This document shows positions 1 to 64,000 of a stretch of DNA of 64,000 bases, piece by piece (position 1 is the stretch's first letter; the number at the start of each line of letters is the position of its first letter). The stretch lies in the NCBI RefSeq assembly GCF_002160815.1, contig NZ_NFLH01000004.1:1-64000 (forward strand), in the 5' to 3' direction. The position numbers and the translations under genes are program-made. The stretch comes from Massilimicrobiota sp. An134 (GTDB lineage Bacteria > Bacillota_I > Bacilli_A > Erysipelotrichales > Coprobacillaceae). Below the pieces are notes generated by a model. The model was not told the DNA's origin, made no database searches, and saw only the letters and a list, made by a program, of their open reading frames with translations.

Positions 1-41
1 CGAAACTATTATCTTAAAAAGAGAGTGTAGAAGCAAGGAAA

Positions 42-77
42 TTTTTAAACAATTGAGATATCTCAATTGTTTAAAAA
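42..77. terminator. Perfect 36-bp palindrome
   Basis: An 18-bp half-site is followed immediately by its exact reverse complement, with the centre between 59 and 60, and A/T runs sit at both ends. It could act as a bidirectional terminator for whatever ends upstream (one reading frame stops at 28-30), or as an operator for the DUF2232 operon. With no loop it is an unusual terminator, so the role is uncertain. Confidence 0.5.
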
Positions 78-119
78 AGGAAATCCTTAATTCAAACTTC
101 TATACATATTATACGAGAG

Positions 120-623
120 ATGTATATGATGATGGACAATGTTTTTCCTTCCATCACACAGACTTTTCCTTTAACATCATTTCTTTCATTAGCACCCCTT
201 CTTTTATTGATTATGTCATTTCTGGAAATGTATGTGATTATTTTGTTATGTCAAATGGTTTTATCACGTTTTCATATTCCTTTTCCCAATTCTTTCCACA
301 TTGCTTATATGCATTTAAGTCGTCCAATAGGAGGTATTCTGACTATAATGCTGGTTGTCAGCTATGTACTAGAACATATTTATGTGATGAATAATATTTA
401 TATCACTTATATATATTTGATCTCTTTATTAACTTTGGCTGTTGAAGGCCTTGCCTTTTTGTCATGGCTGGCTATTTTGGAAAATAAACCACGCCTTATC
501 ATCCTGGCTTTTTTGGGTATGCTTATTCCATTTATCAATCAAATGTATGTTGTCATAGGAATCGTAGATATATTTAGTGATTTAAGAACAAAACTATTGT
601 ATAATAAACATAATGAACAATAA
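120..623 (+). CDS. DUF2232 (YybS-type) integral membrane protein, short form
   Basis: This 167-residue protein is almost entirely hydrophobic, with about five membrane segments. It ends in a short polar tail after a VIGIVDIFSDLR stretch, which is the pattern at the C-terminus of DUF2232/YybS proteins. YybS proteins are usually near 300 residues, so the N-terminal half seems to be missing; the frame is closed by a stop at 72-74, inside the upstream palindrome. The start is unsure: GAGAG at 115-119 would suit ATG 126 or 129 better than ATG 120. The position 11 bases before gdpP matches the yybS-yybT order of Bacillota. The molecular function is unknown. Confidence 0.6.
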   Translation: MYMMMDNVFPSITQTFPLTSFLSLAPLLLLIMSFLEMYVIILLCQMVLSRFHIPFPNSFHIAYMHLSRPIGGILTIMLVVSYVLEHIYVMNNIYITYIYLISLLTLAVEGLAFLSWLAILENKPRLIILAFLGMLIPFINQMYVVIGIVDIFSDLRTKLLYNKHNEQ

Positions 624-634
624 GGAGGGATACA

Positions 635-2599
635 ATGATCAAAAAGATATTACAAATCAGGAATCTATTAATGGCTTTATTGGTTGGAGAATGTGGTATA
701 TTATTTGGCTTATATCTTTTATTGAATACTCCGATATTGTTAGCTTTTAGTGTATATGCGCTTATTAAAAATGTTATTATTTTCTTGATTGTTGTTTATA
801 TTTCTTATGTTTTAGAAAATAATCAATTAAGTGTTGAAGAAGTTTTAAATAAAGATGCTAAAAATGCATTCATATTTGGTGGTATTGCTTTAATTCAGTA
901 TGATGAAAATAGAGATATTGTATGGACAAGTGATTTATTGAAGGCCATGAATATTAATATTGTAGGGGTTAAGCTTTTGGAATGGCAACCCCATTTGGCA
1001 AGTCTTTTTGATGATGAAGATGTCAAAGTGATTGATATTAAAGGTAAAAAGTTTGAAGCTTATATTAATCAGGGAACTAAGCTGATTTATTTAAAAGATG
1101 TGACACAGCTCATGTCTTTACAACAAGATTACTTAGATCAGCAGGTTTGTATGGCTTATATTACAATTGATAATTATGAAGAAACATTGGAAAATGCTGA
1201 TGAACCTAAGATGGCTTTGATACAATCACGTTCTAGACAAGTTATCGTAGATTGGGCATATTCCAATGGGATTATTATTAGACGTTTTAAATCAGGTGGT
1301 TACTTAGCATTTTTTAATGAACGTATTTATCGTAAACAAGTTGAAAATAAATTTGCAATATTAGATACATTTAAAGAAATGTCAAAAGAGTTAGATGAAG
1401 TGATGACTTTAAGTATTGGTATTGGTAAAGATTCTCGTGTTTTAAGAGAACTTGATGAGATGGCTTCTGCTGCATTGAATTTAACGTATTCACGTGGTGG
1501 TGACCAGGTGGCTGTTAAATCTGGAGAAGATAAGAAAGTCAGATTCTTTGGTGGTAATAGTGATACTTTTGAAAAGAGCAGTAAAGTCCGTGCACGTGTC
1601 ATTGCACAATCTCTAGCAGGGCTTATCAAAAATGCCAGTCAAGTAATCGTGATGGGTCATAAGAATTCAGATTTGGATTCATTTGGAGCATCACTCGGTG
1701 TGGCTAAGATAGCTATGGCTTATGGAAAGAAAACAACAGTTATTGTTGATTTTGAATCCATTGAAAAGAAAACTAAAGAAGTCGCTGTTTTGGTTAAAGC
1801 TGATCCACGCTATAAAGGAATGATTCAATCAGCCAATGAAGCAATTGAGCGTGTTGATAAAAACACCTTGTTAATTGTTGTGGATAATCATAAATCCAGT
1901 CTAGCACTTTCTAAAGCTTTGTTAGAACGTGTCAAAAATAAGGTTATTATTGATCATCATCGTCGTGGTGAAGAATTTATTGAAGCACCAGTTTTAACAT
2001 ATCTAGAGCCAGCATCTTCAAGTACTGTGGAATTAGTTATAGAGCTTTGTGATTATCAAAATGTAGATTTGAAAATCAATGAACTGGATGCTACAATAAT
2101 GTATGCTGGAATGCTGGTTGATACAAATAACTTTAAACAGCGAGTGGGTGTGCGTACTTTCCAGTCAGCAGCGCATTTGAAAGAATTACAGGCCAATGTG
2201 CCAATGGCTTATGAATTTATTAAAGATTCTTATGAAGAAACGTTGCAGCGTCTTTCTATTGCCCAGACAGCCTATCAATATCGTCCTGATATTTTGATTG
2301 CCTGTGGACAAGAAAGCGAAGAATATAATTCTAGTTTATTAGCTAAATCAAGTAATGCATTGCTTGAAATTAGTGGTATTAAGGCAAGTTTTTCCATTGG
2401 TAGAATTTCTAAAACAAAGGTTGCTATCAGTGCGAGAAGTACCAAGGATATGAATGTACAGGTTATTATGGAAGCCTTGGATGGTGGTGGTCATTTTAGT
2501 ATGGCTGCAGCACAGTTTGAAAATAAAACGATTGAAGAAGTACGTCTTTTATTAGAAGAAAAAATACAAGAATATTTAGATGATAGAGGTGAAGTATAA
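635..2599 (+). CDS. gdpP: Cyclic-di-AMP phosphodiesterase GdpP
   Basis: GdpP hydrolyses c-di-AMP to pApA at the membrane and so controls osmotic and cell-wall homeostasis. Two membrane helices lie at about residues 10-60, followed by a PAS-like region, a degenerate GGDEF domain (about 170-300) and a DHH/DHHA1 phosphodiesterase. The DHH part shows [10 protein letters not shown] at 340-349, the DHH triplet at 440-442 and GGGH at 617-620, all expected metal or substrate ligands. At 654 residues it is full length. A clear GGAGG precedes the ATG. The stop overlaps the rplI start by one base (TAATG), so the two are translationally coupled. Confidence 0.95.
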
Positions 2600-3045
2600 T
2601 GAAAGTGATTTTATTACAAGATGTTAAGAAAGTAGGAAAGAAAAACGATATTGTCAATGTTGCTGATGGATATGGACAAAACTTTTTGATTAAAAACAAT
2701 TTAGCCGTTTTAGCAACTGAACATGGGAAAAAAATGGTTGCTCAAACAAAAGAAAAAGAAAGATTGGAAGAGTTAGAAAATAAAAAGAAAGCTGAAGAAT
2801 TAAAAGAAAAAATTGAAAGTCTAACATTAGAATTTAAGTTATCATCTGGTAAAGATGGTAAAACTTTTGGAAGTATTTCAACGAAAAATGTTGTTGAAGA
2901 ATTAATGAAAACACATGGAATTAAAGTGGATAAAAGAAAGTTCATTAATGCTAGACCCATACAAGCTTTAGGATATACAAATTTAAAGATTGAATTGCAT
3001 AAAGGAGTTATTGCGACAATAAAAGTTCATTTATCTGAAAAATAA
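2599..3045 (+). CDS. rplI: 50S ribosomal protein bL9
   Basis: bL9 binds 23S rRNA near the base of the L1 stalk. The 148-residue protein has the N-terminal bL9 domain ([15 protein letters not shown], then [11 protein letters not shown]), a long charged connecting helix at about 40-75, and the C-terminal domain with KTFGSIS. Length and layout are typical. It starts inside the gdpP stop codon with GAGGTGA as ribosome site, and is followed 12 bases later by dnaB, so the three genes form one operon. Confidence 0.97.
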
Positions 3046-3057
3046 GGAGGGAAAAAG

Positions 3058-4428
3058 ATGGCTAGAGAATATCCCCATGATTTGGTAGCCGAAAGATCAT
3101 TGCTAGGATCTATGTTGATATCAAGTGATGTCTGTCAGACTGTTTTATCATTAGCTTCAAAAGATGATTTTTATTTGGATAGCCATCGTATTCTTTTCGA
3201 GGCTATGCAAAATATTTATGCTGATAATAGCCCTGTTGATGTCACAACATTAACATCTTATTTAATAGATAAAAAATTGTTAGATAAAACAGGTGGTGTT
3301 GAATATCTTTTAGAATTAAGTGAATCAGTGCCAACAACATCTCATAGTGAACATTATTTAAAAAGATTAAATGAAAAAGCTTTGTTGAGAAGATTGATTA
3401 AAGAATCAACAGAAATTATTGAAAAAGCTTATGGAGATGTCGAAAATATCAATGATTTTATTGGTGAAGTTGAAAAAGATTTCTTGAATGTCACAAGAGA
3501 TCGTAATGCCGGTGAATTCCAAAATGTTAAATCAGTGATTCAAAAAGTGACAGATCGTTTGGTGATGTTACAAAAAGCAGATGGGAAAATATCTGGGGTT
3601 AAAACTGGATATTATGATTTAGATAAATTAACATCTGGTTTTCAAAAAGGTGATTTGATTATTTTGGCTGCACGTCCATCTGTTGGGAAAACAGCTTTTG
3701 CATTGAATGTGGCTTATAATGTTTCTTATAAGTCAGATGAAGCAGTCGCTATCTTTTCGCTGGAAATGCCAGCTGAGCAGTTGATTCAACGTATTATCTG
3801 TTCAGCAGGAAGTTTAAAAGCTGAATCTTTGCGTTCAGGTTCTATTTTAAAAGAAAGCAGTGAAAGGTATTATGCAGCTGCTGATAAAGTCTCTAAATGT
3901 AATTTATATATTGATGATACTCCGGGTATTCGTGTTGGAGAAATTGCTGCGAAATGTCGTCGTTTAAAACGTGAACAAGGTTTAAAGATGATTGTTATTG
4001 ACTACTTGCAGTTGATTTCAGGACCGGCGAATAGTCGTGAATCTAGACAACAGGAAGTATCAGATATTTCACGACAATTAAAAATGATTGCCAGAGAATT
4101 AGAAGTTCCAGTTTTAGCTTTAAGTCAGTTATCTCGTTCCGTTGAAAAACGTGATAATAAGCGACCTGTTTTATCAGATTTAAGAGAATCAGGAGCTATT
4201 GAACAGGATGCCGATATCGTTTCATTTATTCATCGTGAAGATTATCAGGATCCTAAAAAAGAAGCTGAAACACAAGGAGCTACCGATATTATTATTGCAA
4301 AACACCGTAATGGGGCTTTGGCTGATATACGTCTTGTTTTCTTAAAACAATTTAGTAAGTTTGCCAATCCAGCAAGATCAGATCAGCAAATTAATCCATT
4401 AGAAGGTGTTAAAGATTTAAGAACATAA
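3058..4428 (+). CDS. dnaB: Replicative DNA helicase DnaB
   Basis: This is the hexameric ring helicase of the replication fork (called DnaC in Bacillus subtilis). The N-terminal primase-interaction domain covers about 1-150 and the RecA-like motor the rest. Walker A is ARPSVGKTA at 205-213, Walker B is MIVIDYLQLI at 311-320, and an arginine-rich KHRNG segment lies near the end. At 456 residues it is full length and has no intein. A strong AAGGAGGG site precedes the ATG. It ends the yybS-gdpP-rplI-dnaB cluster, and a hairpin terminator follows directly. Confidence 0.97.
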   Translation: MAREYPHDLVAERSLLGSMLISSDVCQTVLSLASKDDFYLDSHRILFEAMQNIYADNSPVDVTTLTSYLIDKKLLDKTGGVEYLLELSESVPTTSHSEHYLKRLNEKALLRRLIKESTEIIEKAYGDVENINDFIGEVEKDFLNVTRDRNAGEFQNVKSVIQKVTDRLVMLQKADGKISGVKTGYYDLDKLTSGFQKGDLIILAARPSVGKTAFALNVAYNVSYKSDEAVAIFSLEMPAEQLIQRIICSAGSLKAESLRSGSILKESSERYYAAADKVSKCNLYIDDTPGIRVGEIAAKCRRLKREQGLKMIVIDYLQLISGPANSRESRQQEVSDISRQLKMIARELEVPVLALSQLSRSVEKRDNKRPVLSDLRESGAIEQDADIVSFIHREDYQDPKKEAETQGATDIIIAKHRNGALADIRLVFLKQFSKFANPARSDQQINPLEGVKDLRT

Positions 4429-4443
4429 ATATTTGACAAAATG

Positions 4444-4466
4444 AAGGAGTTTTGACTCCTTTTATT
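4444..4466 (+). terminator. Terminator after dnaB
   Basis: A seven-base stem, AAGGAGT pairing with ACTCCTT around a TTTG loop, is followed by TTATTT. It closes the gdpP-rplI-dnaB operon. Confidence 0.75.
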
Positions 4467-4496
4467 TAAAAATGATTTTATAAAGGAGGAACGCTT

Positions 4497-5048
4497 ATGA
4501 TTTTCACAACCAAAAGGTTAATTCTTAGACCGTGGGAAGAAAGTGATGCGCAAAGTCTTTTTCGATATGCCAGTGATCCAGATGTTGGACCGATTGCAGG
4601 ATGGCCACCCCATCAAAGTGAGGAACAAAGTTTAGATGTGATACGTCATGTCTTTAATGGTGAGGAATGTTATGCGATTTGCAAAAGGGATAGTCATGAA
4701 GCTATTGGGGCTATAGAACTAAAACTCAATGGGCATACAGATATGACTGAACGTGATGATGAATGTGAGCTTGGATACTGGCTGGCCAAACCCTATTGGG
4801 GAAGAGGCTATATGCCTGAAGCTGGTAGAGAATTGATTCGACATGCCTTTGAAGATTTAGATATGAAGACTATCTGGTGTGGGTATTATGATGGAAATAC
4901 GAAATCTTTAAGAGTACAAGAAAAGCTAGGATTTATTTATCATCATAGTTGTGATGAAGTGCCTGTGCCTTTGTTGAATGAAGTAAGGATTGGTCATACA
5001 AATTATATGACAAAAGAATCTTGGGAAAAGATGAAAGAAGGAAATTGA
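4497..5048 (+). CDS. GNAT acetyltransferase, RimJ/RimL type
   Basis: The 183-residue protein begins with IFTTKRLILRPWEESDA, the usual opening of the RimJ/RimL-like GNAT group. It carries the acetyl-CoA binding segment at about 98-115 (ELGYWLAKPYWGRGYMPEA) and the later RVQEKLGF motif. Such enzymes move an acetyl group from acetyl-CoA to an amine; the substrate cannot be told from sequence. The ribosome site AAAGGAGGA precedes the ATG. The next small gene starts three bases after the stop, so the two are probably co-transcribed. Confidence 0.85.
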   Translation: MIFTTKRLILRPWEESDAQSLFRYASDPDVGPIAGWPPHQSEEQSLDVIRHVFNGEECYAICKRDSHEAIGAIELKLNGHTDMTERDDECELGYWLAKPYWGRGYMPEAGRELIRHAFEDLDMKTIWCGYYDGNTKSLRVQEKLGFIYHHSCDEVPVPLLNEVRIGHTNYMTKESWEKMKEGN

Positions 5049-5050
5049 TA

Positions 5051-5332
5051 ATGTTATTTCCTTTTGAAGATGCACCTAATACAGCAACGCTGATCTGTTG
5101 TCATATTCTTGATCAAAATGCTTCCATTTTATATGTTTTTCATGATGAAGATGATGGAATGTGGCAATTTTTATGTGATCAACAACATAGCAGTGAAGAG
5201 GCAAGGTTAGTTTCTCTTGAATATGTATTCCATTTAGATCCTTCCATTGCGGCTTTAAAAGATATGCCCTGTGGCTATTATGCACAAAGAAAGTCAAAAT
5301 ACGAGAATTGGATCATAAGTAAAAAATCATGA
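5051..5332 (+). CDS. Small protein, possibly DUF2185-like
   Basis: I place the start at ATG 5051 because AAGGA lies just upstream inside the end of the acetyltransferase gene. A TTG at 5021 in the same frame has no ribosome site. The resulting 93 residues are soluble and acidic, with HDEDDGMWQF in the middle and VFHLDPSIAALKDMP towards the end. That pattern resembles DUF2185/immunity-like proteins, but the resemblance is from memory and no function should be assumed. A bidirectional terminator follows. Confidence 0.6.
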   Translation: MLFPFEDAPNTATLICCHILDQNASILYVFHDEDDGMWQFLCDQQHSSEEARLVSLEYVFHLDPSIAALKDMPCGYYAQRKSKYENWIISKKS

Positions 5333-5350
5333 TATGAAAGACAAAATAAA

Positions 5351-5370
5351 AACACACCTGCGGGTGTGTT
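5351..5370. terminator. Bidirectional terminator
   Basis: An eight-base stem (AACACACC with GGTGTGTT, loop TGCG) lies between two convergent genes. On the minus strand it runs into TTTTTATTTT and on the plus strand into TTCAT, so it best serves the minus-strand SDR gene. Confidence 0.75.
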
Positions 5371-5382
5371 TTCATATATCAT

Positions 5383-6120
5383 CTATCCTTCAAATGTAGG
5401 ACGGATAACTAAATCAGAAACATCAACACCATCTGGCTGAGAAATGGCATATAGGACAGCATTCGCAATTGTTTCTGGTTGAAGTCCAAATTGTTCATAA
5501 AATCCTTCGACCATCTTCTTATGATCATTTTCAACGACATGATTTAATAATTCTGTCTTGATAGCTCCAGGATAAATTGTTGTTGTACGAATATTTTTAC
5601 CTTCCTGATTTGTTTCACTGTTAAAAGATTGTAACATTACTTTGACAAAATGCTTTGTTCCACAATAGACTGCATTTCCTGGAACCAATGTCGTTCCTGC
5701 TCTTGATGAGGTAATAATGATATGTCCAGAATTTTGCTGATAGAATTCTGGAATAATAGCGTACATGGAATTGAGGACACCTTTGATGTTGATATCAACC
5801 ATATCCATCCATCCTTTGAGATCTAATTCAGACATATTTCCAGCTGGCATAATACCTGCATTTGCAAATAAGACATCGACCTTTCCAAATTTTTCTTTAG
5901 CTAATTTTACAATAGCTTTCATATCTTCTATATTTGTTACATCTGATTTTAAATAAACAGCACTATCACCTAACTCACCAGTGAGTTTTTCTAAACGTTC
6001 TTCTCTTCTGCCACTTAATACAACTTTAGCACCATGCTTTGCTAAAACTCTAGCTGTGGCTTCACCAATACCAGAAGTGGCTCCTGTAATGATAATGACT
6101 TTGTTTTCTACATTTTCCAT
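5383..6120 (-). CDS. Short-chain dehydrogenase/reductase
   Basis: This is a 245-residue NAD(P)-dependent oxidoreductase of the classical SDR type. The dinucleotide-binding TGATSGIG is at 12-19, NAG is at 87-89, and the catalytic Ser138/139, Tyr152 and Lys156 are present. A basic SGRRE after the second strand suggests NADP(H). It most resembles the YdfG-like group acting on small hydroxy acids or carbonyls; the substrate is not known. It is transcribed away from a LysR gene 130 bases upstream, the usual layout for a regulator and its target. Confidence 0.85.
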   Translation of the reverse strand: MENVENKVIIITGATSGIGEATARVLAKHGAKVVLSGRREERLEKLTGELGDSAVYLKSDVTNIEDMKAIVKLAKEKFGKVDVLFANAGIMPAGNMSELDLKGWMDMVDINIKGVLNSMYAIIPEFYQQNSGHIIITSSRAGTTLVPGNAVYCGTKHFVKVMLQSFNSETNQEGKNIRTTTIYPGAIKTELLNHVVENDHKKMVEGFYEQFGLQPETIANAVLYAISQPDGVDVSDLVIRPTFEG

Positions 6121-6186
6121 TTGATTTTCCCCCTTTTGACAACATCATTTTATCAAAGAGATTAATAAAAAAATAATTGTTAGAAA

Positions 6187-6224
6187 TCATAGATATATGA
6201 CTATAAATCATAGTATAATATGAT
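6187..6224. promoter_or_regulatory. Two inverted repeats between SDR and LysR genes
   Basis: TCATA-N4-TATGA occupies 6187-6200 and ATCATA-N6-TATGAT occupies 6207-6224. The second repeat contains the TATAAT (6214-6219) that would serve the LysR gene. Tandem sites of this kind between divergent genes fit LysR activation of one gene with autorepression of the other. Confidence 0.55.
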
Positions 6225-6250
6225 TACAAGGCATAAGGAGAAGATGTTAT

Positions 6251-7138
6251 ATGGAATTAAGACAATTACAGTACGTTATCAAAATCGCAGAATGTGGCAC
6301 AATGCTCAAGGCGGCTCAAGAGTTGTATATATCACAATCGGGTTTAACACGTTCTTTAAAAACATTAGAAAAAGAACTTGGGATGGAATTATTTGATCGT
6401 ATCAATAATCGACTCATATTAAACGAATATGGAAAAACAGTTGTGGAAGAAGGAAAAGATATACTCAATCATGTTGATAAGCTACAGGAGAAAGTCAAGA
6501 ATCAATATAATCGCAATATGAATATGTTCATTGGTTCTTGTGCACCTGCACCATTATGGGCTTTGAGATATACGATGAAACGTCAATACCCTGATATGTC
6601 TTTTGGATATGAAACAAAGGCTGACGCTGAAGAATTGATTCAAGGCTTCAATGAGCATGATTATTCAGCTATTATTTTAGACTATCCAATAAATAAAGAA
6701 GATGTTATTTGTTTTCAAATATGCCAGGAAGTTTTAAACATTTCAACAACATCCCATCACCCCTTAGCAAACAAAAAGACCATAACTTTTGAAGAATTAA
6801 ACGGTGAAAATTTTTTGGAATATAATAATACAGGTTATTGGCATGAAGTGTGTGTAGACAATATGCCTGATTCACATTTTATTGTACAGGATGATTTGGA
6901 ATTGTATGGGATTCTTCAAAGACAATCTTCTTTGTTGACTTTTAGAACAAGTTTGACAATACCAAGATTTCATCTCTATGAAGATAGAGTTTATATTCCT
7001 ATTACGGATCCAGAAGCGACACTGACTTTCTATTTGATATGTCATCAAAATCATTTTGATAAAATTAAAAAGGTACAAGCGCATATCAATGAAGTAGACT
7101 GGGTACATTATCGTAATGAAGATTTTGAAATTATATAA
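6251..7138 (+). CDS. LysR-family transcriptional regulator
   Basis: The 295-residue protein has the LysR winged helix at the N-terminus (MELRQLQYVIKIAECG, then AAQELYISQSGLTRSLKTLE, about 1-60), followed by a linker helix and an effector-binding domain. TATAAT at 6214-6219 and AAGGAG before the ATG give it a convincing promoter and start. It probably controls the divergent SDR gene through the two inverted repeats between them. The DUF3592 gene begins 21 bases after its stop. The effector is unknown. Confidence 0.88.
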   Translation: MELRQLQYVIKIAECGTMLKAAQELYISQSGLTRSLKTLEKELGMELFDRINNRLILNEYGKTVVEEGKDILNHVDKLQEKVKNQYNRNMNMFIGSCAPAPLWALRYTMKRQYPDMSFGYETKADAEELIQGFNEHDYSAIILDYPINKEDVICFQICQEVLNISTTSHHPLANKKTITFEELNGENFLEYNNTGYWHEVCVDNMPDSHFIVQDDLELYGILQRQSSLLTFRTSLTIPRFHLYEDRVYIPITDPEATLTFYLICHQNHFDKIKKVQAHINEVDWVHYRNEDFEII

Positions 7139-7159
7139 AAACACAAGGAAAGTTATATT

Positions 7160-7525
7160 ATGATTGTCTTTTGGATTATAGGAATTTTATTTTTTATTGT
7201 AGGACTTTTATGTTGTGTACCTGAATATGTAAGATTATTAAGGTATCATGGTCGTGTCATAGGAACAATAACAAAAATAGAGAATAATGGACAAAATGCC
7301 AGAGCTATATTTGAGTATGATGTGGATGGACATCACTATACACAAAAAACGCAATGGACATCAAATGATGTGTTTATTGTTGGAAAAACATGTGATGTTA
7401 TCTATAATCAGAAAAAACCTCATCTTTCATATATCAAGAAGAGTGGACAATGGATACGTTGTCTTGTAGGGACATTATTTGTAATTGTGCTTTGTTTAGG
7501 TTTCTTTTTTCAAAGTATATTATAG
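7160..7525 (+). CDS. DUF3592-type membrane protein
   Basis: A 121-residue protein with a hydrophobic segment at each end (about 3-24 and 97-118) enclosing a beta-rich domain. That domain reads RVIGTITKIENNG, then FEYDVDGHHYTQKTQW, and VIYNQKKPHLSYI. This matches the DUF3592 family of small membrane proteins of unknown role. It follows the LysR gene closely and precedes the broken acetyltransferase by 22 bases. Confidence 0.65.
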   Translation: MIVFWIIGILFFIVGLLCCVPEYVRLLRYHGRVIGTITKIENNGQNARAIFEYDVDGHHYTQKTQWTSNDVFIVGKTCDVIYNQKKPHLSYIKKSGQWIRCLVGTLFVIVLCLGFFFQSIL

Positions 7526-7547
7526 ATAAAAGATAAGGGGGAATATC

Positions 7548-8063
7548 ATGATTTTAGAAACAGAACGTTTGTTTTTAAGAGAATGAGAACAAAGTGATTT
7601 TGATGATTTAGCTCAAATATTACAGAATCCACATGTGATGTATGCTTATGAACATGATTTTTCAAAAGAAGATGTTCAGACATGGCTAGATCGTCAAAGA
7701 AAAAGATATAAGGAATATGGTTTTGGATTATGGGCCATGATTTTAAAAGAGACAAATGAAATGATTGGTCAGGCAGGGCTGACAATGCAGCTTTATCAGA
7801 ATACCCAGATATTGGAAGTGGGTTATCTATTAAAGGAGGAGTTCTGGCATCATGGATATGCCAAAGAAATTGCATTAGGCTGTCAAAAATATGCTTTTGA
7901 AAATTTACAGGCAGATCAGTTATATGCCATCATTAAAGCTGATAATATTTCATCTATCAAGGTAGCAGAGAGTCTTGGTATGAAAAAGGTAGATGAGTTT
8001 ATGACAGGATATTATAACGGAGAGACACTTCATTATTTATATGCAATTGAACATACAAAATAA
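7548..8063 (+). pseudogene. GNAT acetyltransferase with in-frame TGA
   Basis: Translation from ATG 7548 (behind AAGGGGGAA) gives MILETERLFLRE and then meets TGA at 7584-7586. The same frame continues unbroken to 8063 with the rest of a RimJ/RimL-type acetyltransferase, including EVGYLLKEEFWHHGYAKE and VAESLGMKK. Relatives usually have tryptophan after RLxLRE, and TGG to TGA is one substitution. TGA is a normal stop here, as in the GNAT gene ending at 5048 and azlC, so recoding to Trp is unlikely. A restart at GTG/ATG near 7635 would lack the first strand of the fold. Confidence 0.75.
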
Positions 8064-8070
8064 AATCAAT

Positions 8071-8108
8071 AAAAAATGATAGACATCAAAAGATGAATAT
8101 CATTTTTT
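8071..8108. terminator. Weak bidirectional hairpin
   Basis: AAAAAATGAT at 8071-8080 pairs with ATCATTTTTT at 8099-8108 across an 18-base loop, between convergent genes. It is rich in A and T, so it would be a modest terminator in both directions. Confidence 0.45.
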
Positions 8109-8493
8109 ATGTGCGTTTATCAAATTGTTGATGGCATGTTGGGCAGGTAATTGTAATATCACCTTTTCCCTTTGGAACTCTTAAATATTGGTGGCAGTGA
8201 GGACATTTTAAATATTTATGTGTTTTACGATATTTCCATTTATTTTTTTGACGATTAAAGAATTTTCTTATTCCAGATGTTTTAGCTAAAAACCATTCAT
8301 TTTCCATATTACGTTTATAAATTTGTTTAGAAAACATTCTATATAAAGAATAAATAATAACCGCATAACACAAGAATGAAACAAATGGAACAAATAAAGA
8401 AATCACAAATAAAATAATATAACTTATAAATAAGAAATTTCCAAACTGATCAACACCATATCTGCCATACATAAAGTTTCTTAACCAATTCAT
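8107..8493 (-). CDS. Membrane protein with C-terminal zinc ribbon
   Basis: About 128 residues. Two hydrophobic segments occupy about 17-50, followed by a very basic stretch and a C-terminal zinc ribbon with CPHCHQYLRVPKGKGDI and CPTC, four cysteines suited to one zinc ion. I use the ATG at 8493, since AGAGGTCG overlaps the GTG three codons earlier. Small membrane proteins of this layout are common in Bacillota and have no assigned function. It stands alone on the minus strand. Confidence 0.65.
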   Translation of the reverse strand: MNWLRNFMYGRYGVDQFGNFLFISYIILFVISLFVPFVSFLCYAVIIYSLYRMFSKQIYKRNMENEWFLAKTSGIRKFFNRQKNKWKYRKTHKYLKCPHCHQYLRVPKGKGDITITCPTCHQQFDKRT

Positions 8494-8678
8494 TTTTATC
8501 ACCGACCTCTATTATAAAGACGAATTATGAATGAAATATGACTTTTTGAATTCTTTATCTTTTAAATTCATTTTATTTGAAGAAATAATTGGAATACCTC
8601 CTATTGATAATGAGATTTTTGTTGAAGAAAGATAGAAATAACTCATAATCGAATCTTGATTGATTATGTCAAAATATA

Positions 8679-8707
8679 TTCAAAACTCATAGTGTTTGTA
8701 GTATAAT
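8679..8707 (+). promoter_or_regulatory. Promoter of tdk
   Basis: TTCAAA at 8679-8684 and TATAAT at 8702-8707 are separated by 17 bases and lie just upstream of the thymidine kinase ribosome site. The rest of the gap from 8494 holds nothing else I can identify. Confidence 0.6.
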
Positions 8708-8730
8708 GGATATTCGTGGAGGTTGAATTT

Positions 8731-9321
8731 ATGTATAATCAATATCGAGAAGGATGGCTTGAAGTGATATGTGGATGTATGTTTGCTGGAAAGACAGAAG
8801 AACTCATTCGTCGTATTAATGTTTTATCTTATGCTAAAAAGAAAATAATTGTATTTAAACCTGAAATTGATAATCGTTATTCTGATAAAGAAATCGTTTC
8901 ACATGCAGGAACGAAAGTCCCTTGTATTGTTGTAAAGGATTCTAAAGAAATTTTAAGATATATTAAACCTGATACAGAAGTGATTGCTGTAGATGAAGTT
9001 CAATTTTTTGATAGAGATATTGTTGATGTTTGTGAATACTTGGCTGATAAAGGATTACGTGTGATGGTTGCTGGTCTTGATAAAGACTTTAGAGGTGAAC
9101 CATTTGGTGTCTTACCAGAATTATTAACACGTGCTGAATTTGTCACAAAGTTGACTGCTGTATGTGCAAAATGTGGTGCACCAGCAACACGTACACAAAG
9201 ACTTGTGGATGGGTCTCCAGCTTCATTTGAAGATCCTATTGTTTTAGTAGGTGCTGTTGATCATTATGAACCACGTTGTCGACATTGTCATGAGATTTTA
9301 AATAAACCACATAAATTTTAA
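8731..9321 (+). CDS. tdk: Thymidine kinase
   Basis: This type II thymidine kinase phosphorylates thymidine to dTMP in the salvage pathway. The P-loop [10 protein letters not shown] is at 15-24, the DEVQFF Walker B motif lies near 90, and the zinc-binding lasso shows CAKCG and CRHCH. I place the start at ATG 8731 because GGAGG sits at 8718-8722; the longer frame beginning at GTG 8716 overlaps that site. The 196-residue length is normal. It has its own promoter and a strong terminator. Confidence 0.95.
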
Positions 9322-9418
9322 AAGTTCATACTCAAGACATATTTCTCATATATATTAATAGTGTCGAAAGACAAATACGATAGTATTGATTCCCCTCAAA
9401 TCTATCATATATCCCTAA

Positions 9419-9456
9419 GAAAGAGATGCAACCCCAAAGCATCTCTTTCATTTTTT
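9419..9456 (+). terminator. Strong terminator after tdk
   Basis: An 11-base stem at 9419-9429 and 9439-9449 (GAAAGAGATGC with its complement) encloses a nine-base loop and is followed by ATTTTTT. It lies about 100 bases after the tdk stop. Confidence 0.85.
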
Positions 9457-9504
9457 GGTATATTTTAATTATTTTGACATAATCATATATATGGAGGATT
9501 TTAT

Positions 9505-9810
9505 ATGAACTTATGTCATCAGGAAGATATACAAAAATTAACGACTCAAGAACTTTTTCAACAACATAATTATATTTGTTATTTAAGGGGAGATGGATGG
9601 CAAAAAGAACAACATTATGTTTTTGACTATCCTTATTTATACCTCTATGCTTTTCATATGCATGTCATAAAGGAGATAGAACAAAGAGGTTATAGTGTAG
9701 ATCCTTTATGGAAAGATTCGTGCTTTAGAGGAATTCATCGTGGATATGAAATTTCAATGCTCACATATGATGATTTGGATATACCAACACATTTATATAA
9801 AGAAAATTAA
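9505..9810 (+). CDS. Pyrimidine-dimer DNA glycosylase-like protein (PF03013/TIGR02328 type)
   Basis: The 101-residue protein reads MNLCHQEDIQKLTTQELFQQ, then YLRGDGWQKEQHYVFDY, HMHVIKEIEQRGY and CFRGIHRG. This follows the pattern I know for small bacterial proteins annotated as pyrimidine dimer DNA glycosylase or TIGR02328 (MxLWHxxLIxxLPRxQLLxQHRE, LRGxGWGK). The phage T4 enzyme uses an N-terminal threonine after Met removal; here residue 2 is Asn, so the activity may differ or be lost. AGGAGG precedes the ATG. It stands alone, and a structured stretch follows. Confidence 0.6.
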   Translation: MNLCHQEDIQKLTTQELFQQHNYICYLRGDGWQKEQHYVFDYPYLYLYAFHMHVIKEIEQRGYSVDPLWKDSCFRGIHRGYEISMLTYDDLDIPTHLYKEN

Positions 9811-9841
9811 AGAAAAATGAAATGTTCATATCTAATTCATA

Positions 9842-9936
9842 TTGACAAAGTATATTATAGGTGTAAAGATAATAGAATTCATAAAAACTCCCTTTAGAAT
9901 ATGTATTCTAGAAAGAATCAGGTTTCTGATTCTTTT
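9842..9936 (+). ncRNA. Candidate small RNA or structured leader
   Basis: TTGACA at 9842-9847 with a weak TAAAGA 16 bases later is followed by two back-to-back hairpins. The first is TAGAATA-TG-TATTCTA at 9895-9910; the second is a ten-base stem with a GTTT loop at 9912-9935 ending in a T-rich tail. No reading frame fits. It could be a short RNA, or an attenuated leader for the HAD gene, which also seems to have its own TATAAT at 9955-9960. Confidence 0.4.
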
Positions 9937-9978
9937 TTCTTTTTCTAAATCATGTATAATAAAGATAGGTGATGAAAA

Positions 9979-10635
9979 ATGAAAAGAATACTATTTGATT
10001 TAGATGGGACATTGACAGATCCATTTTTAGGTATTACACGTTCTGTAGCGTATAGTTTAAAATCTTTTGGCATTGAAGTTGATGATTTAGAAACATTAAA
10101 ACCATTTATTGGTCCACCACTAGATGTGTCTTTTAGAGAGTGTTATCATATGGATGAAGCACAAAGCTGGAAAGCTGTTAAAAAATATCGTGAGTATTTT
10201 TCAAAAAAAGGATTATTTGAAAATAAAGTTTATGAGGGTATGGAAGACTTTTTACAATCATTACTGAATATGGATATGAAATTATATGTATGTACCAGTA
10301 AGCCTGAAGTGTTTGCAAAAGAGATTCTTGATCATTTCTCTTTAACACCATATTTTACAGGTATCTATGGCGCAACCTTAGATGGAAGTCTTAAAAATAA
10401 AGGTGATGTGATTGCTCATTGTATAAAGCAGGAACAGCTCAATATTCAAGACTGTATGATGGTTGGTGATCGTCAACATGATATTGTCGGAGCGCATCAA
10501 AATCAAATACCTTGTATTGGTGTCTTATATGGTTATGGAAGTTTAGAAGAATTTCATGAGTATCATTGCGATTATATAGCTAAAGACTTGATAGAATTAA
10601 AAAAGATAATAGAGGAATGGAAAGATGTTAAGTAA
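9979..10635 (+). CDS. HAD-superfamily phosphatase, phosphoglycolate phosphatase-like
   Basis: The 218-residue protein carries the HAD motifs in order: FDLDGTLTDP with the nucleophile aspartate at 7, the CTSKP motif II near 114, and VGDRQHDIVGA near 161. The helical cap sits between motifs I and II, as in subfamily IA enzymes such as Gph and PpaX. The substrate cannot be read from sequence. GGTGATG precedes the ATG. Its stop lies 11 bases inside the treR remnant that follows, which suggests that this gene once led into the trehalose region. Confidence 0.85.
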   Translation: MKRILFDLDGTLTDPFLGITRSVAYSLKSFGIEVDDLETLKPFIGPPLDVSFRECYHMDEAQSWKAVKKYREYFSKKGLFENKVYEGMEDFLQSLLNMDMKLYVCTSKPEVFAKEILDHFSLTPYFTGIYGATLDGSLKNKGDVIAHCIKQEQLNIQDCMMVGDRQHDIVGAHQNQIPCIGVLYGYGSLEEFHEYHCDYIAKDLIELKKIIEEWKDVK

Positions 10636-10798
10636 ATATCAACAGATTTATGAAGATTTGAAACAGAAGATTGAAAAAAATGAAATTCAGGCTAATACAC
10701 TCTTGCCAAGTGAAAATGAACTCATGAATATTTATCAATCATCTCGTGATACCATTCGTAAATCCTTATCCTTCCTCCAATTGACTTTCAGGAATTAA
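10625..10798 (+). pseudogene. Truncated trehalose repressor gene (treR), N-terminal part only
   Basis: From ATG 10625 the frame encodes MLSKYQQIYEDLKQKIEKNE, then LLPSENELMNIYQSSRDTIRKSLS. This is the GntR-type winged helix found at the start of TreR. After about 49 residues the resemblance stops abruptly and a few foreign residues lead to TAA at 10796. A complete TreR has about 240 residues with a sugar-binding domain. The break near 10771 is the joint with the treC fragment. The peptide might fold as a lone DNA-binding domain, but this looks like a relic. Confidence 0.75.
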
Positions 10799-11550
10799 AA
10801 CAATTATTAAACGATTGGCAATTAGGTATGCAAAATGGGAATGGATGGAATGCTGTATTTTGGTGCTGCCATGATCAGCCACGTGTTTTATCACGTTTTG
10901 GAGATGACAAGAATTATCCAAAAGAATCAGCTAAAATGCTAGCCACAACAATCCATATGCTAAGAGGAACACCTTATATTTATCAGGGTGAAGAAATAGG
11001 AATGACTAATGCCTATTTTACAGATATTCATCAATATCGTGATGTTGAAAGCTTAAATGCCTATCAGATTCTTAAAGATAAAGGTGTACCAGAAAAAGAG
11101 ATTTACCAGATTCTATTGAGTAAATCAAGAGATAATGCACGTACACCTATGCAATGGAATGATCAGGCATATGCAGGATTTAGTGATGTCAAATCATGGA
11201 TAGAACCGATTTATAATTATAAAGATATTAATGTAGAAAAAAATCTAGAAGATCAAGATTCAGTTTTCTATTATTATCAAAAGTTGATTCAATTAAGAAA
11301 ACAATATCAAGTCATTAGTTTAGGAACATATGAACCACTACTATCAGATCATCCAACACTATATGCCTATAAACGCCAATATCAAGATCAGGCAATCATT
11401 GTCTATAATCATTTCTATGGTGATCAGACAACATCTATAAGCATAGATGCAACTCAATATGATATTCTGTTATCGAATGTTAATCGCCAGACATTAGAAA
11501 ATGAAATGATGTTAAAACCATATGAGTCACTTGTTCTGATCAAAAAATAG
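10771..11550 (+). pseudogene. Trehalose-6-phosphate hydrolase remnant (treC), C-terminal part
   Basis: The open frame from the joint to 11550 encodes about 259 residues that match the second half of GH13 trehalose-6-phosphate hydrolases: FQELKQLLNDWQLGM, then CHDQPRVLSRFGD, TPYIYQGEEIGMTN and the C-terminal beta domain. Complete enzymes have about 550 residues. The lost N-terminal half carries the catalytic nucleophile and acid/base, so no activity is possible. There is no ribosome site at the joint. A terminator follows. Confidence 0.8.
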
Positions 11551-11595
11551 ATCATTATTTAAATAAAAACATAACATCATTGATTGTTTATATGG

Positions 11596-11626
11596 GATAC
11601 ATAATTGATATTATGTATCTTTTTTT
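11596..11626 (+). terminator. Terminator of the former trehalose operon
   Basis: GATACATAA pairs with TTATGTATC around a six-base loop and is followed by seven T. It lies 45 bases after the treC remnant. Confidence 0.75.
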
Positions 11627-11745
11627 ATGGAAATAACAAAAATAATAATATATTTTCTATTTTTCTGTATTAAAACATATATTCATGTTTCACAAAACAA
11701 ATAAATAATGTTAAAATATTACCCATATAGATTTGAGGTGAAATC

Positions 11746-12432
11746 ATGAAAAAAACAATGCGAGAAGCTTTTATTGCTTCCATACCAGTCATGATGGGAT
11801 ATATTGTATTGGGGATGGCATTTGGTATGTTACTAGAAAGTGAAGGATATTCTTTTTTATATGCGTTAGCTATGAGTGTGTTTATTTATGCTGGAAGTAT
11901 GCAGTTTGTCGCAATCAATCTTTTAACATCAGGGGCAACAGTTATTAATACAATAATTATGACGCTATTGATTAATGCCAGACATCTGGTTTATGGTCTA
12001 TCCATGATTAAAAAGTTTGAAGATATGGGGAAACTCAAACCCTATATGATTTTTTCTTTGACTGATGAAACCTACTCTTTATTGGTCAGTGCCAAAACTC
12101 CAGAGGGATGCAATCAAAAATATTATCTTTTTTTTATTTCTTTATTTGATCAATGTTATTGGATATTAGGAAGTTTAGCAGGAAGTATTATAGGCTCATT
12201 ATTAACAATCAACACAACAGGTTTAGACTTTGCAATGACAGCTTTATTTATTGTGATTGTCTTAGATCAATATTTAACGACAGATAAACATCTTTATACA
12301 TATATTGGTTTTGGAATCAGTATTGCCTGCTTAGTGATTTTTGGAAGTGAAGCTTTTATTATTCCTTCAATGATTGGGATTATTTTAAGTTTGATTTATG
12401 TTTATCAAAAAGGAGGAAAGGAAAATGCATGA
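11746..12432 (+). CDS. azlC: Branched-chain amino acid exporter large subunit AzlC
   Basis: AzlC and AzlD form a membrane pump that exports branched-chain amino acids and their analogues. The 228-residue protein has several membrane helices and the family signature YAGSMQFVAINLL near 45-57, followed by NARHLVYGLSM. The length is typical. GAGGTGA precedes the ATG. The azlD start codon lies inside its last codons, so the two subunits are translationally coupled. Confidence 0.9.
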   Translation: MKKTMREAFIASIPVMMGYIVLGMAFGMLLESEGYSFLYALAMSVFIYAGSMQFVAINLLTSGATVINTIIMTLLINARHLVYGLSMIKKFEDMGKLKPYMIFSLTDETYSLLVSAKTPEGCNQKYYLFFISLFDQCYWILGSLAGSIIGSLLTINTTGLDFAMTALFIVIVLDQYLTTDKHLYTYIGFGISIACLVIFGSEAFIIPSMIGIILSLIYVYQKGGKENA

Positions 12433-12739
12433 AATCATATTGATTAGTGTTATGGCTTGTGTAACCTTTTTAACCAGAGTTTTGCCTTTTTTCATCTTTA
12501 AAAGTAAATCTTATCCCATTATTGAATATCTTGGAGACGTATTGCCTTATGCCATTATGGCAATGCTTGTCGTTTATTGTTTAAGAAGTGTTGAATTATT
12601 CAGTGGAAATCATGGAATATGTGAGATGATTGGGGTTGGGAGTGTTAATCTTTTACATCTTATAAAACGTAATACATTGTTATCTATTATTGGTGGAACT
12701 GTGATTTACATGTTATGTGTTCAAATTATTTTCATATAA
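12425..12739 (+). CDS. azlD: Branched-chain amino acid exporter small subunit AzlD
   Basis: The 104-residue partner of AzlC has about four membrane segments and the family pattern TFLTRVLPFFIFK near its start, then YLGDVLPYAIMAMLVVYCL. I place the start at ATG 12425, which has AAAGGAGGAAAGG in front and overlaps the azlC end by eight bases. The longer frame from 12398 would read through that ribosome site. Confidence 0.88.
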   Translation: MHEIILISVMACVTFLTRVLPFFIFKSKSYPIIEYLGDVLPYAIMAMLVVYCLRSVELFSGNHGICEMIGVGSVNLLHLIKRNTLLSIIGGTVIYMLCVQIIFI

Positions 12740-12772
12740 TATATGTTATAATGAAAATGAGGTGAAGATTGT

Positions 12773-13420
12773 ATGCGTCAAAATATGAAATTTGATACAA
12801 ATATTTATCAGTTAAGAGAGTCTGTTTTAAAAAGAATGATACAGATTATCCAACAACAAAGATATATAGAAGAAAACAGTATTGTTTTTTATGGAGATTC
12901 CATCATTGAATATTATGATGTTGAACATATTTTTAGACATTTAGGACCAGTCTATAATTGTGGAATTGGTGGTATAACATCTGATATGTTGCTTCATTTT
13001 GTCGATGAAGGGGTTATCAAATATCATCCAAGCCAAGTCTTTATTTTAGTAGGAACAAATGATTTAGGAAATACAGTGATGGCAAGTCCAAGGGATATTG
13101 CTTTAAATATTAAAGAAATGGTAGAGATTATTCATTATAATTTACCAGAATGTCAAATTCATTTGTTGAGTCCAATACCTTGTATTGAAAAGGTTCATGG
13201 TTATCAGGCTATGCATCAAGGTTTAAGAAGTCATGATATTTTACAGATGATCATGCAGGAATATAAACGTATGATACCTTATGACTATGTTCACTTTATA
13301 GATATTTATCAGTCTTTATATCAAGAGAATATTTTAAGAGAAGATGTTTTTATTGATGGTTTACATATTAACGAAGATGGTTATGCTTTATTGACAGAGG
13401 CGATTTTCAATCAATTATAA
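12773..13420 (+). CDS. SGNH/GDSL-type esterase
   Basis: A 215-residue cytoplasmic hydrolase with the four SGNH blocks: FYGDSIIEYY with the nucleophile serine (block I, near 43), GIGGITSDML (block II), LVGTNDLG (block III) and DGLHINEDG (block V with Asp and His). Family members cleave acyl esters, for example on acetylated sugars or lipids; the substrate is unknown. There is no signal peptide. TATAAT at 12747 and GAGGTGAAG support the start. The next esterase gene begins 15 bases later. Confidence 0.85.
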   Translation: MRQNMKFDTNIYQLRESVLKRMIQIIQQQRYIEENSIVFYGDSIIEYYDVEHIFRHLGPVYNCGIGGITSDMLLHFVDEGVIKYHPSQVFILVGTNDLGNTVMASPRDIALNIKEMVEIIHYNLPECQIHLLSPIPCIEKVHGYQAMHQGLRSHDILQMIMQEYKRMIPYDYVHFIDIYQSLYQENILREDVFIDGLHINEDGYALLTEAIFNQL

Positions 13421-13435
13421 GGGGGGGATAAAGAC

Positions 13436-14170
13436 ATGCAAGAATATTATGAAATTAAGACAAAACAAGGAGTTATGCGTGGATTCTTTCATAAACCTGA
13501 TGGAAATCAATATCCAGTATGTATTATTTTTCATGGTTTTACAGGTCAAAATACAGGAACAAAATTTTCTTATGTACAATTATCAAGAATGCTGGAAAAG
13601 CAAAATATTGGAACCATTCGTATGGATTTTTTAGGCAGTGGACAATCTGATTTAGATTTTAAAGATATGACTTTTCAAAATGAATTAGATTCAGCTATCA
13701 AAATCTTAGAGGAAGTCAAACAGATGGATTGTGTGACAGATATTTATTTGCTTGGTCATTCTATGGGTGGAGCTATCGCAAGTGAGGTTGCTAAAATGTA
13801 TCCTCAAGATATTTCTAAAATGTGTTTATGGGCACCTGCATTCAATCTTCCTGAAGCGATTGAATATTTAAAAGGTCATGTTGAAGAAGCTCCTTATTAT
13901 GATCATAGTGGTTTTGAAATCTCTCATGAATTTGTTGAAGATATAACATCGAGAGATTTATATCAGGATTTAGATACTTATCAAAATGATCTTATGATTA
14001 TTCATGGAACTGAAGATACAACAGTTCCTTATGCGATATCTCAGAAATATTTAAAAGGTTTTGTCAATCCAGTTTTTCATCCAATAGAAGGTGCGACACA
14101 CAATTATGATAATTTAGAACATATTCGTCAGGTGATTCAACTGACATATGATTTTTTCATACAGGGCTAA
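13436..14170 (+). CDS. Alpha/beta hydrolase, cinnamoyl/feruloyl esterase-like
   Basis: The 244-residue serine hydrolase has the oxyanion segment HGFTGQNTGTKF near 32-43, the nucleophile elbow GHSMGG near 107, the acid in HGTEDTTVPY, and the catalytic histidine in GATHNYDN. The arrangement resembles the cinnamoyl esterases of gut lactobacilli. The substrate might be a plant hydroxycinnamate ester, but that is inference. AAGGGGGGGA precedes the ATG, and the gene probably shares a transcript with the SGNH esterase. Its stop codon lies in the terminator loop. Confidence 0.82.
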   Translation: MQEYYEIKTKQGVMRGFFHKPDGNQYPVCIIFHGFTGQNTGTKFSYVQLSRMLEKQNIGTIRMDFLGSGQSDLDFKDMTFQNELDSAIKILEEVKQMDCVTDIYLLGHSMGGAIASEVAKMYPQDISKMCLWAPAFNLPEAIEYLKGHVEEAPYYDHSGFEISHEFVEDITSRDLYQDLDTYQNDLMIIHGTEDTTVPYAISQKYLKGFVNPVFHPIEGATHNYDNLEHIRQVIQLTYDFFIQG

Positions 14171-14186
14171 ACTCCCTGTATTTTTC
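14159..14186 (+). terminator. Terminator overlapping the esterase stop codon
   Basis: ATACAGGG pairs with CCCTGTAT around a seven-base loop that holds the TAA stop at 14168-14170, followed by TTTTC. Confidence 0.8.
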
Positions 14187-14220
14187 ATGATAAATTCAAT
14201 AAAGAGTCAAGCTTTTTGTA

Positions 14221-14248
14221 TTGTCTTTTCAATGAATTGTGTTATAAT
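14221..14248 (+). promoter_or_regulatory. Promoter of typA
   Basis: TTGTCT at 14221 and TATAAT at 14243-14248 are 16 bases apart, with a TG one base before the -10 box. The ribosome site AAGGAGGAG follows. Confidence 0.6.
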
Positions 14249-14277
14249 CAAAAAGGCAAAAAGGAGGAGTGAAAAAC

Positions 14278-16101
14278 ATGAATAACATTAGAAATATAGC
14301 AATTATTGCTCACGTTGACCATGGAAAAACAACTCTTGTTGATCAGTTATTAAAATTATCTGGAACATTAAAGGATAATGAACAGATTGCTGAAAGAGCA
14401 ATGGATTCAAATGCCATTGAAAGAGAACGTGGAATTACTATTTTAGCAAAAAATACTGCTATTAATTATAAAGATTATCGTATTAATATTATGGATACAC
14501 CTGGTCATGCCGACTTTGGTGGTGAAGTAGAACGTATCATGAATATGGTTGATGGTGTTTTATTGGTTGTTGATGCTTATGAAGGAACAATGCCACAAAC
14601 ACGTTTTGTATTAAAGAAGGCTCTAGAAGCTAAAGTGAAACCAATTGTCGTGATTAATAAAGTCGATCGTCCAGTTGTTCGTATTCATGAAGTTATGGAT
14701 GAAGTTTTAGAATTATTTATGGAATTAGGTGCTGATGATAATCAGTTGGATTTCCCAACTGTCTTTGTTTCAGCTTTAATGGGAACATCAAGTTTAGATC
14801 CTGATATTGCAACTCAGGTTCCTAATATGGATTGTTTATTTGATATGATTATCAATGAAATTCCAGCTCCATTAGTAGATGAAGAAGGTGGATTACAGTT
14901 CCAGCCTGCTTTACTTGACTATAATGAATATGTAGGACGTATTGGTATTGGACGTATTCAAAGAGGAAAAGTTAAAGTTAATGAAACTGTTGTTTGTTTA
15001 CGAGCAGATGGAACAAAAACACAGTTTAGAGTTCAAAAATTATTTGGCTTTTTAGGATTACATAGAATTGAAATTGAAGAAGCTAGTGCTGGGGACATTG
15101 TTGCTATTGCAGGACTTGCGGATATTGGTGTTGGAGAAACTGTTTGTACAATGGGACATGAAGAACCATTACCATTATTACGTATTGATGAACCAACAAT
15201 TCAAATGGTTTTTGGTACAAATACTTCACCATTTGCAGGTAAAGAAGGTAAGTTTGTTACAGCAAGTAAAGTAGAAGAAAGATTATTTAAAGAAACAAAT
15301 AGAGATGTCTCTTTAAAGATTGAAAGAGTGCCAAATGCTGAAGAATGGATTGTTTCAGGACGTGGAGAATTACATTTATCTATCTTAATTGAAAATATGC
15401 GTCGTGAAGGATTTGAATTACAGGTTTCTAAACCAAAAGTTATTATTAAAGAAATTGATGGTGTTAAATGTGAACCTTATGAAGAAGTCTTTATTGAAGC
15501 ACCAGATGAATGTATTGGAAGCATTATTGAATCTTTAGGATTTAGACGTGGAACATTAGAAAATATGGAATCTGATAACGGTATGACAAAAGTGCATTAT
15601 ATCATTCCATCACGTGGTTTAATTGGATTCATGACAAACTTTTTAACAATGACAAAAGGATATGGAATTATCAATCATTCATTCTTAGATTATCGTCCAA
15701 TGGAAGGAGATACTGTTGGAGAAAGACAGTTAGGAGTTCTTGTTTCTATTGATACAGGACAAACAACAGCTTATGCCCTTGGCGGTGTTGAAGATCGTGG
15801 AGTTATGTTTGTTGGTCCAGGTGTAGAAGTTTATGAAGGTATGATTGTGGGAGAACATAGCCGTGATAATGATTTGGTTGTCAATGTCACAAAAGGAAAA
15901 CAATTAACAAATACACGTTCTTCTACAAAAGATTCAACTGTTGTTTTAAAGAAACCAAGAGTTTTCAACCTAGAAGCTTGTTTAGATTATATTAATGATG
16001 ATGAACTTGTAGAAGTGACACCAAAGAATATTCGTTTAAGAAAACGTTTATTAACTGAAAATGAAAGAAGAAAAGCTTATACGAAAAAAATGAATGGATA
16101 A
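14278..16101 (+). CDS. typA: Ribosome-associated GTPase TypA/BipA
   Basis: TypA is a translational GTPase related to EF-G that helps ribosome assembly and stress adaptation. The G1 loop AHVDHGKTT is at 11-19, followed by the RERGITI switch segment, DTPGHADF, NKVDR, and the EF-G-like C-terminal domains with the TypA-specific tail. I use ATG 14278, since the AAGGAGGAG ribosome site overlaps the alternative GTG at 14269. At 607 residues it is full length. It is monocistronic, between a promoter and a strong terminator. Confidence 0.96.
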   Translation: MNNIRNIAIIAHVDHGKTTLVDQLLKLSGTLKDNEQIAERAMDSNAIERERGITILAKNTAINYKDYRINIMDTPGHADFGGEVERIMNMVDGVLLVVDAYEGTMPQTRFVLKKALEAKVKPIVVINKVDRPVVRIHEVMDEVLELFMELGADDNQLDFPTVFVSALMGTSSLDPDIATQVPNMDCLFDMIINEIPAPLVDEEGGLQFQPALLDYNEYVGRIGIGRIQRGKVKVNETVVCLRADGTKTQFRVQKLFGFLGLHRIEIEEASAGDIVAIAGLADIGVGETVCTMGHEEPLPLLRIDEPTIQMVFGTNTSPFAGKEGKFVTASKVEERLFKETNRDVSLKIERVPNAEEWIVSGRGELHLSILIENMRREGFELQVSKPKVIIKEIDGVKCEPYEEVFIEAPDECIGSIIESLGFRRGTLENMESDNGMTKVHYIIPSRGLIGFMTNFLTMTKGYGIINHSFLDYRPMEGDTVGERQLGVLVSIDTGQTTAYALGGVEDRGVMFVGPGVEVYEGMIVGEHSRDNDLVVNVTKGKQLTNTRSSTKDSTVVLKKPRVFNLEACLDYINDDELVEVTPKNIRLRKRLLTENERRKAYTKKMNG

Positions 16102-16107
16102 TGAAAG

Positions 16108-16143
16108 GATTCTTACTTGAATGGACAAGTAAGAATCTTTTTT
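16108..16143 (+). terminator. Terminator of typA
   Basis: A perfect 12-base stem at 16108-16119 and 16126-16137 (GATTCTTACTTG and its complement), a six-base loop and a run of T. Confidence 0.9.
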
Positions 16144-16474
16144 CATGTAAAATAAAAGAGAAAAATTGTGATATAGTAGTTGAAAACATGGCTGATAAGG
16201 TAAATTGTTAAAGGGATTGATCAAGATTTATCAATCAAAGAAATGATAAATCCGATTATTTTAAAGATTAGATAAATTGATAAAATATGTTTTTTGTATT
16301 AAAAATTTGATAATATTTTTGAGAATATGATATAAAAAATATGAGAAAATCATAAAAAATTCAATAAAAATTTGAGTATTTCTTAAAAAAGTGGTATATT
16401 GTTGGAGGTAAATGAAGTAATTTATTGAAATGTAAAACGCTTTCATTTATAATATGAATTAAGGAGGGGACGCA
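16144..16474 (+). other. Non-coding stretch upstream of the DUF6465 gene
   Basis: This very AT-rich interval holds no credible gene. Visible items are an inverted repeat ATTGAT-N8-ATCAAT near 16217, a possible second -10 (TATATT near 16395), a GGAGGT followed by the three-codon frame ATG AAG TAA that is probably chance, and the main promoter with its cre-like element at 16425-16453. Confidence 0.5.
16425..16453 (+). promoter_or_regulatory. Promoter with cre-like site in the spacer
   Basis: TTGAAA at 16425-16430 and TATAAT at 16448-16453 are 17 bases apart. GTAAAACGCTTTCA at 16432-16445 matches 12 of 14 positions of the CcpA consensus TGWAARCGYTWNCW, failing only at the first two. A repressor bound there would cover the whole promoter, so catabolite repression of the DUF6465 gene is likely. 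Confidence 0.6.
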
Positions 16475-16693
16475 GTGAAAATTAAATTACAAGTACAATT
16501 TCATAATAAAAATGTTGAAACAACATCTATTGAGAAGTTAGTAAAAGAGGATGTTAAATCAAAAGGTGTTAAAATGACAACTATTGATACATTAGAGGTT
16601 TATTATAAACCAGAAGATTCTTCTGTATATTATGTTGCGACAACAAAAACTGGTGAAGTCGTTGGTAATGACCAACCATTATACATCGGTTAA
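16475..16693 (+). CDS. DUF6465-type small protein
   Basis: The 72-residue protein starts at a GTG behind a perfect AAGGAGGGG. It reads as one small alpha/beta domain, with LVKEDVKSKG near the middle and LEVYYKPEDSSVYYVATTKTGEVVG towards the end, which fits the DUF6465 family of unknown function. The cre-like promoter suggests that it is made when preferred sugars are absent. A bidirectional hairpin follows. Confidence 0.65.
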   Translation: MKIKLQVQFHNKNVETTSIEKLVKEDVKSKGVKMTTIDTLEVYYKPEDSSVYYVATTKTGEVVGNDQPLYIG

Positions 16694-16717
16694 TCTTAAT
16701 ATTACAAACATATACCC

Positions 16718-16759
16718 AAATAAAGAGGCTAAACGTTATACGTTATAGCCTCTTTATTT
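16718..16759. terminator. Bidirectional terminator hairpin, copy A of a related pair
   Basis: A 14-base stem ending in GAGGCTA/TAGCCTC (16718-16731 with 16746-16759) continues through AACGT-TAT-ACGTT at its tip. It separates convergent genes. Its right arm (CGTTATAGCCTCTTTATT) is nearly identical to that of the hairpin at 36646-36706. Confidence 0.8.
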
Positions 16760-16770
16760 AAGATCAATGA

Positions 16771-17310
16771 TTATCTAACGATATGAATTCGACTTTCTTT
16801 CTTTTCTTTTGTAGCACCTTCTTGATTGACGTATCCAATAGCTGCACAACCAACAACTTGATGATTAGGAGGAATACCAAGTTTATTTAAGACATTTCTC
16901 ACTTCATCAACATCTTGTGTATCACTGAGTTGATTGATCCAGCATGAACCGATATTTAAGCTTGCTGCGGCTAAAAAGATATTTTCTAATATACAGCTTC
17001 CATCTTCTACTCGTCTTGAATCATATTCAGGACCACTGACAATACATAAGACAGGAGCATGATAAGAAAAATGATAAGAATCAGGTTTCTTTTCACCACG
17101 TTCTTCACTTACTTTTTTAATAGCATTTGTTAATTCATCAATATAAGCCAAATTGGTAATGGCATAGATTTCACATAATTGTCTATTCATAGCACTAGGT
17201 GCTTGAATTCCAGCTTTTAAAATAGCTTGAAGTTCTTCTTCTTTAATCATTTGATTTTGATAACTGCGACAACTTTTTCTTTTTGCGATTGTTTGTAATG
17301 TTTCATTCAT
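16771..17310 (-). CDS. Nitroreductase-family oxidoreductase
   Basis: This 179-residue FMN-dependent enzyme has RKSCRSYQNQMIKEEELQAIL at its start, where the Arg-Ser-x-Arg type segment binds the FMN phosphate, then AGIQAPSAMNRQ and later LNIGSCWINQL and GCAAIGYVN. Family members reduce nitro compounds, quinones or flavins using NAD(P)H; the natural substrate is unknown. GGGGTGA precedes the ATG. It stands alone on the minus strand. Confidence 0.88.
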   Translation of the reverse strand: MNETLQTIAKRKSCRSYQNQMIKEEELQAILKAGIQAPSAMNRQLCEIYAITNLAYIDELTNAIKKVSEERGEKKPDSYHFSYHAPVLCIVSGPEYDSRRVEDGSCILENIFLAAASLNIGSCWINQLSDTQDVDEVRNVLNKLGIPPNHQVVGCAAIGYVNQEGATKEKKESRIHIVR

Positions 17311-17414
17311 TTCATATCACCCCTTGTTTTCTATTATAGTCTGATTGTTTGAAAAAACAATGCTAAAAAGTATATTTTATGGTATACTAGGGGCAACTAA
17401 AGGAGGATTGAACG

Positions 17415-18920
17415 ATGAAAAAAATATTCGTTGGGCTCATAACACTTTTATTATTGGTGGGATGTAGTCAAAATCAAAAACTAAACTACTTTATGTTAAC
17501 AAATGATAAAGAATTAAGCGCTTTATATAATTCTGAAGGTGAACAAATAACAGAATATCAATACCAATCATTTGAACGTGTTGGGAACTTAGGATATATT
17601 GTCACTAATAGTCAAAAACAAGTGGGATTGATTTCATTGGATGGTGATGAAATGATCCCAATGGGTGAATATGAAACGCTAGAAAGTGTAGATCAGATGT
17701 TTTTTGCGACTAAAAAAGAAGAAAAGAAAAAAGATGATCAAAAACAGGATAATCAAAAACAAGAAGAAACTTCTCAAAATCAATTGGTTAAAGATAATCT
17801 TTATGTTTTAAATAGTGAAGGCGAAATTTTATATCAAGCCAATGACAAAACAAGTATTATGAAAACTGATTTACCAGTGATTTATCAGGATAAAGAATAT
17901 ATTGTTTTATATCGAAATGGTGAAGAACTTTATAGAGGAAAAGATGCTGTGACATATGTTTCACAATATCAAAATGGAAAATCTATGGTTGTTGGATTTA
18001 AAGATAAGAATCACTTTTATTATGTGACTGGTCATAAAGATAAAGATTTTGATCTTGAAGTAGAAAAAGGAACTTATACATTTTTACTTCAAAATGATGC
18101 TGGATGTATCATTAATGATGAGAAGTTAAAAAGTATGATATATATTGATTTTCAAAATCAAAAGGTTTATCAAAACAACATTGCGATTAAAGATGCTTAT
18201 TTTGATAATAAAGATAATATTATTTTAACTTCTGATGATAAAACTTATCTTTATTCTATTGGTGGTGTTCCAACTTTAATTAATACTTATTACTATGATA
18301 CACAAACATATTTAATACGTGAAGAAAAGGTTTATGGACCACATTATATATATAAAGATGGAAAGTCAAAAGGAACACTTGAAAATTGTCAATTATATCC
18401 TAATGTGCAGGAATTAAATTTTGAAATGTATCCAGTTTATGTACAAGAAAAAGGATATGTCTATTATAATTTTGACAATAAACAGGTGTTTGACCAAACA
18501 TATCTTGAAGCGAATCCATTTGATGCTTGTGGTAGAGCTATTGTGAAAATTGATGATCAAGGTTATTCATTAATCGACGATAAAGGTGAAAAATTGACAG
18601 AAAAAGCATATTATCGTATGGAGTACATAGGCAGTTCATATTATGCGGTTTATAATGAAAATGGTATGTATGGTATTATTGATATAACAGGAGAAGAAGT
18701 CTTCCCTGTTGAATATACATCTTTACCAGAAACACCTTTAATTGAATATAATGATGAAAATTATTTGTTATTGAATAAAAATGGAAGAAGTTATGTCTAT
18801 AGTATAGATGATGATATGGAAGAATTGTTTTCTATTGAAGGAGATTTAACATTCCATAATGAGGGATATTTTTCAGACGGATATCATTATTATACAATTG
18901 AGGGAGAAAGTATAGAATAA
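17415..18920 (+). CDS. WG-repeat lipoprotein
   Basis: The 501-residue protein has a lipoprotein signal peptide, MKKIFVGLITLLLLVGCSQ, with lipidation predicted at Cys17. A charged, Gln/Lys/Glu-rich linker at about 97-122 has low complexity. The rest resembles WG (KWG-type) beta repeats: SLIDDKGEKLTEKAYYRMEY and YGIIDITGEEVFPVEYTSL show the repeated GxxxI-D-G-E-P-x-Y rhythm. Such proteins sit on the outer face of the membrane; their ligands are unknown. It is nine bases upstream of the membrane methyltransferase-like gene and probably co-transcribed with it. Confidence 0.72.
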   Translation: MKKIFVGLITLLLLVGCSQNQKLNYFMLTNDKELSALYNSEGEQITEYQYQSFERVGNLGYIVTNSQKQVGLISLDGDEMIPMGEYETLESVDQMFFATKKEEKKKDDQKQDNQKQEETSQNQLVKDNLYVLNSEGEILYQANDKTSIMKTDLPVIYQDKEYIVLYRNGEELYRGKDAVTYVSQYQNGKSMVVGFKDKNHFYYVTGHKDKDFDLEVEKGTYTFLLQNDAGCIINDEKLKSMIYIDFQNQKVYQNNIAIKDAYFDNKDNIILTSDDKTYLYSIGGVPTLINTYYYDTQTYLIREEKVYGPHYIYKDGKSKGTLENCQLYPNVQELNFEMYPVYVQEKGYVYYNFDNKQVFDQTYLEANPFDACGRAIVKIDDQGYSLIDDKGEKLTEKAYYRMEYIGSSYYAVYNENGMYGIIDITGEEVFPVEYTSLPETPLIEYNDENYLLLNKNGRSYVYSIDDDMEELFSIEGDLTFHNEGYFSDGYHYYTIEGESIE

Positions 18921-18929
18921 GGAGTTTAT

Positions 18930-19982
18930 ATGGAATATTTAATGATATTATTATTAATTTTTATAGCAGTGTTATTTTTAATGCAGGTCGTCTTTTTTGA
19001 AATAACAAAAAGTAAAATGGAAAAGATGAACAATATGAACTGGTTTTTATCTTTAGATAAACCATTTAATTATAATCGTGTTGGATATATGGTCTTTCTT
19101 TGCTTTATCTGTTATTTGATTTCATCACCAGCACCACTGTTTAGTCTAGAGTGGTTTATTTACTTTGTCTTGTTTTTAGCAATGGGTATTGTTGCTGATG
19201 CAGTTGTTCAATATGCTATTTTGATATATAGTAAAAAAAGATGTCGTAGACAAATTGAAGATGCGCATTTATTACAAAATGAATTACAACATTTTACACC
19301 AAATGCTGATTTTGAAAAAGATTATACATTAACACCTCAAAATTATGATGAAACTTCAATTTTAAGACAATACATGACACCTGAAGATCATTTGGCTGTC
19401 ATGAGTGTGGATTCAGGAAAGTTTGCGAGTCAATTTAAAGATGATACGGAAGCGATGTTTGTTGTTGAACCTTATACGGATACACAAAGAGTACAGAGTC
19501 AGTTTGAAGATGATTCATCAGTCAAAGTCACAACATTGACACCAACTGGGAAAATGCCTTTTAAAGATGAAAAAATAGATATTATTATGTGCCAGGAATG
19601 TAATTATGATAAAAATGAAATCCAAAGAGTTTTGAAAAAAGGTGGATATTTCATTGTCAATCAGCATGGAACAGAGAATTTAAAAGAATTTGTTCGTTTA
19701 TATATGCCTTTCCAAATGAAAGGAAAGTGGGATGCTGAAAGCTGTGCACAGACTTTAGAAAGTATTGGTATGCGTGTTGTTGATAAATTTGAAGATTATG
19801 GAACAATTCGTTTTCATAGTATTCAGTCATTATATCAATATTTTACAAAAGTGTCACCAGACTTTGCGAATGTCAATAGATATCAGGTTTTCTATTTACA
19901 GGCCTTAAAAGAAATGAAAGATCATTCATATTTTGAAATGACAACACATCAATTTTTGGTTGTAGCACAAAAAACTTTTTAG
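18930..19982 (+). CDS. Membrane-anchored methyltransferase-like protein
   Basis: A 350-residue protein. About three hydrophobic segments fill residues 1-105, followed by a soluble C-terminal domain. The latter reads like a class I SAM methyltransferase: AVMSVDSGKFASQF where motif I should be, KMPFKDEKIDIIMCQE as the post-motif strand, EIQRVLKKGGYFIVNQHG, and a late LYQYFTKVSPDF block known from that group. Motif I lacks the usual GxGxG glycines, so SAM binding is doubtful. AAGGAG precedes the ATG, and a terminator overlaps the stop. Confidence 0.6.
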   Translation: MEYLMILLLIFIAVLFLMQVVFFEITKSKMEKMNNMNWFLSLDKPFNYNRVGYMVFLCFICYLISSPAPLFSLEWFIYFVLFLAMGIVADAVVQYAILIYSKKRCRRQIEDAHLLQNELQHFTPNADFEKDYTLTPQNYDETSILRQYMTPEDHLAVMSVDSGKFASQFKDDTEAMFVVEPYTDTQRVQSQFEDDSSVKVTTLTPTGKMPFKDEKIDIIMCQECNYDKNEIQRVLKKGGYFIVNQHGTENLKEFVRLYMPFQMKGKWDAESCAQTLESIGMRVVDKFEDYGTIRFHSIQSLYQYFTKVSPDFANVNRYQVFYLQALKEMKDHSYFEMTTHQFLVVAQKTF

Positions 19983-20010
19983 GAGAATTTTGAGTCAATT
20001 CTCCTTTTTA
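19981..20010 (+). terminator. Terminator of the WG lipoprotein operon
   Basis: AGGAGAATT at 19981-19989 pairs with AATTCTCCT at 19997-20005, followed by TTTTTA. The stem begins in the stop codon. Confidence 0.8.
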
Positions 20011-20086
20011 TATGAAGTTTTATTCATTATATCAATGCTTTTTGGAATAGAAAAAAAGAGTTAAAATACTTGACAAAAAAATATTA

Positions 20087-20100
20087 TGAAAGCGTATTAA
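20087..20100 (+). promoter_or_regulatory. cre-like site upstream of ptsH
   Basis: TGAAAGCGTATTAA fits 12 of 14 positions of the CcpA consensus. TTGACA lies just upstream at 20070-20075. A second, extended -10 promoter (TGTTATAAT, box at 20140-20145) is closer to the gene. The site could let CcpA act on the upstream promoter only. Confidence 0.45.
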
Positions 20101-20178
20101 AAACTTTTGAAAATGTATGGAAAAGTAATTGAAATGTGTTATAATAAGACTATAAATTATTAAGGAGGAGTCAATAAG

Positions 20179-20448
20179 ATGGCAGAAAAATTATCTTTTG
20201 TAGTTTCAGATCCAGTTGGATTACATGCTAGACCTGCAACTATCTTAGTCAACCAAGCTAGCAAATTTACTAGCAATATCAAATTATGTTACAATGGTAA
20301 AGAAGTTAATTTGAAGTCAATTATGGGTGTTATGTCTTTAGGTGTTCCTACTAAAGCTACTGTAGAAATCGTAGCTGAAGGTGAAGATGAAAAAGACGTA
20401 ATCGCATCAATTGCTAAAGTTATTAAAGAACAAAAAGTTGCTGAATAA
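20179..20448 (+). CDS. ptsH: Phosphocarrier protein HPr
   Basis: HPr carries phosphate from enzyme I to the sugar-specific PTS enzymes, and its serine-phosphorylated form is the CcpA corepressor. In this 89-residue protein the active-site histidine is in GLHARPA (His16 counting Met) and the regulatory serine in KSIMGVMSLG (Ser47). AAGGAGGAG precedes the ATG. Unlike in many Bacillota, no ptsI follows; a terminator comes directly after, so enzyme I must be encoded elsewhere. Confidence 0.96.
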   Translation: MAEKLSFVVSDPVGLHARPATILVNQASKFTSNIKLCYNGKEVNLKSIMGVMSLGVPTKATVEIVAEGEDEKDVIASIAKVIKEQKVAE

Positions 20449-20468
20449 TATTAGGCTTCAAATACATG

Positions 20469-20497
20469 GAACTATACATTTTGTATAGTTCTTTTTT
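20469..20497 (+). terminator. Terminator of ptsH
   Basis: GAACTATACA pairs with TGTATAGTTC around a TTT loop, followed by TTTTTTC. Confidence 0.88.
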
Positions 20498-20504
20498 CTT
20501 TTGT

Positions 20505-20561
20505 TTGACAATAGAAAGCAAAGTGATAAAATATATTTAGATATTTAGATAAATATCTAAA
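20505..20561 (+). promoter_or_regulatory. Promoter and operator of the sdpR/sdpI-like pair
   Basis: TTGACA at 20505-20510 and TAAAAT at 20527-20532 are 16 bases apart. Directly downstream lie three half-sites: TTTAGAT at 20536 and 20544, and the inverted ATCTAAA at 20555. The last two form an inverted repeat with a four-base centre, typical of ArsR-family operators, positioned to block transcription of its own operon. Confidence 0.65.
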
Positions 20562-20580
20562 TATTAAAGGAGGGAGAGAT

Positions 20581-20850
20581 ATGGGTGATGCATTTAAAGC
20601 GTTAAGTGATCCAACGAGAAGAAGAATCTTAGAGTTGTTACAGGATAGACCTTTAAATGCTGGAGAAATTGCAGATTGTTTTCAAATGACGAAACCATCT
20701 ATATCACATCATTTATCTATTTTGAAATCAAGTGGTTTGATCATTGATGAAAGACAGGGGCAGAATATTGTTTATAGTATTGATATGTCTGTTTTTCAAG
20801 AAGTAATGAAGTGGTTTATGAATTTTATTGATATGGGGGATGAAAAATGA
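20581..20850 (+). CDS. ArsR-family repressor, SdpR-like
   Basis: The 89-residue winged-helix protein reads AFKALSDPTRRRILELLQDRPLNAGEI, then FQMTKPSISHHLSILKSSGLI with the recognition helix near 35-50. It has no metal-binding cysteine motif, which together with the SdpI-type gene overlapping its end by four bases points to the SdpR group: autorepressors whose activity is relieved by the membrane partner. AAGGAGG precedes the ATG. It is likely to bind the TTTAGAT half-sites in its own promoter. Confidence 0.85.
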   Translation: MGDAFKALSDPTRRRILELLQDRPLNAGEIADCFQMTKPSISHHLSILKSSGLIIDERQGQNIVYSIDMSVFQEVMKWFMNFIDMGDEK

Positions 20851-21488
20851 GAATAAAAGTTTTTGATGGAATCTTGTGGGGAGTGACTTTTCTTTTGGTA
20901 GTGACTGTCTTTTTGATGCCAGATACAGTCCCTTTACATTGGGATGAAAACTGGCAAATTGATGGTTATGGCAGTCGTTATATGTTTTTGATTCTGGCTT
21001 TTATACCAATGACCATCTATTATGGGATGTCACTTACAAAGCATATTGATCCTAAAAGAATGAATTTGGAAAAAAGAAAGAAAACATATCGCCTTTTTCA
21101 ATATGGTTTAACAGTGTTCTTTTTGATTCTTGCTGCTTTTTTTGAATATTCAGCTTTTAATCCCCAACAAGATGGTGAACAGTTTGTGTTATTGTTAGTG
21201 TCTGTCTTATTAATAGGAATGGGTAATTATTTACCTAAAATACCGCAAAATTACTTCTTTGGTGTCAAAACACCATGGACACTAGCAAGTGAATATGTTT
21301 GGAAAAAGACACATAAAATTAGTGGATATTGTTTTGTGATGATTGGATTAATAAATGGTATAAGTGCATTAGTACATTTTTCTTACACTTATCTGGTATT
21401 GATGATTGGTATTATAGGTATGACTATATTTATTTATGTGTATTCTTATTTTTTATTTAGAAAATGTAGTCAAAAGATTGACGAGTAA
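20847..21488 (+). CDS. SdpI-family membrane protein
   Basis: The 213-residue integral membrane protein starts with a DUF1648-type segment (VPLHWDENWQIDGYGSRY, about 27-44) and has six or so membrane helices with the SdpI signature GNYLPKIPQNYFFGVKTPWTL and THKISGY. In B. subtilis SdpI protects against the SDP toxin and tethers SdpR to the membrane. No sdpABC toxin genes are visible here, so it may guard against toxins of other cells. Start and stop overlap ATGA with the repressor gene. Confidence 0.85.
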   Translation: MRIKVFDGILWGVTFLLVVTVFLMPDTVPLHWDENWQIDGYGSRYMFLILAFIPMTIYYGMSLTKHIDPKRMNLEKRKKTYRLFQYGLTVFFLILAAFFEYSAFNPQQDGEQFVLLLVSVLLIGMGNYLPKIPQNYFFGVKTPWTLASEYVWKKTHKISGYCFVMIGLINGISALVHFSYTYLVLMIGIIGMTIFIYVYSYFLFRKCSQKIDE

Positions 21489-21558
21489 ATATTAAAGATA
21501 TAAAATATATAATATAAATAATATTAATAATTATTTATAGAAAGAGAGGATATATAAG

Positions 21559-22287
21559 ATGTTAAAGATTGAACATTTAACAAAGAAATATGATCAATAT
21601 AAAGCTGTTAATGATTTATCATTGCATATTGAAAGAGGACATATTTATGGCTTTATTGGTCATAATGGGGCAGGAAAAACAACAACATTGAAAGCTGTTG
21701 CTGGTATTATGCCTTTTGATGAAGGGGAAATCATTATTAATGGAAAATCAATGAAAAGTCATGCTTTAGAATGTAAGCAAATCATGGCTTATATACCAGA
21801 TAATCCAGATTTATATGAATATCTCACAGGAATTCAATATTTAAATTTTGTGGCAGATGTTTATCAGGTATCAAAAGCACAAAGAGAAGAACGTATATCA
21901 AAATATGCAGATTTATTTGAATTAACAAGTGATCTGGCTCAACCTATTAGTGCTTATTCACATGGGATGAAACAAAAGTTAGCGATTATTTCAGCTTTTA
22001 TACATCAACCACAATTAATTTTAATGGATGAACCATTTGTTGGATTGGATCCAAAAGCTTCACATTTATTAAAACAAATCATGCGTGATCATTGTGATCG
22101 TGGTGGTGCCATTTTCTTTTCAACACATGTTTTGGAAGTGGCTGAAAAGTTATGTGATCGTATTGCGATTATTAAACAAGGAAAATTGATTGTCAGTGGA
22201 AAGACTCAAGATGTAATTGGTGATGAATCACTTGAAGATGTTTTCTTAGAGTTGGAGGATGATGACAATGTTAATGACGCTCATTAA
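21559..22287 (+). CDS. ABC transporter ATP-binding protein
   Basis: The 242-residue ATPase contains Walker A GHNGAGKTT near 36-44, a Q-loop region, the signature AYSHGMKQKLAI near 135, Walker B LILMDEPFVGLDP and the switch histidine in STHVLE. It resembles the YtrB/YxlF-type subunits of drug- or peptide-export ABC transporters. Its last codons overlap the permease gene that follows. It lies 70 AT-rich bases after the sdpI-like gene and may belong to the same transcript. Confidence 0.9.
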   Translation: MLKIEHLTKKYDQYKAVNDLSLHIERGHIYGFIGHNGAGKTTTLKAVAGIMPFDEGEIIINGKSMKSHALECKQIMAYIPDNPDLYEYLTGIQYLNFVADVYQVSKAQREERISKYADLFELTSDLAQPISAYSHGMKQKLAIISAFIHQPQLILMDEPFVGLDPKASHLLKQIMRDHCDRGGAIFFSTHVLEVAEKLCDRIAIIKQGKLIVSGKTQDVIGDESLEDVFLELEDDDNVNDAH

Positions 22288-23863
22288 GATTAGATTGCAG
22301 TGTATTTTATTAAGACAAACAAAAAGTTCTAAGAAAAAAGGGAACAGTATTGGAAAGCTGATATTATTTGGTTTATTGTTTGCTTATGTAGGTGTTGTCT
22401 TTATTGGCATGTTTGGGATGTTGTTTTATTCTTTGATTGAACCATTTTCAATGATGGGGATTGAATGGTTATACTTTGCTTTAATGGCATTATTCATTAT
22501 TTTGCTTTGCTTTATAGGAAGTATTTTCTTAACACATCATGAAATTTATGAAGCTAAAGATAATGAATTGTTGTTGGCTATGCCTATTAAAAATAGTGAT
22601 ATTTTATTGAGTCGTGTGTTTACAATTTTGATTTTAAATTATGTCTATGAGTCTTTGATTGCGATACCAGCTTTCTATGTTTATATCACTAATGTCGGTA
22701 TGACGATGATTGAAATCTTTATGTTTATTATTGTTGTTTTGACACTACCATTGTTTGTTTTAGCGTTATCTTGTTTATTTAGCTGGATTTTAGCTCATGT
22801 GCTTGTCAAAATTCATCGCTTCAAAACGGTTATTTCTATTGTATTATTTGTAGGTTTCTTTGGTTTATATATGTATGCTGTGAACTCTTTACAGACATAT
22901 CTTGTATGGCTTGTTGAAAATGGTAAGAGTATTGCTGAAGCAATTGAAAAAACAGTCTTTCCATTATATCATTTAAGCATTGCTTTAACTAAGGGAAATA
23001 TAGGTAGCTTTGTGATTTATCTTATTTGTGCCTTATTGCCATTTATTATTGTGATTTATTTATTATCTATGAACTTTACGAAAATGGCAACTTCAAAACC
23101 TAAGATGAAAAAAGCCATCTATAAAGCAAAACCAATGAAGCAAAATACAATGTTTAAAGCTCTTGTCATCAGAGAAATCAAACATTTTACTTCTAATGCG
23201 ATGGTGATGTTGAATGGAGCAATGGGTATTATTCTTTGTATCATCGCTGCGGGAGCTGTCTTGATTTATCAAGATGAAATTCAAATGATTGCTTCTATTC
23301 CTCAGATTCAAGAATATATGACTCCAGTGTTATGTTTAATGGTTATTGCTTTATCATCATTAAATATGATCAGTGCATCCTCTATTTCTTTAGAAGGAGA
23401 TCGTTTCTGGATTATTAAATCACTCCCTATAACAACACAGGATATTTTAAATTCAAAATTAGCTATGCATGCTTTCTTATGTATTCCCGGTGGTTTAATT
23501 CTTTCTGTCGCTTTGATTTATGTGACAGGTATTGGAATGATTGATAGCTTACTTGTCTTGGTTGTTCCTATCTTATTTACACTATTGATTGATTTCTTAG
23601 GATTATTACTCAATTTATGGAAGCCTAAGTTTGACTGGGTTAATGAAACAGTCTGTGTGAAACAGAGTTTACCTGTTGTTTTAACGATGTTTATTTCAAT
23701 GGGGGTTGCGATTGTTATCGCAATGGTTTATGGATTATGGTTGATCAATCTTATGTCTGTGTCTATGTATATGTATAGTGTGATTATTGTGATGGTTCTA
23801 TTAGACATTATTCTTTATTATATGATTCATACATGGGGTGTTCAACAGTTTGATAGTATTTAG
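22268..23863 (+). CDS. ABC transporter permease
   Basis: This integral membrane protein of about 531 residues has around 12 hydrophobic segments in two halves and a cytoplasmic basic region near 280-300 (SKPKMKKAIYKAKPMK). It is the partner of the ATPase whose gene it overlaps by 20 bases. I chose ATG 22268 because GGAGG at 22254-22258 is well spaced for it; ATG 22259 is too close. The large two-fold permeases with such ATPases usually export hydrophobic compounds or peptides; the cargo is unknown. Confidence 0.82.
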   Translation: MLMTLIKIRLQCILLRQTKSSKKKGNSIGKLILFGLLFAYVGVVFIGMFGMLFYSLIEPFSMMGIEWLYFALMALFIILLCFIGSIFLTHHEIYEAKDNELLLAMPIKNSDILLSRVFTILILNYVYESLIAIPAFYVYITNVGMTMIEIFMFIIVVLTLPLFVLALSCLFSWILAHVLVKIHRFKTVISIVLFVGFFGLYMYAVNSLQTYLVWLVENGKSIAEAIEKTVFPLYHLSIALTKGNIGSFVIYLICALLPFIIVIYLLSMNFTKMATSKPKMKKAIYKAKPMKQNTMFKALVIREIKHFTSNAMVMLNGAMGIILCIIAAGAVLIYQDEIQMIASIPQIQEYMTPVLCLMVIALSSLNMISASSISLEGDRFWIIKSLPITTQDILNSKLAMHAFLCIPGGLILSVALIYVTGIGMIDSLLVLVVPILFTLLIDFLGLLLNLWKPKFDWVNETVCVKQSLPVVLTMFISMGVAIVIAMVYGLWLINLMSVSMYMYSVIIVMVLLDIILYYMIHTWGVQQFDSI

Positions 23864-23870
23864 AGTTTTT

Positions 23871-23905
23871 AAAAATAAGATTCGAGATTGAATCTTATTT
23901 TTATT
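23871..23905 (+). terminator. Terminator of the ABC transporter operon
   Basis: A 13-base stem (23871-23883 with 23890-23902) around a GAGATT loop, with A and T at the outer ends so that it could work in both directions. Confidence 0.85.
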
Positions 23906-23980
23906 TAGCTTGAATCCATGTATAATATGATTAGGATTTATAAGAAGTTCATTGATATGTTGAAAGGAGGTTGATGTTAT

Positions 23981-24559
23981 ATGGTGAAATTAAGCGATGA
24001 ATATATTCAAAAAGTGATTGTCAATGGTAATGTTGAGCATAATCAGACCATTCAATTAAACCCATATGATGAAAAATGGCCTGCTTTATTTGAAAGAGAG
24101 AAGGAAAGAATTTTAAAAATATTAAAAGATAAAGCTTTGATGATTGAACATATAGGTTCAACATCTGTGCCAGGATTAATGGCTAAGCCTATTATTGATA
24201 TTTTACTTGTTGTTGAAGATGCAGGCAAAGAAGAAGATTATATGGATGATTTATGTCGGCATGGTTATATTTTAAGAGTGAGGGAACCAGATTTTGAAAA
24301 TCATCATATGTTTAAAGGACCAGATACTGATATTCATTTACATGTTTTTTCAAAAGGGTCAAAAGAAATTGAAAAGTATCTTCTGTTTAGGAATTATTTA
24401 CGTTGTCATGCTGATGCGAGGCAACTTTATGAGAATACAAAAAAAGAGTTAGCAAAGAAAACATGGAAATATGTACAGAACTATGCTGATGCCAAAAGTG
24501 AAGTTGTTCAAAAAATTCTCAGTGATGCCATTCAAGAGAACAAGACAAATCAAGAATAA
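23981..24559 (+). CDS. GrpB/UPF0157 nucleotidyltransferase-like protein
   Basis: The 192-residue protein has the family signature LMIEHIGSTSVPGLMAKPII at about 60-79, then DILLVVED and HHMFKGPDTDIHLHVF. GrpB-domain proteins have a nucleotidyltransferase fold, and some are fused to CoaE; this one stands free. Its reaction is not known. AAAGGAGG precedes the ATG. The SpoVG-like gene follows after 27 bases. Confidence 0.85.
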   Translation: MVKLSDEYIQKVIVNGNVEHNQTIQLNPYDEKWPALFEREKERILKILKDKALMIEHIGSTSVPGLMAKPIIDILLVVEDAGKEEDYMDDLCRHGYILRVREPDFENHHMFKGPDTDIHLHVFSKGSKEIEKYLLFRNYLRCHADARQLYENTKKELAKKTWKYVQNYADAKSEVVQKILSDAIQENKTNQE

Positions 24560-24586
24560 AAAGAAAATACAGAAAGGAAAGATTAT

Positions 24587-24931
24587 ATGATAGATACAAT
24601 AAAAATAACAAAGGTTTATCATGGCGGAAGTTTAAAAGCCTCTGCTACTTTAACAATAGGAGGCGTTCTTGCTTTACATGATATTAAAATTATAGAAAAA
24701 GAAAATGGATATTTTATTGCCATGCCAAGTCAGTTAATCAAAGGTGAATATAGAGATATTTATCATCCTATTTCAGCACCTGCTCGCCAAGTCTTTGAAA
24801 ATCTTCTTTTAAGATGCGTTGAAGATCTGATGCAATCTCAAGAAAGTTCACTCTTTTATCAATGTCAAAATACAAATATTCCATTTCTCGATTTAACTTA
24901 TGATGATTTTCAAATTGTGAATCAATCATAG
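24587..24931 (+). CDS. SpoVG-like regulatory protein
   Basis: The 114-residue protein follows the SpoVG pattern: IDTIKITKVYHGGSLKASATLTI, then HDIKIIEKENGYFIAMPS and GEYRDIYHPIS. SpoVG proteins bind RNA and DNA and modulate septation, capsule or stress genes in Bacillota. The sequence departs from the strict consensus and carries a longer C-terminal tail, so this may be a divergent paralogue. It ends six bases inside the opposing DUF1294 gene, and no terminator lies between. Confidence 0.72.
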   Translation: MIDTIKITKVYHGGSLKASATLTIGGVLALHDIKIIEKENGYFIAMPSQLIKGEYRDIYHPISAPARQVFENLLLRCVEDLMQSQESSLFYQCQNTNIPFLDLTYDDFQIVNQS

Positions 24932-25180
24932 ATGAAAATGCAGTTTATATATGATCATCATCTGTATGATGACAATTATAGGAATACCCCATACAAAATA
25001 CCAATGTTTAGTTTTATGATGAAATAGATACATCCCTAGCCATACGCCTAAGCTGCCACCGATAATGGCAACTGTAAAAAGTGCTTTTTCACTTATACGA
25101 TATAAGTGATGCTTGGCTTTGGATTTATCTATTTTCATTATTATAAAGCCAATACAATTGATAATAAGGAAATAAATCAT
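24926..25180 (-). CDS. DUF1294 membrane protein
   Basis: About 84 residues with three hydrophobic segments. The family pattern is clear: IMKIDKSKAKHHLYRISEKAL, then GGSLGVWLGMYLFHHKTKH, ending in a short basic tail. I use ATG 25180, which has AAAGGAG at a good distance; the upstream ATG at 25198 overlaps the LysR stop. It is in the same transcript as that LysR gene, 14 bases downstream. The function of DUF1294 proteins is unknown. Confidence 0.78.
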   Translation of the reverse strand: MIYFLIINCIGFIIMKIDKSKAKHHLYRISEKALFTVAIIGGSLGVWLGMYLFHHKTKHWYFVWGIPIIVIIQMMIIYKLHFHL

Positions 25181-25194
25181 AGAAAACTCCTTTC

Positions 25195-26061
25195 TCATTC
25201 TGTCATCATATGAAATAATTGCTGATACTCATCTTTATGAATATGTGATTTGAGATAAATGAAGTGCATAGGACGAGAAATATGAAAGTTTTCAATCTGT
25301 AATTCAATTAATTGTTGATTTTGTATTTCCTCTTTCACAACGCCAGCATATAAAAAAGTAACTGCCTGACTGTCCATAAGCAATGTTTTTATCATAGATA
25401 AACTACCCACTTCAATAAAATGTGAAAAACGTGAAAGAGGATAGATTGTCTGTTGTAAATAATTTTCTAGGATATCTCTTGTTCCTGAACCTTTTTCTCT
25501 AATGAGTAATGGATATGCAAAAAGCTGTTCAAATGTTATTTTTTGATGAGCTAAAGGATGATGAATACTTGCAACAGCAATAAATCTTTCCTGTTTTAAT
25601 AAATGATAATCAAATAATTGTGTATCAAACTGTCCTTCTACAAAAGCACATTCAACTTCACCATTAATGAGTTTTTGAATTAAAGTATACGTATTAGCAA
25701 CAACAATTTCACATGGACGAGAAGTTTGAATGAATTTTTTCGCAATCATATGAGGAATATAATAATCGGCAATGGATAATGTTGAGCCAATAGTTAAAGG
25801 TGGATAAGCTGTTTGGAGCTGTTTTTGGAAAAGATCTTCATTATGAATCTGTGTTTTGGCATAGTGATATAAAAGTTCACCCATTTTGGTGAGATGGAAA
25901 GATTTACGAGTGCTATCAATAAACTTTTGTTGATAATGTTCTTCCAGAGCTTTGATATGTTGTGTAACGGCAGGCTGAGTAATATGTAAATTTTTAGCTG
26001 CCTGAGTATAGTTTTGACATTCAACAACTTCTACGAATGTTCTCATTTTATCATCTATCAT
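25195..26061 (-). CDS. LysR-family regulator next to a YeiH-type transporter
   Basis: The 288-residue regulator has the LysR winged helix (MRTFVEVVECQNYTQAAKNL, then ITQPAVTQHIKALE) and an effector domain similar to CysL/YeiE regulators. GAGGTGA precedes the ATG. It diverges from a YeiH-family gene, the known arrangement for YeiE/CysL-type regulators that sense sulfite or related sulfur compounds; the ligand here is inferred only. Between them lies an AT-rich TTATAA repeat that could hold both promoters. Confidence 0.85.
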   Translation of the reverse strand: MIDDKMRTFVEVVECQNYTQAAKNLHITQPAVTQHIKALEEHYQQKFIDSTRKSFHLTKMGELLYHYAKTQIHNEDLFQKQLQTAYPPLTIGSTLSIADYYIPHMIAKKFIQTSRPCEIVVANTYTLIQKLINGEVECAFVEGQFDTQLFDYHLLKQERFIAVASIHHPLAHQKITFEQLFAYPLLIREKGSGTRDILENYLQQTIYPLSRFSHFIEVGSLSMIKTLLMDSQAVTFLYAGVVKEEIQNQQLIELQIENFHISRPMHFIYLKSHIHKDEYQQLFHMMTE

Positions 26062-26174
26062 GAAATCACCTCATCTTCATTATAATATATTGTTATAATA
26101 AATAAAATATCATAATTTTTATTTATATGAAAATTGTGGTAATATAACCCTGGTTGATAAGGGGAGATGACAAA

Positions 26175-27182
26175 GTGAATAAAATCAAAGATATATTACC
26201 AGGATTTATAGTTTGCTTGGCTATTGGACTTATAGCTCAGCAGATTGCCAAGTTTTTTCCAAGTATTGGAGCAGCACTTTTTGCGATTGGAATAGGAATG
26301 CTTGCAGGGAATACATTTTTAAATAAGGACATTTTTAATATTGGAACAAAGTTTTCTGAAAGTCGTTTATTGGAATATTCGATTGTTTTAACTGGGCTCA
26401 CATTACAATTGGCAGATATTGCAGGTATAGGATTTCAAGGTGTAGGCTTTATTGCTTTACAAATGATATTGACTATCGCTATGTGTTATTTTATTGGAAG
26501 AAGATTAAAATTCACAAAGAAATTTTCATTGTTAATGTGTGCAGGAAATGCCGTTTGTGGATCTTCAGCCATTGGAACAGTTTCTCCAATTGTGGAAGCT
26601 GACAGTAAAGATAAAGGTATTTCAATTACAATTGTGAATGTAACGGGAACAATCTTGATGGTTGTCTTACCTATTTTAACAAGCTTATTATATCATCATG
26701 AAACACTTCAAACTTCAGCGATGATTGGTGGAACACTGCAATCTATTGGACAGGTCATTGCATCAGCATCACTTGTCAATCAGGAAGTTGTGGAATTTGC
26801 GACAATCTTTAAGATCGTCAGAATCATTTTTGTGGTTGTCGTTGCTTTAACATATGCCAAGATGAATCTTGATGAAAATCAGCCATTGTTTGCCAAAAAA
26901 GAAGGAGTAGCAGCTAAGGTTAAAGCCAAAGTCCCATGGTTTGTTATTGGATTCTTTATTTTTAGTATTATCAATAGTACAGGTATTTTACCAGCCATCA
27001 TTTCTACATCTGCAAAAATGGTAAGTTCTCAATTTGAGATTATTGCTTTAGCAGCCATAGGGATGCGTGTTAAATTTGCTGATCTTATTAAAGAAGGACC
27101 TAAAGCTATGTTATATGGATGTTTAACAGGAACATCACAAATCATCTTTGCATTCATTTTGATTGCTTTATTGTTTTCATAA
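26175..27182 (+). CDS. YeiH/UPF0324 family membrane transporter
   Basis: This protein of about 335 residues has around ten membrane segments and the family motif AGNAVCGSSAIGTVSPIVEA near 120-139. YeiH proteins are annotated as putative sulfate exporters, but evidence for the substrate is thin. I use GTG 26175 behind GGGGAG; the longer TTG frame from 26154 has no ribosome site. The divergent LysR gene probably regulates it. The stop is followed at once by a bidirectional terminator. Confidence 0.82.
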   Translation: MNKIKDILPGFIVCLAIGLIAQQIAKFFPSIGAALFAIGIGMLAGNTFLNKDIFNIGTKFSESRLLEYSIVLTGLTLQLADIAGIGFQGVGFIALQMILTIAMCYFIGRRLKFTKKFSLLMCAGNAVCGSSAIGTVSPIVEADSKDKGISITIVNVTGTILMVVLPILTSLLYHHETLQTSAMIGGTLQSIGQVIASASLVNQEVVEFATIFKIVRIIFVVVVALTYAKMNLDENQPLFAKKEGVAAKVKAKVPWFVIGFFIFSIINSTGILPAIISTSAKMVSSQFEIIALAAIGMRVKFADLIKEGPKAMLYGCLTGTSQIIFAFILIALLFS

Positions 27183-27213
27183 AAAAATCTATTCGGCTTG
27201 AATAGATTTTTTT
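27181..27213. terminator. Bidirectional terminator
   Basis: A 14-base stem (27181-27194 with 27200-27213) rich in A on one side and T on the other, loop GGCTT. It covers the last codons of the minus-strand DUF2871 gene. Confidence 0.88.
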
Positions 27214-27611
27214 CGTAGAATGATAAAGAATAAAACAAAAGATAGAGCTAAAAGTATATGTGAGATTCCAGCGATACCAGAAATTATCGCATTCATTGCA
27301 GTTGATAATTGAATATTCAAGACTTGAACAACTCCTCTTGTCATCAACATGATAATAAAAAATGGTAAAGCTATGTTATATAAAATGAAGAATTTCTTAA
27401 ATAATGAGCTTTCTAATATATCTTTATCATTTTTAATAAAGAGTGCCAACAACAAGAAAACAAAGACACCCAAAATAAATAAATGCGTATGTGTAACACT
27501 TAATGTTGTTTTTCCTGTGAATTGATTAAATTTAGTCAATTCTCTATAAAAAACACCCGCCACAAGAGCTGCTATCATATAAATCATTGAAACATTTATT
27601 AATTTTTTCAT
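27189..27611 (-). CDS. DUF2871 membrane protein
   Basis: The 140-residue protein has four hydrophobic segments and reads SMIYMIAALVAGVFYRELTK, then LSVTHTHLFILGVFVFLLLALF, the histidine-bearing pattern of DUF2871. Two histidines in the second helix (THTH) could bind a metal or haem, but this is speculation. GGGAGG lies upstream of the ATG. It is a single gene with its stop in the shared terminator. Confidence 0.75.
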   Translation of the reverse strand: MKKLINVSMIYMIAALVAGVFYRELTKFNQFTGKTTLSVTHTHLFILGVFVFLLLALFIKNDKDILESSLFKKFFILYNIALPFFIIMLMTRGVVQVLNIQLSTAMNAIISGIAGISHILLALSFVLFFIILRKKSIQAE

Positions 27612-27685
27612 TGAATGAACCTCCCCATTCTATTCTTTGGATATCTTAATGCGTAGAGAGAATCTTGTCAATGAATATGCAAATA

Positions 27686-27716
27686 AAAAGAAGTTTTCAA
27701 ATCGAAAACTTCTTTG
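27686..27716 (-). terminator. Terminator of the histidine kinase operon
   Basis: A 12-base stem, AAAGAAGTTTTC pairing with GAAAACTTCTTT around AAATC, precedes TTTATT on the minus strand. Confidence 0.82.
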
Positions 27717-27718
27717 TT

Positions 27719-29833
27719 TTATGAACATTTAGGGAAGATGACAATAGTCTTAAATAAATCACCGTCTAGCTCTACATGGAATTGCCCACCTTGTATTTCA
27801 GTAAAACTCTTGACAATGGCTAGTCCTAAACCAGAACCATGCGTATTTCTTGATTTATCTCCTTGAACAAATCTTTCTACGATTTCATTTTCATTAAATG
27901 TCATTTCTTCTTCAGATATATTTTTAAAGATAATTTCTACATGGTCATCATGATCATGAATATCAATATAAACACGTGTATGTGGTAAAGCATATTTACT
28001 AATATTCATAAATAGATTTTCAAAAATACGATAAGTTTTAGAACTATCTAAATGACACATCATCTTGTCTTGGGATGAATTCCATTTCATGGATAAAGAT
28101 TTCTCATCTAAATTATCCTGACACTCTAATTGAGATTGTTTAATAAGCGAAATGATATCTATATCCACAAGATTTAATTTGACATCTCCACTATTGGCTT
28201 TGCTGACTTCAAATAAATCTTCAATTAAATTTTTCAGTCTTAAAGAATTTCTTTCTAAGATATCTAAATAATGTTGACGATCATCACTGCTAAGATTGTT
28301 ATTCTTTAATAAATCTACATAAGTGATAATAGAAGTTAATGGTGTTTTTAAATCATGAGAAACATTAGAAATCAATTCCGTTTTCATTCTCTGAGATTTG
28401 ACTTCTTCCTTCACCGCTTTTTCAAATCCATCCTTGATATGAACAAATTCATCTTTTAAAGGATTGAAGATACCAATATCTTGATTAATCTGTACATCAA
28501 AATGACCATTAGATAATTGTTGAGTCGCTTTTAATAAGGTATGATAATCATTTTGAATATCTTGAAATTTCTTTCTTATTAAAATAAAGATAATAATAGA
28601 ATAAATCACTGCAAAGAATATACCAAAAACAAAGAATATTGAACATCCTGCTATAATCAAGAGATTGAATAAAACGATTTTTAAAACTGTTTTGTTTAAA
28701 GAATCATCTAGATCAAAATCAATGACTTTATTCATAATCTGATAGCCATGAGTTATTAGCCATCCAAGACATGTATTTTCCCAAAAGTATTTTTTGAGTC
28801 CCTTATGGAAAAGATATTTCACAAAGTAAGCTAAGATGATAAAGAGGAGATAGAAAATAAAGTAATAAGCGATATTGATGGCTGGAGTTAAATAGGGACC
28901 AATAGCTTCAATCGCAAATTGCTGGTAAATATATTGGAACTGATCTTGGATAGTACCTGCAATCATAATTGCCGTACCAGCATACATCATAATAGCCAGT
29001 GTTCCCCATATAATAGCCAGAAAGGCAAATTTAATACGCATCACAAAAGATAAGAAACGACTTTGTTCAAGATATTTCATAGGAATACATAATGTGACAA
29101 TACAACAAACCACAATTGCAGTGAAAATATATGGAAGTGAGTAGAGATATAATTGGCTACGTGATATATTCATCAGATAAGAACCAATTTGACTGGTCAT
29201 ATGCAATTGATCACTAACTGCAAGTGTTATAGTGATATTTTGTAAAGGTTGATAGCGAATTGTGATATCTTCTTGACTATAATCATCATAAAATGTGGTG
29301 CTATAAGAGAAGAGAGATTCTAGAGAATAAATATTGATATGCTCATCATTTGTATGGGTAACTTTTGGAACACCTTTGTTATCAAATTCAATTTGCATAT
29401 ACCATTGATATTTGTCTTGTAAATCCTTGTTTTGTGAGATTTGAGAAATGGGATCATTGGTATTAGAGAATTGTTTTTGTGATTGATGATCAGTGATATG
29501 GAAAAAAATATCTTCTTTTTGATGGAGTTCATTCACTTTATCTTCTACAGCTGACTGGAAGTCATAATAATAATCTGCATTGGTTTCATCTTGTGAAGAT
29601 TGATAATAATCATAAATGGAAGCAGATGGATCTTGACTTTCCTTGAGTAGAAAATCAGATGCATAACTGTATTCAATCAGATAAGAAGACATATAATCCG
29701 AAATATCACGGCTTTCAAAATTAGATTTTTGAATAGCTTGATTTATAAAAGGATAACATAAATAAGTTCCTATACTTGTTATTATCAGTGTTATCAAGAT
29801 AATAATACTCGCAATATGTTTTCTGATTTTCAT
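27719..29833 (-). CDS. Sensor histidine kinase with large extracytoplasmic and multi-TM sensor
   Basis: The 704-residue kinase has one membrane helix near 10-32, an outside domain of nearly 200 residues, then four or five further helices between about 225 and 420. A HAMP-like linker (KATQQLSNGHFDVQIN) leads to HisKA with SNVSHDLKTPLTS and to a HATPase domain with NLFMNISKYAL (N box) and GSGLGLAIV (G box). Its gene starts two bases after the response-regulator stop. The signal is unknown; the many helices suggest an envelope or lipid cue. Confidence 0.9.
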   Translation of the reverse strand: MKIRKHIASIIILITLIITSIGTYLCYPFINQAIQKSNFESRDISDYMSSYLIEYSYASDFLLKESQDPSASIYDYYQSSQDETNADYYYDFQSAVEDKVNELHQKEDIFFHITDHQSQKQFSNTNDPISQISQNKDLQDKYQWYMQIEFDNKGVPKVTHTNDEHINIYSLESLFSYSTTFYDDYSQEDITIRYQPLQNITITLAVSDQLHMTSQIGSYLMNISRSQLYLYSLPYIFTAIVVCCIVTLCIPMKYLEQSRFLSFVMRIKFAFLAIIWGTLAIMMYAGTAIMIAGTIQDQFQYIYQQFAIEAIGPYLTPAINIAYYFIFYLLFIILAYFVKYLFHKGLKKYFWENTCLGWLITHGYQIMNKVIDFDLDDSLNKTVLKIVLFNLLIIAGCSIFFVFGIFFAVIYSIIIFILIRKKFQDIQNDYHTLLKATQQLSNGHFDVQINQDIGIFNPLKDEFVHIKDGFEKAVKEEVKSQRMKTELISNVSHDLKTPLTSIITYVDLLKNNNLSSDDRQHYLDILERNSLRLKNLIEDLFEVSKANSGDVKLNLVDIDIISLIKQSQLECQDNLDEKSLSMKWNSSQDKMMCHLDSSKTYRIFENLFMNISKYALPHTRVYIDIHDHDDHVEIIFKNISEEEMTFNENEIVERFVQGDKSRNTHGSGLGLAIVKSFTEIQGGQFHVELDGDLFKTIVIFPKCS

Positions 29834-29835
29834 AG

Positions 29836-30543
29836 TTAATCCCTGCCTTGTTTTTCAATTTTATATCCAACGCCCCACACAACTTTTAAGTATTGAGGGT
29901 GTTTTGGATCTAATTCTATTTTTTCTCTTAAATTACGGACATGAACCATTACTGTATCCGTGTTAATAGCATCTTCTTTCCAGACACTTTCATAAATGTT
30001 TTCAGCTGAAAAAACTTTTCCAGGATACTCCATGAGTAATTGTAAGATTTTAAATTCAATAGGTGTGACCTTGATTTGACGATTATCTACACTCACTGTT
30101 TTTGTATCTAAATTAAGCTCTAAACCACCAACAGTATAGACATTCTGTGATGTTTTCTTTGCAGTTGCATCTAGATATTTGCGATAACGTCTAAGCTGTG
30201 ATGAGACTCTGGCAAGTAATTCAATTGGCACAAAAGGCTTTGTGACATAATCATCTGCTCCAATGTTTAGTCCAGTGACTTTATCAATATCTTCTGATTT
30301 GGCTGAAAGCATAATAATAGGAAAATCATATTTTTCTCTCATTTTCATTGTCATTTGAATGCCATCCATCACTGGCATCATGATATCCACAATAGCGAGA
30401 TGAATAGTTTCTTTTTCAACAATGTCTAATCCTTCAATTCCATTATGCGCTTTAAAAACATGATAGTTTTGTGTTTTTAAATAAATCTCAATCGCATCAC
30501 AGATTTCAATTTCATCTTCTACAATTAATATATTATAATCCAT
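29836..30543 (-). CDS. OmpR-family response regulator
   Basis: The 235-residue regulator has a receiver domain with acidic pocket EDE near 9-11, phosphoacceptor in VDIMMPVMDG (Asp53 or so), and K in the TKPF motif, then a winged helix ending in MVHVRNLREKIELDPKHPQYLKV. GGGAGGG precedes the ATG. It is the partner of the downstream kinase. A motif with 11-bp period lies upstream, at the same distance from the -10 box as a copy upstream of the TVP38 gene, which suggests that this protein controls both. Confidence 0.93.
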   Translation of the reverse strand: MDYNILIVEDEIEICDAIEIYLKTQNYHVFKAHNGIEGLDIVEKETIHLAIVDIMMPVMDGIQMTMKMREKYDFPIIMLSAKSEDIDKVTGLNIGADDYVTKPFVPIELLARVSSQLRRYRKYLDATAKKTSQNVYTVGGLELNLDTKTVSVDNRQIKVTPIEFKILQLLMEYPGKVFSAENIYESVWKEDAINTDTVMVHVRNLREKIELDPKHPQYLKVVWGVGYKIEKQGRD

Positions 30544-30566
30544 AAAAACCCTCCCGACTTTTCTAC

Positions 30567-30624
30567 ATTATACTTGAATTTAAAAAAGAAAAGTAGAGGA
30601 TAAAACGAAAGATTTTCTAAAGAT
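30567..30624 (-). promoter_or_regulatory. Response-regulator operon promoter with 11-bp repeat
   Basis: Read on the minus strand, ATCTTT occurs twice, 11 bases apart (30608-30624), and TATAAT (30567-30572) follows exactly 35 bases later. No good -35 box is present, as expected for an activator-dependent promoter. The same element and spacing recur at 31332-31389. Confidence 0.6.
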
Positions 30625-31306
30625 GATATGATAATTTTCGTTTGTTTATTTTTTTATAGATGTAAATACCAATGAAAGAAATAATACCCGTTACGACAAA
30701 GATAATGATAGAAAACAGATAATCTTCAATTCCTAATGCATGACCACCAATGGTAGATGTGATAATTGAAGGTGTTCTTGCGATAGTTGTAATGAAAAGA
30801 AATGTTGAAAGTTTCATATCTGTTAATGGAATGAGATAAGTGAGAATATCTTTAGGTGTACCAGGTATAAAGAAAACAATAAAACATAAAATATTTCTTT
30901 TTTCTGGGTTATGTAAAAAATGAACCTGATTTATCTGATCTAAACTGATAAAACGCTGAATAAAATTTTGTCCCCATTTTTTAACAAAAGTATAAATCAG
31001 TAACGAACCCATAGCACTCCCTATTAAACATAAGAGGAGTCCTACAAATGGACCATAAATAAATCCAGCCATAATTTCTACAATTTCACCTGGAAGAAAA
31101 ACAAATATAACTTGTAAAATAACAATACCAACAAAAATGATTTGTCCAAATAAACCAAAACTTTGTAGCTGATTTCTTAGTAACTGAGGATTTTCAAAGA
31201 TCTTCATCATAGGTTGATATAAGCATAAACATATCAAACCCATGATAAGTAGACACTTGATTATAAATTGAATTTCTTTTTTATGTTGTTTGATTTTATT
31301 GATCAT
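30617..31306 (-). CDS. TVP38/TMEM64 (VTT-domain) membrane protein
   Basis: About 229 residues with around six membrane segments and the VTT-domain signature: FVFLPGEIVEIMAGFIYG, then GSLLIYTFVKKWG and FFIPGTPKDILTYL. Family members move or flip lipids across membranes, as shown for related DedA proteins in undecaprenyl-phosphate recycling; a comparable role here is inference. I use ATG 31306 behind TAGGAGTGA rather than the ATG seven codons earlier. Its promoter carries the same 11-bp-period element as the adjacent two-component operon. Confidence 0.85.
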   Translation of the reverse strand: MINKIKQHKKEIQFIIKCLLIMGLICLCLYQPMMKIFENPQLLRNQLQSFGLFGQIIFVGIVILQVIFVFLPGEIVEIMAGFIYGPFVGLLLCLIGSAMGSLLIYTFVKKWGQNFIQRFISLDQINQVHFLHNPEKRNILCFIVFFIPGTPKDILTYLIPLTDMKLSTFLFITTIARTPSIITSTIGGHALGIEDYLFSIIIFVVTGIISFIGIYIYKKINKRKLSYHL

Positions 31307-31331
31307 AAAGGTCACTCCTATCGACATTGAT

Positions 31332-31389
31332 AGTATGAACGAAAAAGCGAAAAAGGAAACCAGTAAAAAGATAAAGATTTTCTAAAGAA
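31332..31389 (-). promoter_or_regulatory. TVP38 gene promoter with the shared 11-bp repeat
   Basis: On the minus strand, TTCTTT and ATCTTT start 11 bases apart within 31373-31389, and CATACT (31332-31337) lies 35 bases downstream. Fifteen central bases (CTTTAGAAAATCTTT) are identical to the copy in front of the response-regulator gene, although the flanks differ. Confidence 0.6.
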
Positions 31390-31390
31390 A

Positions 31391-31416
31391 ATAAAAAAAC
31401 AAGCTAAGCTTGTTTT
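31391..31416 (-). terminator. Terminator of the HD-domain gene
   Basis: AAAACAAGCT pairs with AGCTTGTTTT with almost no loop, just after the HD gene stop on the minus strand; TTTAT follows. Confidence 0.65.
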
Positions 31417-31418
31417 GA

Positions 31419-32006
31419 TTAAGAATGATTTTTTCCTTCCATAAAATAAGTGGCTTCCATATCGGCAGTAGATAAGGCAAAAGCGAGTGGAAACATTTCA
31501 AAAGCAGCACCTACATTTCTGGCATCTTCATTACCAGCAAATCCCATATGATAACGAATCGCAAAGGCTTCTTCTCTTTTTAAACGCATATAGCCACTAA
31601 TCATATAAACACTTTTTTCTCCATGACCATAAGGCAATGTATCTTGAAATTCATAAAAAGGCACTTGAATCCATTGTCCATTTTCTTTGACATTTCTCAT
31701 ACTTTGTTTATAACAGTTAATTTTACATAAATCATGAAGTAAAGCAACAATAGCGATAGTTTCTTCATTATAATTCAAATGGTATGTTTTTTGAACACGT
31801 TCACGTGATAAATAGTCTTTTAGACAATCATAAACATTGAGGCTGTGCTCCAGTAGACCACCTTCATAATTACCGTGATATCTTGAACTGGCAGGAGCTT
31901 CAAAAAAATCAGAATTACGTGACAATAAAAATTCTAATAATTTTTCACTTCCATCACGATGAATTTTTGTTTTATAAATTTCAATAAATCTTTCTTTGTT
32001 TGTCAT
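31419..32006 (-). CDS. HD-domain phosphohydrolase
   Basis: A 195-residue protein with an HD metal-binding core: LLEHSLNVYDC (His54) and VALLHDLCKIN (His91-Asp92), with a later YHMGFAG segment. This resembles the small HD proteins of Bacillota that act on nucleotides or tRNA-linked substrates, but which compound it cleaves is unknown. The start at ATG 32006 follows GGATGTGAG. It is a single gene with its own terminator and no clear functional link to its neighbours. Confidence 0.8.
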   Translation of the reverse strand: MTNKERFIEIYKTKIHRDGSEKLLEFLLSRNSDFFEAPASSRYHGNYEGGLLEHSLNVYDCLKDYLSRERVQKTYHLNYNEETIAIVALLHDLCKINCYKQSMRNVKENGQWIQVPFYEFQDTLPYGHGEKSVYMISGYMRLKREEAFAIRYHMGFAGNEDARNVGAAFEMFPLAFALSTADMEATYFMEGKNHS

Positions 32007-32145
32007 TTTCTCACATCCTTGTTTACATTATAACAAATAATCATCATAAATTTGATGATTTAAATAGATTTTTTATGATTTCTTTAAGAATAGTTATCAT
32101 AGAAATGATTGTAATGATAAATATCAGTGTTTTCAAAAAAAGTGG

Positions 32146-32307
32146 TATAATCTTTTGAGAAAATCAATTTGAAGTTTTAAACAAAAAAAGATGATAAAGA
32201 TTCCAGTGACAACTGTTTATTGCTTGTCACATGAAAACGGCTTATAATAACATATAGGCCGATGTATTTTTTGTGGAAAGATATTGATTATGAAGGGAGA
32301 TAAAAGA
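32146..32307 (+). promoter_or_regulatory. Structured leader of the PatB-type gene
   Basis: TATAAT at 32146-32151 would start a leader of about 150 bases. It contains GTGACAA paired with TTGTCAC (32206-32212 with 32224-32230), CGGC paired with GCCG (32238-32241 with 32258-32261) and an alternative ACAT/ATGT pairing over the second arm. It may be a riboswitch-like or attenuator element, but it matches no class I recognise. Confidence 0.4.
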
Positions 32308-33483
32308 ATGAAAAACGATTTTGGATCAATATTAGAAAGAAGACATAATGGTTCTATGAAATGGGAAGCTCCATATATCAATAAGAGATTCCATACTCAT
32401 TTTCAAACTGAAGATCAGTTTTATCCATTATTTATTGCGGATATGGATTTTAAGATGGATGAAAATGTTCAAAAGAGATTAATGAAATTTGTCAGTGAGG
32501 GAGATTTAGGCTATTTTCATGTCCAAGATAGTTTTTATGAAAGCATTATTCAATGGTATGATGAAATTCATCATATTCATATCAACAAAGATTGGATTGT
32601 TCCATCTATTGGAACAATTACATCACTACATTTATTAACTGATTTATTCGCAAGAGATCAAAACATTTTAATTATGACACCTGTCTATGGACCATTTTAT
32701 AATTGTGCTCAAATTGGGCATGCTTATAAGATGCCATTAAAAAATAAAAATCAGGAATATTTGATAGACTATGATGAATTGGAAAAGATGTTGAAATTAC
32801 ATCAAATTGATGTCTTGTTGTTCTGTAATCCACATAATCCTGGAGGTAAAGCCTGGTCATATGAAGAACTTAACCAATTAGTTCAATTATGTAAAAAATA
32901 TCAAGTCATGATTATCTCTGATGAAATTCATGGCGATATCCTTATATCAGATAAAAAATTTGTTTCTCTTATTCAATTTTTTGATATTTATGATCATATT
33001 ATTGTATCATCATCGCCAAATAAAACATTTAATATTTCAGGATTATCAACATCTTTTACAATCTGTAAAAATGAAGATTTCAATAAACAATTTAATGATT
33101 ATCTCTCAAAACTTCATATAGGTCCACAACGTATTGGTATTTATATGATTGAAACTGTTTATAATGAGGGGAAACAATGGTATTATGATTTATTAGAATA
33201 TCTTCGTCAAAATATTAATATGACAATGGAATTATTAGAGACAACAGATATGAAAATCATGAAACCTGATACGGGATATTTAATATGGGTTTATTTACCA
33301 AAAATAGCCAATATTGATCAGTTTGTTATTGACTTGGCTAATGAAACACATGTGTTATTGGAAACAGGAAGCCGTTTTATTGATAATTATGAGGGATGGG
33401 TACGTATTAATACAGCAACAAATTCAGATTTATTAAAAGAAGCAATGATGCGATTTATTGAATTCTATAAATCATATAAGTAA
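32308..33483 (+). CDS. PatB/MalY-type aminotransferase (cystathionine beta-lyase family)
   Basis: The 391-residue PLP enzyme belongs to fold type I. FCNPHNPGG lies at 172-180, ISDEIHGDI near 203-211, and the PLP-binding lysine is Lys239 in SSPNKTFN. PatB/MalY enzymes cleave cystathionine or related C-S compounds to release homocysteine or cysteine-derived products. I use ATG 32308, which has AAGGGAGA upstream; the ATG at 32284 overlaps nothing useful. A structured leader precedes it, and the ybaK gene starts 10 bases after its stop. Confidence 0.88.
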   Translation: MKNDFGSILERRHNGSMKWEAPYINKRFHTHFQTEDQFYPLFIADMDFKMDENVQKRLMKFVSEGDLGYFHVQDSFYESIIQWYDEIHHIHINKDWIVPSIGTITSLHLLTDLFARDQNILIMTPVYGPFYNCAQIGHAYKMPLKNKNQEYLIDYDELEKMLKLHQIDVLLFCNPHNPGGKAWSYEELNQLVQLCKKYQVMIISDEIHGDILISDKKFVSLIQFFDIYDHIIVSSSPNKTFNISGLSTSFTICKNEDFNKQFNDYLSKLHIGPQRIGIYMIETVYNEGKQWYYDLLEYLRQNINMTMELLETTDMKIMKPDTGYLIWVYLPKIANIDQFVIDLANETHVLLETGSRFIDNYEGWVRINTATNSDLLKEAMMRFIEFYKSYK

Positions 33484-33493
33484 TGGTGTAAAA

Positions 33494-33967
33494 ATGAAAA
33501 AGATTAAAACAAATGTATTAAGGTTATTGGATCAGCAACATATCAATTATGAAACACGTGAATATGAGTATGATGACAATCATTTATCTGGTGAACATAT
33601 TGTTCATCAGGTAGATTTAGAAGCAGATGAAATCTATAAAACACTTGTATTACATGATCATCATGAATATTTGGTTTGTTGTATACCAGTCATGGAAGAA
33701 ATTGATTTAAAAAAACTAGCGAAAGCCAGTGGACATAAAAGTGTTGAAATGCTTCATCAGAAAGATTTATTACCATTAACAGGATATATGCGTGGTGGGT
33801 GTTCTCCTATTGGCATGAAGAAAAAGTTTCCTACTTATTTTCAGGAAGATATTTTGCTGTTAGATAGAGTTGCAATCAGTGCAGGAAAAAGAGGTTTACA
33901 GGTGATTTTAAAACCTCAAGATTTAATCCAATATGTCAATGGTCAATGTGTAGATGTGATAAGATAA
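33494..33967 (+). CDS. ybaK: Cys-tRNA(Pro) deacylase YbaK
   Basis: YbaK removes cysteine wrongly attached to tRNA(Pro). The 157-residue protein has NVLRLLDQQHINYETREYEY, then KTLVLHDHHEYLVCCIPV with the essential lysine, and TGYMRGGCSPIGMKKKFPTY, all typical. I place the start at ATG 33494; a longer frame from 33458 overlaps the PatB gene. The weak ribosome site suggests translation coupled to the upstream gene. Pairing with a PatB-type lyase is sensible, as both deal with cysteine. Confidence 0.9.
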   Translation: MKKIKTNVLRLLDQQHINYETREYEYDDNHLSGEHIVHQVDLEADEIYKTLVLHDHHEYLVCCIPVMEEIDLKKLAKASGHKSVEMLHQKDLLPLTGYMRGGCSPIGMKKKFPTYFQEDILLLDRVAISAGKRGLQVILKPQDLIQYVNGQCVDVIR

Positions 33968-33993
33968 AAAAGCAAGGGATCCTTGCTTTTTAT
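33965..33993. terminator. Bidirectional terminator after ybaK
   Basis: An 11-base stem (AAAAAGCAAGG and its complement) with a GAT loop, between convergent genes. Confidence 0.88.
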
Positions 33994-34709
33994 TGATGAG
34001 TGATTTCAATGATTTGATGATAAAGAATATGCATACTTCCTATATCTTTATCTATATGGTAATGACCTAGATACCAGTCTTGAAATTGTATGGTCTTTTT
34101 AAGCAAATATAAAACACTATGAATATCTTCATATTCATCACCATAAACAGTCATATCACAGCTATCATAAAATCCTAAATATTCTTTAATGTCACGAGGG
34201 GCATCGTGACTTAAAATATAATCAACCTGATTATGATATTTCTTGAGATTAGTGAGGGCATGGTTGACTTCTTCATGTGTTGGCAATTCTCCTTTCCACC
34301 ATGAAATACCTTCTTTTCTATAAACACGATCAGTTGAATAGCCACCACCAAAAGCTAAGAAAGTTTGATTATTAAATGTAAAGATTTCACCACGCATCAA
34401 ATGAAATATACTATTATTGATTTTATGAATACGTCCACCATTCCAGTTTTCTATGGGATATGTTTTTAATAAATCATGATTTTCATGATTGCCATCAACC
34501 CATAATGTTGTCCAAGGCTGTTCATCGAGCCAGTTTTGCCACCAGTGATCAGATCCAGCTAACTCACCACCCCAGACACAGCCAAAATCGCCACAGATTA
34601 TCACATAGTCATCTTTGGTTAATGTTTTTCCTTCAGGAAAGTTCTTTCTTGCAAGTTTTTGAATATCATAAGAGCCATGTGTATCACCAGTTATAAAAAT
34701 TCTTGACAT
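33990..34709 (-). CDS. Metallophosphoesterase
   Basis: The 239-residue enzyme shows the calcineurin-like metal ligands in order: GDTHG at 8-12, GDFG near 41, GNHE near 73, SHDAP and GHYH. It resembles bacterial protein or nucleotide phosphatases and is not part of an operon. I use the ATG at 34709 with GCGAGG in front; the longer frame starts eight codons earlier without support. The substrate is unknown. Confidence 0.85.
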   Translation of the reverse strand: MSRIFITGDTHGSYDIQKLARKNFPEGKTLTKDDYVIICGDFGCVWGGELAGSDHWWQNWLDEQPWTTLWVDGNHENHDLLKTYPIENWNGGRIHKINNSIFHLMRGEIFTFNNQTFLAFGGGYSTDRVYRKEGISWWKGELPTHEEVNHALTNLKKYHNQVDYILSHDAPRDIKEYLGFYDSCDMTVYGDEYEDIHSVLYLLKKTIQFQDWYLGHYHIDKDIGSMHILYHQIIEITHQ

Positions 34710-34864
34710 ATTATAACCTCGCTTTCTTTTCATTATTATATCATCATTTTATATGATTGATTTTATTTTTTTATGTTTGAATATCTATTATGAAAAGTGA
34801 AAAAACACATAAATAAAACAAAAAATGATAGTGGTTACATAAATTTGTGAAAACTATTATTTTT

Positions 34865-34949
34865 TAATGAAAATGTTTACATTTCAAAGTGGGTTTTTAT
34901 GGCGTTGGTTTTTAAGATTTGTTATAATAGAAACAGAGGTGAAACAATA
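34865..34949 (+). promoter_or_regulatory. Promoter region of the phosphohexomutase gene
   Basis: An extended -10 (TGTTATAAT near 34919-34927) lies 30 bases before the start. Upstream at about 34868-34882 sits an inverted repeat AAATGT-TT-ACATTT that may bind a regulator. Confidence 0.45.
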
Positions 34950-36644
34950 ATGGATTATAAAGCAAATTATGAAAGATGGTTGAATCATCCTGCAATGGAT
35001 GCAGCCACAAAAATGGAATTAACAAACATGGGAGAAAAAGAAAAGGAAGATGCATTCTATACTAATGTTGAATTTGGTACTGCTGGTATGAGAGGTATTT
35101 TGGGACCTGGAACAAATAGAATGAACATCTATACTATTAGAAAAGCAAATGTTGGTTTTGCAAAATATGTATTGGGATTAGAAAATGGAAAGGAAAGAGG
35201 CGTAGCTATCGGTTATGATAACCGTCATATGTCTTACCGTTTTGCGATTGAAAGTGCTAAAGTTTTAGCAACTTATGGTATTAAATCATTTATTTTTGAA
35301 AGCTTAAGACCAACACCAGAATTATCATTTGCTGTGAGATATTTAAAATGTGCTGGTGGAATTATGATTACTGCATCACATAACCCTAAAGAATATAACG
35401 GATATAAAGTTTACGATGATACAGGATGTCAGCTAATTCCAGAATGGGCAGATGAAGTTGTTAAATATGTTAATGAAGTTGAAGATGAATTAGATATTCA
35501 TGTATGCAGTGATGAAGAAGCTTATCCATATATGACATGGATTGGTGAAGAAGTTGATGAAGCTTATTATAAAGCTGTTATGGGTATTGAAATTAATCCT
35601 GGTATGGATAAGAGTGGATTTAAAATTGTCTTCTCTCCACAACACGGAACAAGCAATATCCCTGTGAGAACTTGTTTAGGACGTTTAGGATATGATGTTG
35701 TGCCAGTATTAGCACAATGTGCTCCTGATCCAGATTATACAAATACAAAATCTCCTAACCCTGAAGTGGATATGGCTTATGAGTTAGCTATCATTAAAGC
35801 TAAAGAAGTTGATGCTGATGTTGTTGTTATCTGTGATCCTGATGGAGATAGATTAGGTGTTGTTGCTAAACATGATGGAAAATATGTATTGATGAGTGGT
35901 AACCAATCAGCTGCCGTTTATCTTGAATATATTTTAAGTCAAATGAAAGAAAAAGGAACATTACCTGATAATGCTGTTATGTATAATACCATTGTTACTT
36001 CTGATTTAGGTGAATTAGTAGCAAGAAGCTATAGTGTTGATGTAGAAAAAACATTAACTGGATTTAAATTCATTGGAGATAAGATTCGTAAATATGAAAA
36101 AACTGGAGAAAAACAATTTGTCTTTGGTTATGAAGAATCTTATGGATGTGTTGTTAAAGATTTCGTTAGAGATAAAGATGCAGTACAAGCTGTCTTAACT
36201 GCTGCTGAAGCTGGTAACTATTATAAAAAACAAGGTAAAGATTTAATTGATGTATTAAATGAATTATATGCGAAACATGGTGCATTTAAAGAAAGTCAAA
36301 TTGCTTTATCTAAAGCAGGAGCTGCTGGAGCTGCAAGAATTAAAGAAATCATGGATAATTTAAGAAAAGATGCACCTACTGAAATTGGTGGTGTTAAAGT
36401 TGTTGCTGTTGAAGATTATCAGACAAGTGTAAGAACTGAAAACGGAAATGAAACAACTATTGATTTACCAAAATCAAATGTATTGAAATATTATTTAGAA
36501 GATGGTTCTTGGATTGCTGCTAGACCTAGTGGAACTGAACCAAAATGTAAATTCTATTTCTCAATCAAAGGTGCAACTGTTGATGATGCTGCAAGCAAAA
36601 CAGAAGTCTTCCAAAAAGATATGATGAATATCATAGGTGAATAA
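34950..36644 (+). CDS. pgcA: Alpha-phosphoglucomutase/phosphomannomutase
   Basis: The enzyme interconverts glucose-6- and glucose-1-phosphate for polysaccharide and glycolipid synthesis. In this 564-residue protein the phosphoserine is Ser143 in TASHNPKEYN, the magnesium loop is DPDGDRLG, the sugar-binding segment is GYEESYG, and the phosphate-binding loop is RPSGTEPK. This is the long PgcA/PgmB2-type enzyme rather than GlmM. I use ATG 34950, preceded by GAGGTGA; the frame from 34899 would start before the promoter. Confidence 0.95.
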   Translation: MDYKANYERWLNHPAMDAATKMELTNMGEKEKEDAFYTNVEFGTAGMRGILGPGTNRMNIYTIRKANVGFAKYVLGLENGKERGVAIGYDNRHMSYRFAIESAKVLATYGIKSFIFESLRPTPELSFAVRYLKCAGGIMITASHNPKEYNGYKVYDDTGCQLIPEWADEVVKYVNEVEDELDIHVCSDEEAYPYMTWIGEEVDEAYYKAVMGIEINPGMDKSGFKIVFSPQHGTSNIPVRTCLGRLGYDVVPVLAQCAPDPDYTNTKSPNPEVDMAYELAIIKAKEVDADVVVICDPDGDRLGVVAKHDGKYVLMSGNQSAAVYLEYILSQMKEKGTLPDNAVMYNTIVTSDLGELVARSYSVDVEKTLTGFKFIGDKIRKYEKTGEKQFVFGYEESYGCVVKDFVRDKDAVQAVLTAAEAGNYYKKQGKDLIDVLNELYAKHGAFKESQIALSKAGAAGAARIKEIMDNLRKDAPTEIGGVKVVAVEDYQTSVRTENGNETTIDLPKSNVLKYYLEDGSWIAARPSGTEPKCKFYFSIKGATVDDAASKTEVFQKDMMNIIGE

Positions 36645-36645
36645 T

Positions 36646-36706
36646 AAAAAAAGAGGCATGTAATCGCTAGAGTAAAATCACTCTATTTCGTTACAGCCTC
36701 TTTTTA
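36646..36706. terminator. Long compound hairpin, copy B of a related pair
   Basis: GAGGC/GCCTC stem with A/T ends, then TGTAA/TTACA, CG/CG and an apical TAGAGT/ACTCTA, giving an almost continuous 60-base hairpin. It ends the phosphoglucomutase transcript. The right arm CGTTACAGCCTCTTTTTA is nearly the same as that of the hairpin at 16718-16759. Confidence 0.75.
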
Positions 36707-36877
36707 TTTTTTATACAATGATATGAAGTAGTATATAGACTAAAAAATAAAATTAAGACACAAAAATAATGAGATACACCATCATATTTTTTATGTGATG
36801 CCCTATATAGATTGTGATTATTGATCGAAAATGTCATAATATTATTAAAGACAGAACTGTAAATAGGAGGAATATTT

Positions 36878-37204
36878 ATGTCAGTAGAAAGAGGTATAGC
36901 CATTGCTATTGGTTTTATGATGATTTGTGTATCAATCTATTATTATTTTTCTAAGAAACCAGTGACTATATATAACAATTCAAATCCGCCAAGAATAGAT
37001 CAGATAACGAATATTCGATCATATAATCATGCAACATCACGTTTGATGTTGATTTATGGTATAGTTTTCATTTTTGAAGGATTCATGATTCATGACAAGT
37101 TAATCTGTTTCTTTCTTGTTATTTTGACAGTCATGCCAGGAATAGTCATAGTCATAGCTATCTATGAAAGTGTTATTTTAAAAAAATATTTAAAAAGACG
37201 ATAA
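36878..37204 (+). CDS. Small membrane protein of unknown function
   Basis: The 108-residue protein has about three hydrophobic segments (4-24, 55-72, 78-98) and between the first two a conserved-looking stretch, RIDQITNIRSYNHATSRL. It looks like the small Clostridia-type membrane proteins with a VxxYNxAxxxL block, which have no assigned role. GGAGG precedes the ATG. The gap 36707-36877 shows only AT-rich DNA. Confidence 0.65.
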   Translation: MSVERGIAIAIGFMMICVSIYYYFSKKPVTIYNNSNPPRIDQITNIRSYNHATSRLMLIYGIVFIFEGFMIHDKLICFFLVILTVMPGIVIVIAIYESVILKKYLKRR

Positions 37205-37363
37205 TGAGAATGAAAAGTTTGCATGTAAAAAAAGAATATAAAAGATAACATAAGAAAAATTATGATGTCATGATTTTTTTCTGAAAATATCCTAACCCTT
37301 GAAATGTTTCCTGTTCATTATTTTTATATCACATTATAATAAATATGAAGGGAGAATGGTATT

Positions 37364-38011
37364 ATGGATCAAGAAAAAATAGGAAGATTTATTGCTGAAT
37401 TAAGGAAAGAAAATAGTTTAACCCAAAAAGAATTGGCAGAAAAATTAAATGTATCTGATAGAACTGTGGGGAACTGGGAAAGGGGCAGAAATCTACCCGA
37501 TCCTTCATTGTTCGTTCCATTATGTTCGATATTAGGTATAACCCTAACTGAATTATTCAATGGAGAAAGAATTGAAACAGAACATATTATTGAGAAAACA
37601 GATGAAGTATTAACAAATGTTATTGAAGAGAATAAAATGTATAGCGTTATACTCATTATTTCTTCAATCATAATGAGTATAAGCATAGTCATATTTTTTA
37701 TTCCAGTATTGATGGCGTTAGATAAGACACCATCTATCATTATCATATCGAGCGGTTTATTTTTACTGATGCTAGGTTGGTCATTAAAACTGACTGTATG
37801 GAAAAGAAAAAATAATAAGGTTATAGAGAATACTGGAATGGGATTTTCTAGTGCATTGACATTAGTATTCATTACTTTAAAACTGACAAACTATATTAAC
37901 TGGCCATGGATATGGGTGTTTTCACCATTATGGATTGGTATAGGTTTAATAATACTCTTTTTTATGGTAATACTGATAATTGGAAGAATAAAAAAAGGAA
38001 AATGGTGGTAG
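37364..38011 (+). CDS. XRE-family regulator with C-terminal membrane domain
   Basis: The 215-residue protein begins with a Cro/CI-type helix-turn-helix (IGRFIAELRKENSLTQKELA, then LNVSDRTVGNWERGRNLPD; about 4-60) and continues into a C-terminal half with four membrane segments (about 93-115, 122-138, 155-175 and 183-208). Such membrane-tethered regulators are thought to answer envelope signals, but the partner is unknown. AGGGAGA precedes the ATG, and TATAAT lies near 37335. Confidence 0.82.
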   Translation: MDQEKIGRFIAELRKENSLTQKELAEKLNVSDRTVGNWERGRNLPDPSLFVPLCSILGITLTELFNGERIETEHIIEKTDEVLTNVIEENKMYSVILIISSIIMSISIVIFFIPVLMALDKTPSIIIISSGLFLLMLGWSLKLTVWKRKNNKVIENTGMGFSSALTLVFITLKLTNYINWPWIWVFSPLWIGIGLIILFFMVILIIGRIKKGKWW

Positions 38012-38089
38012 CTTTTATGTAACAATAATAATGACTGTTATTTTATCAATAAAATGTATATGGAATAGATTGATAGTATGCTATTTGAG

Positions 38090-38122
38090 GAGTTTCATAG
38101 ATATATGAAGACTCTTTTTTTT
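38090..38122 (+). terminator. Terminator after the XRE gene
   Basis: GAGT-TTCATA pairs with TATGAA-g-ACTC (one bulged base), followed by eight T. Confidence 0.75.
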
Positions 38123-38240
38123 ATTATAGGATTTTATGAAATCAAGAGAAGATATTTATTATAAAAAATTGCTTTTAGCATACAGAAATAATTTGCTCTA
38201 TGCTATACTTTTATATATCATATATGAAAGGAGATAGCCT

Positions 38241-39680
38241 GTGGGCACATTTATTAATATTGTTGATAAAAGTCGAGGTATACCAAAAGAAAAGCAAGAA
38301 GAATTTAAAGAAAGATTGATAACATTGTTTCGTCAAGGAGGTATGATGGAACAACAAATACAGTCATTATTTGGTAAAAAGATCATCACAATCAATCCAG
38401 TAAAATATGATAAATATCAAAATATTGATTTTATCTATAATTATTTTGAAGACTCATTATGGGAAAACTCTGGTTTTAATGGGAAGACTGGTCGTGTTTA
38501 TTCACGTAAAGTAGGATGGAGTTTTTTTAATTTTGTCATGGAATCAGCATATGTATTAGAAAGTTTATACAGTGATGGTGATTTTGTTATTCTTGAAAAT
38601 GGCAATCCATTAATAAATGAAGAAAGAGATTGTATTGCCTGGATTAATTCATTATTTAATGAAAACTATGCCTGGAAAAACTGGGATTTTATTAAAGTAT
38701 GGAATTTAATAAAAAGTGATGAAAATGATTATGATACATATTTGAAAAGATATAGAGGATTTGGTTATGAATATGATCCGTTTGTACCATGGTTAGAAAT
38801 GCGAGCATTAAAATATGGAATTAATAATATGAGGGAAGATGTGGATGAAGAGAATCAGGAGTTTGTTGATAGACTAATATTTTTTTCACAAAAAAATAAA
38901 GAAGCAGTTCAAAGTTTTAAAGACAATAGTACAGAAACAGAAAAACAACAAATCCAAAGATTGATTCATATGATAAATCACTTTATAAATCATCATGATG
39001 AAGATTATCCAAAAGAGAAAAGCTTGTTTAATTTTGTAGTATCATTAATATGGATGGATTCTCCTCATTTAGCACTTTTGTCTATATCAGAAGTTTATGG
39101 CATTGATTTTTTTGAAATATATCAGTTATTAGATCATTATGATAGTGTTATTATTTCTGGAATGAAAGATATGATGTGTTCTATTTCTGCTAGAGAATTA
39201 TCAGATTTTTTTGATATTTATCCAGAAAATATGATTTATTTTTGGAAAGAAAGTCAGTTTAAATCAATACCTTCTCATCTTAAAGATTGGTTTTTGCAAT
39301 TAAAAGAAATGTATGATCATTATATGCAAAACTCGATAGATATAGAAAATCCACTTTTATGGATTATGGACATGCTTGTTTATGCTGAAAATAATTATTA
39401 CCAAATTTATGTATTTTCTGATTTTTTTGAAGAAAGTATTGAAAACATAAATGATCAAAGATATCTGATATTATGGAAAATATTTGAAGATATGATTTAT
39501 AATGAAAAGCTTTATAAAATAGGAGAAGTCATATTTGAATCAGAAAATAAAGAATACCTTAATAATGATTGGACGCTCATGTCTAAAGATAAAAAATGGA
39601 ATAGCGCAAGATTGAAATTAAGAGGATATTTAGGACTGATTGCTAATAAGGAATTGAGAAGAAAAGTATTTGGTTTTTAA
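38241..39680 (+). CDS. Orphan 479-residue soluble protein
   Basis: The frame starts at GTG 38241 behind AAAGGAG and a TATACT-like box. I do not recognise the family. The protein is acidic, rich in aromatic residues and predicted to be mainly helical, with no signal peptide or membrane segment. It opens with MGTFINIVDKSRGIPKEKQE; a Trp/Tyr-rich middle part follows. It is 27 bases upstream of a small helical protein that resembles an antitoxin. No catalytic motif is visible, so any toxin or effector role is only a possibility. Confidence 0.55.
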   Translation: MGTFINIVDKSRGIPKEKQEEFKERLITLFRQGGMMEQQIQSLFGKKIITINPVKYDKYQNIDFIYNYFEDSLWENSGFNGKTGRVYSRKVGWSFFNFVMESAYVLESLYSDGDFVILENGNPLINEERDCIAWINSLFNENYAWKNWDFIKVWNLIKSDENDYDTYLKRYRGFGYEYDPFVPWLEMRALKYGINNMREDVDEENQEFVDRLIFFSQKNKEAVQSFKDNSTETEKQQIQRLIHMINHFINHHDEDYPKEKSLFNFVVSLIWMDSPHLALLSISEVYGIDFFEIYQLLDHYDSVIISGMKDMMCSISARELSDFFDIYPENMIYFWKESQFKSIPSHLKDWFLQLKEMYDHYMQNSIDIENPLLWIMDMLVYAENNYYQIYVFSDFFEESIENINDQRYLILWKIFEDMIYNEKLYKIGEVIFESENKEYLNNDWTLMSKDKKWNSARLKLRGYLGLIANKELRRKVFGF

Positions 39681-39707
39681 TAAAAATAAAAAGGAGATCT
39701 GATAATC

Positions 39708-40025
39708 ATGAAAAATTATCAAGAAAAGATGTTGAAACTTCAAAAAGAACTTTTGGAAGTGGAAAAAGATAGAATGAAAGGGAATCAAGGATATTCTATA
39801 AAAGAAGTTGTTCAAATGATGGATAACGCCATTAATGAAAAAGTAGATGCTGTTTTTATAAATAGAGAAGTATCTGAAAGAAAAGAACAGTTACTAGATT
39901 TACGTGTAAGTGTCTTAGAAGCTGAAGAAGAAAGACTAAATGGAGAGTGTACAATAAATATTTCTGAAGCTAGAAAAGTTCTTGTGAATAGAAGAAACAT
40001 ATTACGTATAGATAATAATCAATAG
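39708..40025 (+). CDS. Internally duplicated helical protein, antitoxin-like
   Basis: The 105-residue protein contains two similar halves: LLEVEKDRMKGNQGYSIKEV at about 14-33 and VLEAEEERLNGECTINISEA at about 71-90. Each looks like a charged helix followed by a G-x-x-x-x-S/I turn and a second helix. One unit resembles the C-terminal RelB/DinJ-like pattern LEAExxRLxGxxxYTxxEV. AAAAAGGAG precedes the ATG. It follows the 479-residue orphan gene closely. I infer a dimerising partner protein; the toxin, if any, is unidentified. Confidence 0.6.
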   Translation: MKNYQEKMLKLQKELLEVEKDRMKGNQGYSIKEVVQMMDNAINEKVDAVFINREVSERKEQLLDLRVSVLEAEEERLNGECTINISEARKVLVNRRNILRIDNNQ

Positions 40026-40110
40026 AAAGAGGTGGCATTGTCATCTCTTTCTATATATAATAAATTTAGTGTATATATTAGATGAAGTTAATGAAGGGAT
40101 ATGGTAAATA

Positions 40111-40698
40111 ATGGAATTTGATTTTAACAAATTAGAATGGACTAGGAAACCTCAAAAATATGATATTCAAGATCAGAAGATTATCATAACAACAGAACCT
40201 GAAACAGATTTATGGCAAAGAACATACTATGGTTTTAGAAATGATAATGCTCCTGTATTACAGATGAAAACAAGTGAAAAATATTTTTCATTTATTGTAA
40301 AAACTGAATTTAATAGTAAAAGAAGATTTGATCAATGTGGTGTTGTCATGTATTTAAATAGTGATAACTGGTTAAAAGCTTCTATTGAATATGAAAATGA
40401 AGAATTTCAAAGACTAGGGAGTGTTGTGACGAATCATGGTTATTCAGATTGGGCCACAACAGACATTGATGCTTCTATTCATTCTATGTGGTATCGTTTG
40501 AGTCGAAGAGAATCAGATTATTGTATTGAATGTTCAACTGATGGAGTTCATTTTAAGCAGATGCGTATTTGTCATATGTGGGAAGGGACAGATGAAATTC
40601 AATTTGGTATTTATGCATGTTCACCAGAAAACTCATCTTTTGATGCTGTATTCTCTCATATGGAAATGATAGAATGCCAATGGCAAAGACATCAATAA
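40111..40698 (+). CDS. DUF1349 concanavalin-like protein
   Basis: The 195-residue protein matches DUF1349, a beta-sandwich family related to concanavalin lectins and sometimes called regulation of enolase protein 1: LEWTRKPQKYDI, then FDQCGVVMYLNSDNWLKASIEYE and FGIYACSP. It has no signal peptide. It may bind a sugar, but the function has not been settled. The start at 40111 follows AAGGG, and the HAD gene begins 13 bases after its stop. Confidence 0.8.
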   Translation: MEFDFNKLEWTRKPQKYDIQDQKIIITTEPETDLWQRTYYGFRNDNAPVLQMKTSEKYFSFIVKTEFNSKRRFDQCGVVMYLNSDNWLKASIEYENEEFQRLGSVVTNHGYSDWATTDIDASIHSMWYRLSRRESDYCIECSTDGVHFKQMRICHMWEGTDEIQFGIYACSPENSSFDAVFSHMEMIECQWQRHQ

Positions 40699-40711
40699 GG
40701 AGGAAAATGGT

Positions 40712-41512
40712 ATGAAAGCTATTGAATTGGTACTTGTGGATATAGATGGAACATTATTGAATGACCAGGGAATGGTGACACCCAAAACAATTGAAGCTAT
40801 CAAAAAACTTAAAGACAAACAGATTTTATTTGGAATTGCGACAGGAAGAACACCATTTGCAGTCAAACATCTCATTAAAAAGTGGGAAATTGAACCTTAT
40901 GTGGATGTGATTATGGGATTTAATGGTGGATGTTATTTAGATATGAGAACACAAAAGATGTCATCTTGTTATTTGTTGGATGGAAAGTATATTCCTGTTA
41001 TACTAGAAGCATTTCAAGAATTTGATTTTAATGCAGGTATCTATGATCAGGAGTCCTTCCATGTTTTAAAAGAAGATCATTTTGCGATTGAGATTGCCAA
41101 TAAGAATCAATTACCATTGGTTGTAGATGGCTTAACACCGTATTATCATAAACAAATAGAAAAGATGATTTTCATGGCTGATAAAGAAGAAATTCAAAAG
41201 ATCAGTCAACATTATCATCACATTAAGCATCCACATTATCGAGGAGTGCAATCAACACCGATATTATTTGAATTTTTAAATCCTGAACTTTCTAAATCAA
41301 AAGGTATTGAAAAAATGTGCCAAGAATTAAACTTATCTACAGATTGCATTTTAACATTTGGTGATGAACTCAATGATTATGAAATGATAAGAGATTATAT
41401 TGGAGTGGCCATGGCAAATGCAAATCCAAAAATTAAAGACATTGCGCAATATACAACAACATCTAATAATGAAGATGGTATTGCAGTATTTTTAGAAAAC
41501 TATATTTTATAA
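40712..41512 (+). CDS. Cof-type HAD phosphatase
   Basis: The 266-residue enzyme has the motifs of the Cof/YidA subfamily (HAD type IIB): LVDIDGTLLND with the nucleophile Asp near 9, TGRTP motif II, the C2 cap in the middle and GDELNDYEMI near 226. Such enzymes dephosphorylate sugar phosphates or flavin precursors; the substrate cannot be deduced. AAGGAGG precedes the ATG. It lies in the same direction as the DUF1349 gene and probably shares its transcript. Confidence 0.87.
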   Translation: MKAIELVLVDIDGTLLNDQGMVTPKTIEAIKKLKDKQILFGIATGRTPFAVKHLIKKWEIEPYVDVIMGFNGGCYLDMRTQKMSSCYLLDGKYIPVILEAFQEFDFNAGIYDQESFHVLKEDHFAIEIANKNQLPLVVDGLTPYYHKQIEKMIFMADKEEIQKISQHYHHIKHPHYRGVQSTPILFEFLNPELSKSKGIEKMCQELNLSTDCILTFGDELNDYEMIRDYIGVAMANANPKIKDIAQYTTTSNNEDGIAVFLENYIL

Positions 41513-41515
41513 AAG

Positions 41516-41545
41516 AAAAAACATGAGATTTTTCTCATGTTTTTA
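41516..41545. terminator. Bidirectional terminator
   Basis: A 12-base stem (AAAAACATGAGA and its complement) with a short T loop between convergent genes. Confidence 0.85.
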
Positions 41546-42709
41546 CATACTTTCTTTAAAGATTTGAATGATTTCATCATGATTAAGAACTTTATAACCA
41601 CCTTCAAGAACAATTGTTGATCTTGCAAGACCTTCTAACATATCTTCAGTAACACCTAAATCAGTGATATTCATGACAAGCCCTAATTCTTTCATCCATT
41701 CTTCCATTGCATCAAGTCCAGCTTTCGCAATGTCTTCTTTTGATTTTCCTTCTGGATTGACATTCCATACATTTGTCGCAAATCTGACAAATTTATCTAA
41801 TCCATAAGGCATAATATAGCGATAATATGGTAATGAAACGGCAGCTAATGTCATACCATGAGTGGCGTCTGTATAAGCTCCAACAGCTTGACCTAACATA
41901 TGCACCATCCAGTCAGTAGATTTCCCTTTCGCAACTAATGTATTTAATGCCCAAGTGGCAATCCACATGATGTTGCTTCTTGCTTCATAGTTTTGAGGAT
42001 CTTTAATCGCAATACGACTAGAATGAATCAATGATTTCATTAGACCTTCACTGATATAATCACTTGTATTATCATCATCACCAGAGAAATACTGTTCACA
42101 GATATGATTCATAATATCATAGAAACCAGCAATCATCTGATAATGTGGTAAAGTTAAAGTATATTTTGGATTCAAAATAGAAAATTTAGGCATCACATTG
42201 TCACCGAAAACATGACCAATTTTTAATTTCTGTTTTGGATTTGTAATAACAGCACCACCATTCATTTCTGAACCAGTACCAACCATAGTTAAAACACAAC
42301 CGACAGGAACGATTTGACATGTTGGTTCTTCCATTCTTAAATAATATTTATCCCAAGGATCTTCATCACAATGAATAGATACAGAAACAGCTTTGGCATA
42401 GTCACAAACAGAACCTCCACCAACAGCTAAAATAAAATCAATTTGATTGTCTCTGGCTATTTGTACACCTTCATAAAGTTTATCAATAGTTGGATTAGGC
42501 ATAACTCCTGAAACTTCAAAAACGTCTTTGTTATTGTCTTTTAAAATAGTGATGACTTCATCATAAATTCCATTTTTCTTAATAGAACCACCACCATAAA
42601 TGAGTAAAATACGAGAACCATATTTTGGTAATTCAGTATTTAAATATTTTAATGATTCATCTCCAAAATACAGTTTTGTTGGATTACAAAATTCAAAATT
42701 TCCTAACAT
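41543..42709 (-). CDS. Iron-containing alcohol dehydrogenase (butanol dehydrogenase type)
   Basis: The 388-residue enzyme matches the YqhD/BdhA group: PTKLYFGDESL, then ILLIYGGGSIKKNG, AVGGGSVCDYAKA and GTGSEMNG, with histidines around 260-280 that bind the metal. It reduces aldehydes to alcohols with NAD(P)H. I use the ATG at 42709 with AGGAGGAA in front. The 185 bases between it and the divergent esterase gene may hold both promoters; a MerR-like ACTTGGAAAGT stretch was noted there but is not convincing. Confidence 0.9.
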   Translation of the reverse strand: MLGNFEFCNPTKLYFGDESLKYLNTELPKYGSRILLIYGGGSIKKNGIYDEVITILKDNNKDVFEVSGVMPNPTIDKLYEGVQIARDNQIDFILAVGGGSVCDYAKAVSVSIHCDEDPWDKYYLRMEEPTCQIVPVGCVLTMVGTGSEMNGGAVITNPKQKLKIGHVFGDNVMPKFSILNPKYTLTLPHYQMIAGFYDIMNHICEQYFSGDDDNTSDYISEGLMKSLIHSSRIAIKDPQNYEARSNIMWIATWALNTLVAKGKSTDWMVHMLGQAVGAYTDATHGMTLAAVSLPYYRYIMPYGLDKFVRFATNVWNVNPEGKSKEDIAKAGLDAMEEWMKELGLVMNITDLGVTEDMLEGLARSTIVLEGGYKVLNHDEIIQIFKESM

Positions 42710-42894
42710 TTTTATTCCTCCTTTAGCTATCATTATTATATGAAAAGAATAATGATATATCAAATACCTATATTCAATGGATAGTTATGCTTTTTGAGTA
42801 TAGTTAAAAAGTATTTTTCATCATACTTGGAAAGTATTGGACATAGAGATGGAAAGAAATTAAAATAAACCTATATGATAGGAGGTGTTTATTC

Positions 42895-43640
42895 ATGATA
42901 GAAAAATTGAATGTTTATATACAGCCACTTCAATCATGGCGCACTATGCACATCTATTTACCTCAAAATTATCATAATAGTGATGAAAGATATCCTGTTA
43001 TGTATATGTATGATGGACATAATCTTTTTAATGATCAGGATGCAACTTATGGAAAATCATGGGGACTAGGTGAGTTTTTAGATCGTTATGATAAGCCATT
43101 TATTATTGTAGGAATGGAATGTAATCATGAAGGAAATGAAAGATTAAATGAATATTGCCCATATGATGTTGAAAATGGATTTTTGGTCCTATTACTGGAA
43201 AAGGTCAAATCTATATGGATTGGGTTGTGAATGAATTAAAACCGATGATCGATCAAAAATATCGGACAATACCATTTAGAGAGTGTACAGGTATTGGAGG
43301 AAGTTCTATGGGTGGATTAATGGCCTTTTATACTGTCATCCGTTATAATCAACTCTTTTCTAAAGCAGCCTGTTTATCTCCGGCACTTTCTTTATGTATC
43401 CATCAACTGCAAGAAGAAATGAATCATCATGATTTGAATAAAGATACACGTGTTTATTGGAGTTTTGGAACAGGTGAAGTTTCCAATGTTCAATTTTTCT
43501 TAAAAAACATTCAGTTATTTAATGACGAAATTGTCCGTCGCGAGGCTCAAAGTTATATACATATAGTGAGAAATGGTGGACATAATGAAGCAACTTGGGG
43601 AAAACAAAATCAATTGTACTTTGATGTGTTGTGGAAATAA
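42895..43640 (+). pseudogene. Putative esterase (PF00756 type) with T-tract frameshift
   Basis: The frame from ATG 42895 (AGGAGG upstream) encodes RTMHIYLPQNYHNSDERYPV and MYDGHNLF, typical of the Esterase-D/BesA group, and then loses register at the five T of 43180-43184. One extra T would give NGFFGPITGKGQIYMDWVV and continue smoothly into the second frame, which carries the nucleophile elbow GGSSMGG and the final histidine in NGGHNEATW. So the catalytic serine and histidine are in the out-of-frame half. Either the gene is inactive, or the tract is a sequencing error or a phase-variable site. Confidence 0.8.
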
Positions 43641-43641
43641 T

Positions 43642-43676
43642 TATGTGGAGCCTGTTGATTGGCTCCACATATTTTT
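43642..43676. terminator. Terminator between esterase and LysR genes
   Basis: An 11-base stem (TATGTGGAGCC and its complement) around TGTTGATT, followed by TTTTT on the plus strand. Confidence 0.85.
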
Positions 43677-43695
43677 CCTTTATAGCTATATGTCA

Positions 43696-44586
43696 TTATT
43701 GACTCAATTCTTGAATGGTGTCTTGAACAATATTTAAGAAATATTGAGATGCTCTTGTGAGAATCTGATATTTTTTCCATATAAAATAATAAGGAACTTC
43801 AATATGTGGAGAAAGTGGTCTAAAACAAAGTGAAGAATCTCCAGTTGTATTGATGAGTTTATCAAAACAAATAGCATATCCGAGTCCATCTTCTACCATT
43901 AATGAAGCATTATACAACAAAGTATAGGATGAAATAATATGAAGATGTTCAATATCGTTATGTAACCATTCAACCAAATCTGATATCTGTTGTAGTTCTT
44001 TAGATACAATCAATGGTTTATCTCGAAGATCTTCAAATGTAATACTTTCTTTTTGAGCTAATGGATCATCTTTCAACATAAGGACACCCCAATGATGTGA
44101 AAGTGGCAATAACATATGATTGTAATCATTAATCTTAGAATTGGGTGTCAATAATGCAAAATCAATCAAACCATTATCTAATTTTTCTATCACATCTGGA
44201 GCATTACCACTATGTATATGAAATTGAATATCAGGATATTGGGCCTGTATCTTTTTGATAGCTTTAGTGATGATTTTTAAAGCGTGAGATTCACCTGATC
44301 CAATATAAATTTCACCTTTTAAATGAGAATCAGTAGACATTATTTCCAGTTCCGTTTTATCTACCAGATTCACAATTTCTTCAGCACGTTGACGGAGTAT
44401 CATGCCTTCTTCTGTTAATGTGATTTTTTTATTACTTCTTACAAATAAAGTTTTCCCTAGTTCATCTTCTAATTCTTTGATTTGACGAGATAAAGTGGGT
44501 TGTGTGATATGTAATTGTTGCGCTGCTCCTGATATTGTTTCTTCTCTGGCAATAGCTAGGAAATATTGTAAAACTCGTAATTCCAT
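43696..44586 (-). CDS. LysR-family regulator
   Basis: The 296-residue regulator begins with LRVLQYFLAIAREETISGAAQ, then HITQPTLSRQIKELEDELGKTL, the LysR DNA-binding helix-turn-helix, and continues into an effector domain. It diverges from a flavin-reductase gene, and a perfect inverted repeat of 21 bases lies between them at 44619-44639. AAAGGAG precedes the ATG. The effector is unknown; by context a redox or quinone-type signal is plausible. Confidence 0.88.
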   Translation of the reverse strand: MELRVLQYFLAIAREETISGAAQQLHITQPTLSRQIKELEDELGKTLFVRSNKKITLTEEGMILRQRAEEIVNLVDKTELEIMSTDSHLKGEIYIGSGESHALKIITKAIKKIQAQYPDIQFHIHSGNAPDVIEKLDNGLIDFALLTPNSKINDYNHMLLPLSHHWGVLMLKDDPLAQKESITFEDLRDKPLIVSKELQQISDLVEWLHNDIEHLHIISSYTLLYNASLMVEDGLGYAICFDKLINTTGDSSLCFRPLSPHIEVPYYFIWKKYQILTRASQYFLNIVQDTIQELSQ

Positions 44587-44618
44587 AATTGTTCACTCCT
44601 TTAGCTATATTATAACAC

Positions 44619-44639
44619 TATATGCTTAGTAAGCATATA
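44619..44639. promoter_or_regulatory. Perfect inverted repeat, LysR operator candidate
   Basis: TATATGCTTA is followed by a single G and then by its exact complement. It contains the T-N11-A core of LysR sites and lies 33 bases from the regulator start and 75 from the reductase start, in the right place for control of both genes. Confidence 0.65.
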
Positions 44640-44713
44640 ACTATATAAAGTATAAGTATTTGTTATAGGGGAGAGGGAGTGATATGATACAAATAGGAAA
44701 AGAGGGAAAAAGA

Positions 44714-45256
44714 ATGCGTCGAATACTTATTGTTGTTGGAAGTGGAAATATAAATGGACATACGGATCAGTTGGCTAGGGCTTTTGAAAAAGGAGCTATT
44801 CAGGCTGGGCATGAAGTGAAACGAATTGTATTATCAAAAAATTTACAGGGATGTCAAGGCTGTGGTGCTTGTCAGATCAATCAACATCACTGTGTCATTC
44901 AAGATAGTATGCAGGAATATTATGCCATGTTTGAATGGGCCGATACATTGGTACTGGCTTCACCCCTTTATTTCTGGTCTATTTCAGGAAGATTAAAGTG
45001 CTTTATTGATCGTTTATATGCGATTTCTCAAAACGATGAATATCCATATAAAGAAACATTCTTATTGATGAGTGCTGGGGATGATCATTTTTGGACTTTT
45101 GAACAGGCCTTATCTTTTTATTCTTTTTATACAAAGGCACTAGGCTGGAAAAGTTTAGGATCTGTTCTCGCTGGAGGTTGTCATGATGAATCACATCAAC
45201 CCTATATTCCACCTTTAAAATTACAGGAAGCATATGAAAAAGGTTTATCTTTATAA
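44714..45256 (+). CDS. NADPH-dependent FMN reductase / flavodoxin-like iron-sulfur flavoprotein
   Basis: The protein of about 180 residues has a flavodoxin fold: ILIVVGSGNINGHTDQLA with the FMN phosphate loop, and TLVLASPLYFWSISGRLKCFIDRL near the middle. CQGCGACQINQHHC at about 47-60 is the cysteine cluster of this group (iron-sulfur flavoproteins or related multimeric reductases). I use ATG 44714 behind GAGGG; ATG 44684 is possible. It is probably controlled by the divergent LysR gene. Confidence 0.82.
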   Translation: MRRILIVVGSGNINGHTDQLARAFEKGAIQAGHEVKRIVLSKNLQGCQGCGACQINQHHCVIQDSMQEYYAMFEWADTLVLASPLYFWSISGRLKCFIDRLYAISQNDEYPYKETFLLMSAGDDHFWTFEQALSFYSFYTKALGWKSLGSVLAGGCHDESHQPYIPPLKLQEAYEKGLSL

Positions 45257-45285
45257 AGGCGTTTTGATATAAACGTCTTTTCTTT
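45255..45285 (+). terminator. Terminator of the flavin-reductase gene
   Basis: AAAGGCGTTT pairs with AAACGTCTTT (one G-U pair), loop TGATAT, then TTCTTTTT. Confidence 0.8.
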
Positions 45286-45309
45286 TTATGATAAAATAAG
45301 AATAGAAGA

Positions 45310-45343
45310 TTTACACAAATTTTACACAAGTCCTTTTTATGAT
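45310..45343 (+). promoter_or_regulatory. Tandem 11-bp repeats in front of the first paralogous response regulator
   Basis: TTTACACAA occurs at 45310 and again at 45321, exactly one helical turn apart, replacing a -35 box. TATGAT (45338-45343) follows six bases after the second repeat. This is the classic arrangement for OmpR/PhoB-type activators. Confidence 0.65.
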
Positions 45344-45364
45344 AAAAGTAAAGAAGGTGGGAGT

Positions 45365-46048
45365 ATGTATCAGGTATTGCTTATTGAAGATGATTTTGAT
45401 ATCAGGCATATCATTAAAACTTATTTTGAAAAGCGAGAAATCCAGATTATTGAAGCCTGTGATGGACATCAGGGATTATCACTTATGCATTCTCAAATTC
45501 AGCTTGTTTTATTAGATATTATGATGCCTGGTATTGATGGTTATGAAGTTTGTCAACAGATTCGCTATCAATATCAATGTCCTATTATTTTTATAAGTGC
45601 TTTAAGTGAGGAAGACAATCAGCTTCAAGCGTATCAGTTAGGTGGGGATGATTATATAACCCAACCATTTTTACCATCTATTTTGTATGCAAAATGCTTA
45701 GCTATCTGTAAAAGACAAGATCCACAAGTATCCAATATCAAAACTTTTCATCATTTACAGATTGATTATACCAATCATCAAGTTTACATTGATAGTCAAC
45801 ACATAGAATTCACCCATAAAGAATATTTATTATTAGAATATTTAACGAAAAATCCTTATCGTTTATTAGAAAGAGAACAAATTTTAGATGCTATATGGGG
45901 ATATGATTACTATGGAGAAGCGAGAGCCGTAGATACATATATCAAGAAAGTAAGAAAAAAGTTGGGAAAATATCAATATTATATTCAAACAGTTTTTAAG
46001 GTTGGATATTTATTTAAGGATGGTGAAGAAAATGAAAACAAAGATTAG
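45365..46048 (+). CDS. OmpR-family response regulator (paralogue 1)
   Basis: The 227-residue protein has a receiver with acidic pocket EDD near 9-11, phosphoacceptor in LLDIMMPGIDGYEV, and a winged helix whose tail, GYDYYGEARAVDTYIKKVRK, is nearly identical to that of the regulator at 49354. The receiver region ISALSEEDNQLQAYQLGGDDYITQPF lacks the usual lysine before P (TQPF rather than TKPF), which may affect phosphorylation. AAGGTGGGAG precedes the ATG. The kinase gene overlaps its end by 17 bases. Confidence 0.9.
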   Translation: MYQVLLIEDDFDIRHIIKTYFEKREIQIIEACDGHQGLSLMHSQIQLVLLDIMMPGIDGYEVCQQIRYQYQCPIIFISALSEEDNQLQAYQLGGDDYITQPFLPSILYAKCLAICKRQDPQVSNIKTFHHLQIDYTNHQVYIDSQHIEFTHKEYLLLEYLTKNPYRLLEREQILDAIWGYDYYGEARAVDTYIKKVRKKLGKYQYYIQTVFKVGYLFKDGEENENKD

Positions 46049-47765
46049 TGTTAAGATTTTTCTTTTGATCATGTTGGCTTTTATTATAATTTTAGCTGTA
46101 TCAACCAAAATCAATATTCAAAATCGTATTGACTCTACAAATCATTATCTTCTTCAACGAATCATTGATTTTGATGATCTTGATAATCTCCAACAACAAT
46201 TAGGTATTGAATATGATCATTATCCTCAATATGATGAAGTGATTCAAAAAATGAATTCTATTGATTATATCAGCGAAAACAATAACCTATATCAATGTTT
46301 GATTCAACAAGATGATAAAGTTGTCAAATGGTTTTCTGTAAGTCCTTATTTAGATAATTATATTCATATCTATGATGATTCATCAATCTACATATCTATT
46401 GCCGATTTATCTTTGTCACAAAGACAAAGTTTAAAGACATATCTGATGCAAAAATTAACTGATTATAGTTATTCTATTCCTGGTGAAGCTGAAGTCAAAT
46501 ATGTATTAGACGATGAACAATTGATTTATCTTCAATGGGGTGAAGACAGTTATGGTCAATTGGATCAGCATCAAATCCAATCAGCAAGTGTTAATCAGTT
46601 TTGTATAGATGGCGAAAAATCAATTCAAAGTCAATATGATTCTCAATTGTTTTTAAGCCAACAAAAAGATCTTGAACATGTCCTTCAACTTAAACACCAT
46701 GGTTACATGACGGCCTATTATACAAGCTATCATGGACATTACTATTATATTGGTATGACAGGACTCACAGATTGGGAAGACCAAGACCAGGATTTATATG
46801 CAGTCCTTATTGGAATGGAAGACCAGGCGCATATTGATAGCCTTATGGCTCGACAGTATTTTGAAGAGAATTGGGGATTGTTTTTAGGAGCATTTTGTAT
46901 TGTCATATGTATATCACTATTGGTGTCATGGACAATCAGCAGACCTATTCAAGCATTAGAAAAAGTAGCATTAAAAATTAAAAATAATCAATTTGATGAA
47001 GAAATCAATATCCGTTCTCATGATGAAATTGGTTCATTAGCGAAAAGTATTCAAAGTATGTCTTCTCAGTTAAAAAATACAATGGAACAGTTGAATCAGG
47101 AAATTGAACATGTTAAAAAGCTGGAAGGATTAAGAAAAGATTTTGTGAATCAGTTTACGCATGAAATGAAAACACCCCTAGGTATTATTAATGGTTATAG
47201 TGAATTAATTGAAGAAGCAACAAGTCAGGAAGAAAGAGAAAAATATTTATCAATCATTCATCGAGAAACAGAAAGACTCAATCAGCTGATTCAATCCATG
47301 TTGTCACTTTCAAGGCTTGAAGCTGGAAAAGTAGAGCTTCATCAAGAAGAATTTGATTTAGAAAATAGTGTAACGGAAATTGTTGATGAATATGAAGTCT
47401 TATTGATGAAAAAGCATATTCAAGTGGATATCAAAGTTCTACATCCTATGATTCAAGGTGATCGTAAGCTATTAGAAACAGTAATACATAATTTTTTATC
47501 CAATGCTTTAAAACATACTCCAGAACAAGGACATATTTATATAACGATTGATCACGGATTTTCTATCATCAATGAAGGTTCACATATTGATGAAGAACAC
47601 TTATCAGATATCTGGTATACTTTTGTGACACATGATCATCAGGGGAGTGGTTTAGGTTTAGCTATATGTCAGGCTATTTTACAGCTTCATCATTATGATT
47701 ATGGTGTTCAAAATGTTGAATCTGGTGTAGAGTTTTATTTTTCAGATTCAAAGTATGATTGTTGA
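46032..47765 (+). CDS. Sensor histidine kinase (paralogue 1)
   Basis: The kinase of 577 residues has a membrane helix near 8-26, an extracytoplasmic domain to about 275, a second helix at about 283-305, a HAMP linker, HisKA with FVNQFTHEMKTPLGI (His in THEMKTP) and a HATPase domain with FLSNALKHTP and GSGLGLAI. I use ATG 46032, which overlaps the regulator gene. It matches the kinase at 50021 from the HAMP domain onward, but the outer domains are quite different, so the two should sense different things. Confidence 0.9.
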   Translation: MKTKISVKIFLLIMLAFIIILAVSTKINIQNRIDSTNHYLLQRIIDFDDLDNLQQQLGIEYDHYPQYDEVIQKMNSIDYISENNNLYQCLIQQDDKVVKWFSVSPYLDNYIHIYDDSSIYISIADLSLSQRQSLKTYLMQKLTDYSYSIPGEAEVKYVLDDEQLIYLQWGEDSYGQLDQHQIQSASVNQFCIDGEKSIQSQYDSQLFLSQQKDLEHVLQLKHHGYMTAYYTSYHGHYYYIGMTGLTDWEDQDQDLYAVLIGMEDQAHIDSLMARQYFEENWGLFLGAFCIVICISLLVSWTISRPIQALEKVALKIKNNQFDEEINIRSHDEIGSLAKSIQSMSSQLKNTMEQLNQEIEHVKKLEGLRKDFVNQFTHEMKTPLGIINGYSELIEEATSQEEREKYLSIIHRETERLNQLIQSMLSLSRLEAGKVELHQEEFDLENSVTEIVDEYEVLLMKKHIQVDIKVLHPMIQGDRKLLETVIHNFLSNALKHTPEQGHIYITIDHGFSIINEGSHIDEEHLSDIWYTFVTHDHQGSGLGLAICQAILQLHHYDYGVQNVESGVEFYFSDSKYDC

Positions 47766-47773
47766 TAGTATAT

Positions 47774-47824
47774 AAAAAGGAAACAAGAATATGCTTTTTA
47801 CATATTCTCATTTCCTTTTTTCTT
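47774..47824. terminator. Bidirectional terminator
   Basis: GGAAA-ca-AGAATATG pairs with CATATTCT-ca-TTTCC with small internal loops; T-rich on the plus side. It covers the last codons of the permease gene. Confidence 0.75.
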
Positions 47825-49204
47825 TTCCGGTAAAACTAAACTTAATAATAATGATACAACAAAGACTCCTGCAACTGCATTTCCATTAAAGATTTCTCCA
47901 ACAACTGATGGGAAACATGTAAAGAAATTTCCTGAAGTTTGAGTGACACCAACCCCAATACAAAAGGCAAGTGAAACAATGATCATTGTACGTTCATCAA
48001 AAGTATTATCTTTTAACATTTTAATACCTTCATACATGATAGAACCAAACATCATCACTGTACATCCACCTAAAACTGATTGAGGTAATGATTGAAAGAA
48101 AGCCCCTAGAGGTGGAAATAACGATGCTAATATCAGGATTAAAGCTCCCATGAAAATAGTAAAACGGTTGATGACTTGTGTCATTGTGACTAAACCAACA
48201 TTTTGACTAAAAGATGTTAAAGGGAGACAACCAAAACATCCAGAAATAGCACTTGAAAATCCATCTACAGCTAATGAACCTTGAAGTTCTTCCATTTGAA
48301 TATCACGATTTAAAGCTCCTTTACAGACAGCAGTTGTTGCACCAGTCGTTTCAGCTGCTGAAACTAAAAAGACAATCGCAATAGTAAAGAAAGCCCCTAA
48401 ATCAAAGACAGGCATATGTTCTGTAAAGAATACTAATTTTGGAATACTGAAATATCCAATTTGATGAATCGTTTCCGCAATATTAGAAAAGTCCACCATT
48501 GGCGCAATTCCTGTGACTGTCAAAATAACAGATAATAAATATCCAAAAATTAAACCAACAAGAATATTTAAATTTTTATAAATACCTTTTAAACGATAAT
48601 GTGATATTAAACATACAATAAGCGTAAAAGTTCCAACAAGAAGATGGTACCAGGCACCAAAGTCTTCAACACCAGAACCACCACCCCAAGAATCCATTCC
48701 TACTGATAGCAGTGATAGCCCAATCGCAATCACGACACAAGCTGAAACAACAGGCGTTAAAAATCTTTTCCAGTATTTTGCACTTAATCCAACCAAGCCT
48801 TCAAAAATACCACCAAGAATAACAGCACCAATCATACCTTCATATCCTAAAGCAGGATTTGTTGATATGACTAATAAACTTCCTAAGAATGTAAAACTCA
48901 CTCCCATGACAATAGGTAATTTAGAACCAATTTTCCAAACTGGATAGAGTTGCATACATGTTCCAATTCCAGCCGCAAACATAGCACACTGTAAAATAGA
49001 AGTAATTTCAGCTGATGTCAAATGCTCACCAGAACCTCTGACAACAGCTGCTCCACAGACAATAATAACAGGCGCAAGATTTGCGACAAACATAGCTAAA
49101 ACATGTTGTAAACCAAAAGGAATAGCTTTTTTAAGTGGAACACGTCCATTGAGTTTATAAATATTTTCATCACTTACAGTCGTTACATTTTCTTCTTTAT
49201 TCAT
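47798..49204 (-). CDS. NCS2 purine permease (xanthine/uric acid type)
   Basis: The protein of about 468 residues has some 12 to 14 membrane segments and the nucleobase-cation symporter signature FSQNVGLVTMTQVINRF near 320. The QN-x-G form with a late arginine is typical of xanthine/uric acid transporters of the PbuX kind. I use ATG 49204, preceded by GAGGAGAGG. No purine riboswitch is visible in the 140 bases upstream. It sits between two paralogous two-component systems and may be a target of one of them, though nothing in its sequence shows this. Confidence 0.87.
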   Translation of the reverse strand: MNKEENVTTVSDENIYKLNGRVPLKKAIPFGLQHVLAMFVANLAPVIIVCGAAVVRGSGEHLTSAEITSILQCAMFAAGIGTCMQLYPVWKIGSKLPIVMGVSFTFLGSLLVISTNPALGYEGMIGAVILGGIFEGLVGLSAKYWKRFLTPVVSACVVIAIGLSLLSVGMDSWGGGSGVEDFGAWYHLLVGTFTLIVCLISHYRLKGIYKNLNILVGLIFGYLLSVILTVTGIAPMVDFSNIAETIHQIGYFSIPKLVFFTEHMPVFDLGAFFTIAIVFLVSAAETTGATTAVCKGALNRDIQMEELQGSLAVDGFSSAISGCFGCLPLTSFSQNVGLVTMTQVINRFTIFMGALILILASLFPPLGAFFQSLPQSVLGGCTVMMFGSIMYEGIKMLKDNTFDERTMIIVSLAFCIGVGVTQTSGNFFTCFPSVVGEIFNGNAVAGVFVVSLLLSLVLPEKKKGNENM

Positions 49205-49301
49205 TTTTCCTCTCCTCATATTTATTAAAACGTCTTGATTTTAACATAATTTGTCATAAAATGTCACGTTTTTGCGAAGACTTATAACATTTATATTTTC
49301 G

Positions 49302-49335
49302 ATTCCACTTCAATTCCACAAAAGCATGTTAAGAT
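49302..49335 (+). promoter_or_regulatory. Tandem 11-bp repeats in front of the second paralogous response regulator
   Basis: ATTCCAC occurs at 49302 and 49313, 11 bases apart, ending six bases before an extended -10 (TG-T-TAAGAT, box 49330-49335). The gap to the -10 is the same as in the promoter at 45310, while the repeat itself differs (ATTCCAC against TTTACAC). Confidence 0.65.
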
Positions 49336-49353
49336 GAAGTCGAGGTGAAAAGA

Positions 49354-50037
49354 ATGTATAAAATATTGGTTATTGAGGATGAGTTTCATATTCGTCAAAT
49401 TATCAAAGATTATTTTTCATTAAAAGGCATTGAAGTCGTTGAAGCAACACAAGGCTATGAAGCATTAAGTATGATTAATGAGACGATTGATTTAATTTTA
49501 CTAGATATTATGATGCCGGGTATTGATGGTTATGAAGTTTGTAAACAATTAAGATTAAAAACAAAAAGACCTGTTATCTTTATGAGTGCTTTATCACAAG
49601 AAGAAAATCAGTTACTGGCATATCAGTTAGGAGCAGATGATTATATCATCAAACCATTTCAATTATCATTACTGCATGCCAAAGTTATCGCCATGATTAA
49701 ACGTGATCAGAAAAAGGAAGAAAATATACTTTCTGTTGGACATCTTCAATTAGATCGTATCAATCGTATTTTAATTATAGATCAACAAAAAATCACATTA
49801 GCACATAAAGAATATGAATTGTTAGAATATTTATGTATGCATGTGAATCAGTTATTGACACGTCAACAGATTTTAGATCATATATGGGGATATGATTATT
49901 ATGGTGATGGAAGAGCAGTTGATACATATATCAAAAAATTACGTAAGAAATTAGGAAAATATGCCTGTTATATTCAAACTGTTATCAAAACAGGATATAT
50001 GTTAAAGGTGGTGGAAAGAGATGAAGACAATGTTTAA
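49354..50037 (+). CDS. OmpR-family response regulator (paralogue 2)
   Basis: The 227-residue regulator has the receiver acidic pocket EDE, phosphoacceptor in LLDIMMPGIDGYEV, the lysine in IIKPF, and a winged helix ending in YYGDGRAVDTYIKKLRKKLG. It is a close paralogue of the regulator at 45365; here the conserved lysine is present. I use ATG 49354 rather than GTG 49345, because GAGGTG lies at 49342-49347. The kinase gene overlaps its end by 17 bases. Tandem 11-bp repeats in front suggest autoregulation. Confidence 0.92.
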   Translation: MYKILVIEDEFHIRQIIKDYFSLKGIEVVEATQGYEALSMINETIDLILLDIMMPGIDGYEVCKQLRLKTKRPVIFMSALSQEENQLLAYQLGADDYIIKPFQLSLLHAKVIAMIKRDQKKEENILSVGHLQLDRINRILIIDQQKITLAHKEYELLEYLCMHVNQLLTRQQILDHIWGYDYYGDGRAVDTYIKKLRKKLGKYACYIQTVIKTGYMLKVVERDEDNV

Positions 50038-51865
50038 AATGACATTAGGAAAAAAGATTTTTATATTAGTTTTCATGAGTTTTGTATTGATTCAAGTCTT
50101 AAATGTGACTCTTGATTTTCATCGAGAAAAATCTCATATTTATACTCAAAATGATAATATATATAATATTGATGTTTTAAGCCAGCAATTATCTATTCTT
50201 TATAATCAAAAATATAATGATTTAAATTCTTCATTTTATGAAGATATAGAACAGACTTTAGAAGCAGAAGATGGTTATAAAATAGACTCAGTCTTTGTAT
50301 TGAATCCAGATTTAGAGATGGTCTATAATCTACGTGAACACAATACTCCTTATTTAACGTTAAGAAATGAAAAAGACGGAATAACAACTTATCTCCAAAT
50401 CAATCTCTCTCAAATTTCTATAGATCAACAAAAACAAATAGAAAATATTCTCAGAAAACACGTTGAAAATAATCAACTTCCTGTAAATATAGCTTTTACT
50501 GGATATGATTCTCAAAATAATTCCAATGTATCTATGAAGATTGATGATATTTCATATTTATCTATTGATAAGCAGATTTTCCTAAATCATCGACAAAATA
50601 ATGAAAAGATTTATACGATGTATTTTGAAACATATGAAAGTGCGAATTGTCTTTTATCTGCTCAAGGGCTATACCTAGATGAATATGATGATTTTCATGA
50701 AGATAATTATCAAAAACATGATGGTATTGTTCGTGATTATGTATCTTCATTGTTCCCTCAACAGGGTGAAACATTTTCACCAGGTGTAGGCGGTGTAGAG
50801 GAAAAAGATGGCACTTTATATTCTATTCATTGTAAACCATTAATCTCTAAAAATGCCAAACCAATTGAAAATAGCGAATTTGGAGATTATGATGTTCAAG
50901 ATGTAGATGGTTATCTTGTTTTTTATACATATGACCTTAATGCGATTGGCAGAATTACACATCAGGTCATTTACTCCAAAATGATTATTTATATCATTTC
51001 CTTTATTGTTTGTATAATGATATCTTTATTGATTTCATATATATTGACAAGGCGTATTAAAAAGATGAGTCAAGCTACTTTATCCATTGCAAATAATGAT
51101 TTTGATATTCATCTCAATGAAAAATCTAAAGATGAATTAGGTGTATTATCACATAATATTAATCAGATGAGTCAACAATTAAAAACAACAATTCAACAGT
51201 TAAATGATGAAATAGAATATGTAAAAAAATTAGAAGGTATGAGAAAAGAGTTCATTGCGAATTTTACTCATGAAATTAAAACGCCATTAAGTATTATTAA
51301 TGGTTACATAGAATTAATTGAAGCAGGGAAAGATGATCTTAAGAAACAACAATATTTAAGTGCGATTCATCAAGAAATAGAGCATATTAATCAATTGATT
51401 ATGGCTATGCTAGATTTATCAAGATTAGAATCTGGTCATGTTGAATTACATAAGGAAGATATTGATTTAGAGGATTTATTAATGTCAATTGTAGAAACAT
51501 TTGCGCCTATTCTAAAAAAGAAACATATTCATGTTGTGATGGGAGATGAATTTCCACATATTCAAGGAGATTTCAAAGAACTCAAGATTGTTTTTCAAAA
51601 CTTTATGAGTAATGCAATAAAACATACACCACAAAATGGACATATTTATATTAAGTATCATCAAGGTATTTTAAGTTTTGAAAATGAAGGAAAACATTTG
51701 AGTCATGAACAAAAAGAAACAATTTGGGATACTTATGTTTCAAGTGATCGTCAAGGAACTGGATTAGGTCTTGCGATATGTCGTTCTATTTTAGAATTAC
51801 ATGGTTTCCAATATGATGTGTGTAATAGTGAAAAAGGCGTTGAATTTCAAATTCATATTCTATAA
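50021..51865 (+). CDS. Sensor histidine kinase (paralogue 2)
   Basis: The 614-residue kinase has helices near 11-28 and 320-342 enclosing a large outer domain, then HAMP, HisKA with FIANFTHEIKTPLSI and HATPase with FMSNAIKHTP and GTGLGLAI. The cytoplasmic half is closely related to the kinase at 46032; the outer domain is longer and different, with a GVGGVEEKDG turn near 262. It starts inside the regulator gene, so the pair is translationally coupled. The signal is unknown. Confidence 0.9.
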   Translation: MKTMFKMTLGKKIFILVFMSFVLIQVLNVTLDFHREKSHIYTQNDNIYNIDVLSQQLSILYNQKYNDLNSSFYEDIEQTLEAEDGYKIDSVFVLNPDLEMVYNLREHNTPYLTLRNEKDGITTYLQINLSQISIDQQKQIENILRKHVENNQLPVNIAFTGYDSQNNSNVSMKIDDISYLSIDKQIFLNHRQNNEKIYTMYFETYESANCLLSAQGLYLDEYDDFHEDNYQKHDGIVRDYVSSLFPQQGETFSPGVGGVEEKDGTLYSIHCKPLISKNAKPIENSEFGDYDVQDVDGYLVFYTYDLNAIGRITHQVIYSKMIIYIISFIVCIMISLLISYILTRRIKKMSQATLSIANNDFDIHLNEKSKDELGVLSHNINQMSQQLKTTIQQLNDEIEYVKKLEGMRKEFIANFTHEIKTPLSIINGYIELIEAGKDDLKKQQYLSAIHQEIEHINQLIMAMLDLSRLESGHVELHKEDIDLEDLLMSIVETFAPILKKKHIHVVMGDEFPHIQGDFKELKIVFQNFMSNAIKHTPQNGHIYIKYHQGILSFENEGKHLSHEQKETIWDTYVSSDRQGTGLGLAICRSILELHGFQYDVCNSEKGVEFQIHIL

Positions 51866-51871
51866 TTATAA

Positions 51872-51898
51872 AGAAGGAAAAAGACTTCCTTCTTTTTT
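51872..51898 (+). terminator. Terminator of the second two-component operon
   Basis: AGAAGGAA pairs with TTCCTTCT around AAAGAC, followed by TTTTT. Confidence 0.85.
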
Positions 51899-51943
51899 AA
51901 TGAAAAGATGATAGACAAGTAGAACTCTTTTCACATCTTAGAC

Positions 51944-51972
51944 TTGAAACGACAAGATATGTCAATTATAAT
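51944..51972 (+). promoter_or_regulatory. Promoter of the membrane protein gene at 51997
   Basis: TTGAAA at 51944-51949 and TATAAT at 51967-51972 are separated by 17 bases. Confidence 0.65.
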
Positions 51973-51996
51973 GATAGAAAAGATGAGGTGCTTAGG

Positions 51997-52374
51997 ATGA
52001 ATAAAATTTTAGGGATGGTTATACCATATATCATCATTATAGGTGTTATTTTGATGCAAAGTGTTGTCATGGAAGAAATTATTGTGGCTATTGTTATAGG
52101 GTTGTTAATTGGGTTAGAATTTTTAAGTTTAAAAAAAGCTGAAGGAACAGTGCTTATGAAATTTGGTAAGATTCTTACTATTTGTATTTTTGTAGTTGCT
52201 TTCTTATTAGGTCTATTTAATCAGCATTTAATGATTTTGCCTGATTTGACTCGTGTATTGGCTTTACTTATACCTATAGAGTGTATAAATCTTTATATGA
52301 TTTATCAAAATCATCCTCGTTATACAATGACATATAAGTATTCATTTAGAAATAAAAGAAGAAGATATTTTTAA
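51997..52374 (+). CDS. Small membrane protein of unknown function
   Basis: The protein of 125 residues has four hydrophobic segments (about 3-19, 22-42, 55-75 and 80-104) and a basic tail ending in SFRNKRRRYF. I do not recognise a family. The start at ATG 51997 is supported by GAGGTG at 51985; the GTG at 51988 overlaps that site. It has its own promoter and terminator, so it seems to be an independent gene. Confidence 0.65.
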   Translation: MNKILGMVIPYIIIIGVILMQSVVMEEIIVAIVIGLLIGLEFLSLKKAEGTVLMKFGKILTICIFVVAFLLGLFNQHLMILPDLTRVLALLIPIECINLYMIYQNHPRYTMTYKYSFRNKRRRYF

Positions 52375-52394
52375 AATAATAACAATCTTTATAG

Positions 52395-52433
52395 AAGAAT
52401 CAATCAAGTATATATTAAATTGATTCTTTTTTT
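52395..52433 (+). terminator. Terminator after the membrane protein gene
   Basis: AAGAATCAAT pairs with ATTGATTCTT around 14 bases, followed by T. Confidence 0.75.
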
Positions 52434-52540
52434 TATCAATGAAATTCATTTGATCAAAGATGACCAACACAAGAAATAATATTGAAAATAAGTCGGTTTT
52501 ATATTAAAATTAGATATATAAATTATATTCAGAAAGGGGC

Positions 52541-52569
52541 TTGACAAGAATGGAAGCAAGAGTGATACT
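52541..52569 (+). promoter_or_regulatory. Candidate promoter just before the CAAG repeats
   Basis: TTGACA at 52541-52546 and GATACT at 52564-52569 are 17 bases apart. Transcription would start in or beside the tetranucleotide repeat, so the repeat number could affect the transcript start. Confidence 0.4.
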
Positions 52570-52570
52570 G

Positions 52571-52590
52571 CAAGCAAGCAAGCAAGCAAG
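52571..52590. repeat. Tetranucleotide repeat (CAAG)5
   Basis: Five perfect CAAG units, followed by two TTAG-type units. A change of one unit shifts any overlapping frame. The short frame from ATG 52550 reads MEARVILQASKQAS and stops at 52592 with the present count; a shift would open a longer frame to about 52666. Confidence 0.85.
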
Positions 52591-52646
52591 TTAGTTAGTA
52601 TAACTGCGCCCAATTTTTTGTTAAGCATCAAACAGCATAATATTAT

Positions 52647-52690
52647 AAGGCGTATTCTACCCATTTTATGATGGGTAGGGTACGCCTTTT
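52647..52690 (+). terminator. Compound hairpin in the leader of the surface protein gene
   Basis: GGCGTA pairs with TACGCC (52649-52654 with 52681-52686), and CTACCCAT with ATGGGTAG inside it, followed by TTTTC. It lies between the upstream promoter and the coding region, so it would act as an attenuator or as the end of a short leader RNA. Confidence 0.7.
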
Positions 52691-52737
52691 CATATTTGTT
52701 GACTGAAAAATTATAAACAGAAAGGATGAGAAAAGTT

Positions 52738-54652
52738 ATGAAAACAAAAGCAAAAAATAAAGTGCTGGGAGTATTCCTTGCTTGTATGCTTGTCATTGGT
52801 TTATTTCCAACAACTGTTTTGGCTGTAGGTGGTACAAGTGTTAAAATTAATGGGCAAGAATTAAACAGTGGAGAATTGTATCAATACGGCGAAGGAACAG
52901 CGTTGTTTGACTCTCAGACTAATACGTTGACGCTGGATAATGCAACGATTGAGCAAAATAATAATCAGCCAGTCTTTAGGATAAGAGGGGCTTTGACAAT
53001 CGAACTCAAAGGTAGCAATACAATAAATTCAACTGACCAACGAGTGATTTATGCTGGAACCTCTTCTGGCAGTGTTGCAGACATTACAATTAAGGGGACT
53101 AATGAGGATAAACTAACCATTACAACCAATGAGGATGCCATACAGACAGACGGTGGTAATATTACCATTGACGGCTGTATCCTAGATATAACATCACATA
53201 ATTGGGGGAGGTATTGCAGCATATTCAGTAAATAATGGCATTGATATAATCGGTGGCAAACTGTCAATACAAAATCATGCGAATGTAACGGTTAACAGTA
53301 AACAATTGACGCTCGTGGGTGAAAACGGTATTAGCATTAGTGATAGCACAGTGGTGGCTACTGTAAATGGACAATCCAATGCGTTGTATTCAATAAACAA
53401 TATAATTGATATCAGTAATTCTACAGTGGAAGCATATGCTGTTGCCGACAATTCATATCCTGCTATTTGGGCAAATGCGCTGACGGTTTCAAACAAAAGT
53501 AATGTGACTGTGGACAGCAACGGGGACAGCGGTATATATATACTCAATCAATGTAAAATTTCAGATTCTACTTTAAAAGTCCAAGGCTACTATGATGCTA
53601 TTTTCGGAGACAATGATATTAATATTGTTAATAGTAAAATAGAATCTACTTCTACTGGAAACCAAGGTAATTATGCTATTTACTCAAATGATCACACAAT
53701 TTCTGTTACTGGAAATTCGGATATTACTGCAAACGCTGGTATGGATGCCGATCAGATTGTCATCTCTCCAACCACAGGACAAATGCTGGAAGTAAAAGTA
53801 GGAAATCTGGCTGAAGGAGAAACAGGCGCAGCACATTTTAATGATTCGCCATACACGGAACCTGTAACCTTTACTGCTGCTGACGATTTGTGGACATACA
53901 CATATGTACACATTAAACCACATACTCATATAGGTGGTACAGCGACTTGTACAGATCCGGCAATATGTGACGATTGCGGTAAACCATATGGAAATGCGCT
54001 TGGTCATAAAGCAGTAAAAACTGAAGCAAAAGCTCCTACCTGCACTGAGGACGGAAATATCGAAAACTGGTATTGCGACGCCTGTGGCAAGTATTTCAGC
54101 GATGAAGCATTGACAGAAGAAATCATCAAAGAAAAAACCGTTATCAAAGCAACTGGACACGGCGAAACAGAGTTGAAAAATGCCAAAGAAGCTACTTGCA
54201 CAGAAGAAGGCTATACTGGCGATAAGGTCTGCAAAGTGTGCGGTGAAGTGATTGAAAAAGGTACAGTGATTGAAAAGATTGCACATACCTTTGGCGAATG
54301 GACGGTAACAAAAGAACCGACTGCAACGGAAAAAGGAGAAAAACAACATACTTGTACGATTTGTGGATATGTTGAGAAACAGGAAATCCCAGCAACTGGA
54401 ACACCAACTAATCCTTCTGAGGGAAATGGAAATTCTCCAATAGGAACAACAGATCCAAAGGCCCCAACTAGTGATAATCAGACTGATAACAAGACTGTTT
54501 CGGATACTAGCAACAACAAGACAAATAACAAAGATGTCTTGAATACTGGTGATGATAGTAGTATTGCTCTTTGGGTAACTGTTATGTTAGGTGCTGGAGC
54601 AATCTTAACAGGTATAGTTCTTTATAACAGAAAGAAAAGATACAATAAATAA
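52738..54652 (+). pseudogene. Sortase-type surface protein with G-tract frameshift
   Basis: The ATG at 52738 (GAAAGGATGAG upstream) opens a signal peptide with VLGVFLACMLVIGLFPTTVLA. A beta-helical domain like the Cthe_2159 carbohydrate-binding family follows (LTLDNATIEQNNNQPVFRI and similar). At five G (53204-53208) the frame is lost and stops at 53233; four G would give HNWGGIAAYSVNNGIDI and rejoin the second frame. That frame carries more beta-helix, Cys-rich repeats (CDDCGKPYG, CDACGKYF, CKVCGE, CTICGY) and a wall-sorting end: LNTGD, a membrane helix, and KKRYNK. Codon choice differs from neighbouring genes. Confidence 0.8.
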
Positions 54653-54663
54653 TAGATAGTTTT

Positions 54664-54690
54664 ATGCTCTGTGTGAAAAACACAGAGCAT
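54664..54690 (+). terminator. Terminator of the surface protein gene
   Basis: A perfect 11-base stem (ATGCTCTGTGT and its complement) with a GAAAA loop. Confidence 0.85.
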
Positions 54691-54733
54691 TATTTGATTA
54701 AAGAGTGAGAATCTATAAATAAGTTATAAAGAA

Positions 54734-54756
54734 AAGGTCATCATTGAGATGACCTT
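54734..54756 (-). terminator. Terminator of addB-addA
   Basis: On the minus strand, AAGGTCATC pairs with GATGACCTT around five bases, followed by TTTCTTT. Confidence 0.82.
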
Positions 54757-54774
54757 ATAAAATGATGATAATTT

Positions 54775-57700
54775 TTAAAATTCTACACCATGGTTGATAT
54801 GTAAATAATAGACAATAGCTTTGACATCTTGATGGTACATATCCATCAAGACTTTTTTATAATAATCTAATTGAATCTGATGTTTTTGTATTAAAATATC
54901 ATCAGCACTATTTTGTGAAACACGATCAGTCTTATAGTCTAAGACATAAATTTGATTTTGATAAATAAATACTAAGTCGAAAATACCATGAATGGTTTGT
55001 TGGAGTGTTTCATCATAATAGGCAAAATGTTTTTCTTTATAGATATATTCTGCTTTTTGAATCATTTGATAATAAGGGCTATCAATGAATCCTTGTATTT
55101 TACCTTGATATTGATCAAGTATATCTTTTCCATCATCATCAATTAATTTTTCTTGATAAAGTTGTTGAATCAATGTTTCGATATGATCTTCTTTGAATGT
55201 CAGATAACTTAAAAGTAAGTGAACTAATGTTCCTTTGTCACTGGCACTCATAGAGAAGCTTTCATTGTCGTCTGTTATTGAAGCGTGGCTTTGATCTTGA
55301 ATATGAGGAAGTTTTGTCACTGCTAGAGTTAATGGTTTGCTTGTATCATAAGGGTATTGGAATGATTGATATCGTTCTTGTATTTGACTATCAATCATTT
55401 CATTTTGTTTGGATGTTTGAATTATTTTTTCTTCAATGTCTTGATCATTTGTTAGTGTCAAGGAGAACATAGCATGTTCAGTTGAATCAAAAGTCAGATA
55501 TTTTTCAAAATGATATTGTTGAAGTTTTTTGGCTAAAGGCTTTAATTCCTCATGATTGAAGCATTGTTGAATAATTTGAGGATGACGGAAAATAGCAGCT
55601 AAAATCCATGAAAGATAATTGTTTGTTTTACGCATACGATTATAAAGTAGTACATGTTCAGCATTTTTCTTATGATAAATATCAGGATGTTCATTGATGA
55701 TTAATTTGTTCATTATATCTTTGATTTCATCAATGCTTTTGATGACACCAGTTAAAATGAGCTTTTGAGAAGCACGAGTCAAAGCAACATATAAAATGCG
55801 CATCTCTTCATTGATAGATTCATCTAATTGATGTCTGGCAATCATATTACGATAACAGTTTTCATATTCAACTGTGATTTCTCCATATTGTTCACTTGGA
55901 ACACGACATCTTGGTTTTACCGCAATACCTAATTGTTTATCAATCATAAAGCGTTCTTTGCTGTCTTGTGTATTAAATTGTTTGTGTGTCTGACAGACAA
56001 AAACAATCGGAAATTCTAAACCTTTAGATTTATGAATTGTCATGAATTCAACATAATCATCATTTTGTGAGGCGACAATAGCTGGTGCTAAATCAGCTGA
56101 TTGTTCAAACATGTCAATGATATCATGAAGATAAGGATATTGTTGTTGATATTGTTTAACAACTTCCAATAACAACTGTAAATTTGCTTTTCTTTGTTCA
56201 CCATTGACAAGCTGACAGACAAAGAGTGGATAGTCTGTGACTTCATAAATCTTTTTCAATAAATCATAAGGTGAATGTTGATAGCTAAAAGCTCTGAGTT
56301 CTTCAAAGACTTCTAAAAATTGGATGATTTGTTGATGAGATGATAATTGTAATGTTTCATAAAGAGATAAATCTTTATGGTTTACACGTAATGATGCAAT
56401 CTGATCTAAAGGAATATAGGAACATGTATAAGGCTGATTGAGTACGCTTAATAAGGCAATATCATTGTAAGGATTATCAAGGGCCTTTAAAAATGTCAGC
56501 ATATTTTCAATTTCATTTGCCTTTAAAAATCCTTGTGATAAAACGATATGGTTAGGGATGTGGTATTGATCAAAAACTTTTTTAAATGTTAAAAAAGAAA
56601 CTGTTGATCGCATTAAAACAACCATATCTTTATAAGATACTCTTTTTCCATCTAAACGCATCGCTTCTTTAAGTTGTAATATTTTCTGTGCAACCATATG
56701 AGCTTCATATTGTTCTTTATCTAAAGAAGATTGAGGATTATAGATATCAATCAATACTTCTGTTTGACGCATATCATCTTGAAAGAAACGTTCACGTGCT
56801 TCTTTTTGATGTCCTGCTTCTTTGCCATCATAGTCATAATTTAAACGGGCACTGTCATCTAAATAATATTCCAAACCACCAATTTGTGTATCCATAATTT
56901 GATTAAAAATAAAATTGATAGAGTCTAAAACAATTTTAGAAGAACGGTAATTAAAGACAAGATCAATTCTTCTTGTTTGACTATTTAAACATTCTTCATC
57001 AGTTAATGAAAAATGATTATATTTATCAAGAAAGATTTGAGGATCAGCTTGTCTAAAACGATAGATAGACTGTTTCATATCACCAACCATAAATAGAGGA
57101 ATATAAGGTTTTTGATATTTAGAAATCAGTGAAATGAGTGATTCTTGAATCTGATTGGTATCCTGATACTCATCAATCATGATTTCTTTTAAGCGATGAT
57201 ACAAAATATCCACAATACCATATTCAGGCAATAACAGCTGATGTGTATAACTTTCCAGATCAGCAAAATCTAGCTGATTAAGCTCTTTTTTTCTTTGTTG
57301 ATATGCTTGTTGGAATTGATCCAACAGTTGACCTTTAGAAAGCAACATATCAATAGCCTGATAGCTGACTTGAAGCTTTTGAATTAAATCTTCACTATGA
57401 TCTTCTAAATAGGCATCAGCTGATTTTTGATAAGAAGATAAAATATCACTTTTCAATTTTGTAAAAGTTTTTTTGATCTGAGGATCGACTTCTTTCCAAG
57501 ACATATTATAGGCTTTATCAACAGGAGCTTTGATTAAAGAAACCATAGTATCATAAGTGATAGCATGTGATAATGCCTGAAGACGTTCATCTAAATAATC
57601 ATAATAAGCATCAAAAGGAACCTTTAATAATTGATTCTTTTCAGTCTGTTCATCAGGTCTTTCATAAAAATCAGTGAGATTATTTTGTTCACAGAATATT

Positions 57701-58386
57701 TGGAGTTCAATCAATTTATTCATAGCCATTGTGACTTCATCATAGAAAATATTTTTTAAATAAGGAAACAAAGGCCAATCTTCTAAAGATGAGGAAAGAC
57801 TATCATAGTTATTTGTTTTCATCTGATCAATAAAATCATAAAAATGATCAATAGAATGAGAAATATTATCAATAGATAATAATAAAGATTGAAAATCATC
57901 TAAAGAATAACCAGGAAAATATAAGGAAAGAAAATCACGAATATTTTCATCTTGAATCCATTGTTCTAAACATTCTGTAAGAACTTCTTTTTTGATGATA
58001 GTAGGATTACTGTTGATTTCAAATCCAGGCATAACGCCAACAAGATATCCATATTTCATCAATAATAAATTACAAAATCCATGAAAGTTTGTAATATAGG
58101 CATGAGGAAGATTAAAAATTTGATGTTGTAAATGTGTTTTTAATTTTTCATCAATAGGTGAAGATACAAGTTCATTGAGTTCTTCAGTCAGTCTTTGTTT
58201 CATCTCATGACCAGCTGCCTGTGTAAATGTTACCACCAGGAAATCTGAAATTTCATATCCTTCTTTTAATAATTCAATAATACGACTGACAAGAATTTTT
58301 GTTTTTCCACTTCCCGCAGGAGCACTAACTAAAATAGAAGAATCTCTTTGTTGGATAGCTTTTAATTGTCCAGCATTAAACGGCAT
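54775..58386 (-). CDS. addA: ATP-dependent helicase/nuclease subunit A
   Basis: AddA is the helicase-nuclease that resects double-strand ends for recombination with AddB. The 1203-residue protein has Walker A SAPAGSGKT at 21-29, the DEYQDTN box in the motor domain, the later GLEFPIVFV and YVALTRA motifs, and the C-terminal RecB-like nuclease with VLDYKTDRV. I use the ATG at 58386, preceded by TAGGAGGTGA; the GTG three codons earlier overlaps that site. The start lies inside addB. Confidence 0.94.
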   Translation of the reverse strand: MPFNAGQLKAIQQRDSSILVSAPAGSGKTKILVSRIIELLKEGYEISDFLVVTFTQAAGHEMKQRLTEELNELVSSPIDEKLKTHLQHQIFNLPHAYITNFHGFCNLLLMKYGYLVGVMPGFEINSNPTIIKKEVLTECLEQWIQDENIRDFLSLYFPGYSLDDFQSLLLSIDNISHSIDHFYDFIDQMKTNNYDSLSSSLEDWPLFPYLKNIFYDEVTMAMNKLIELQIFCEQNNLTDFYERPDEQTEKNQLLKVPFDAYYDYLDERLQALSHAITYDTMVSLIKAPVDKAYNMSWKEVDPQIKKTFTKLKSDILSSYQKSADAYLEDHSEDLIQKLQVSYQAIDMLLSKGQLLDQFQQAYQQRKKELNQLDFADLESYTHQLLLPEYGIVDILYHRLKEIMIDEYQDTNQIQESLISLISKYQKPYIPLFMVGDMKQSIYRFRQADPQIFLDKYNHFSLTDEECLNSQTRRIDLVFNYRSSKIVLDSINFIFNQIMDTQIGGLEYYLDDSARLNYDYDGKEAGHQKEARERFFQDDMRQTEVLIDIYNPQSSLDKEQYEAHMVAQKILQLKEAMRLDGKRVSYKDMVVLMRSTVSFLTFKKVFDQYHIPNHIVLSQGFLKANEIENMLTFLKALDNPYNDIALLSVLNQPYTCSYIPLDQIASLRVNHKDLSLYETLQLSSHQQIIQFLEVFEELRAFSYQHSPYDLLKKIYEVTDYPLFVCQLVNGEQRKANLQLLLEVVKQYQQQYPYLHDIIDMFEQSADLAPAIVASQNDDYVEFMTIHKSKGLEFPIVFVCQTHKQFNTQDSKERFMIDKQLGIAVKPRCRVPSEQYGEITVEYENCYRNMIARHQLDESINEEMRILYVALTRASQKLILTGVIKSIDEIKDIMNKLIINEHPDIYHKKNAEHVLLYNRMRKTNNYLSWILAAIFRHPQIIQQCFNHEELKPLAKKLQQYHFEKYLTFDSTEHAMFSLTLTNDQDIEEKIIQTSKQNEMIDSQIQERYQSFQYPYDTSKPLTLAVTKLPHIQDQSHASITDDNESFSMSASDKGTLVHLLLSYLTFKEDHIETLIQQLYQEKLIDDDGKDILDQYQGKIQGFIDSPYYQMIQKAEYIYKEKHFAYYDETLQQTIHGIFDLVFIYQNQIYVLDYKTDRVSQNSADDILIQKHQIQLDYYKKVLMDMYHQDVKAIVYYLHINHGVEF

Positions 58387-61054
58387 CGTCTTCACCTCCT
58401 AATATTTTTTCAACATCTAAGAATTCAACAAGCTGATAATCATTATAGAAAACATCAAAACCACAAATACTATGATATGGACAATAAAAACAAGGATTCA
58501 CTAATGTATGTGTTGCTTTTTGATCACTACCTTTTGGCGCTATGTCAATATGACCATTCATCATACTTTGATAAAGTTCATAAATATGATCGCTGATCTT
58601 TTCAAATAAAATATGAAGTTGTTCAGTAGAAAGAATTTGTCCCTTATATTCATCTCTGCTTTTGACATAAGAGACTGGTATCAACGCAGAACGTCTATCA
58701 AAAGTAGGGTCTAAATTCAAAAGACTTTGATGACTGCCATCATCAACGATATAACCATTGTAACGATATTGTTTGATCCAGTCATCTTCATTAATGGCTT
58801 CATGCATACTTTGTTGTACGCTTAAAATACGTTTTTTCGTATTGAAATATAAAACAGCACCTGGATTTTTATCCATCATTTTTGTCACCATATCTAAATA
58901 GACAAGCATCTGAATATGAAAACCTTGCATAGCAAGATTGAGATCAATGCTTTTGGCACTTGATTTATAATCAATAATAGAAACATAATCTTCATAGACA
59001 TCAATACGATCAACAATACCTTTAAAATTGATATCATGAATTGTATTTTTGACTTTTTTCTCTTTATATTGAACATGGAAATTGCCCGTATTTAAGAATT
59101 GTTTAAGTACTTTTAGAGTGATTTGCAGATCTTGAATTAATTGTTCAATAAAGTATTGATTGACATGGGAGTGAGCTATTTTTTGTGAAAGTGTTTCATG
59201 ATCTTGAAGATATTGGTCAACAAGTTGAGAAATATCATAAGATTGATCTATATTCATAGATAAAACATAATGAATGAGAGAACCAAGTTCATTCGGTAAT
59301 AATTTTTGATCTTGAATAGGATAAATGCCTAAACCATATTGAATAAAGTAGAGGAAAGGACATTGATTATAGGTTTCAATTTGACTGACTGAAAGATATG
59401 AACTATATAAAGACTGTGTCAACTCAGGTGTTAATGAATCTGGCTGATGATGTGATGATAAATAATGTGCAATGTTTTGATTCAAAGTTTCTTTATGAGT
59501 TACTTTTCCATTGGCTATATAGTATTGATCTAAAGGTAGAAATTGAAGTGGAGGAAGCTTTTGGAAGGTATACATTTGAGTCAATTGTTTGTATAAAGAA
59601 GAAGGGAGCAAGGTTTCTCCAGACAATGAGTTCATCGCTAATGAAACAGTTAATGTTGAAAATGGTGTTGTCAGTATTTTAAAAATATCATTTTCATGAA
59701 CACCTAACTGTTCACTGGTTGTAAGAGGAGTTGAGATATTTTCTTTTCTTAACAATTCAATATCTTCATCTAATAATAAGGATGTATCTTTAATGCTTTG
59801 AGGTAAGATGGTTTCATTCATTCCTAAGATAAATAAATGCGTTGAAGGCATCGCTTCACCTTGTCCAATCATATAAACATGAATTTCATCTTGTCTTTTT
59901 TCTAAAGTTTGTTTAGCTTTTGGAAATGTCATTTGGAAAAACTCTATGAATTCTTGTGGAGATATTTGACCATCAAGCTCGCTTATTTTTTGAAGATAGT
60001 CCTGATAATCCTTGTCAAGTTCCAGTGCAAGTAATTCGACTGCAAGTTCATGGAAAGTATGTCCTTGGCATTGTTTGAATTGTTGTAAAATCAGTTGATA
60101 ACTTCGCTCATAACAGCGCTCTTGTTGATAAGGCAAGGAATGAGGTATATGTAATTCATCAAGAATGGTTAATAAATCATCCTGATAATTTTGATTAGGA
60201 TAAATGATTGTAAAATCCTGGTAATGAAGATTTTCATCCACAATTTTTTGATAAATTGTATATACAACACGTTGAATTTCCTGATAAGGTGTTCCTGCAA
60301 CAAAGCTGTACATGTGTTGTGTTTCCTTTTTTGAAACAGGTTCTTGACTAAAAAGATGTTGTGTGAAATAAGTCGGTTGATCAATGACTTGACTTGTTTG
60401 ACATAAATGATGATAAGGTAAATTGAATAAACGCTCATCATGTTGATAAGTATAAAGACAAGTGACATCACATGTTGTTGCTAAACGTTGAATAATATCT
60501 TGACGTTGTTTTTGATAAAGATGATCAGCTTCAATGATGAGATGGTCTTGTTCATGAAAAGTGATATTTTGAAATAAACTTTCTAATGTCAAATGTGTAT
60601 AACTATCAAGACGTGATAAAAGTGATTGGTAAATATGCCAGAAATCTTGAAGTTTCGTATGGTGAATATCTTGGTAGTTGATTTGATAAAGTTCGTAATC
60701 TTTGATAAGTGGAATTAATTCATTGATGAAAGGTAATGGATTTTCCATATCAAAACAATGAAATGTTTCTTCATTAAAGATCTTTCTTAAGTGATAAACC
60801 CATTCTACTTGAGAAAGTAAATGATGTTGCGTTAAATGATATTGAAGCTGTAATTGTTTTAAATATTGATTCCAGCTCATAATTTGAATATTGACCAAAC
60901 AATGCGTATATTGAAAAAATATGTTTTCAATAAAAGCTGGTTGATCACAGATATAAATATATTGTTCAAAAGGATGATTTTGAGCTTCTTGAACATACTT
61001 TTGAATGATTTGATGACGTTTATAATCTTGATTTAAGCCACTGATGATTTGCAT
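58376..61054 (-). CDS. addB: ATP-dependent nuclease subunit B, RexB-like
   Basis: This 892-residue partner of AddA carries the second nuclease domain and an iron-sulfur cluster: IDYKSSAK near 700 (nuclease lysine), CPFLYFIQYGL and the closing PCFYCPYHSICG cysteines that hold the cluster. The N-terminus reads MQIISGLNQDYKRHQII where B. subtilis AddB has a P-loop; no GxGKT is present, as in RexB of lactic acid bacteria. I use ATG 61054 behind GAGGTG. Its stop overlaps the addA start region. Confidence 0.9.
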   Translation of the reverse strand: MQIISGLNQDYKRHQIIQKYVQEAQNHPFEQYIYICDQPAFIENIFFQYTHCLVNIQIMSWNQYLKQLQLQYHLTQHHLLSQVEWVYHLRKIFNEETFHCFDMENPLPFINELIPLIKDYELYQINYQDIHHTKLQDFWHIYQSLLSRLDSYTHLTLESLFQNITFHEQDHLIIEADHLYQKQRQDIIQRLATTCDVTCLYTYQHDERLFNLPYHHLCQTSQVIDQPTYFTQHLFSQEPVSKKETQHMYSFVAGTPYQEIQRVVYTIYQKIVDENLHYQDFTIIYPNQNYQDDLLTILDELHIPHSLPYQQERCYERSYQLILQQFKQCQGHTFHELAVELLALELDKDYQDYLQKISELDGQISPQEFIEFFQMTFPKAKQTLEKRQDEIHVYMIGQGEAMPSTHLFILGMNETILPQSIKDTSLLLDEDIELLRKENISTPLTTSEQLGVHENDIFKILTTPFSTLTVSLAMNSLSGETLLPSSLYKQLTQMYTFQKLPPLQFLPLDQYYIANGKVTHKETLNQNIAHYLSSHHQPDSLTPELTQSLYSSYLSVSQIETYNQCPFLYFIQYGLGIYPIQDQKLLPNELGSLIHYVLSMNIDQSYDISQLVDQYLQDHETLSQKIAHSHVNQYFIEQLIQDLQITLKVLKQFLNTGNFHVQYKEKKVKNTIHDINFKGIVDRIDVYEDYVSIIDYKSSAKSIDLNLAMQGFHIQMLVYLDMVTKMMDKNPGAVLYFNTKKRILSVQQSMHEAINEDDWIKQYRYNGYIVDDGSHQSLLNLDPTFDRRSALIPVSYVKSRDEYKGQILSTEQLHILFEKISDHIYELYQSMMNGHIDIAPKGSDQKATHTLVNPCFYCPYHSICGFDVFYNDYQLVEFLDVEKILGGEDDAV

Positions 61055-61121
61055 TCTTTTCACCTCGTTTTCTATTATACATGAAAAGATGGGAAATGAA
61101 AAAGTAAATACTTTTGATATC

Positions 61122-61151
61122 TTGTTTTTTCATTTGTGATTATTGTATAAT
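61122..61151 (+). promoter_or_regulatory. Promoter of the leader peptide and MFS transporter
   Basis: TTGTTT at 61122-61127 and TATAAT at 61146-61151 are 18 bases apart. The transcript would begin about 15 bases before the leader start codon. Confidence 0.6.
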
Positions 61152-61172
61152 GAAAAACATGGAGGGATAGAG

Positions 61173-61193
61173 ATGGTGCTTTTTCGAATTTGA
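61173..61193 (+). CDS. Leader peptide MVLFRI
   Basis: A perfect ribosome site, GGAGGG at 61161-61166, is followed at the right distance by ATG and six sense codons (MVLFRI) before TGA at 61191-61193. It lies about 17 bases from the predicted transcript start. The stop codon sits on the left arm of a long hairpin, so a ribosome ending or stalling here would disturb it. Such short peptides control many antibiotic-resistance and efflux genes. This is an inference from layout. Confidence 0.55.
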   Translation: MVLFRI

Positions 61194-61247
61194 TAAAAAC
61201 AATTTTTATTTTAGATTATTCTACATTTTGATGTAGATGTTTTTATC
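61192..61247 (+). promoter_or_regulatory. Nested hairpins of a putative attenuator
   Basis: GATAAAAACA at 61192-61201 pairs perfectly with TGTTTTTATC at 61238-61247. Within it, CTACAT-TTTG-ATGTAG (61221-61236) forms a hairpin that is followed by ATGTTTTT, like a weak intrinsic terminator. The AAAGGA of the transporter gene begins a few bases later. Confidence 0.6.
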
Positions 61248-61272
61248 ATACTGAGAAAGGACTATTTGATTT

Positions 61273-62409
61273 ATGAAAAAAAGAAATATCTATCTCTTGT
61301 TTGCGATTGAATGGCTACAAGGAATGGTTTTTTATAGTTCTGTTGCAACTTTATATCGTCAAAATCATGGATTGACATTAGTTGAAATGGGATTGATTGA
61401 AAGCCTGTTTTCAATACTTGTTTTTATTTTAGAAATCCCTATGGGATATTTATGTGATCGTTTAGGATATAAGAAAACGATGATGAGCTGTTATGGAATC
61501 TATCTTTTATCAAAGATTGTATTCTATCAGGCTTATGGATTTTCGATGTTTTTATTAGAAAGATTATTATTAGCGATAACAGTATCAGGACTTTCTGGCT
61601 GTGATAGTGCATTTTTGTATCTGTCAACTGGCAAGATAGAAAATCCACGTGTTTTTGGATATCTCCATGCCTGTGGTGTCGCAGGCATGATGATGTCATC
61701 AATGGCTTTTTCATTGTGGATTCATGATATGGAATTAGCTGCTTTATATACCATTTTGCCTTATTTTATAGCGTTTCTATTATCTTTCTTTTTGGAAGAT
61801 ATTCCTATGGAAGGAAGTTCTCATATGGGAATCAAAGATGCATTTTCATTATTGTTTCAACAAAAAAGACATATTCTTTTTTTGATTGCTTCAGCATTAT
61901 TATTAGAAACAACACATACAATCAGTGTGTTTTATAGTCAGCTGCAATGGAAAGCCAGTCATATTCCAGTTATCTATTTTGGACTCATTTCTATTTTTAT
62001 GACAGCCATACCTCTTTTAGGGGCGAGTTTAGGGAAAATAGTCGAATATATTCGTGAAAAGACACTGATGTTTTTATTGGTATTTGTTTCCATGATCACC
62101 TGTATCATATTGGCATTGAGTCATCATCCTTATATATCTATTGCAGGGATTATGATTTTAACTTTAGTAGAAGCTTTTTATTCTCCTTTATCACAGTCGC
62201 TTATGAATCAACGTGTTGAGGGTGCTTTAAGAGTCACCATGTTATCAATTTATTCAATGATTATGAATATGGTAGGGATTGTGATGAATATGAGTTTTGG
62301 AGTGGCTGGTGATATCAATATTCAATGGGTGATGATTTTAGGAGGATGTTTTTGTTTTTTGAGTCTATTATGTTTAAAAAGAGAAAATCAGAAAAATAAG
62401 GAGATTTAA
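61273..62409 (+). CDS. MFS transporter
   Basis: The 378-residue membrane protein has about 11 to 12 helices and the MFS loop motif GYLCDRLGYKKTMM near 57-70. The cytoplasmic loop between helices 6 and 7 is short, and the last residues are basic. It resembles drug or small-molecule exporters, but no substrate is indicated. AGAAAGGA precedes the ATG. The leader peptide and hairpins upstream suggest that expression answers to translation, as for inducible efflux pumps. The PAS-domain gene follows after three bases. Confidence 0.85.
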   Translation: MKKRNIYLLFAIEWLQGMVFYSSVATLYRQNHGLTLVEMGLIESLFSILVFILEIPMGYLCDRLGYKKTMMSCYGIYLLSKIVFYQAYGFSMFLLERLLLAITVSGLSGCDSAFLYLSTGKIENPRVFGYLHACGVAGMMMSSMAFSLWIHDMELAALYTILPYFIAFLLSFFLEDIPMEGSSHMGIKDAFSLLFQQKRHILFLIASALLLETTHTISVFYSQLQWKASHIPVIYFGLISIFMTAIPLLGASLGKIVEYIREKTLMFLLVFVSMITCIILALSHHPYISIAGIMILTLVEAFYSPLSQSLMNQRVEGALRVTMLSIYSMIMNMVGIVMNMSFGVAGDINIQWVMILGGCFCFLSLLCLKRENQKNKEI

Positions 62410-62412
62410 ATA

Positions 62413-62793
62413 ATGGAACTGACAAAGGATGTTTTATTAGGTATTTTAGATGCCTACGCTTATGAAATTGTTTTTGTAGATAGAAATCATATTGTGCAAT
62501 ATATGAATAAGACTGCCAAACAAAGATATGGACAAAGAGTTCAAATTGGTCAAAGTTTATTTCAGTGTCATAATGAAAATTCACGTTACAAGATTGAAGA
62601 ATTTTTAGTGAGGGCTGATCAGGGTGAAGAAGAAATGTTTGAACTTTATAATCAAAAAACAGGTGAAAGAGAATTTTTTGTGCCTGTTAGAGTTGATGGG
62701 CAAGTGATTGGTTATTTTGAAAGACATGAAGCCCCATGGGATCAAGAACATCCTGAAATCCCTGTAGGTGAATATTGGAAACGTCGTGAATGA
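62413..62793 (+). CDS. PAS-domain protein coupled to the MFS transporter
   Basis: The 126-residue protein is a single PAS fold: LLGILDAYAYEIVFVDRNHIV, then YMNKTAKQRYG, GQSLFQCHNE, and ELYNQKTGEREFFVPVRVDGQVIGYFERHE. It is close to the PAS_10/DUF438 group. There is no output domain and no membrane segment. It begins three bases after the transporter stop and likely shares its ribosomes. It could sense a ligand or haem and affect the transporter, but this is inference. Confidence 0.72.
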   Translation: MELTKDVLLGILDAYAYEIVFVDRNHIVQYMNKTAKQRYGQRVQIGQSLFQCHNENSRYKIEEFLVRADQGEEEMFELYNQKTGEREFFVPVRVDGQVIGYFERHEAPWDQEHPEIPVGEYWKRRE

Positions 62794-62799
62794 TGATGG

Positions 62800-62838
62800 A
62801 GGAAGATTTTAAAAATAGATTGAAATCTTCCTTTTTTG
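62800..62838 (+). terminator. Terminator of the MFS/PAS operon
   Basis: AGGAAGATTT pairs with AAATCTTCCT around 13 bases, then TTTTT. Confidence 0.82.
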
Positions 62839-62846
62839 CATTATAA

Positions 62847-62868
62847 AAAGTGATGTTTCCATCACTTT
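62847..62868 (-). terminator. Possible terminator of nadE
   Basis: AAAGTGATG pairs with CATCACTTT with a short loop, just after the nadE stop on the minus strand; no good T tail is seen. Confidence 0.5.
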
Positions 62869-62870
62869 GT

Positions 62871-64000
62871 TTATAATTGTTCACATTCTTGTAACCACAA
62901 TGCAACATTAGCGTCACTAGGCATTCTTAAATCTCCGCGAGGTGATAAAGCAACACTACCGACTTTTGGACCATCTGGAATACATGAACGTTTAAATTGT
63001 TGTGTAAAGAAACGACGATAGAAAGTTGTCAGCCATTTCTTGATTGTTGGGGCATCATACTGATCTTGGAAAGTATGACAGGCAATACGATAAAGTTTTC
63101 TTGGTTCATAATGGAATCTGGCATGATGATATAAGAAGAAATCATGCAGTTCATATGGACCCACAATGTCCTCTGTTTTTTGAACGATTTCATTATCCTT
63201 GGCAGGAAGTAATTCTGGTGAAACAGGAGTATTCAAGATATCCTGTAATGTATCATGAAGAGGCTGCCCTTCATACAATGAAGATACATAATCTACTAAA
63301 TATCGCACTAATGTTTTAGGAACTGAAACATTGACCGCATACATGCTCATATGATCACCATTATAAGTAGACCATCCTAAAGCGACTTCTGATAAATCTC
63401 CTGTTCCGATGACAATACCACCTTCCTGATTGGCGATATCCATTAAAACTTGTGTACGTTCTCTTGCTTGACAGTTTTCATATGTCACATCATGAACATT
63501 TTCGTCATGCCCAATATCTTGAAAATGTTGTTTTACAGCATCCCCAATATCCACTGTTAAGGAAGTGACATTTAATTCTTCCATCATTTTTAAAGCATTG
63601 TTTTTAGTACGAGATGTTGTTCCAAAACATGGCATTGTCACTGCAATAATATCCTGAGATGGATATCCTAATTTTTGATAAGCCATATTAGCAACAAGTA
63701 ATGCAAGTGTAGAATCTAAACCACCTGAAATTCCAATGACGACTTTTTTGATATGTGCAGCTTTTAATCTTTGAATCAAACCATGAATTTGAATATCAAA
63801 AACTTCCTGACAACGCATTGCACGTTGATCCTTATTGCTTGGTACAAAAGGATGTGGATCATATGTACGTGTCAGTTCAATATCTTCATCCTGTAATGTA
63901 AAAGGTATGATCTGATAATGATCCTGACGATTATCATAAGTTGTCATTTCAACACGTTCACTCACTAATTTTTCCATATCCATATCAGCAAAGATGATAC
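62871..64000 (-). CDS. nadE: NAD synthetase, C-terminal part (runs off the window)
   Basis: The open frame continues to the window edge (IIFADMDMEK before the first internal methionine), so this is the C-terminal part of a longer glutamine-dependent NAD synthetase. Its synthetase domain has the PP-loop VIGISGGLDSTLALLV, the adenylate-binding TGDLSEVALGWSTYNGD segment and the closing RRFFTQQFKRSC. The nitrilase-type glutaminase domain would lie outside the window. The enzyme makes NAD from deamido-NAD, ATP and glutamine. Confidence 0.92.
   Translation of the reverse strand, partial: IIFADMDMEKLVSERVEMTTYDNRQDHYQIIPFTLQDEDIELTRTYDPHPFVPSNKDQRAMRCQEVFDIQIHGLIQRLKAAHIKKVVIGISGGLDSTLALLVANMAYQKLGYPSQDIIAVTMPCFGTTSRTKNNALKMMEELNVTSLTVDIGDAVKQHFQDIGHDENVHDVTYENCQARERTQVLMDIANQEGGIVIGTGDLSEVALGWSTYNGDHMSMYAVNVSVPKTLVRYLVDYVSSLYEGQPLHDTLQDILNTPVSPELLPAKDNEIVQKTEDIVGPYELHDFFLYHHARFHYEPRKLYRIACHTFQDQYDAPTIKKWLTTFYRRFFTQQFKRSCIPDGPKVGSVALSPRGDLRMPSDANVALWLQECEQL

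Follow-up and report, generated by a model that had tools for sequence, protein, structure and literature searches.

Our analysis of the 64,000-nucleotide stretch of Massilimicrobiota sp. An134 DNA (the window) suggests that the leader of a major facilitator superfamily (MFS) gene is, quite probably, a ribosome-mediated attenuator of a putative exporter, opened by a drug-stalled ribosome. The short upstream open reading frame (uORF) and the Shine-Dalgarno (SD) sequence of the MFS gene are predicted to be complementary within the leader mRNA. Once the six codons have been read and the ribosomes are gone, the uORF RNA would fold back onto the MFS SD and close it, and part of the transcripts may in addition be ended by a nested hairpin with a U tract. 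A translation inhibitor that parks a ribosome at or near the uORF start codon would cover the left arm, leave the SD free, and allow the exporter to be made. Computational support for this model comes from the SD-led uORF, its pairing to the MFS SD, and the conservation of both, from which we infer translation of the uORF and ribosome stalling on it. By analogy with known systems, our best guess for the inducer is a lincosamide, pleuromutilin, or streptogramin A. Attenuation by uORFs is already known as a general mechanism; the MFS exporter family is a new user of it, and a search of the open-access literature found no paper on this MFS/uORF family. The leader and the genes behind it comprise the following features:

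61122-61127 (+), promoter -35 element TTGTTT
61146-61151 (+), promoter -10 element TATAAT, 18 bp from the -35 element
61161-61166 (+), SD of the uORF, GGAGGG; anti-SD duplex of -11.1 kcal/mol; conserved in L002 and L003
61171-61186 (+), left arm of the SD-sequestering stem (AGAUGGU, CUUUUUCG), covering uORF codons 1-5 in the minimum free energy (MFE) fold
61173-61193 (+), uORF MVLFRI* (ATG GTG CTT TTT CGA ATT TGA)
61191-61201 (+), left arm of the 11-bp inverted repeat, whose complementarity is 100%; this arm does not vary among three species
61220-61237 (+), inner hairpin TCTACAT-TTTG-ATGTAGA; 7-bp stem, invariant, with one variable loop base
61238-61248 (+), U tract TGTTTTTATCA, which doubles as the right arm of the 11-bp repeat and might be a weak terminator
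61252-61267 (+), right arm of the SD-sequestering stem, including the MFS SD (MFE fold, three-species comparison)
61253-61261 (+), MFS SD GAGAAAGGA, inside that right arm
61273-62409 (+), MFS transporter of 378 aa, the presumed controlled gene (MFS_1, E 6.4e-30)
62413-62793 (+), small PAS-domain gene (PAS_10 above cut-off), starting 3 nt past the MFS stop

The earlier note credited the leader with a full promoter. The TATAAT indeed lies where it had been placed, but the wording is generous for the -35 element, in which only TTG fits and which is absent from the list of the promoter scan. The same spacing of TATAAT and TTG occurs in L002 and L003, and transcription is expected to start near 61158-61160. 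The strong ribosome site and the six-codon frame MVLFRI were both correctly located. A pattern search for this SD-uORF arrangement in its own genome, which is low in G+C, returned 14 further matches with two mismatches. The gene upstream of the leader is AddB-like and divergent, and the leader hairpin is therefore not that gene's terminator. No Rfam match above the gathering score was found in the window, and no Rfam leader model covers the MFS family.

Pairing of uORF codons 1-5 with the MFS SD is the key element missing from the earlier note. In the MFE fold, AGAUGGU (61171-61177), which includes the uORF AUG, pairs with ACUAUUU (61261-61267), and CUUUUUCG (61179-61186) pairs with UGAGAAAG (61252-61259) across the SD; the SD is 13% unpaired in the window copy. 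The stretch 61122-61290, which takes in some untranscribed promoter, has a folding energy of -38.3 kcal/mol (z = -4.0), equaled by 0 of 200 shuffles, and the transcribed leader alone reaches z = -4.8. In this copy, the unpaired fraction of the SD window rises from 0.17 to 0.82 with a footprint on the start codon and to 0.45 with one on the stop codon. Averaged over the family, the fraction is 0.26 without a ribosome versus 0.51-0.53 with a footprint on the uORF start or stop, and 32% when the spacer is masked instead of the uORF. A ribosome halted on the uORF should thus open the exporter's ribosome site. Since the uORF start codon is itself paired in the full-length fold, the model depends on translation during transcription.

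Nested within the SD-sequestering stem are the 11-bp repeat and the inner hairpin. The uORF stop codon forms the first three bases of the repeat (61191-61201/61238-61248), in line with the earlier claim that the stop falls on the left arm, except that the repeat is a perfect 11 nt rather than ten. Directly 3' of the inner hairpin comes TGTTTTTATC. The order of inner hairpin, T run, and transporter ribosome site is therefore as described previously, but termination appears weak here: the hairpin reaches -5.3 kcal/mol with 2 G-C pairs and is not listed by the terminator scan of the window. Transcription attenuation is probably added in many family members and is uncertain in the window copy. Hairpins of terminator-like character (-5 kcal/mol or better) occur in the leaders of 14 of 29 members versus 20 of 191 controls; the terminator is clear in several homologues, the strongest reaching -19.5 kcal/mol.

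Aligning relatives, the check that the earlier note had proposed, found the six-codon frame and the stems conserved in two further Massilimicrobiota species, whose MFS proteins are 95% and 68% identical to that of the window. Promoter spacing, SD, uORF, stems, and the downstream PAS gene are all kept. Their uORFs read MVLFQI* and MVLFLI*, i.e., MVLF-x-I is retained in three species with R, Q, or L at codon 5. Against the more distant species (L003), the segment running from the uORF SD through the uORF and arm is identical at 41 of 43 bases and the hairpin/U tract at 28 of 29, the loop at 11 of 18, and the fourfold-degenerate sites of the MFS gene at 60%. All 37 pairs, including all 19 of helix 1, hold in the three species; sliding the partner by 1-3 columns lowers pairing to 46-59%. 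In the SD-sequestering stem, two pairs show changes in both partners, although covariation taken alone is modest with three close sequences (54 of 500 shuffles as good).

The leader layout also recurs across two classes of Firmicutes, ahead of MFS homologues 28-47% identical to the window protein, in the same order, Roseburia, Paraclostridium, and other Clostridia. Of 316 genomes of the order, 33 contain relatives detected with the family profile, as do 9 of 391 sampled genomes of the Clostridia-type class, the class search being centered on G652; a protein search further located plasmid copies in Roseburia and Paraclostridium. In most relatives, the MFS start is preceded at 40-130 nt by an SD-led uORF. 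The peptides include a Pro-Ile/Val type (MNLPI, MSRPI, MYRPI, MNRPI, MRKPI, and, from a GTG start, VCRPV), other short ones (MVDI, MADI, MLRI, MCLSI, MKNVD, MAD, MRH, MKKC, MHLQD), and longer ones (MHAPRS, MYVPVH, MLHAPLH, MIRAPKH, MNADVRS, MNNVLH, MIYICTP). For the structural survey of the leaders, uORFs were picked by eye; the unbiased figures come from one automatic rule, by which 30 of 41 loci have an SD-led short uORF against 15 of 162 among the control genes (P = 6e-16), and a uORF paired with the gene's own SD occurs at 18 of 41 loci versus 1 of 162 (P = 1e-13). A non-redundant set retains a paired uORF in 14 of 33 loci (P = 1e-11). These P values assume independent loci and are weakened by relatedness. 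Control genes were drawn from 20 stretches and the window, and the sole control with a paired uORF (L053) has a "uORF" that, by eye, apparently lies within an unannotated small coding region.

Complementarity is near-perfect at some loci (UUUGAUACACC/GGUGUAUCAAA in L079; UUUAAUACACC/GGUGUAUUAAA in L077). Across the family, uORFs pair with their own SD at a mean of -9.8 versus -5.8 kcal/mol for swapped partners (z = -9.5), a result that 0 of 20000 permutations reached. Of 25 leaders, 22 have a fold z below -2, the median being -3.9. Members bearing uORFs are spread throughout the protein tree, together with some lacking them: no recognizable uORF was found in family members L032, L037, L040-L042, and L044, and no well-placed SD-led short uORF in the more distant same-order MFS proteins L007, L008, L009, and L013. 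The family members devoid of a uORF speak against the model, as do four AUG-stop uORFs that lack the stem. Conservation in close relatives and recurrence in distant homologues nevertheless strongly support the earlier proposal of translation-coupled control of the MFS gene.

Two of the features that characterize uORF-based attenuators are found here: a conserved short SD-led uORF and an SD-closing structure incompatible with a ribosome on it. An intrinsic terminator between uORF and gene, expected in transcription attenuators only, is weak in this copy. In the cat-86/cat and ermC translation attenuators, leader codons and the downstream SD share one stem that a stalled ribosome opens. The leader described here would work as these do, with a different target gene and different peptides and with a terminator-like hairpin nested inside the stem. 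It also resembles vmlR of Bacillus subtilis and cplR of Clostridioides difficile in its very short SD-led uORF, its leader hairpin with a U tract, and the sequestered SD of the main gene (PMC9226507, PMC10201436). The target there is an ARE-ABCF and here MFS_1; the leader would work like theirs but falls outside that group. Furthermore, the uORFs of vmlR and cplR sit in a 5' hairpin of their own, and these leaders also possess a mutually exclusive antiterminator, whereas here the uORF codons themselves close the SD. The mef/msrD system shares a six-codon leader (MsrDL, MYLIFM) and an inducible operon with an MFS exporter among its genes, but relies on transcription attenuation and peptide-specific macrolide stalling (PMC10314930, PMC4335068); the MFS family shows no peptide constraint comparable to that of MsrDL.

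Sensing of one particular drug or metabolite by the nascent MVLFRI in the exit tunnel, in the way that MsrDL responds to erythromycin at its stop codon, is a reading that we consider unlikely. MVLFRI matches MsrDL in length and hydrophobic character, MVLF-x-I is kept in the three species, and I-stop or H-stop is a common ending among the family peptides. However, the residue conservation within the genus is equally explained by pairing, and the peptide-specific response suggested earlier is disfavored by the substitutions at codon 5 and, farther out, by whole peptides that vary from 1 to 12 in length with no family motif while SD pairing stays. The uORF peptide is thus probably not a specific sensor, and early stalling of the lincosamide/pleuromutilin type is likelier. 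For short uORFs like that of cplR (MRI), pleuromutilin, lincosamide, streptogramin A, and nucleoside drugs have been invoked, which halt ribosomes once initiation is over and show little sequence preference (PMC10201436), and the vmlR uORF MIN can be replaced by MDN or MDK without loss (PMC9226507). A broader reading, which we hold tentatively and at somewhat less than an even chance, is that uORF codons evolve mainly as an anti-SD arm, the peptide being a by-product, in a widespread, unrecognized attenuator class of Bacilli and Clostridia whose switch would report any ribosome stalled at or just after initiation. The codons CCU, ACC, and UUU may be demanded by complementarity to GGAGG/GAAAGG, which would explain the frequent Pro and Phe.

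Attenuation by a stalled ribosome must also be weighed against accounts that do without drug sensing. Ribosomes finishing the uORF could simply open the stem and aid MFS translation constitutively; the stop-codon footprint implies that every passing ribosome would do so. We regard such coupling as very unlikely, given that about 80 nt separate the uORF stop from the MFS start, which is far for direct coupling, that terminator-like hairpins nested in half of the family suggest switching, and that it leaves unexplained why an exporter family retains such a leader. An attenuator responding to amino acid starvation by stalling at hungry codons would have the same general layout of leader peptide and hairpins, but is scarcely credible for uORFs with no repeated codon, no amino acid common to the family peptides, and an MFS transporter rather than a biosynthetic gene downstream. 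Just as improbable is that a short ORF and A/T-rich repeats came together by accident in intergenic DNA of low G+C content. Taken by itself, the promoter match does not exceed random expectation, and A/T-rich repeats are common in the window, yet conservation above neutral sites, the family-wide statistics, and the comparison of own with swapped pairing contradict this explanation.

The MFS protein itself reaches no model's cut-off in an NCBIfam search, with weak sub-threshold matches only. Among solved structures, NorA chains are the best relatives of the family profile (E 2e-7), and a phage collection gave a single match (26%). The transporter would export the inducing drug under the stalled-ribosome model, an MFS fold alone not establishing drug export. 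If correct, the model places an unnamed gut-bacterial exporter family under antibiotic-style inducible control, making its members likely drug resistance genes, and predicts the inducing drug classes; if the broader anti-SD reading holds, the exporters become candidate inducible lincosamide/pleuromutilin-type resistance genes. The natural series of unrelated uORFs with the same pairing logic could separate peptide sensing from ribosome-position sensing.

The small PAS-domain gene, probably cotranscribed with the MFS gene, lies 3' of it in all three Massilimicrobiota species and directly downstream of MFS genes in L016 and L017 as well. A terminator-like hairpin at 62801-62837 (GGAAGATTT...AAATCTTCC, then T6) closes the pair in the window.

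Other leaders came to light during the survey. At L005, L025, L043, and L046, AUG-stop "uORFs" (ATG followed by TAA or TAG) sit 40-58 nt before the start of a related MFS gene; a good SD precedes three of the four, no stem closing the MFS SD was found at these loci, and L005 and L025 are sisters in the protein tree. In another MFS subfamily (about 25% identical; L010, L011, and L014), a longer leader ORF with a strong SD and the conserved ending ...KGRVRPK* stands ahead of a hairpin with a long T run and looks like a different, conserved leader-peptide attenuator. Finally, L065 (8222-8392, on the window's contig about 28 kb past the window end) and L053 (near 5460, minus strand) share near-identical DNA in two genera, with a strong-SD short ORF, MTRHVTIK*, about 121 nt before a GNAT-like acetyltransferase gene; this DNA is probably on a mobile element.
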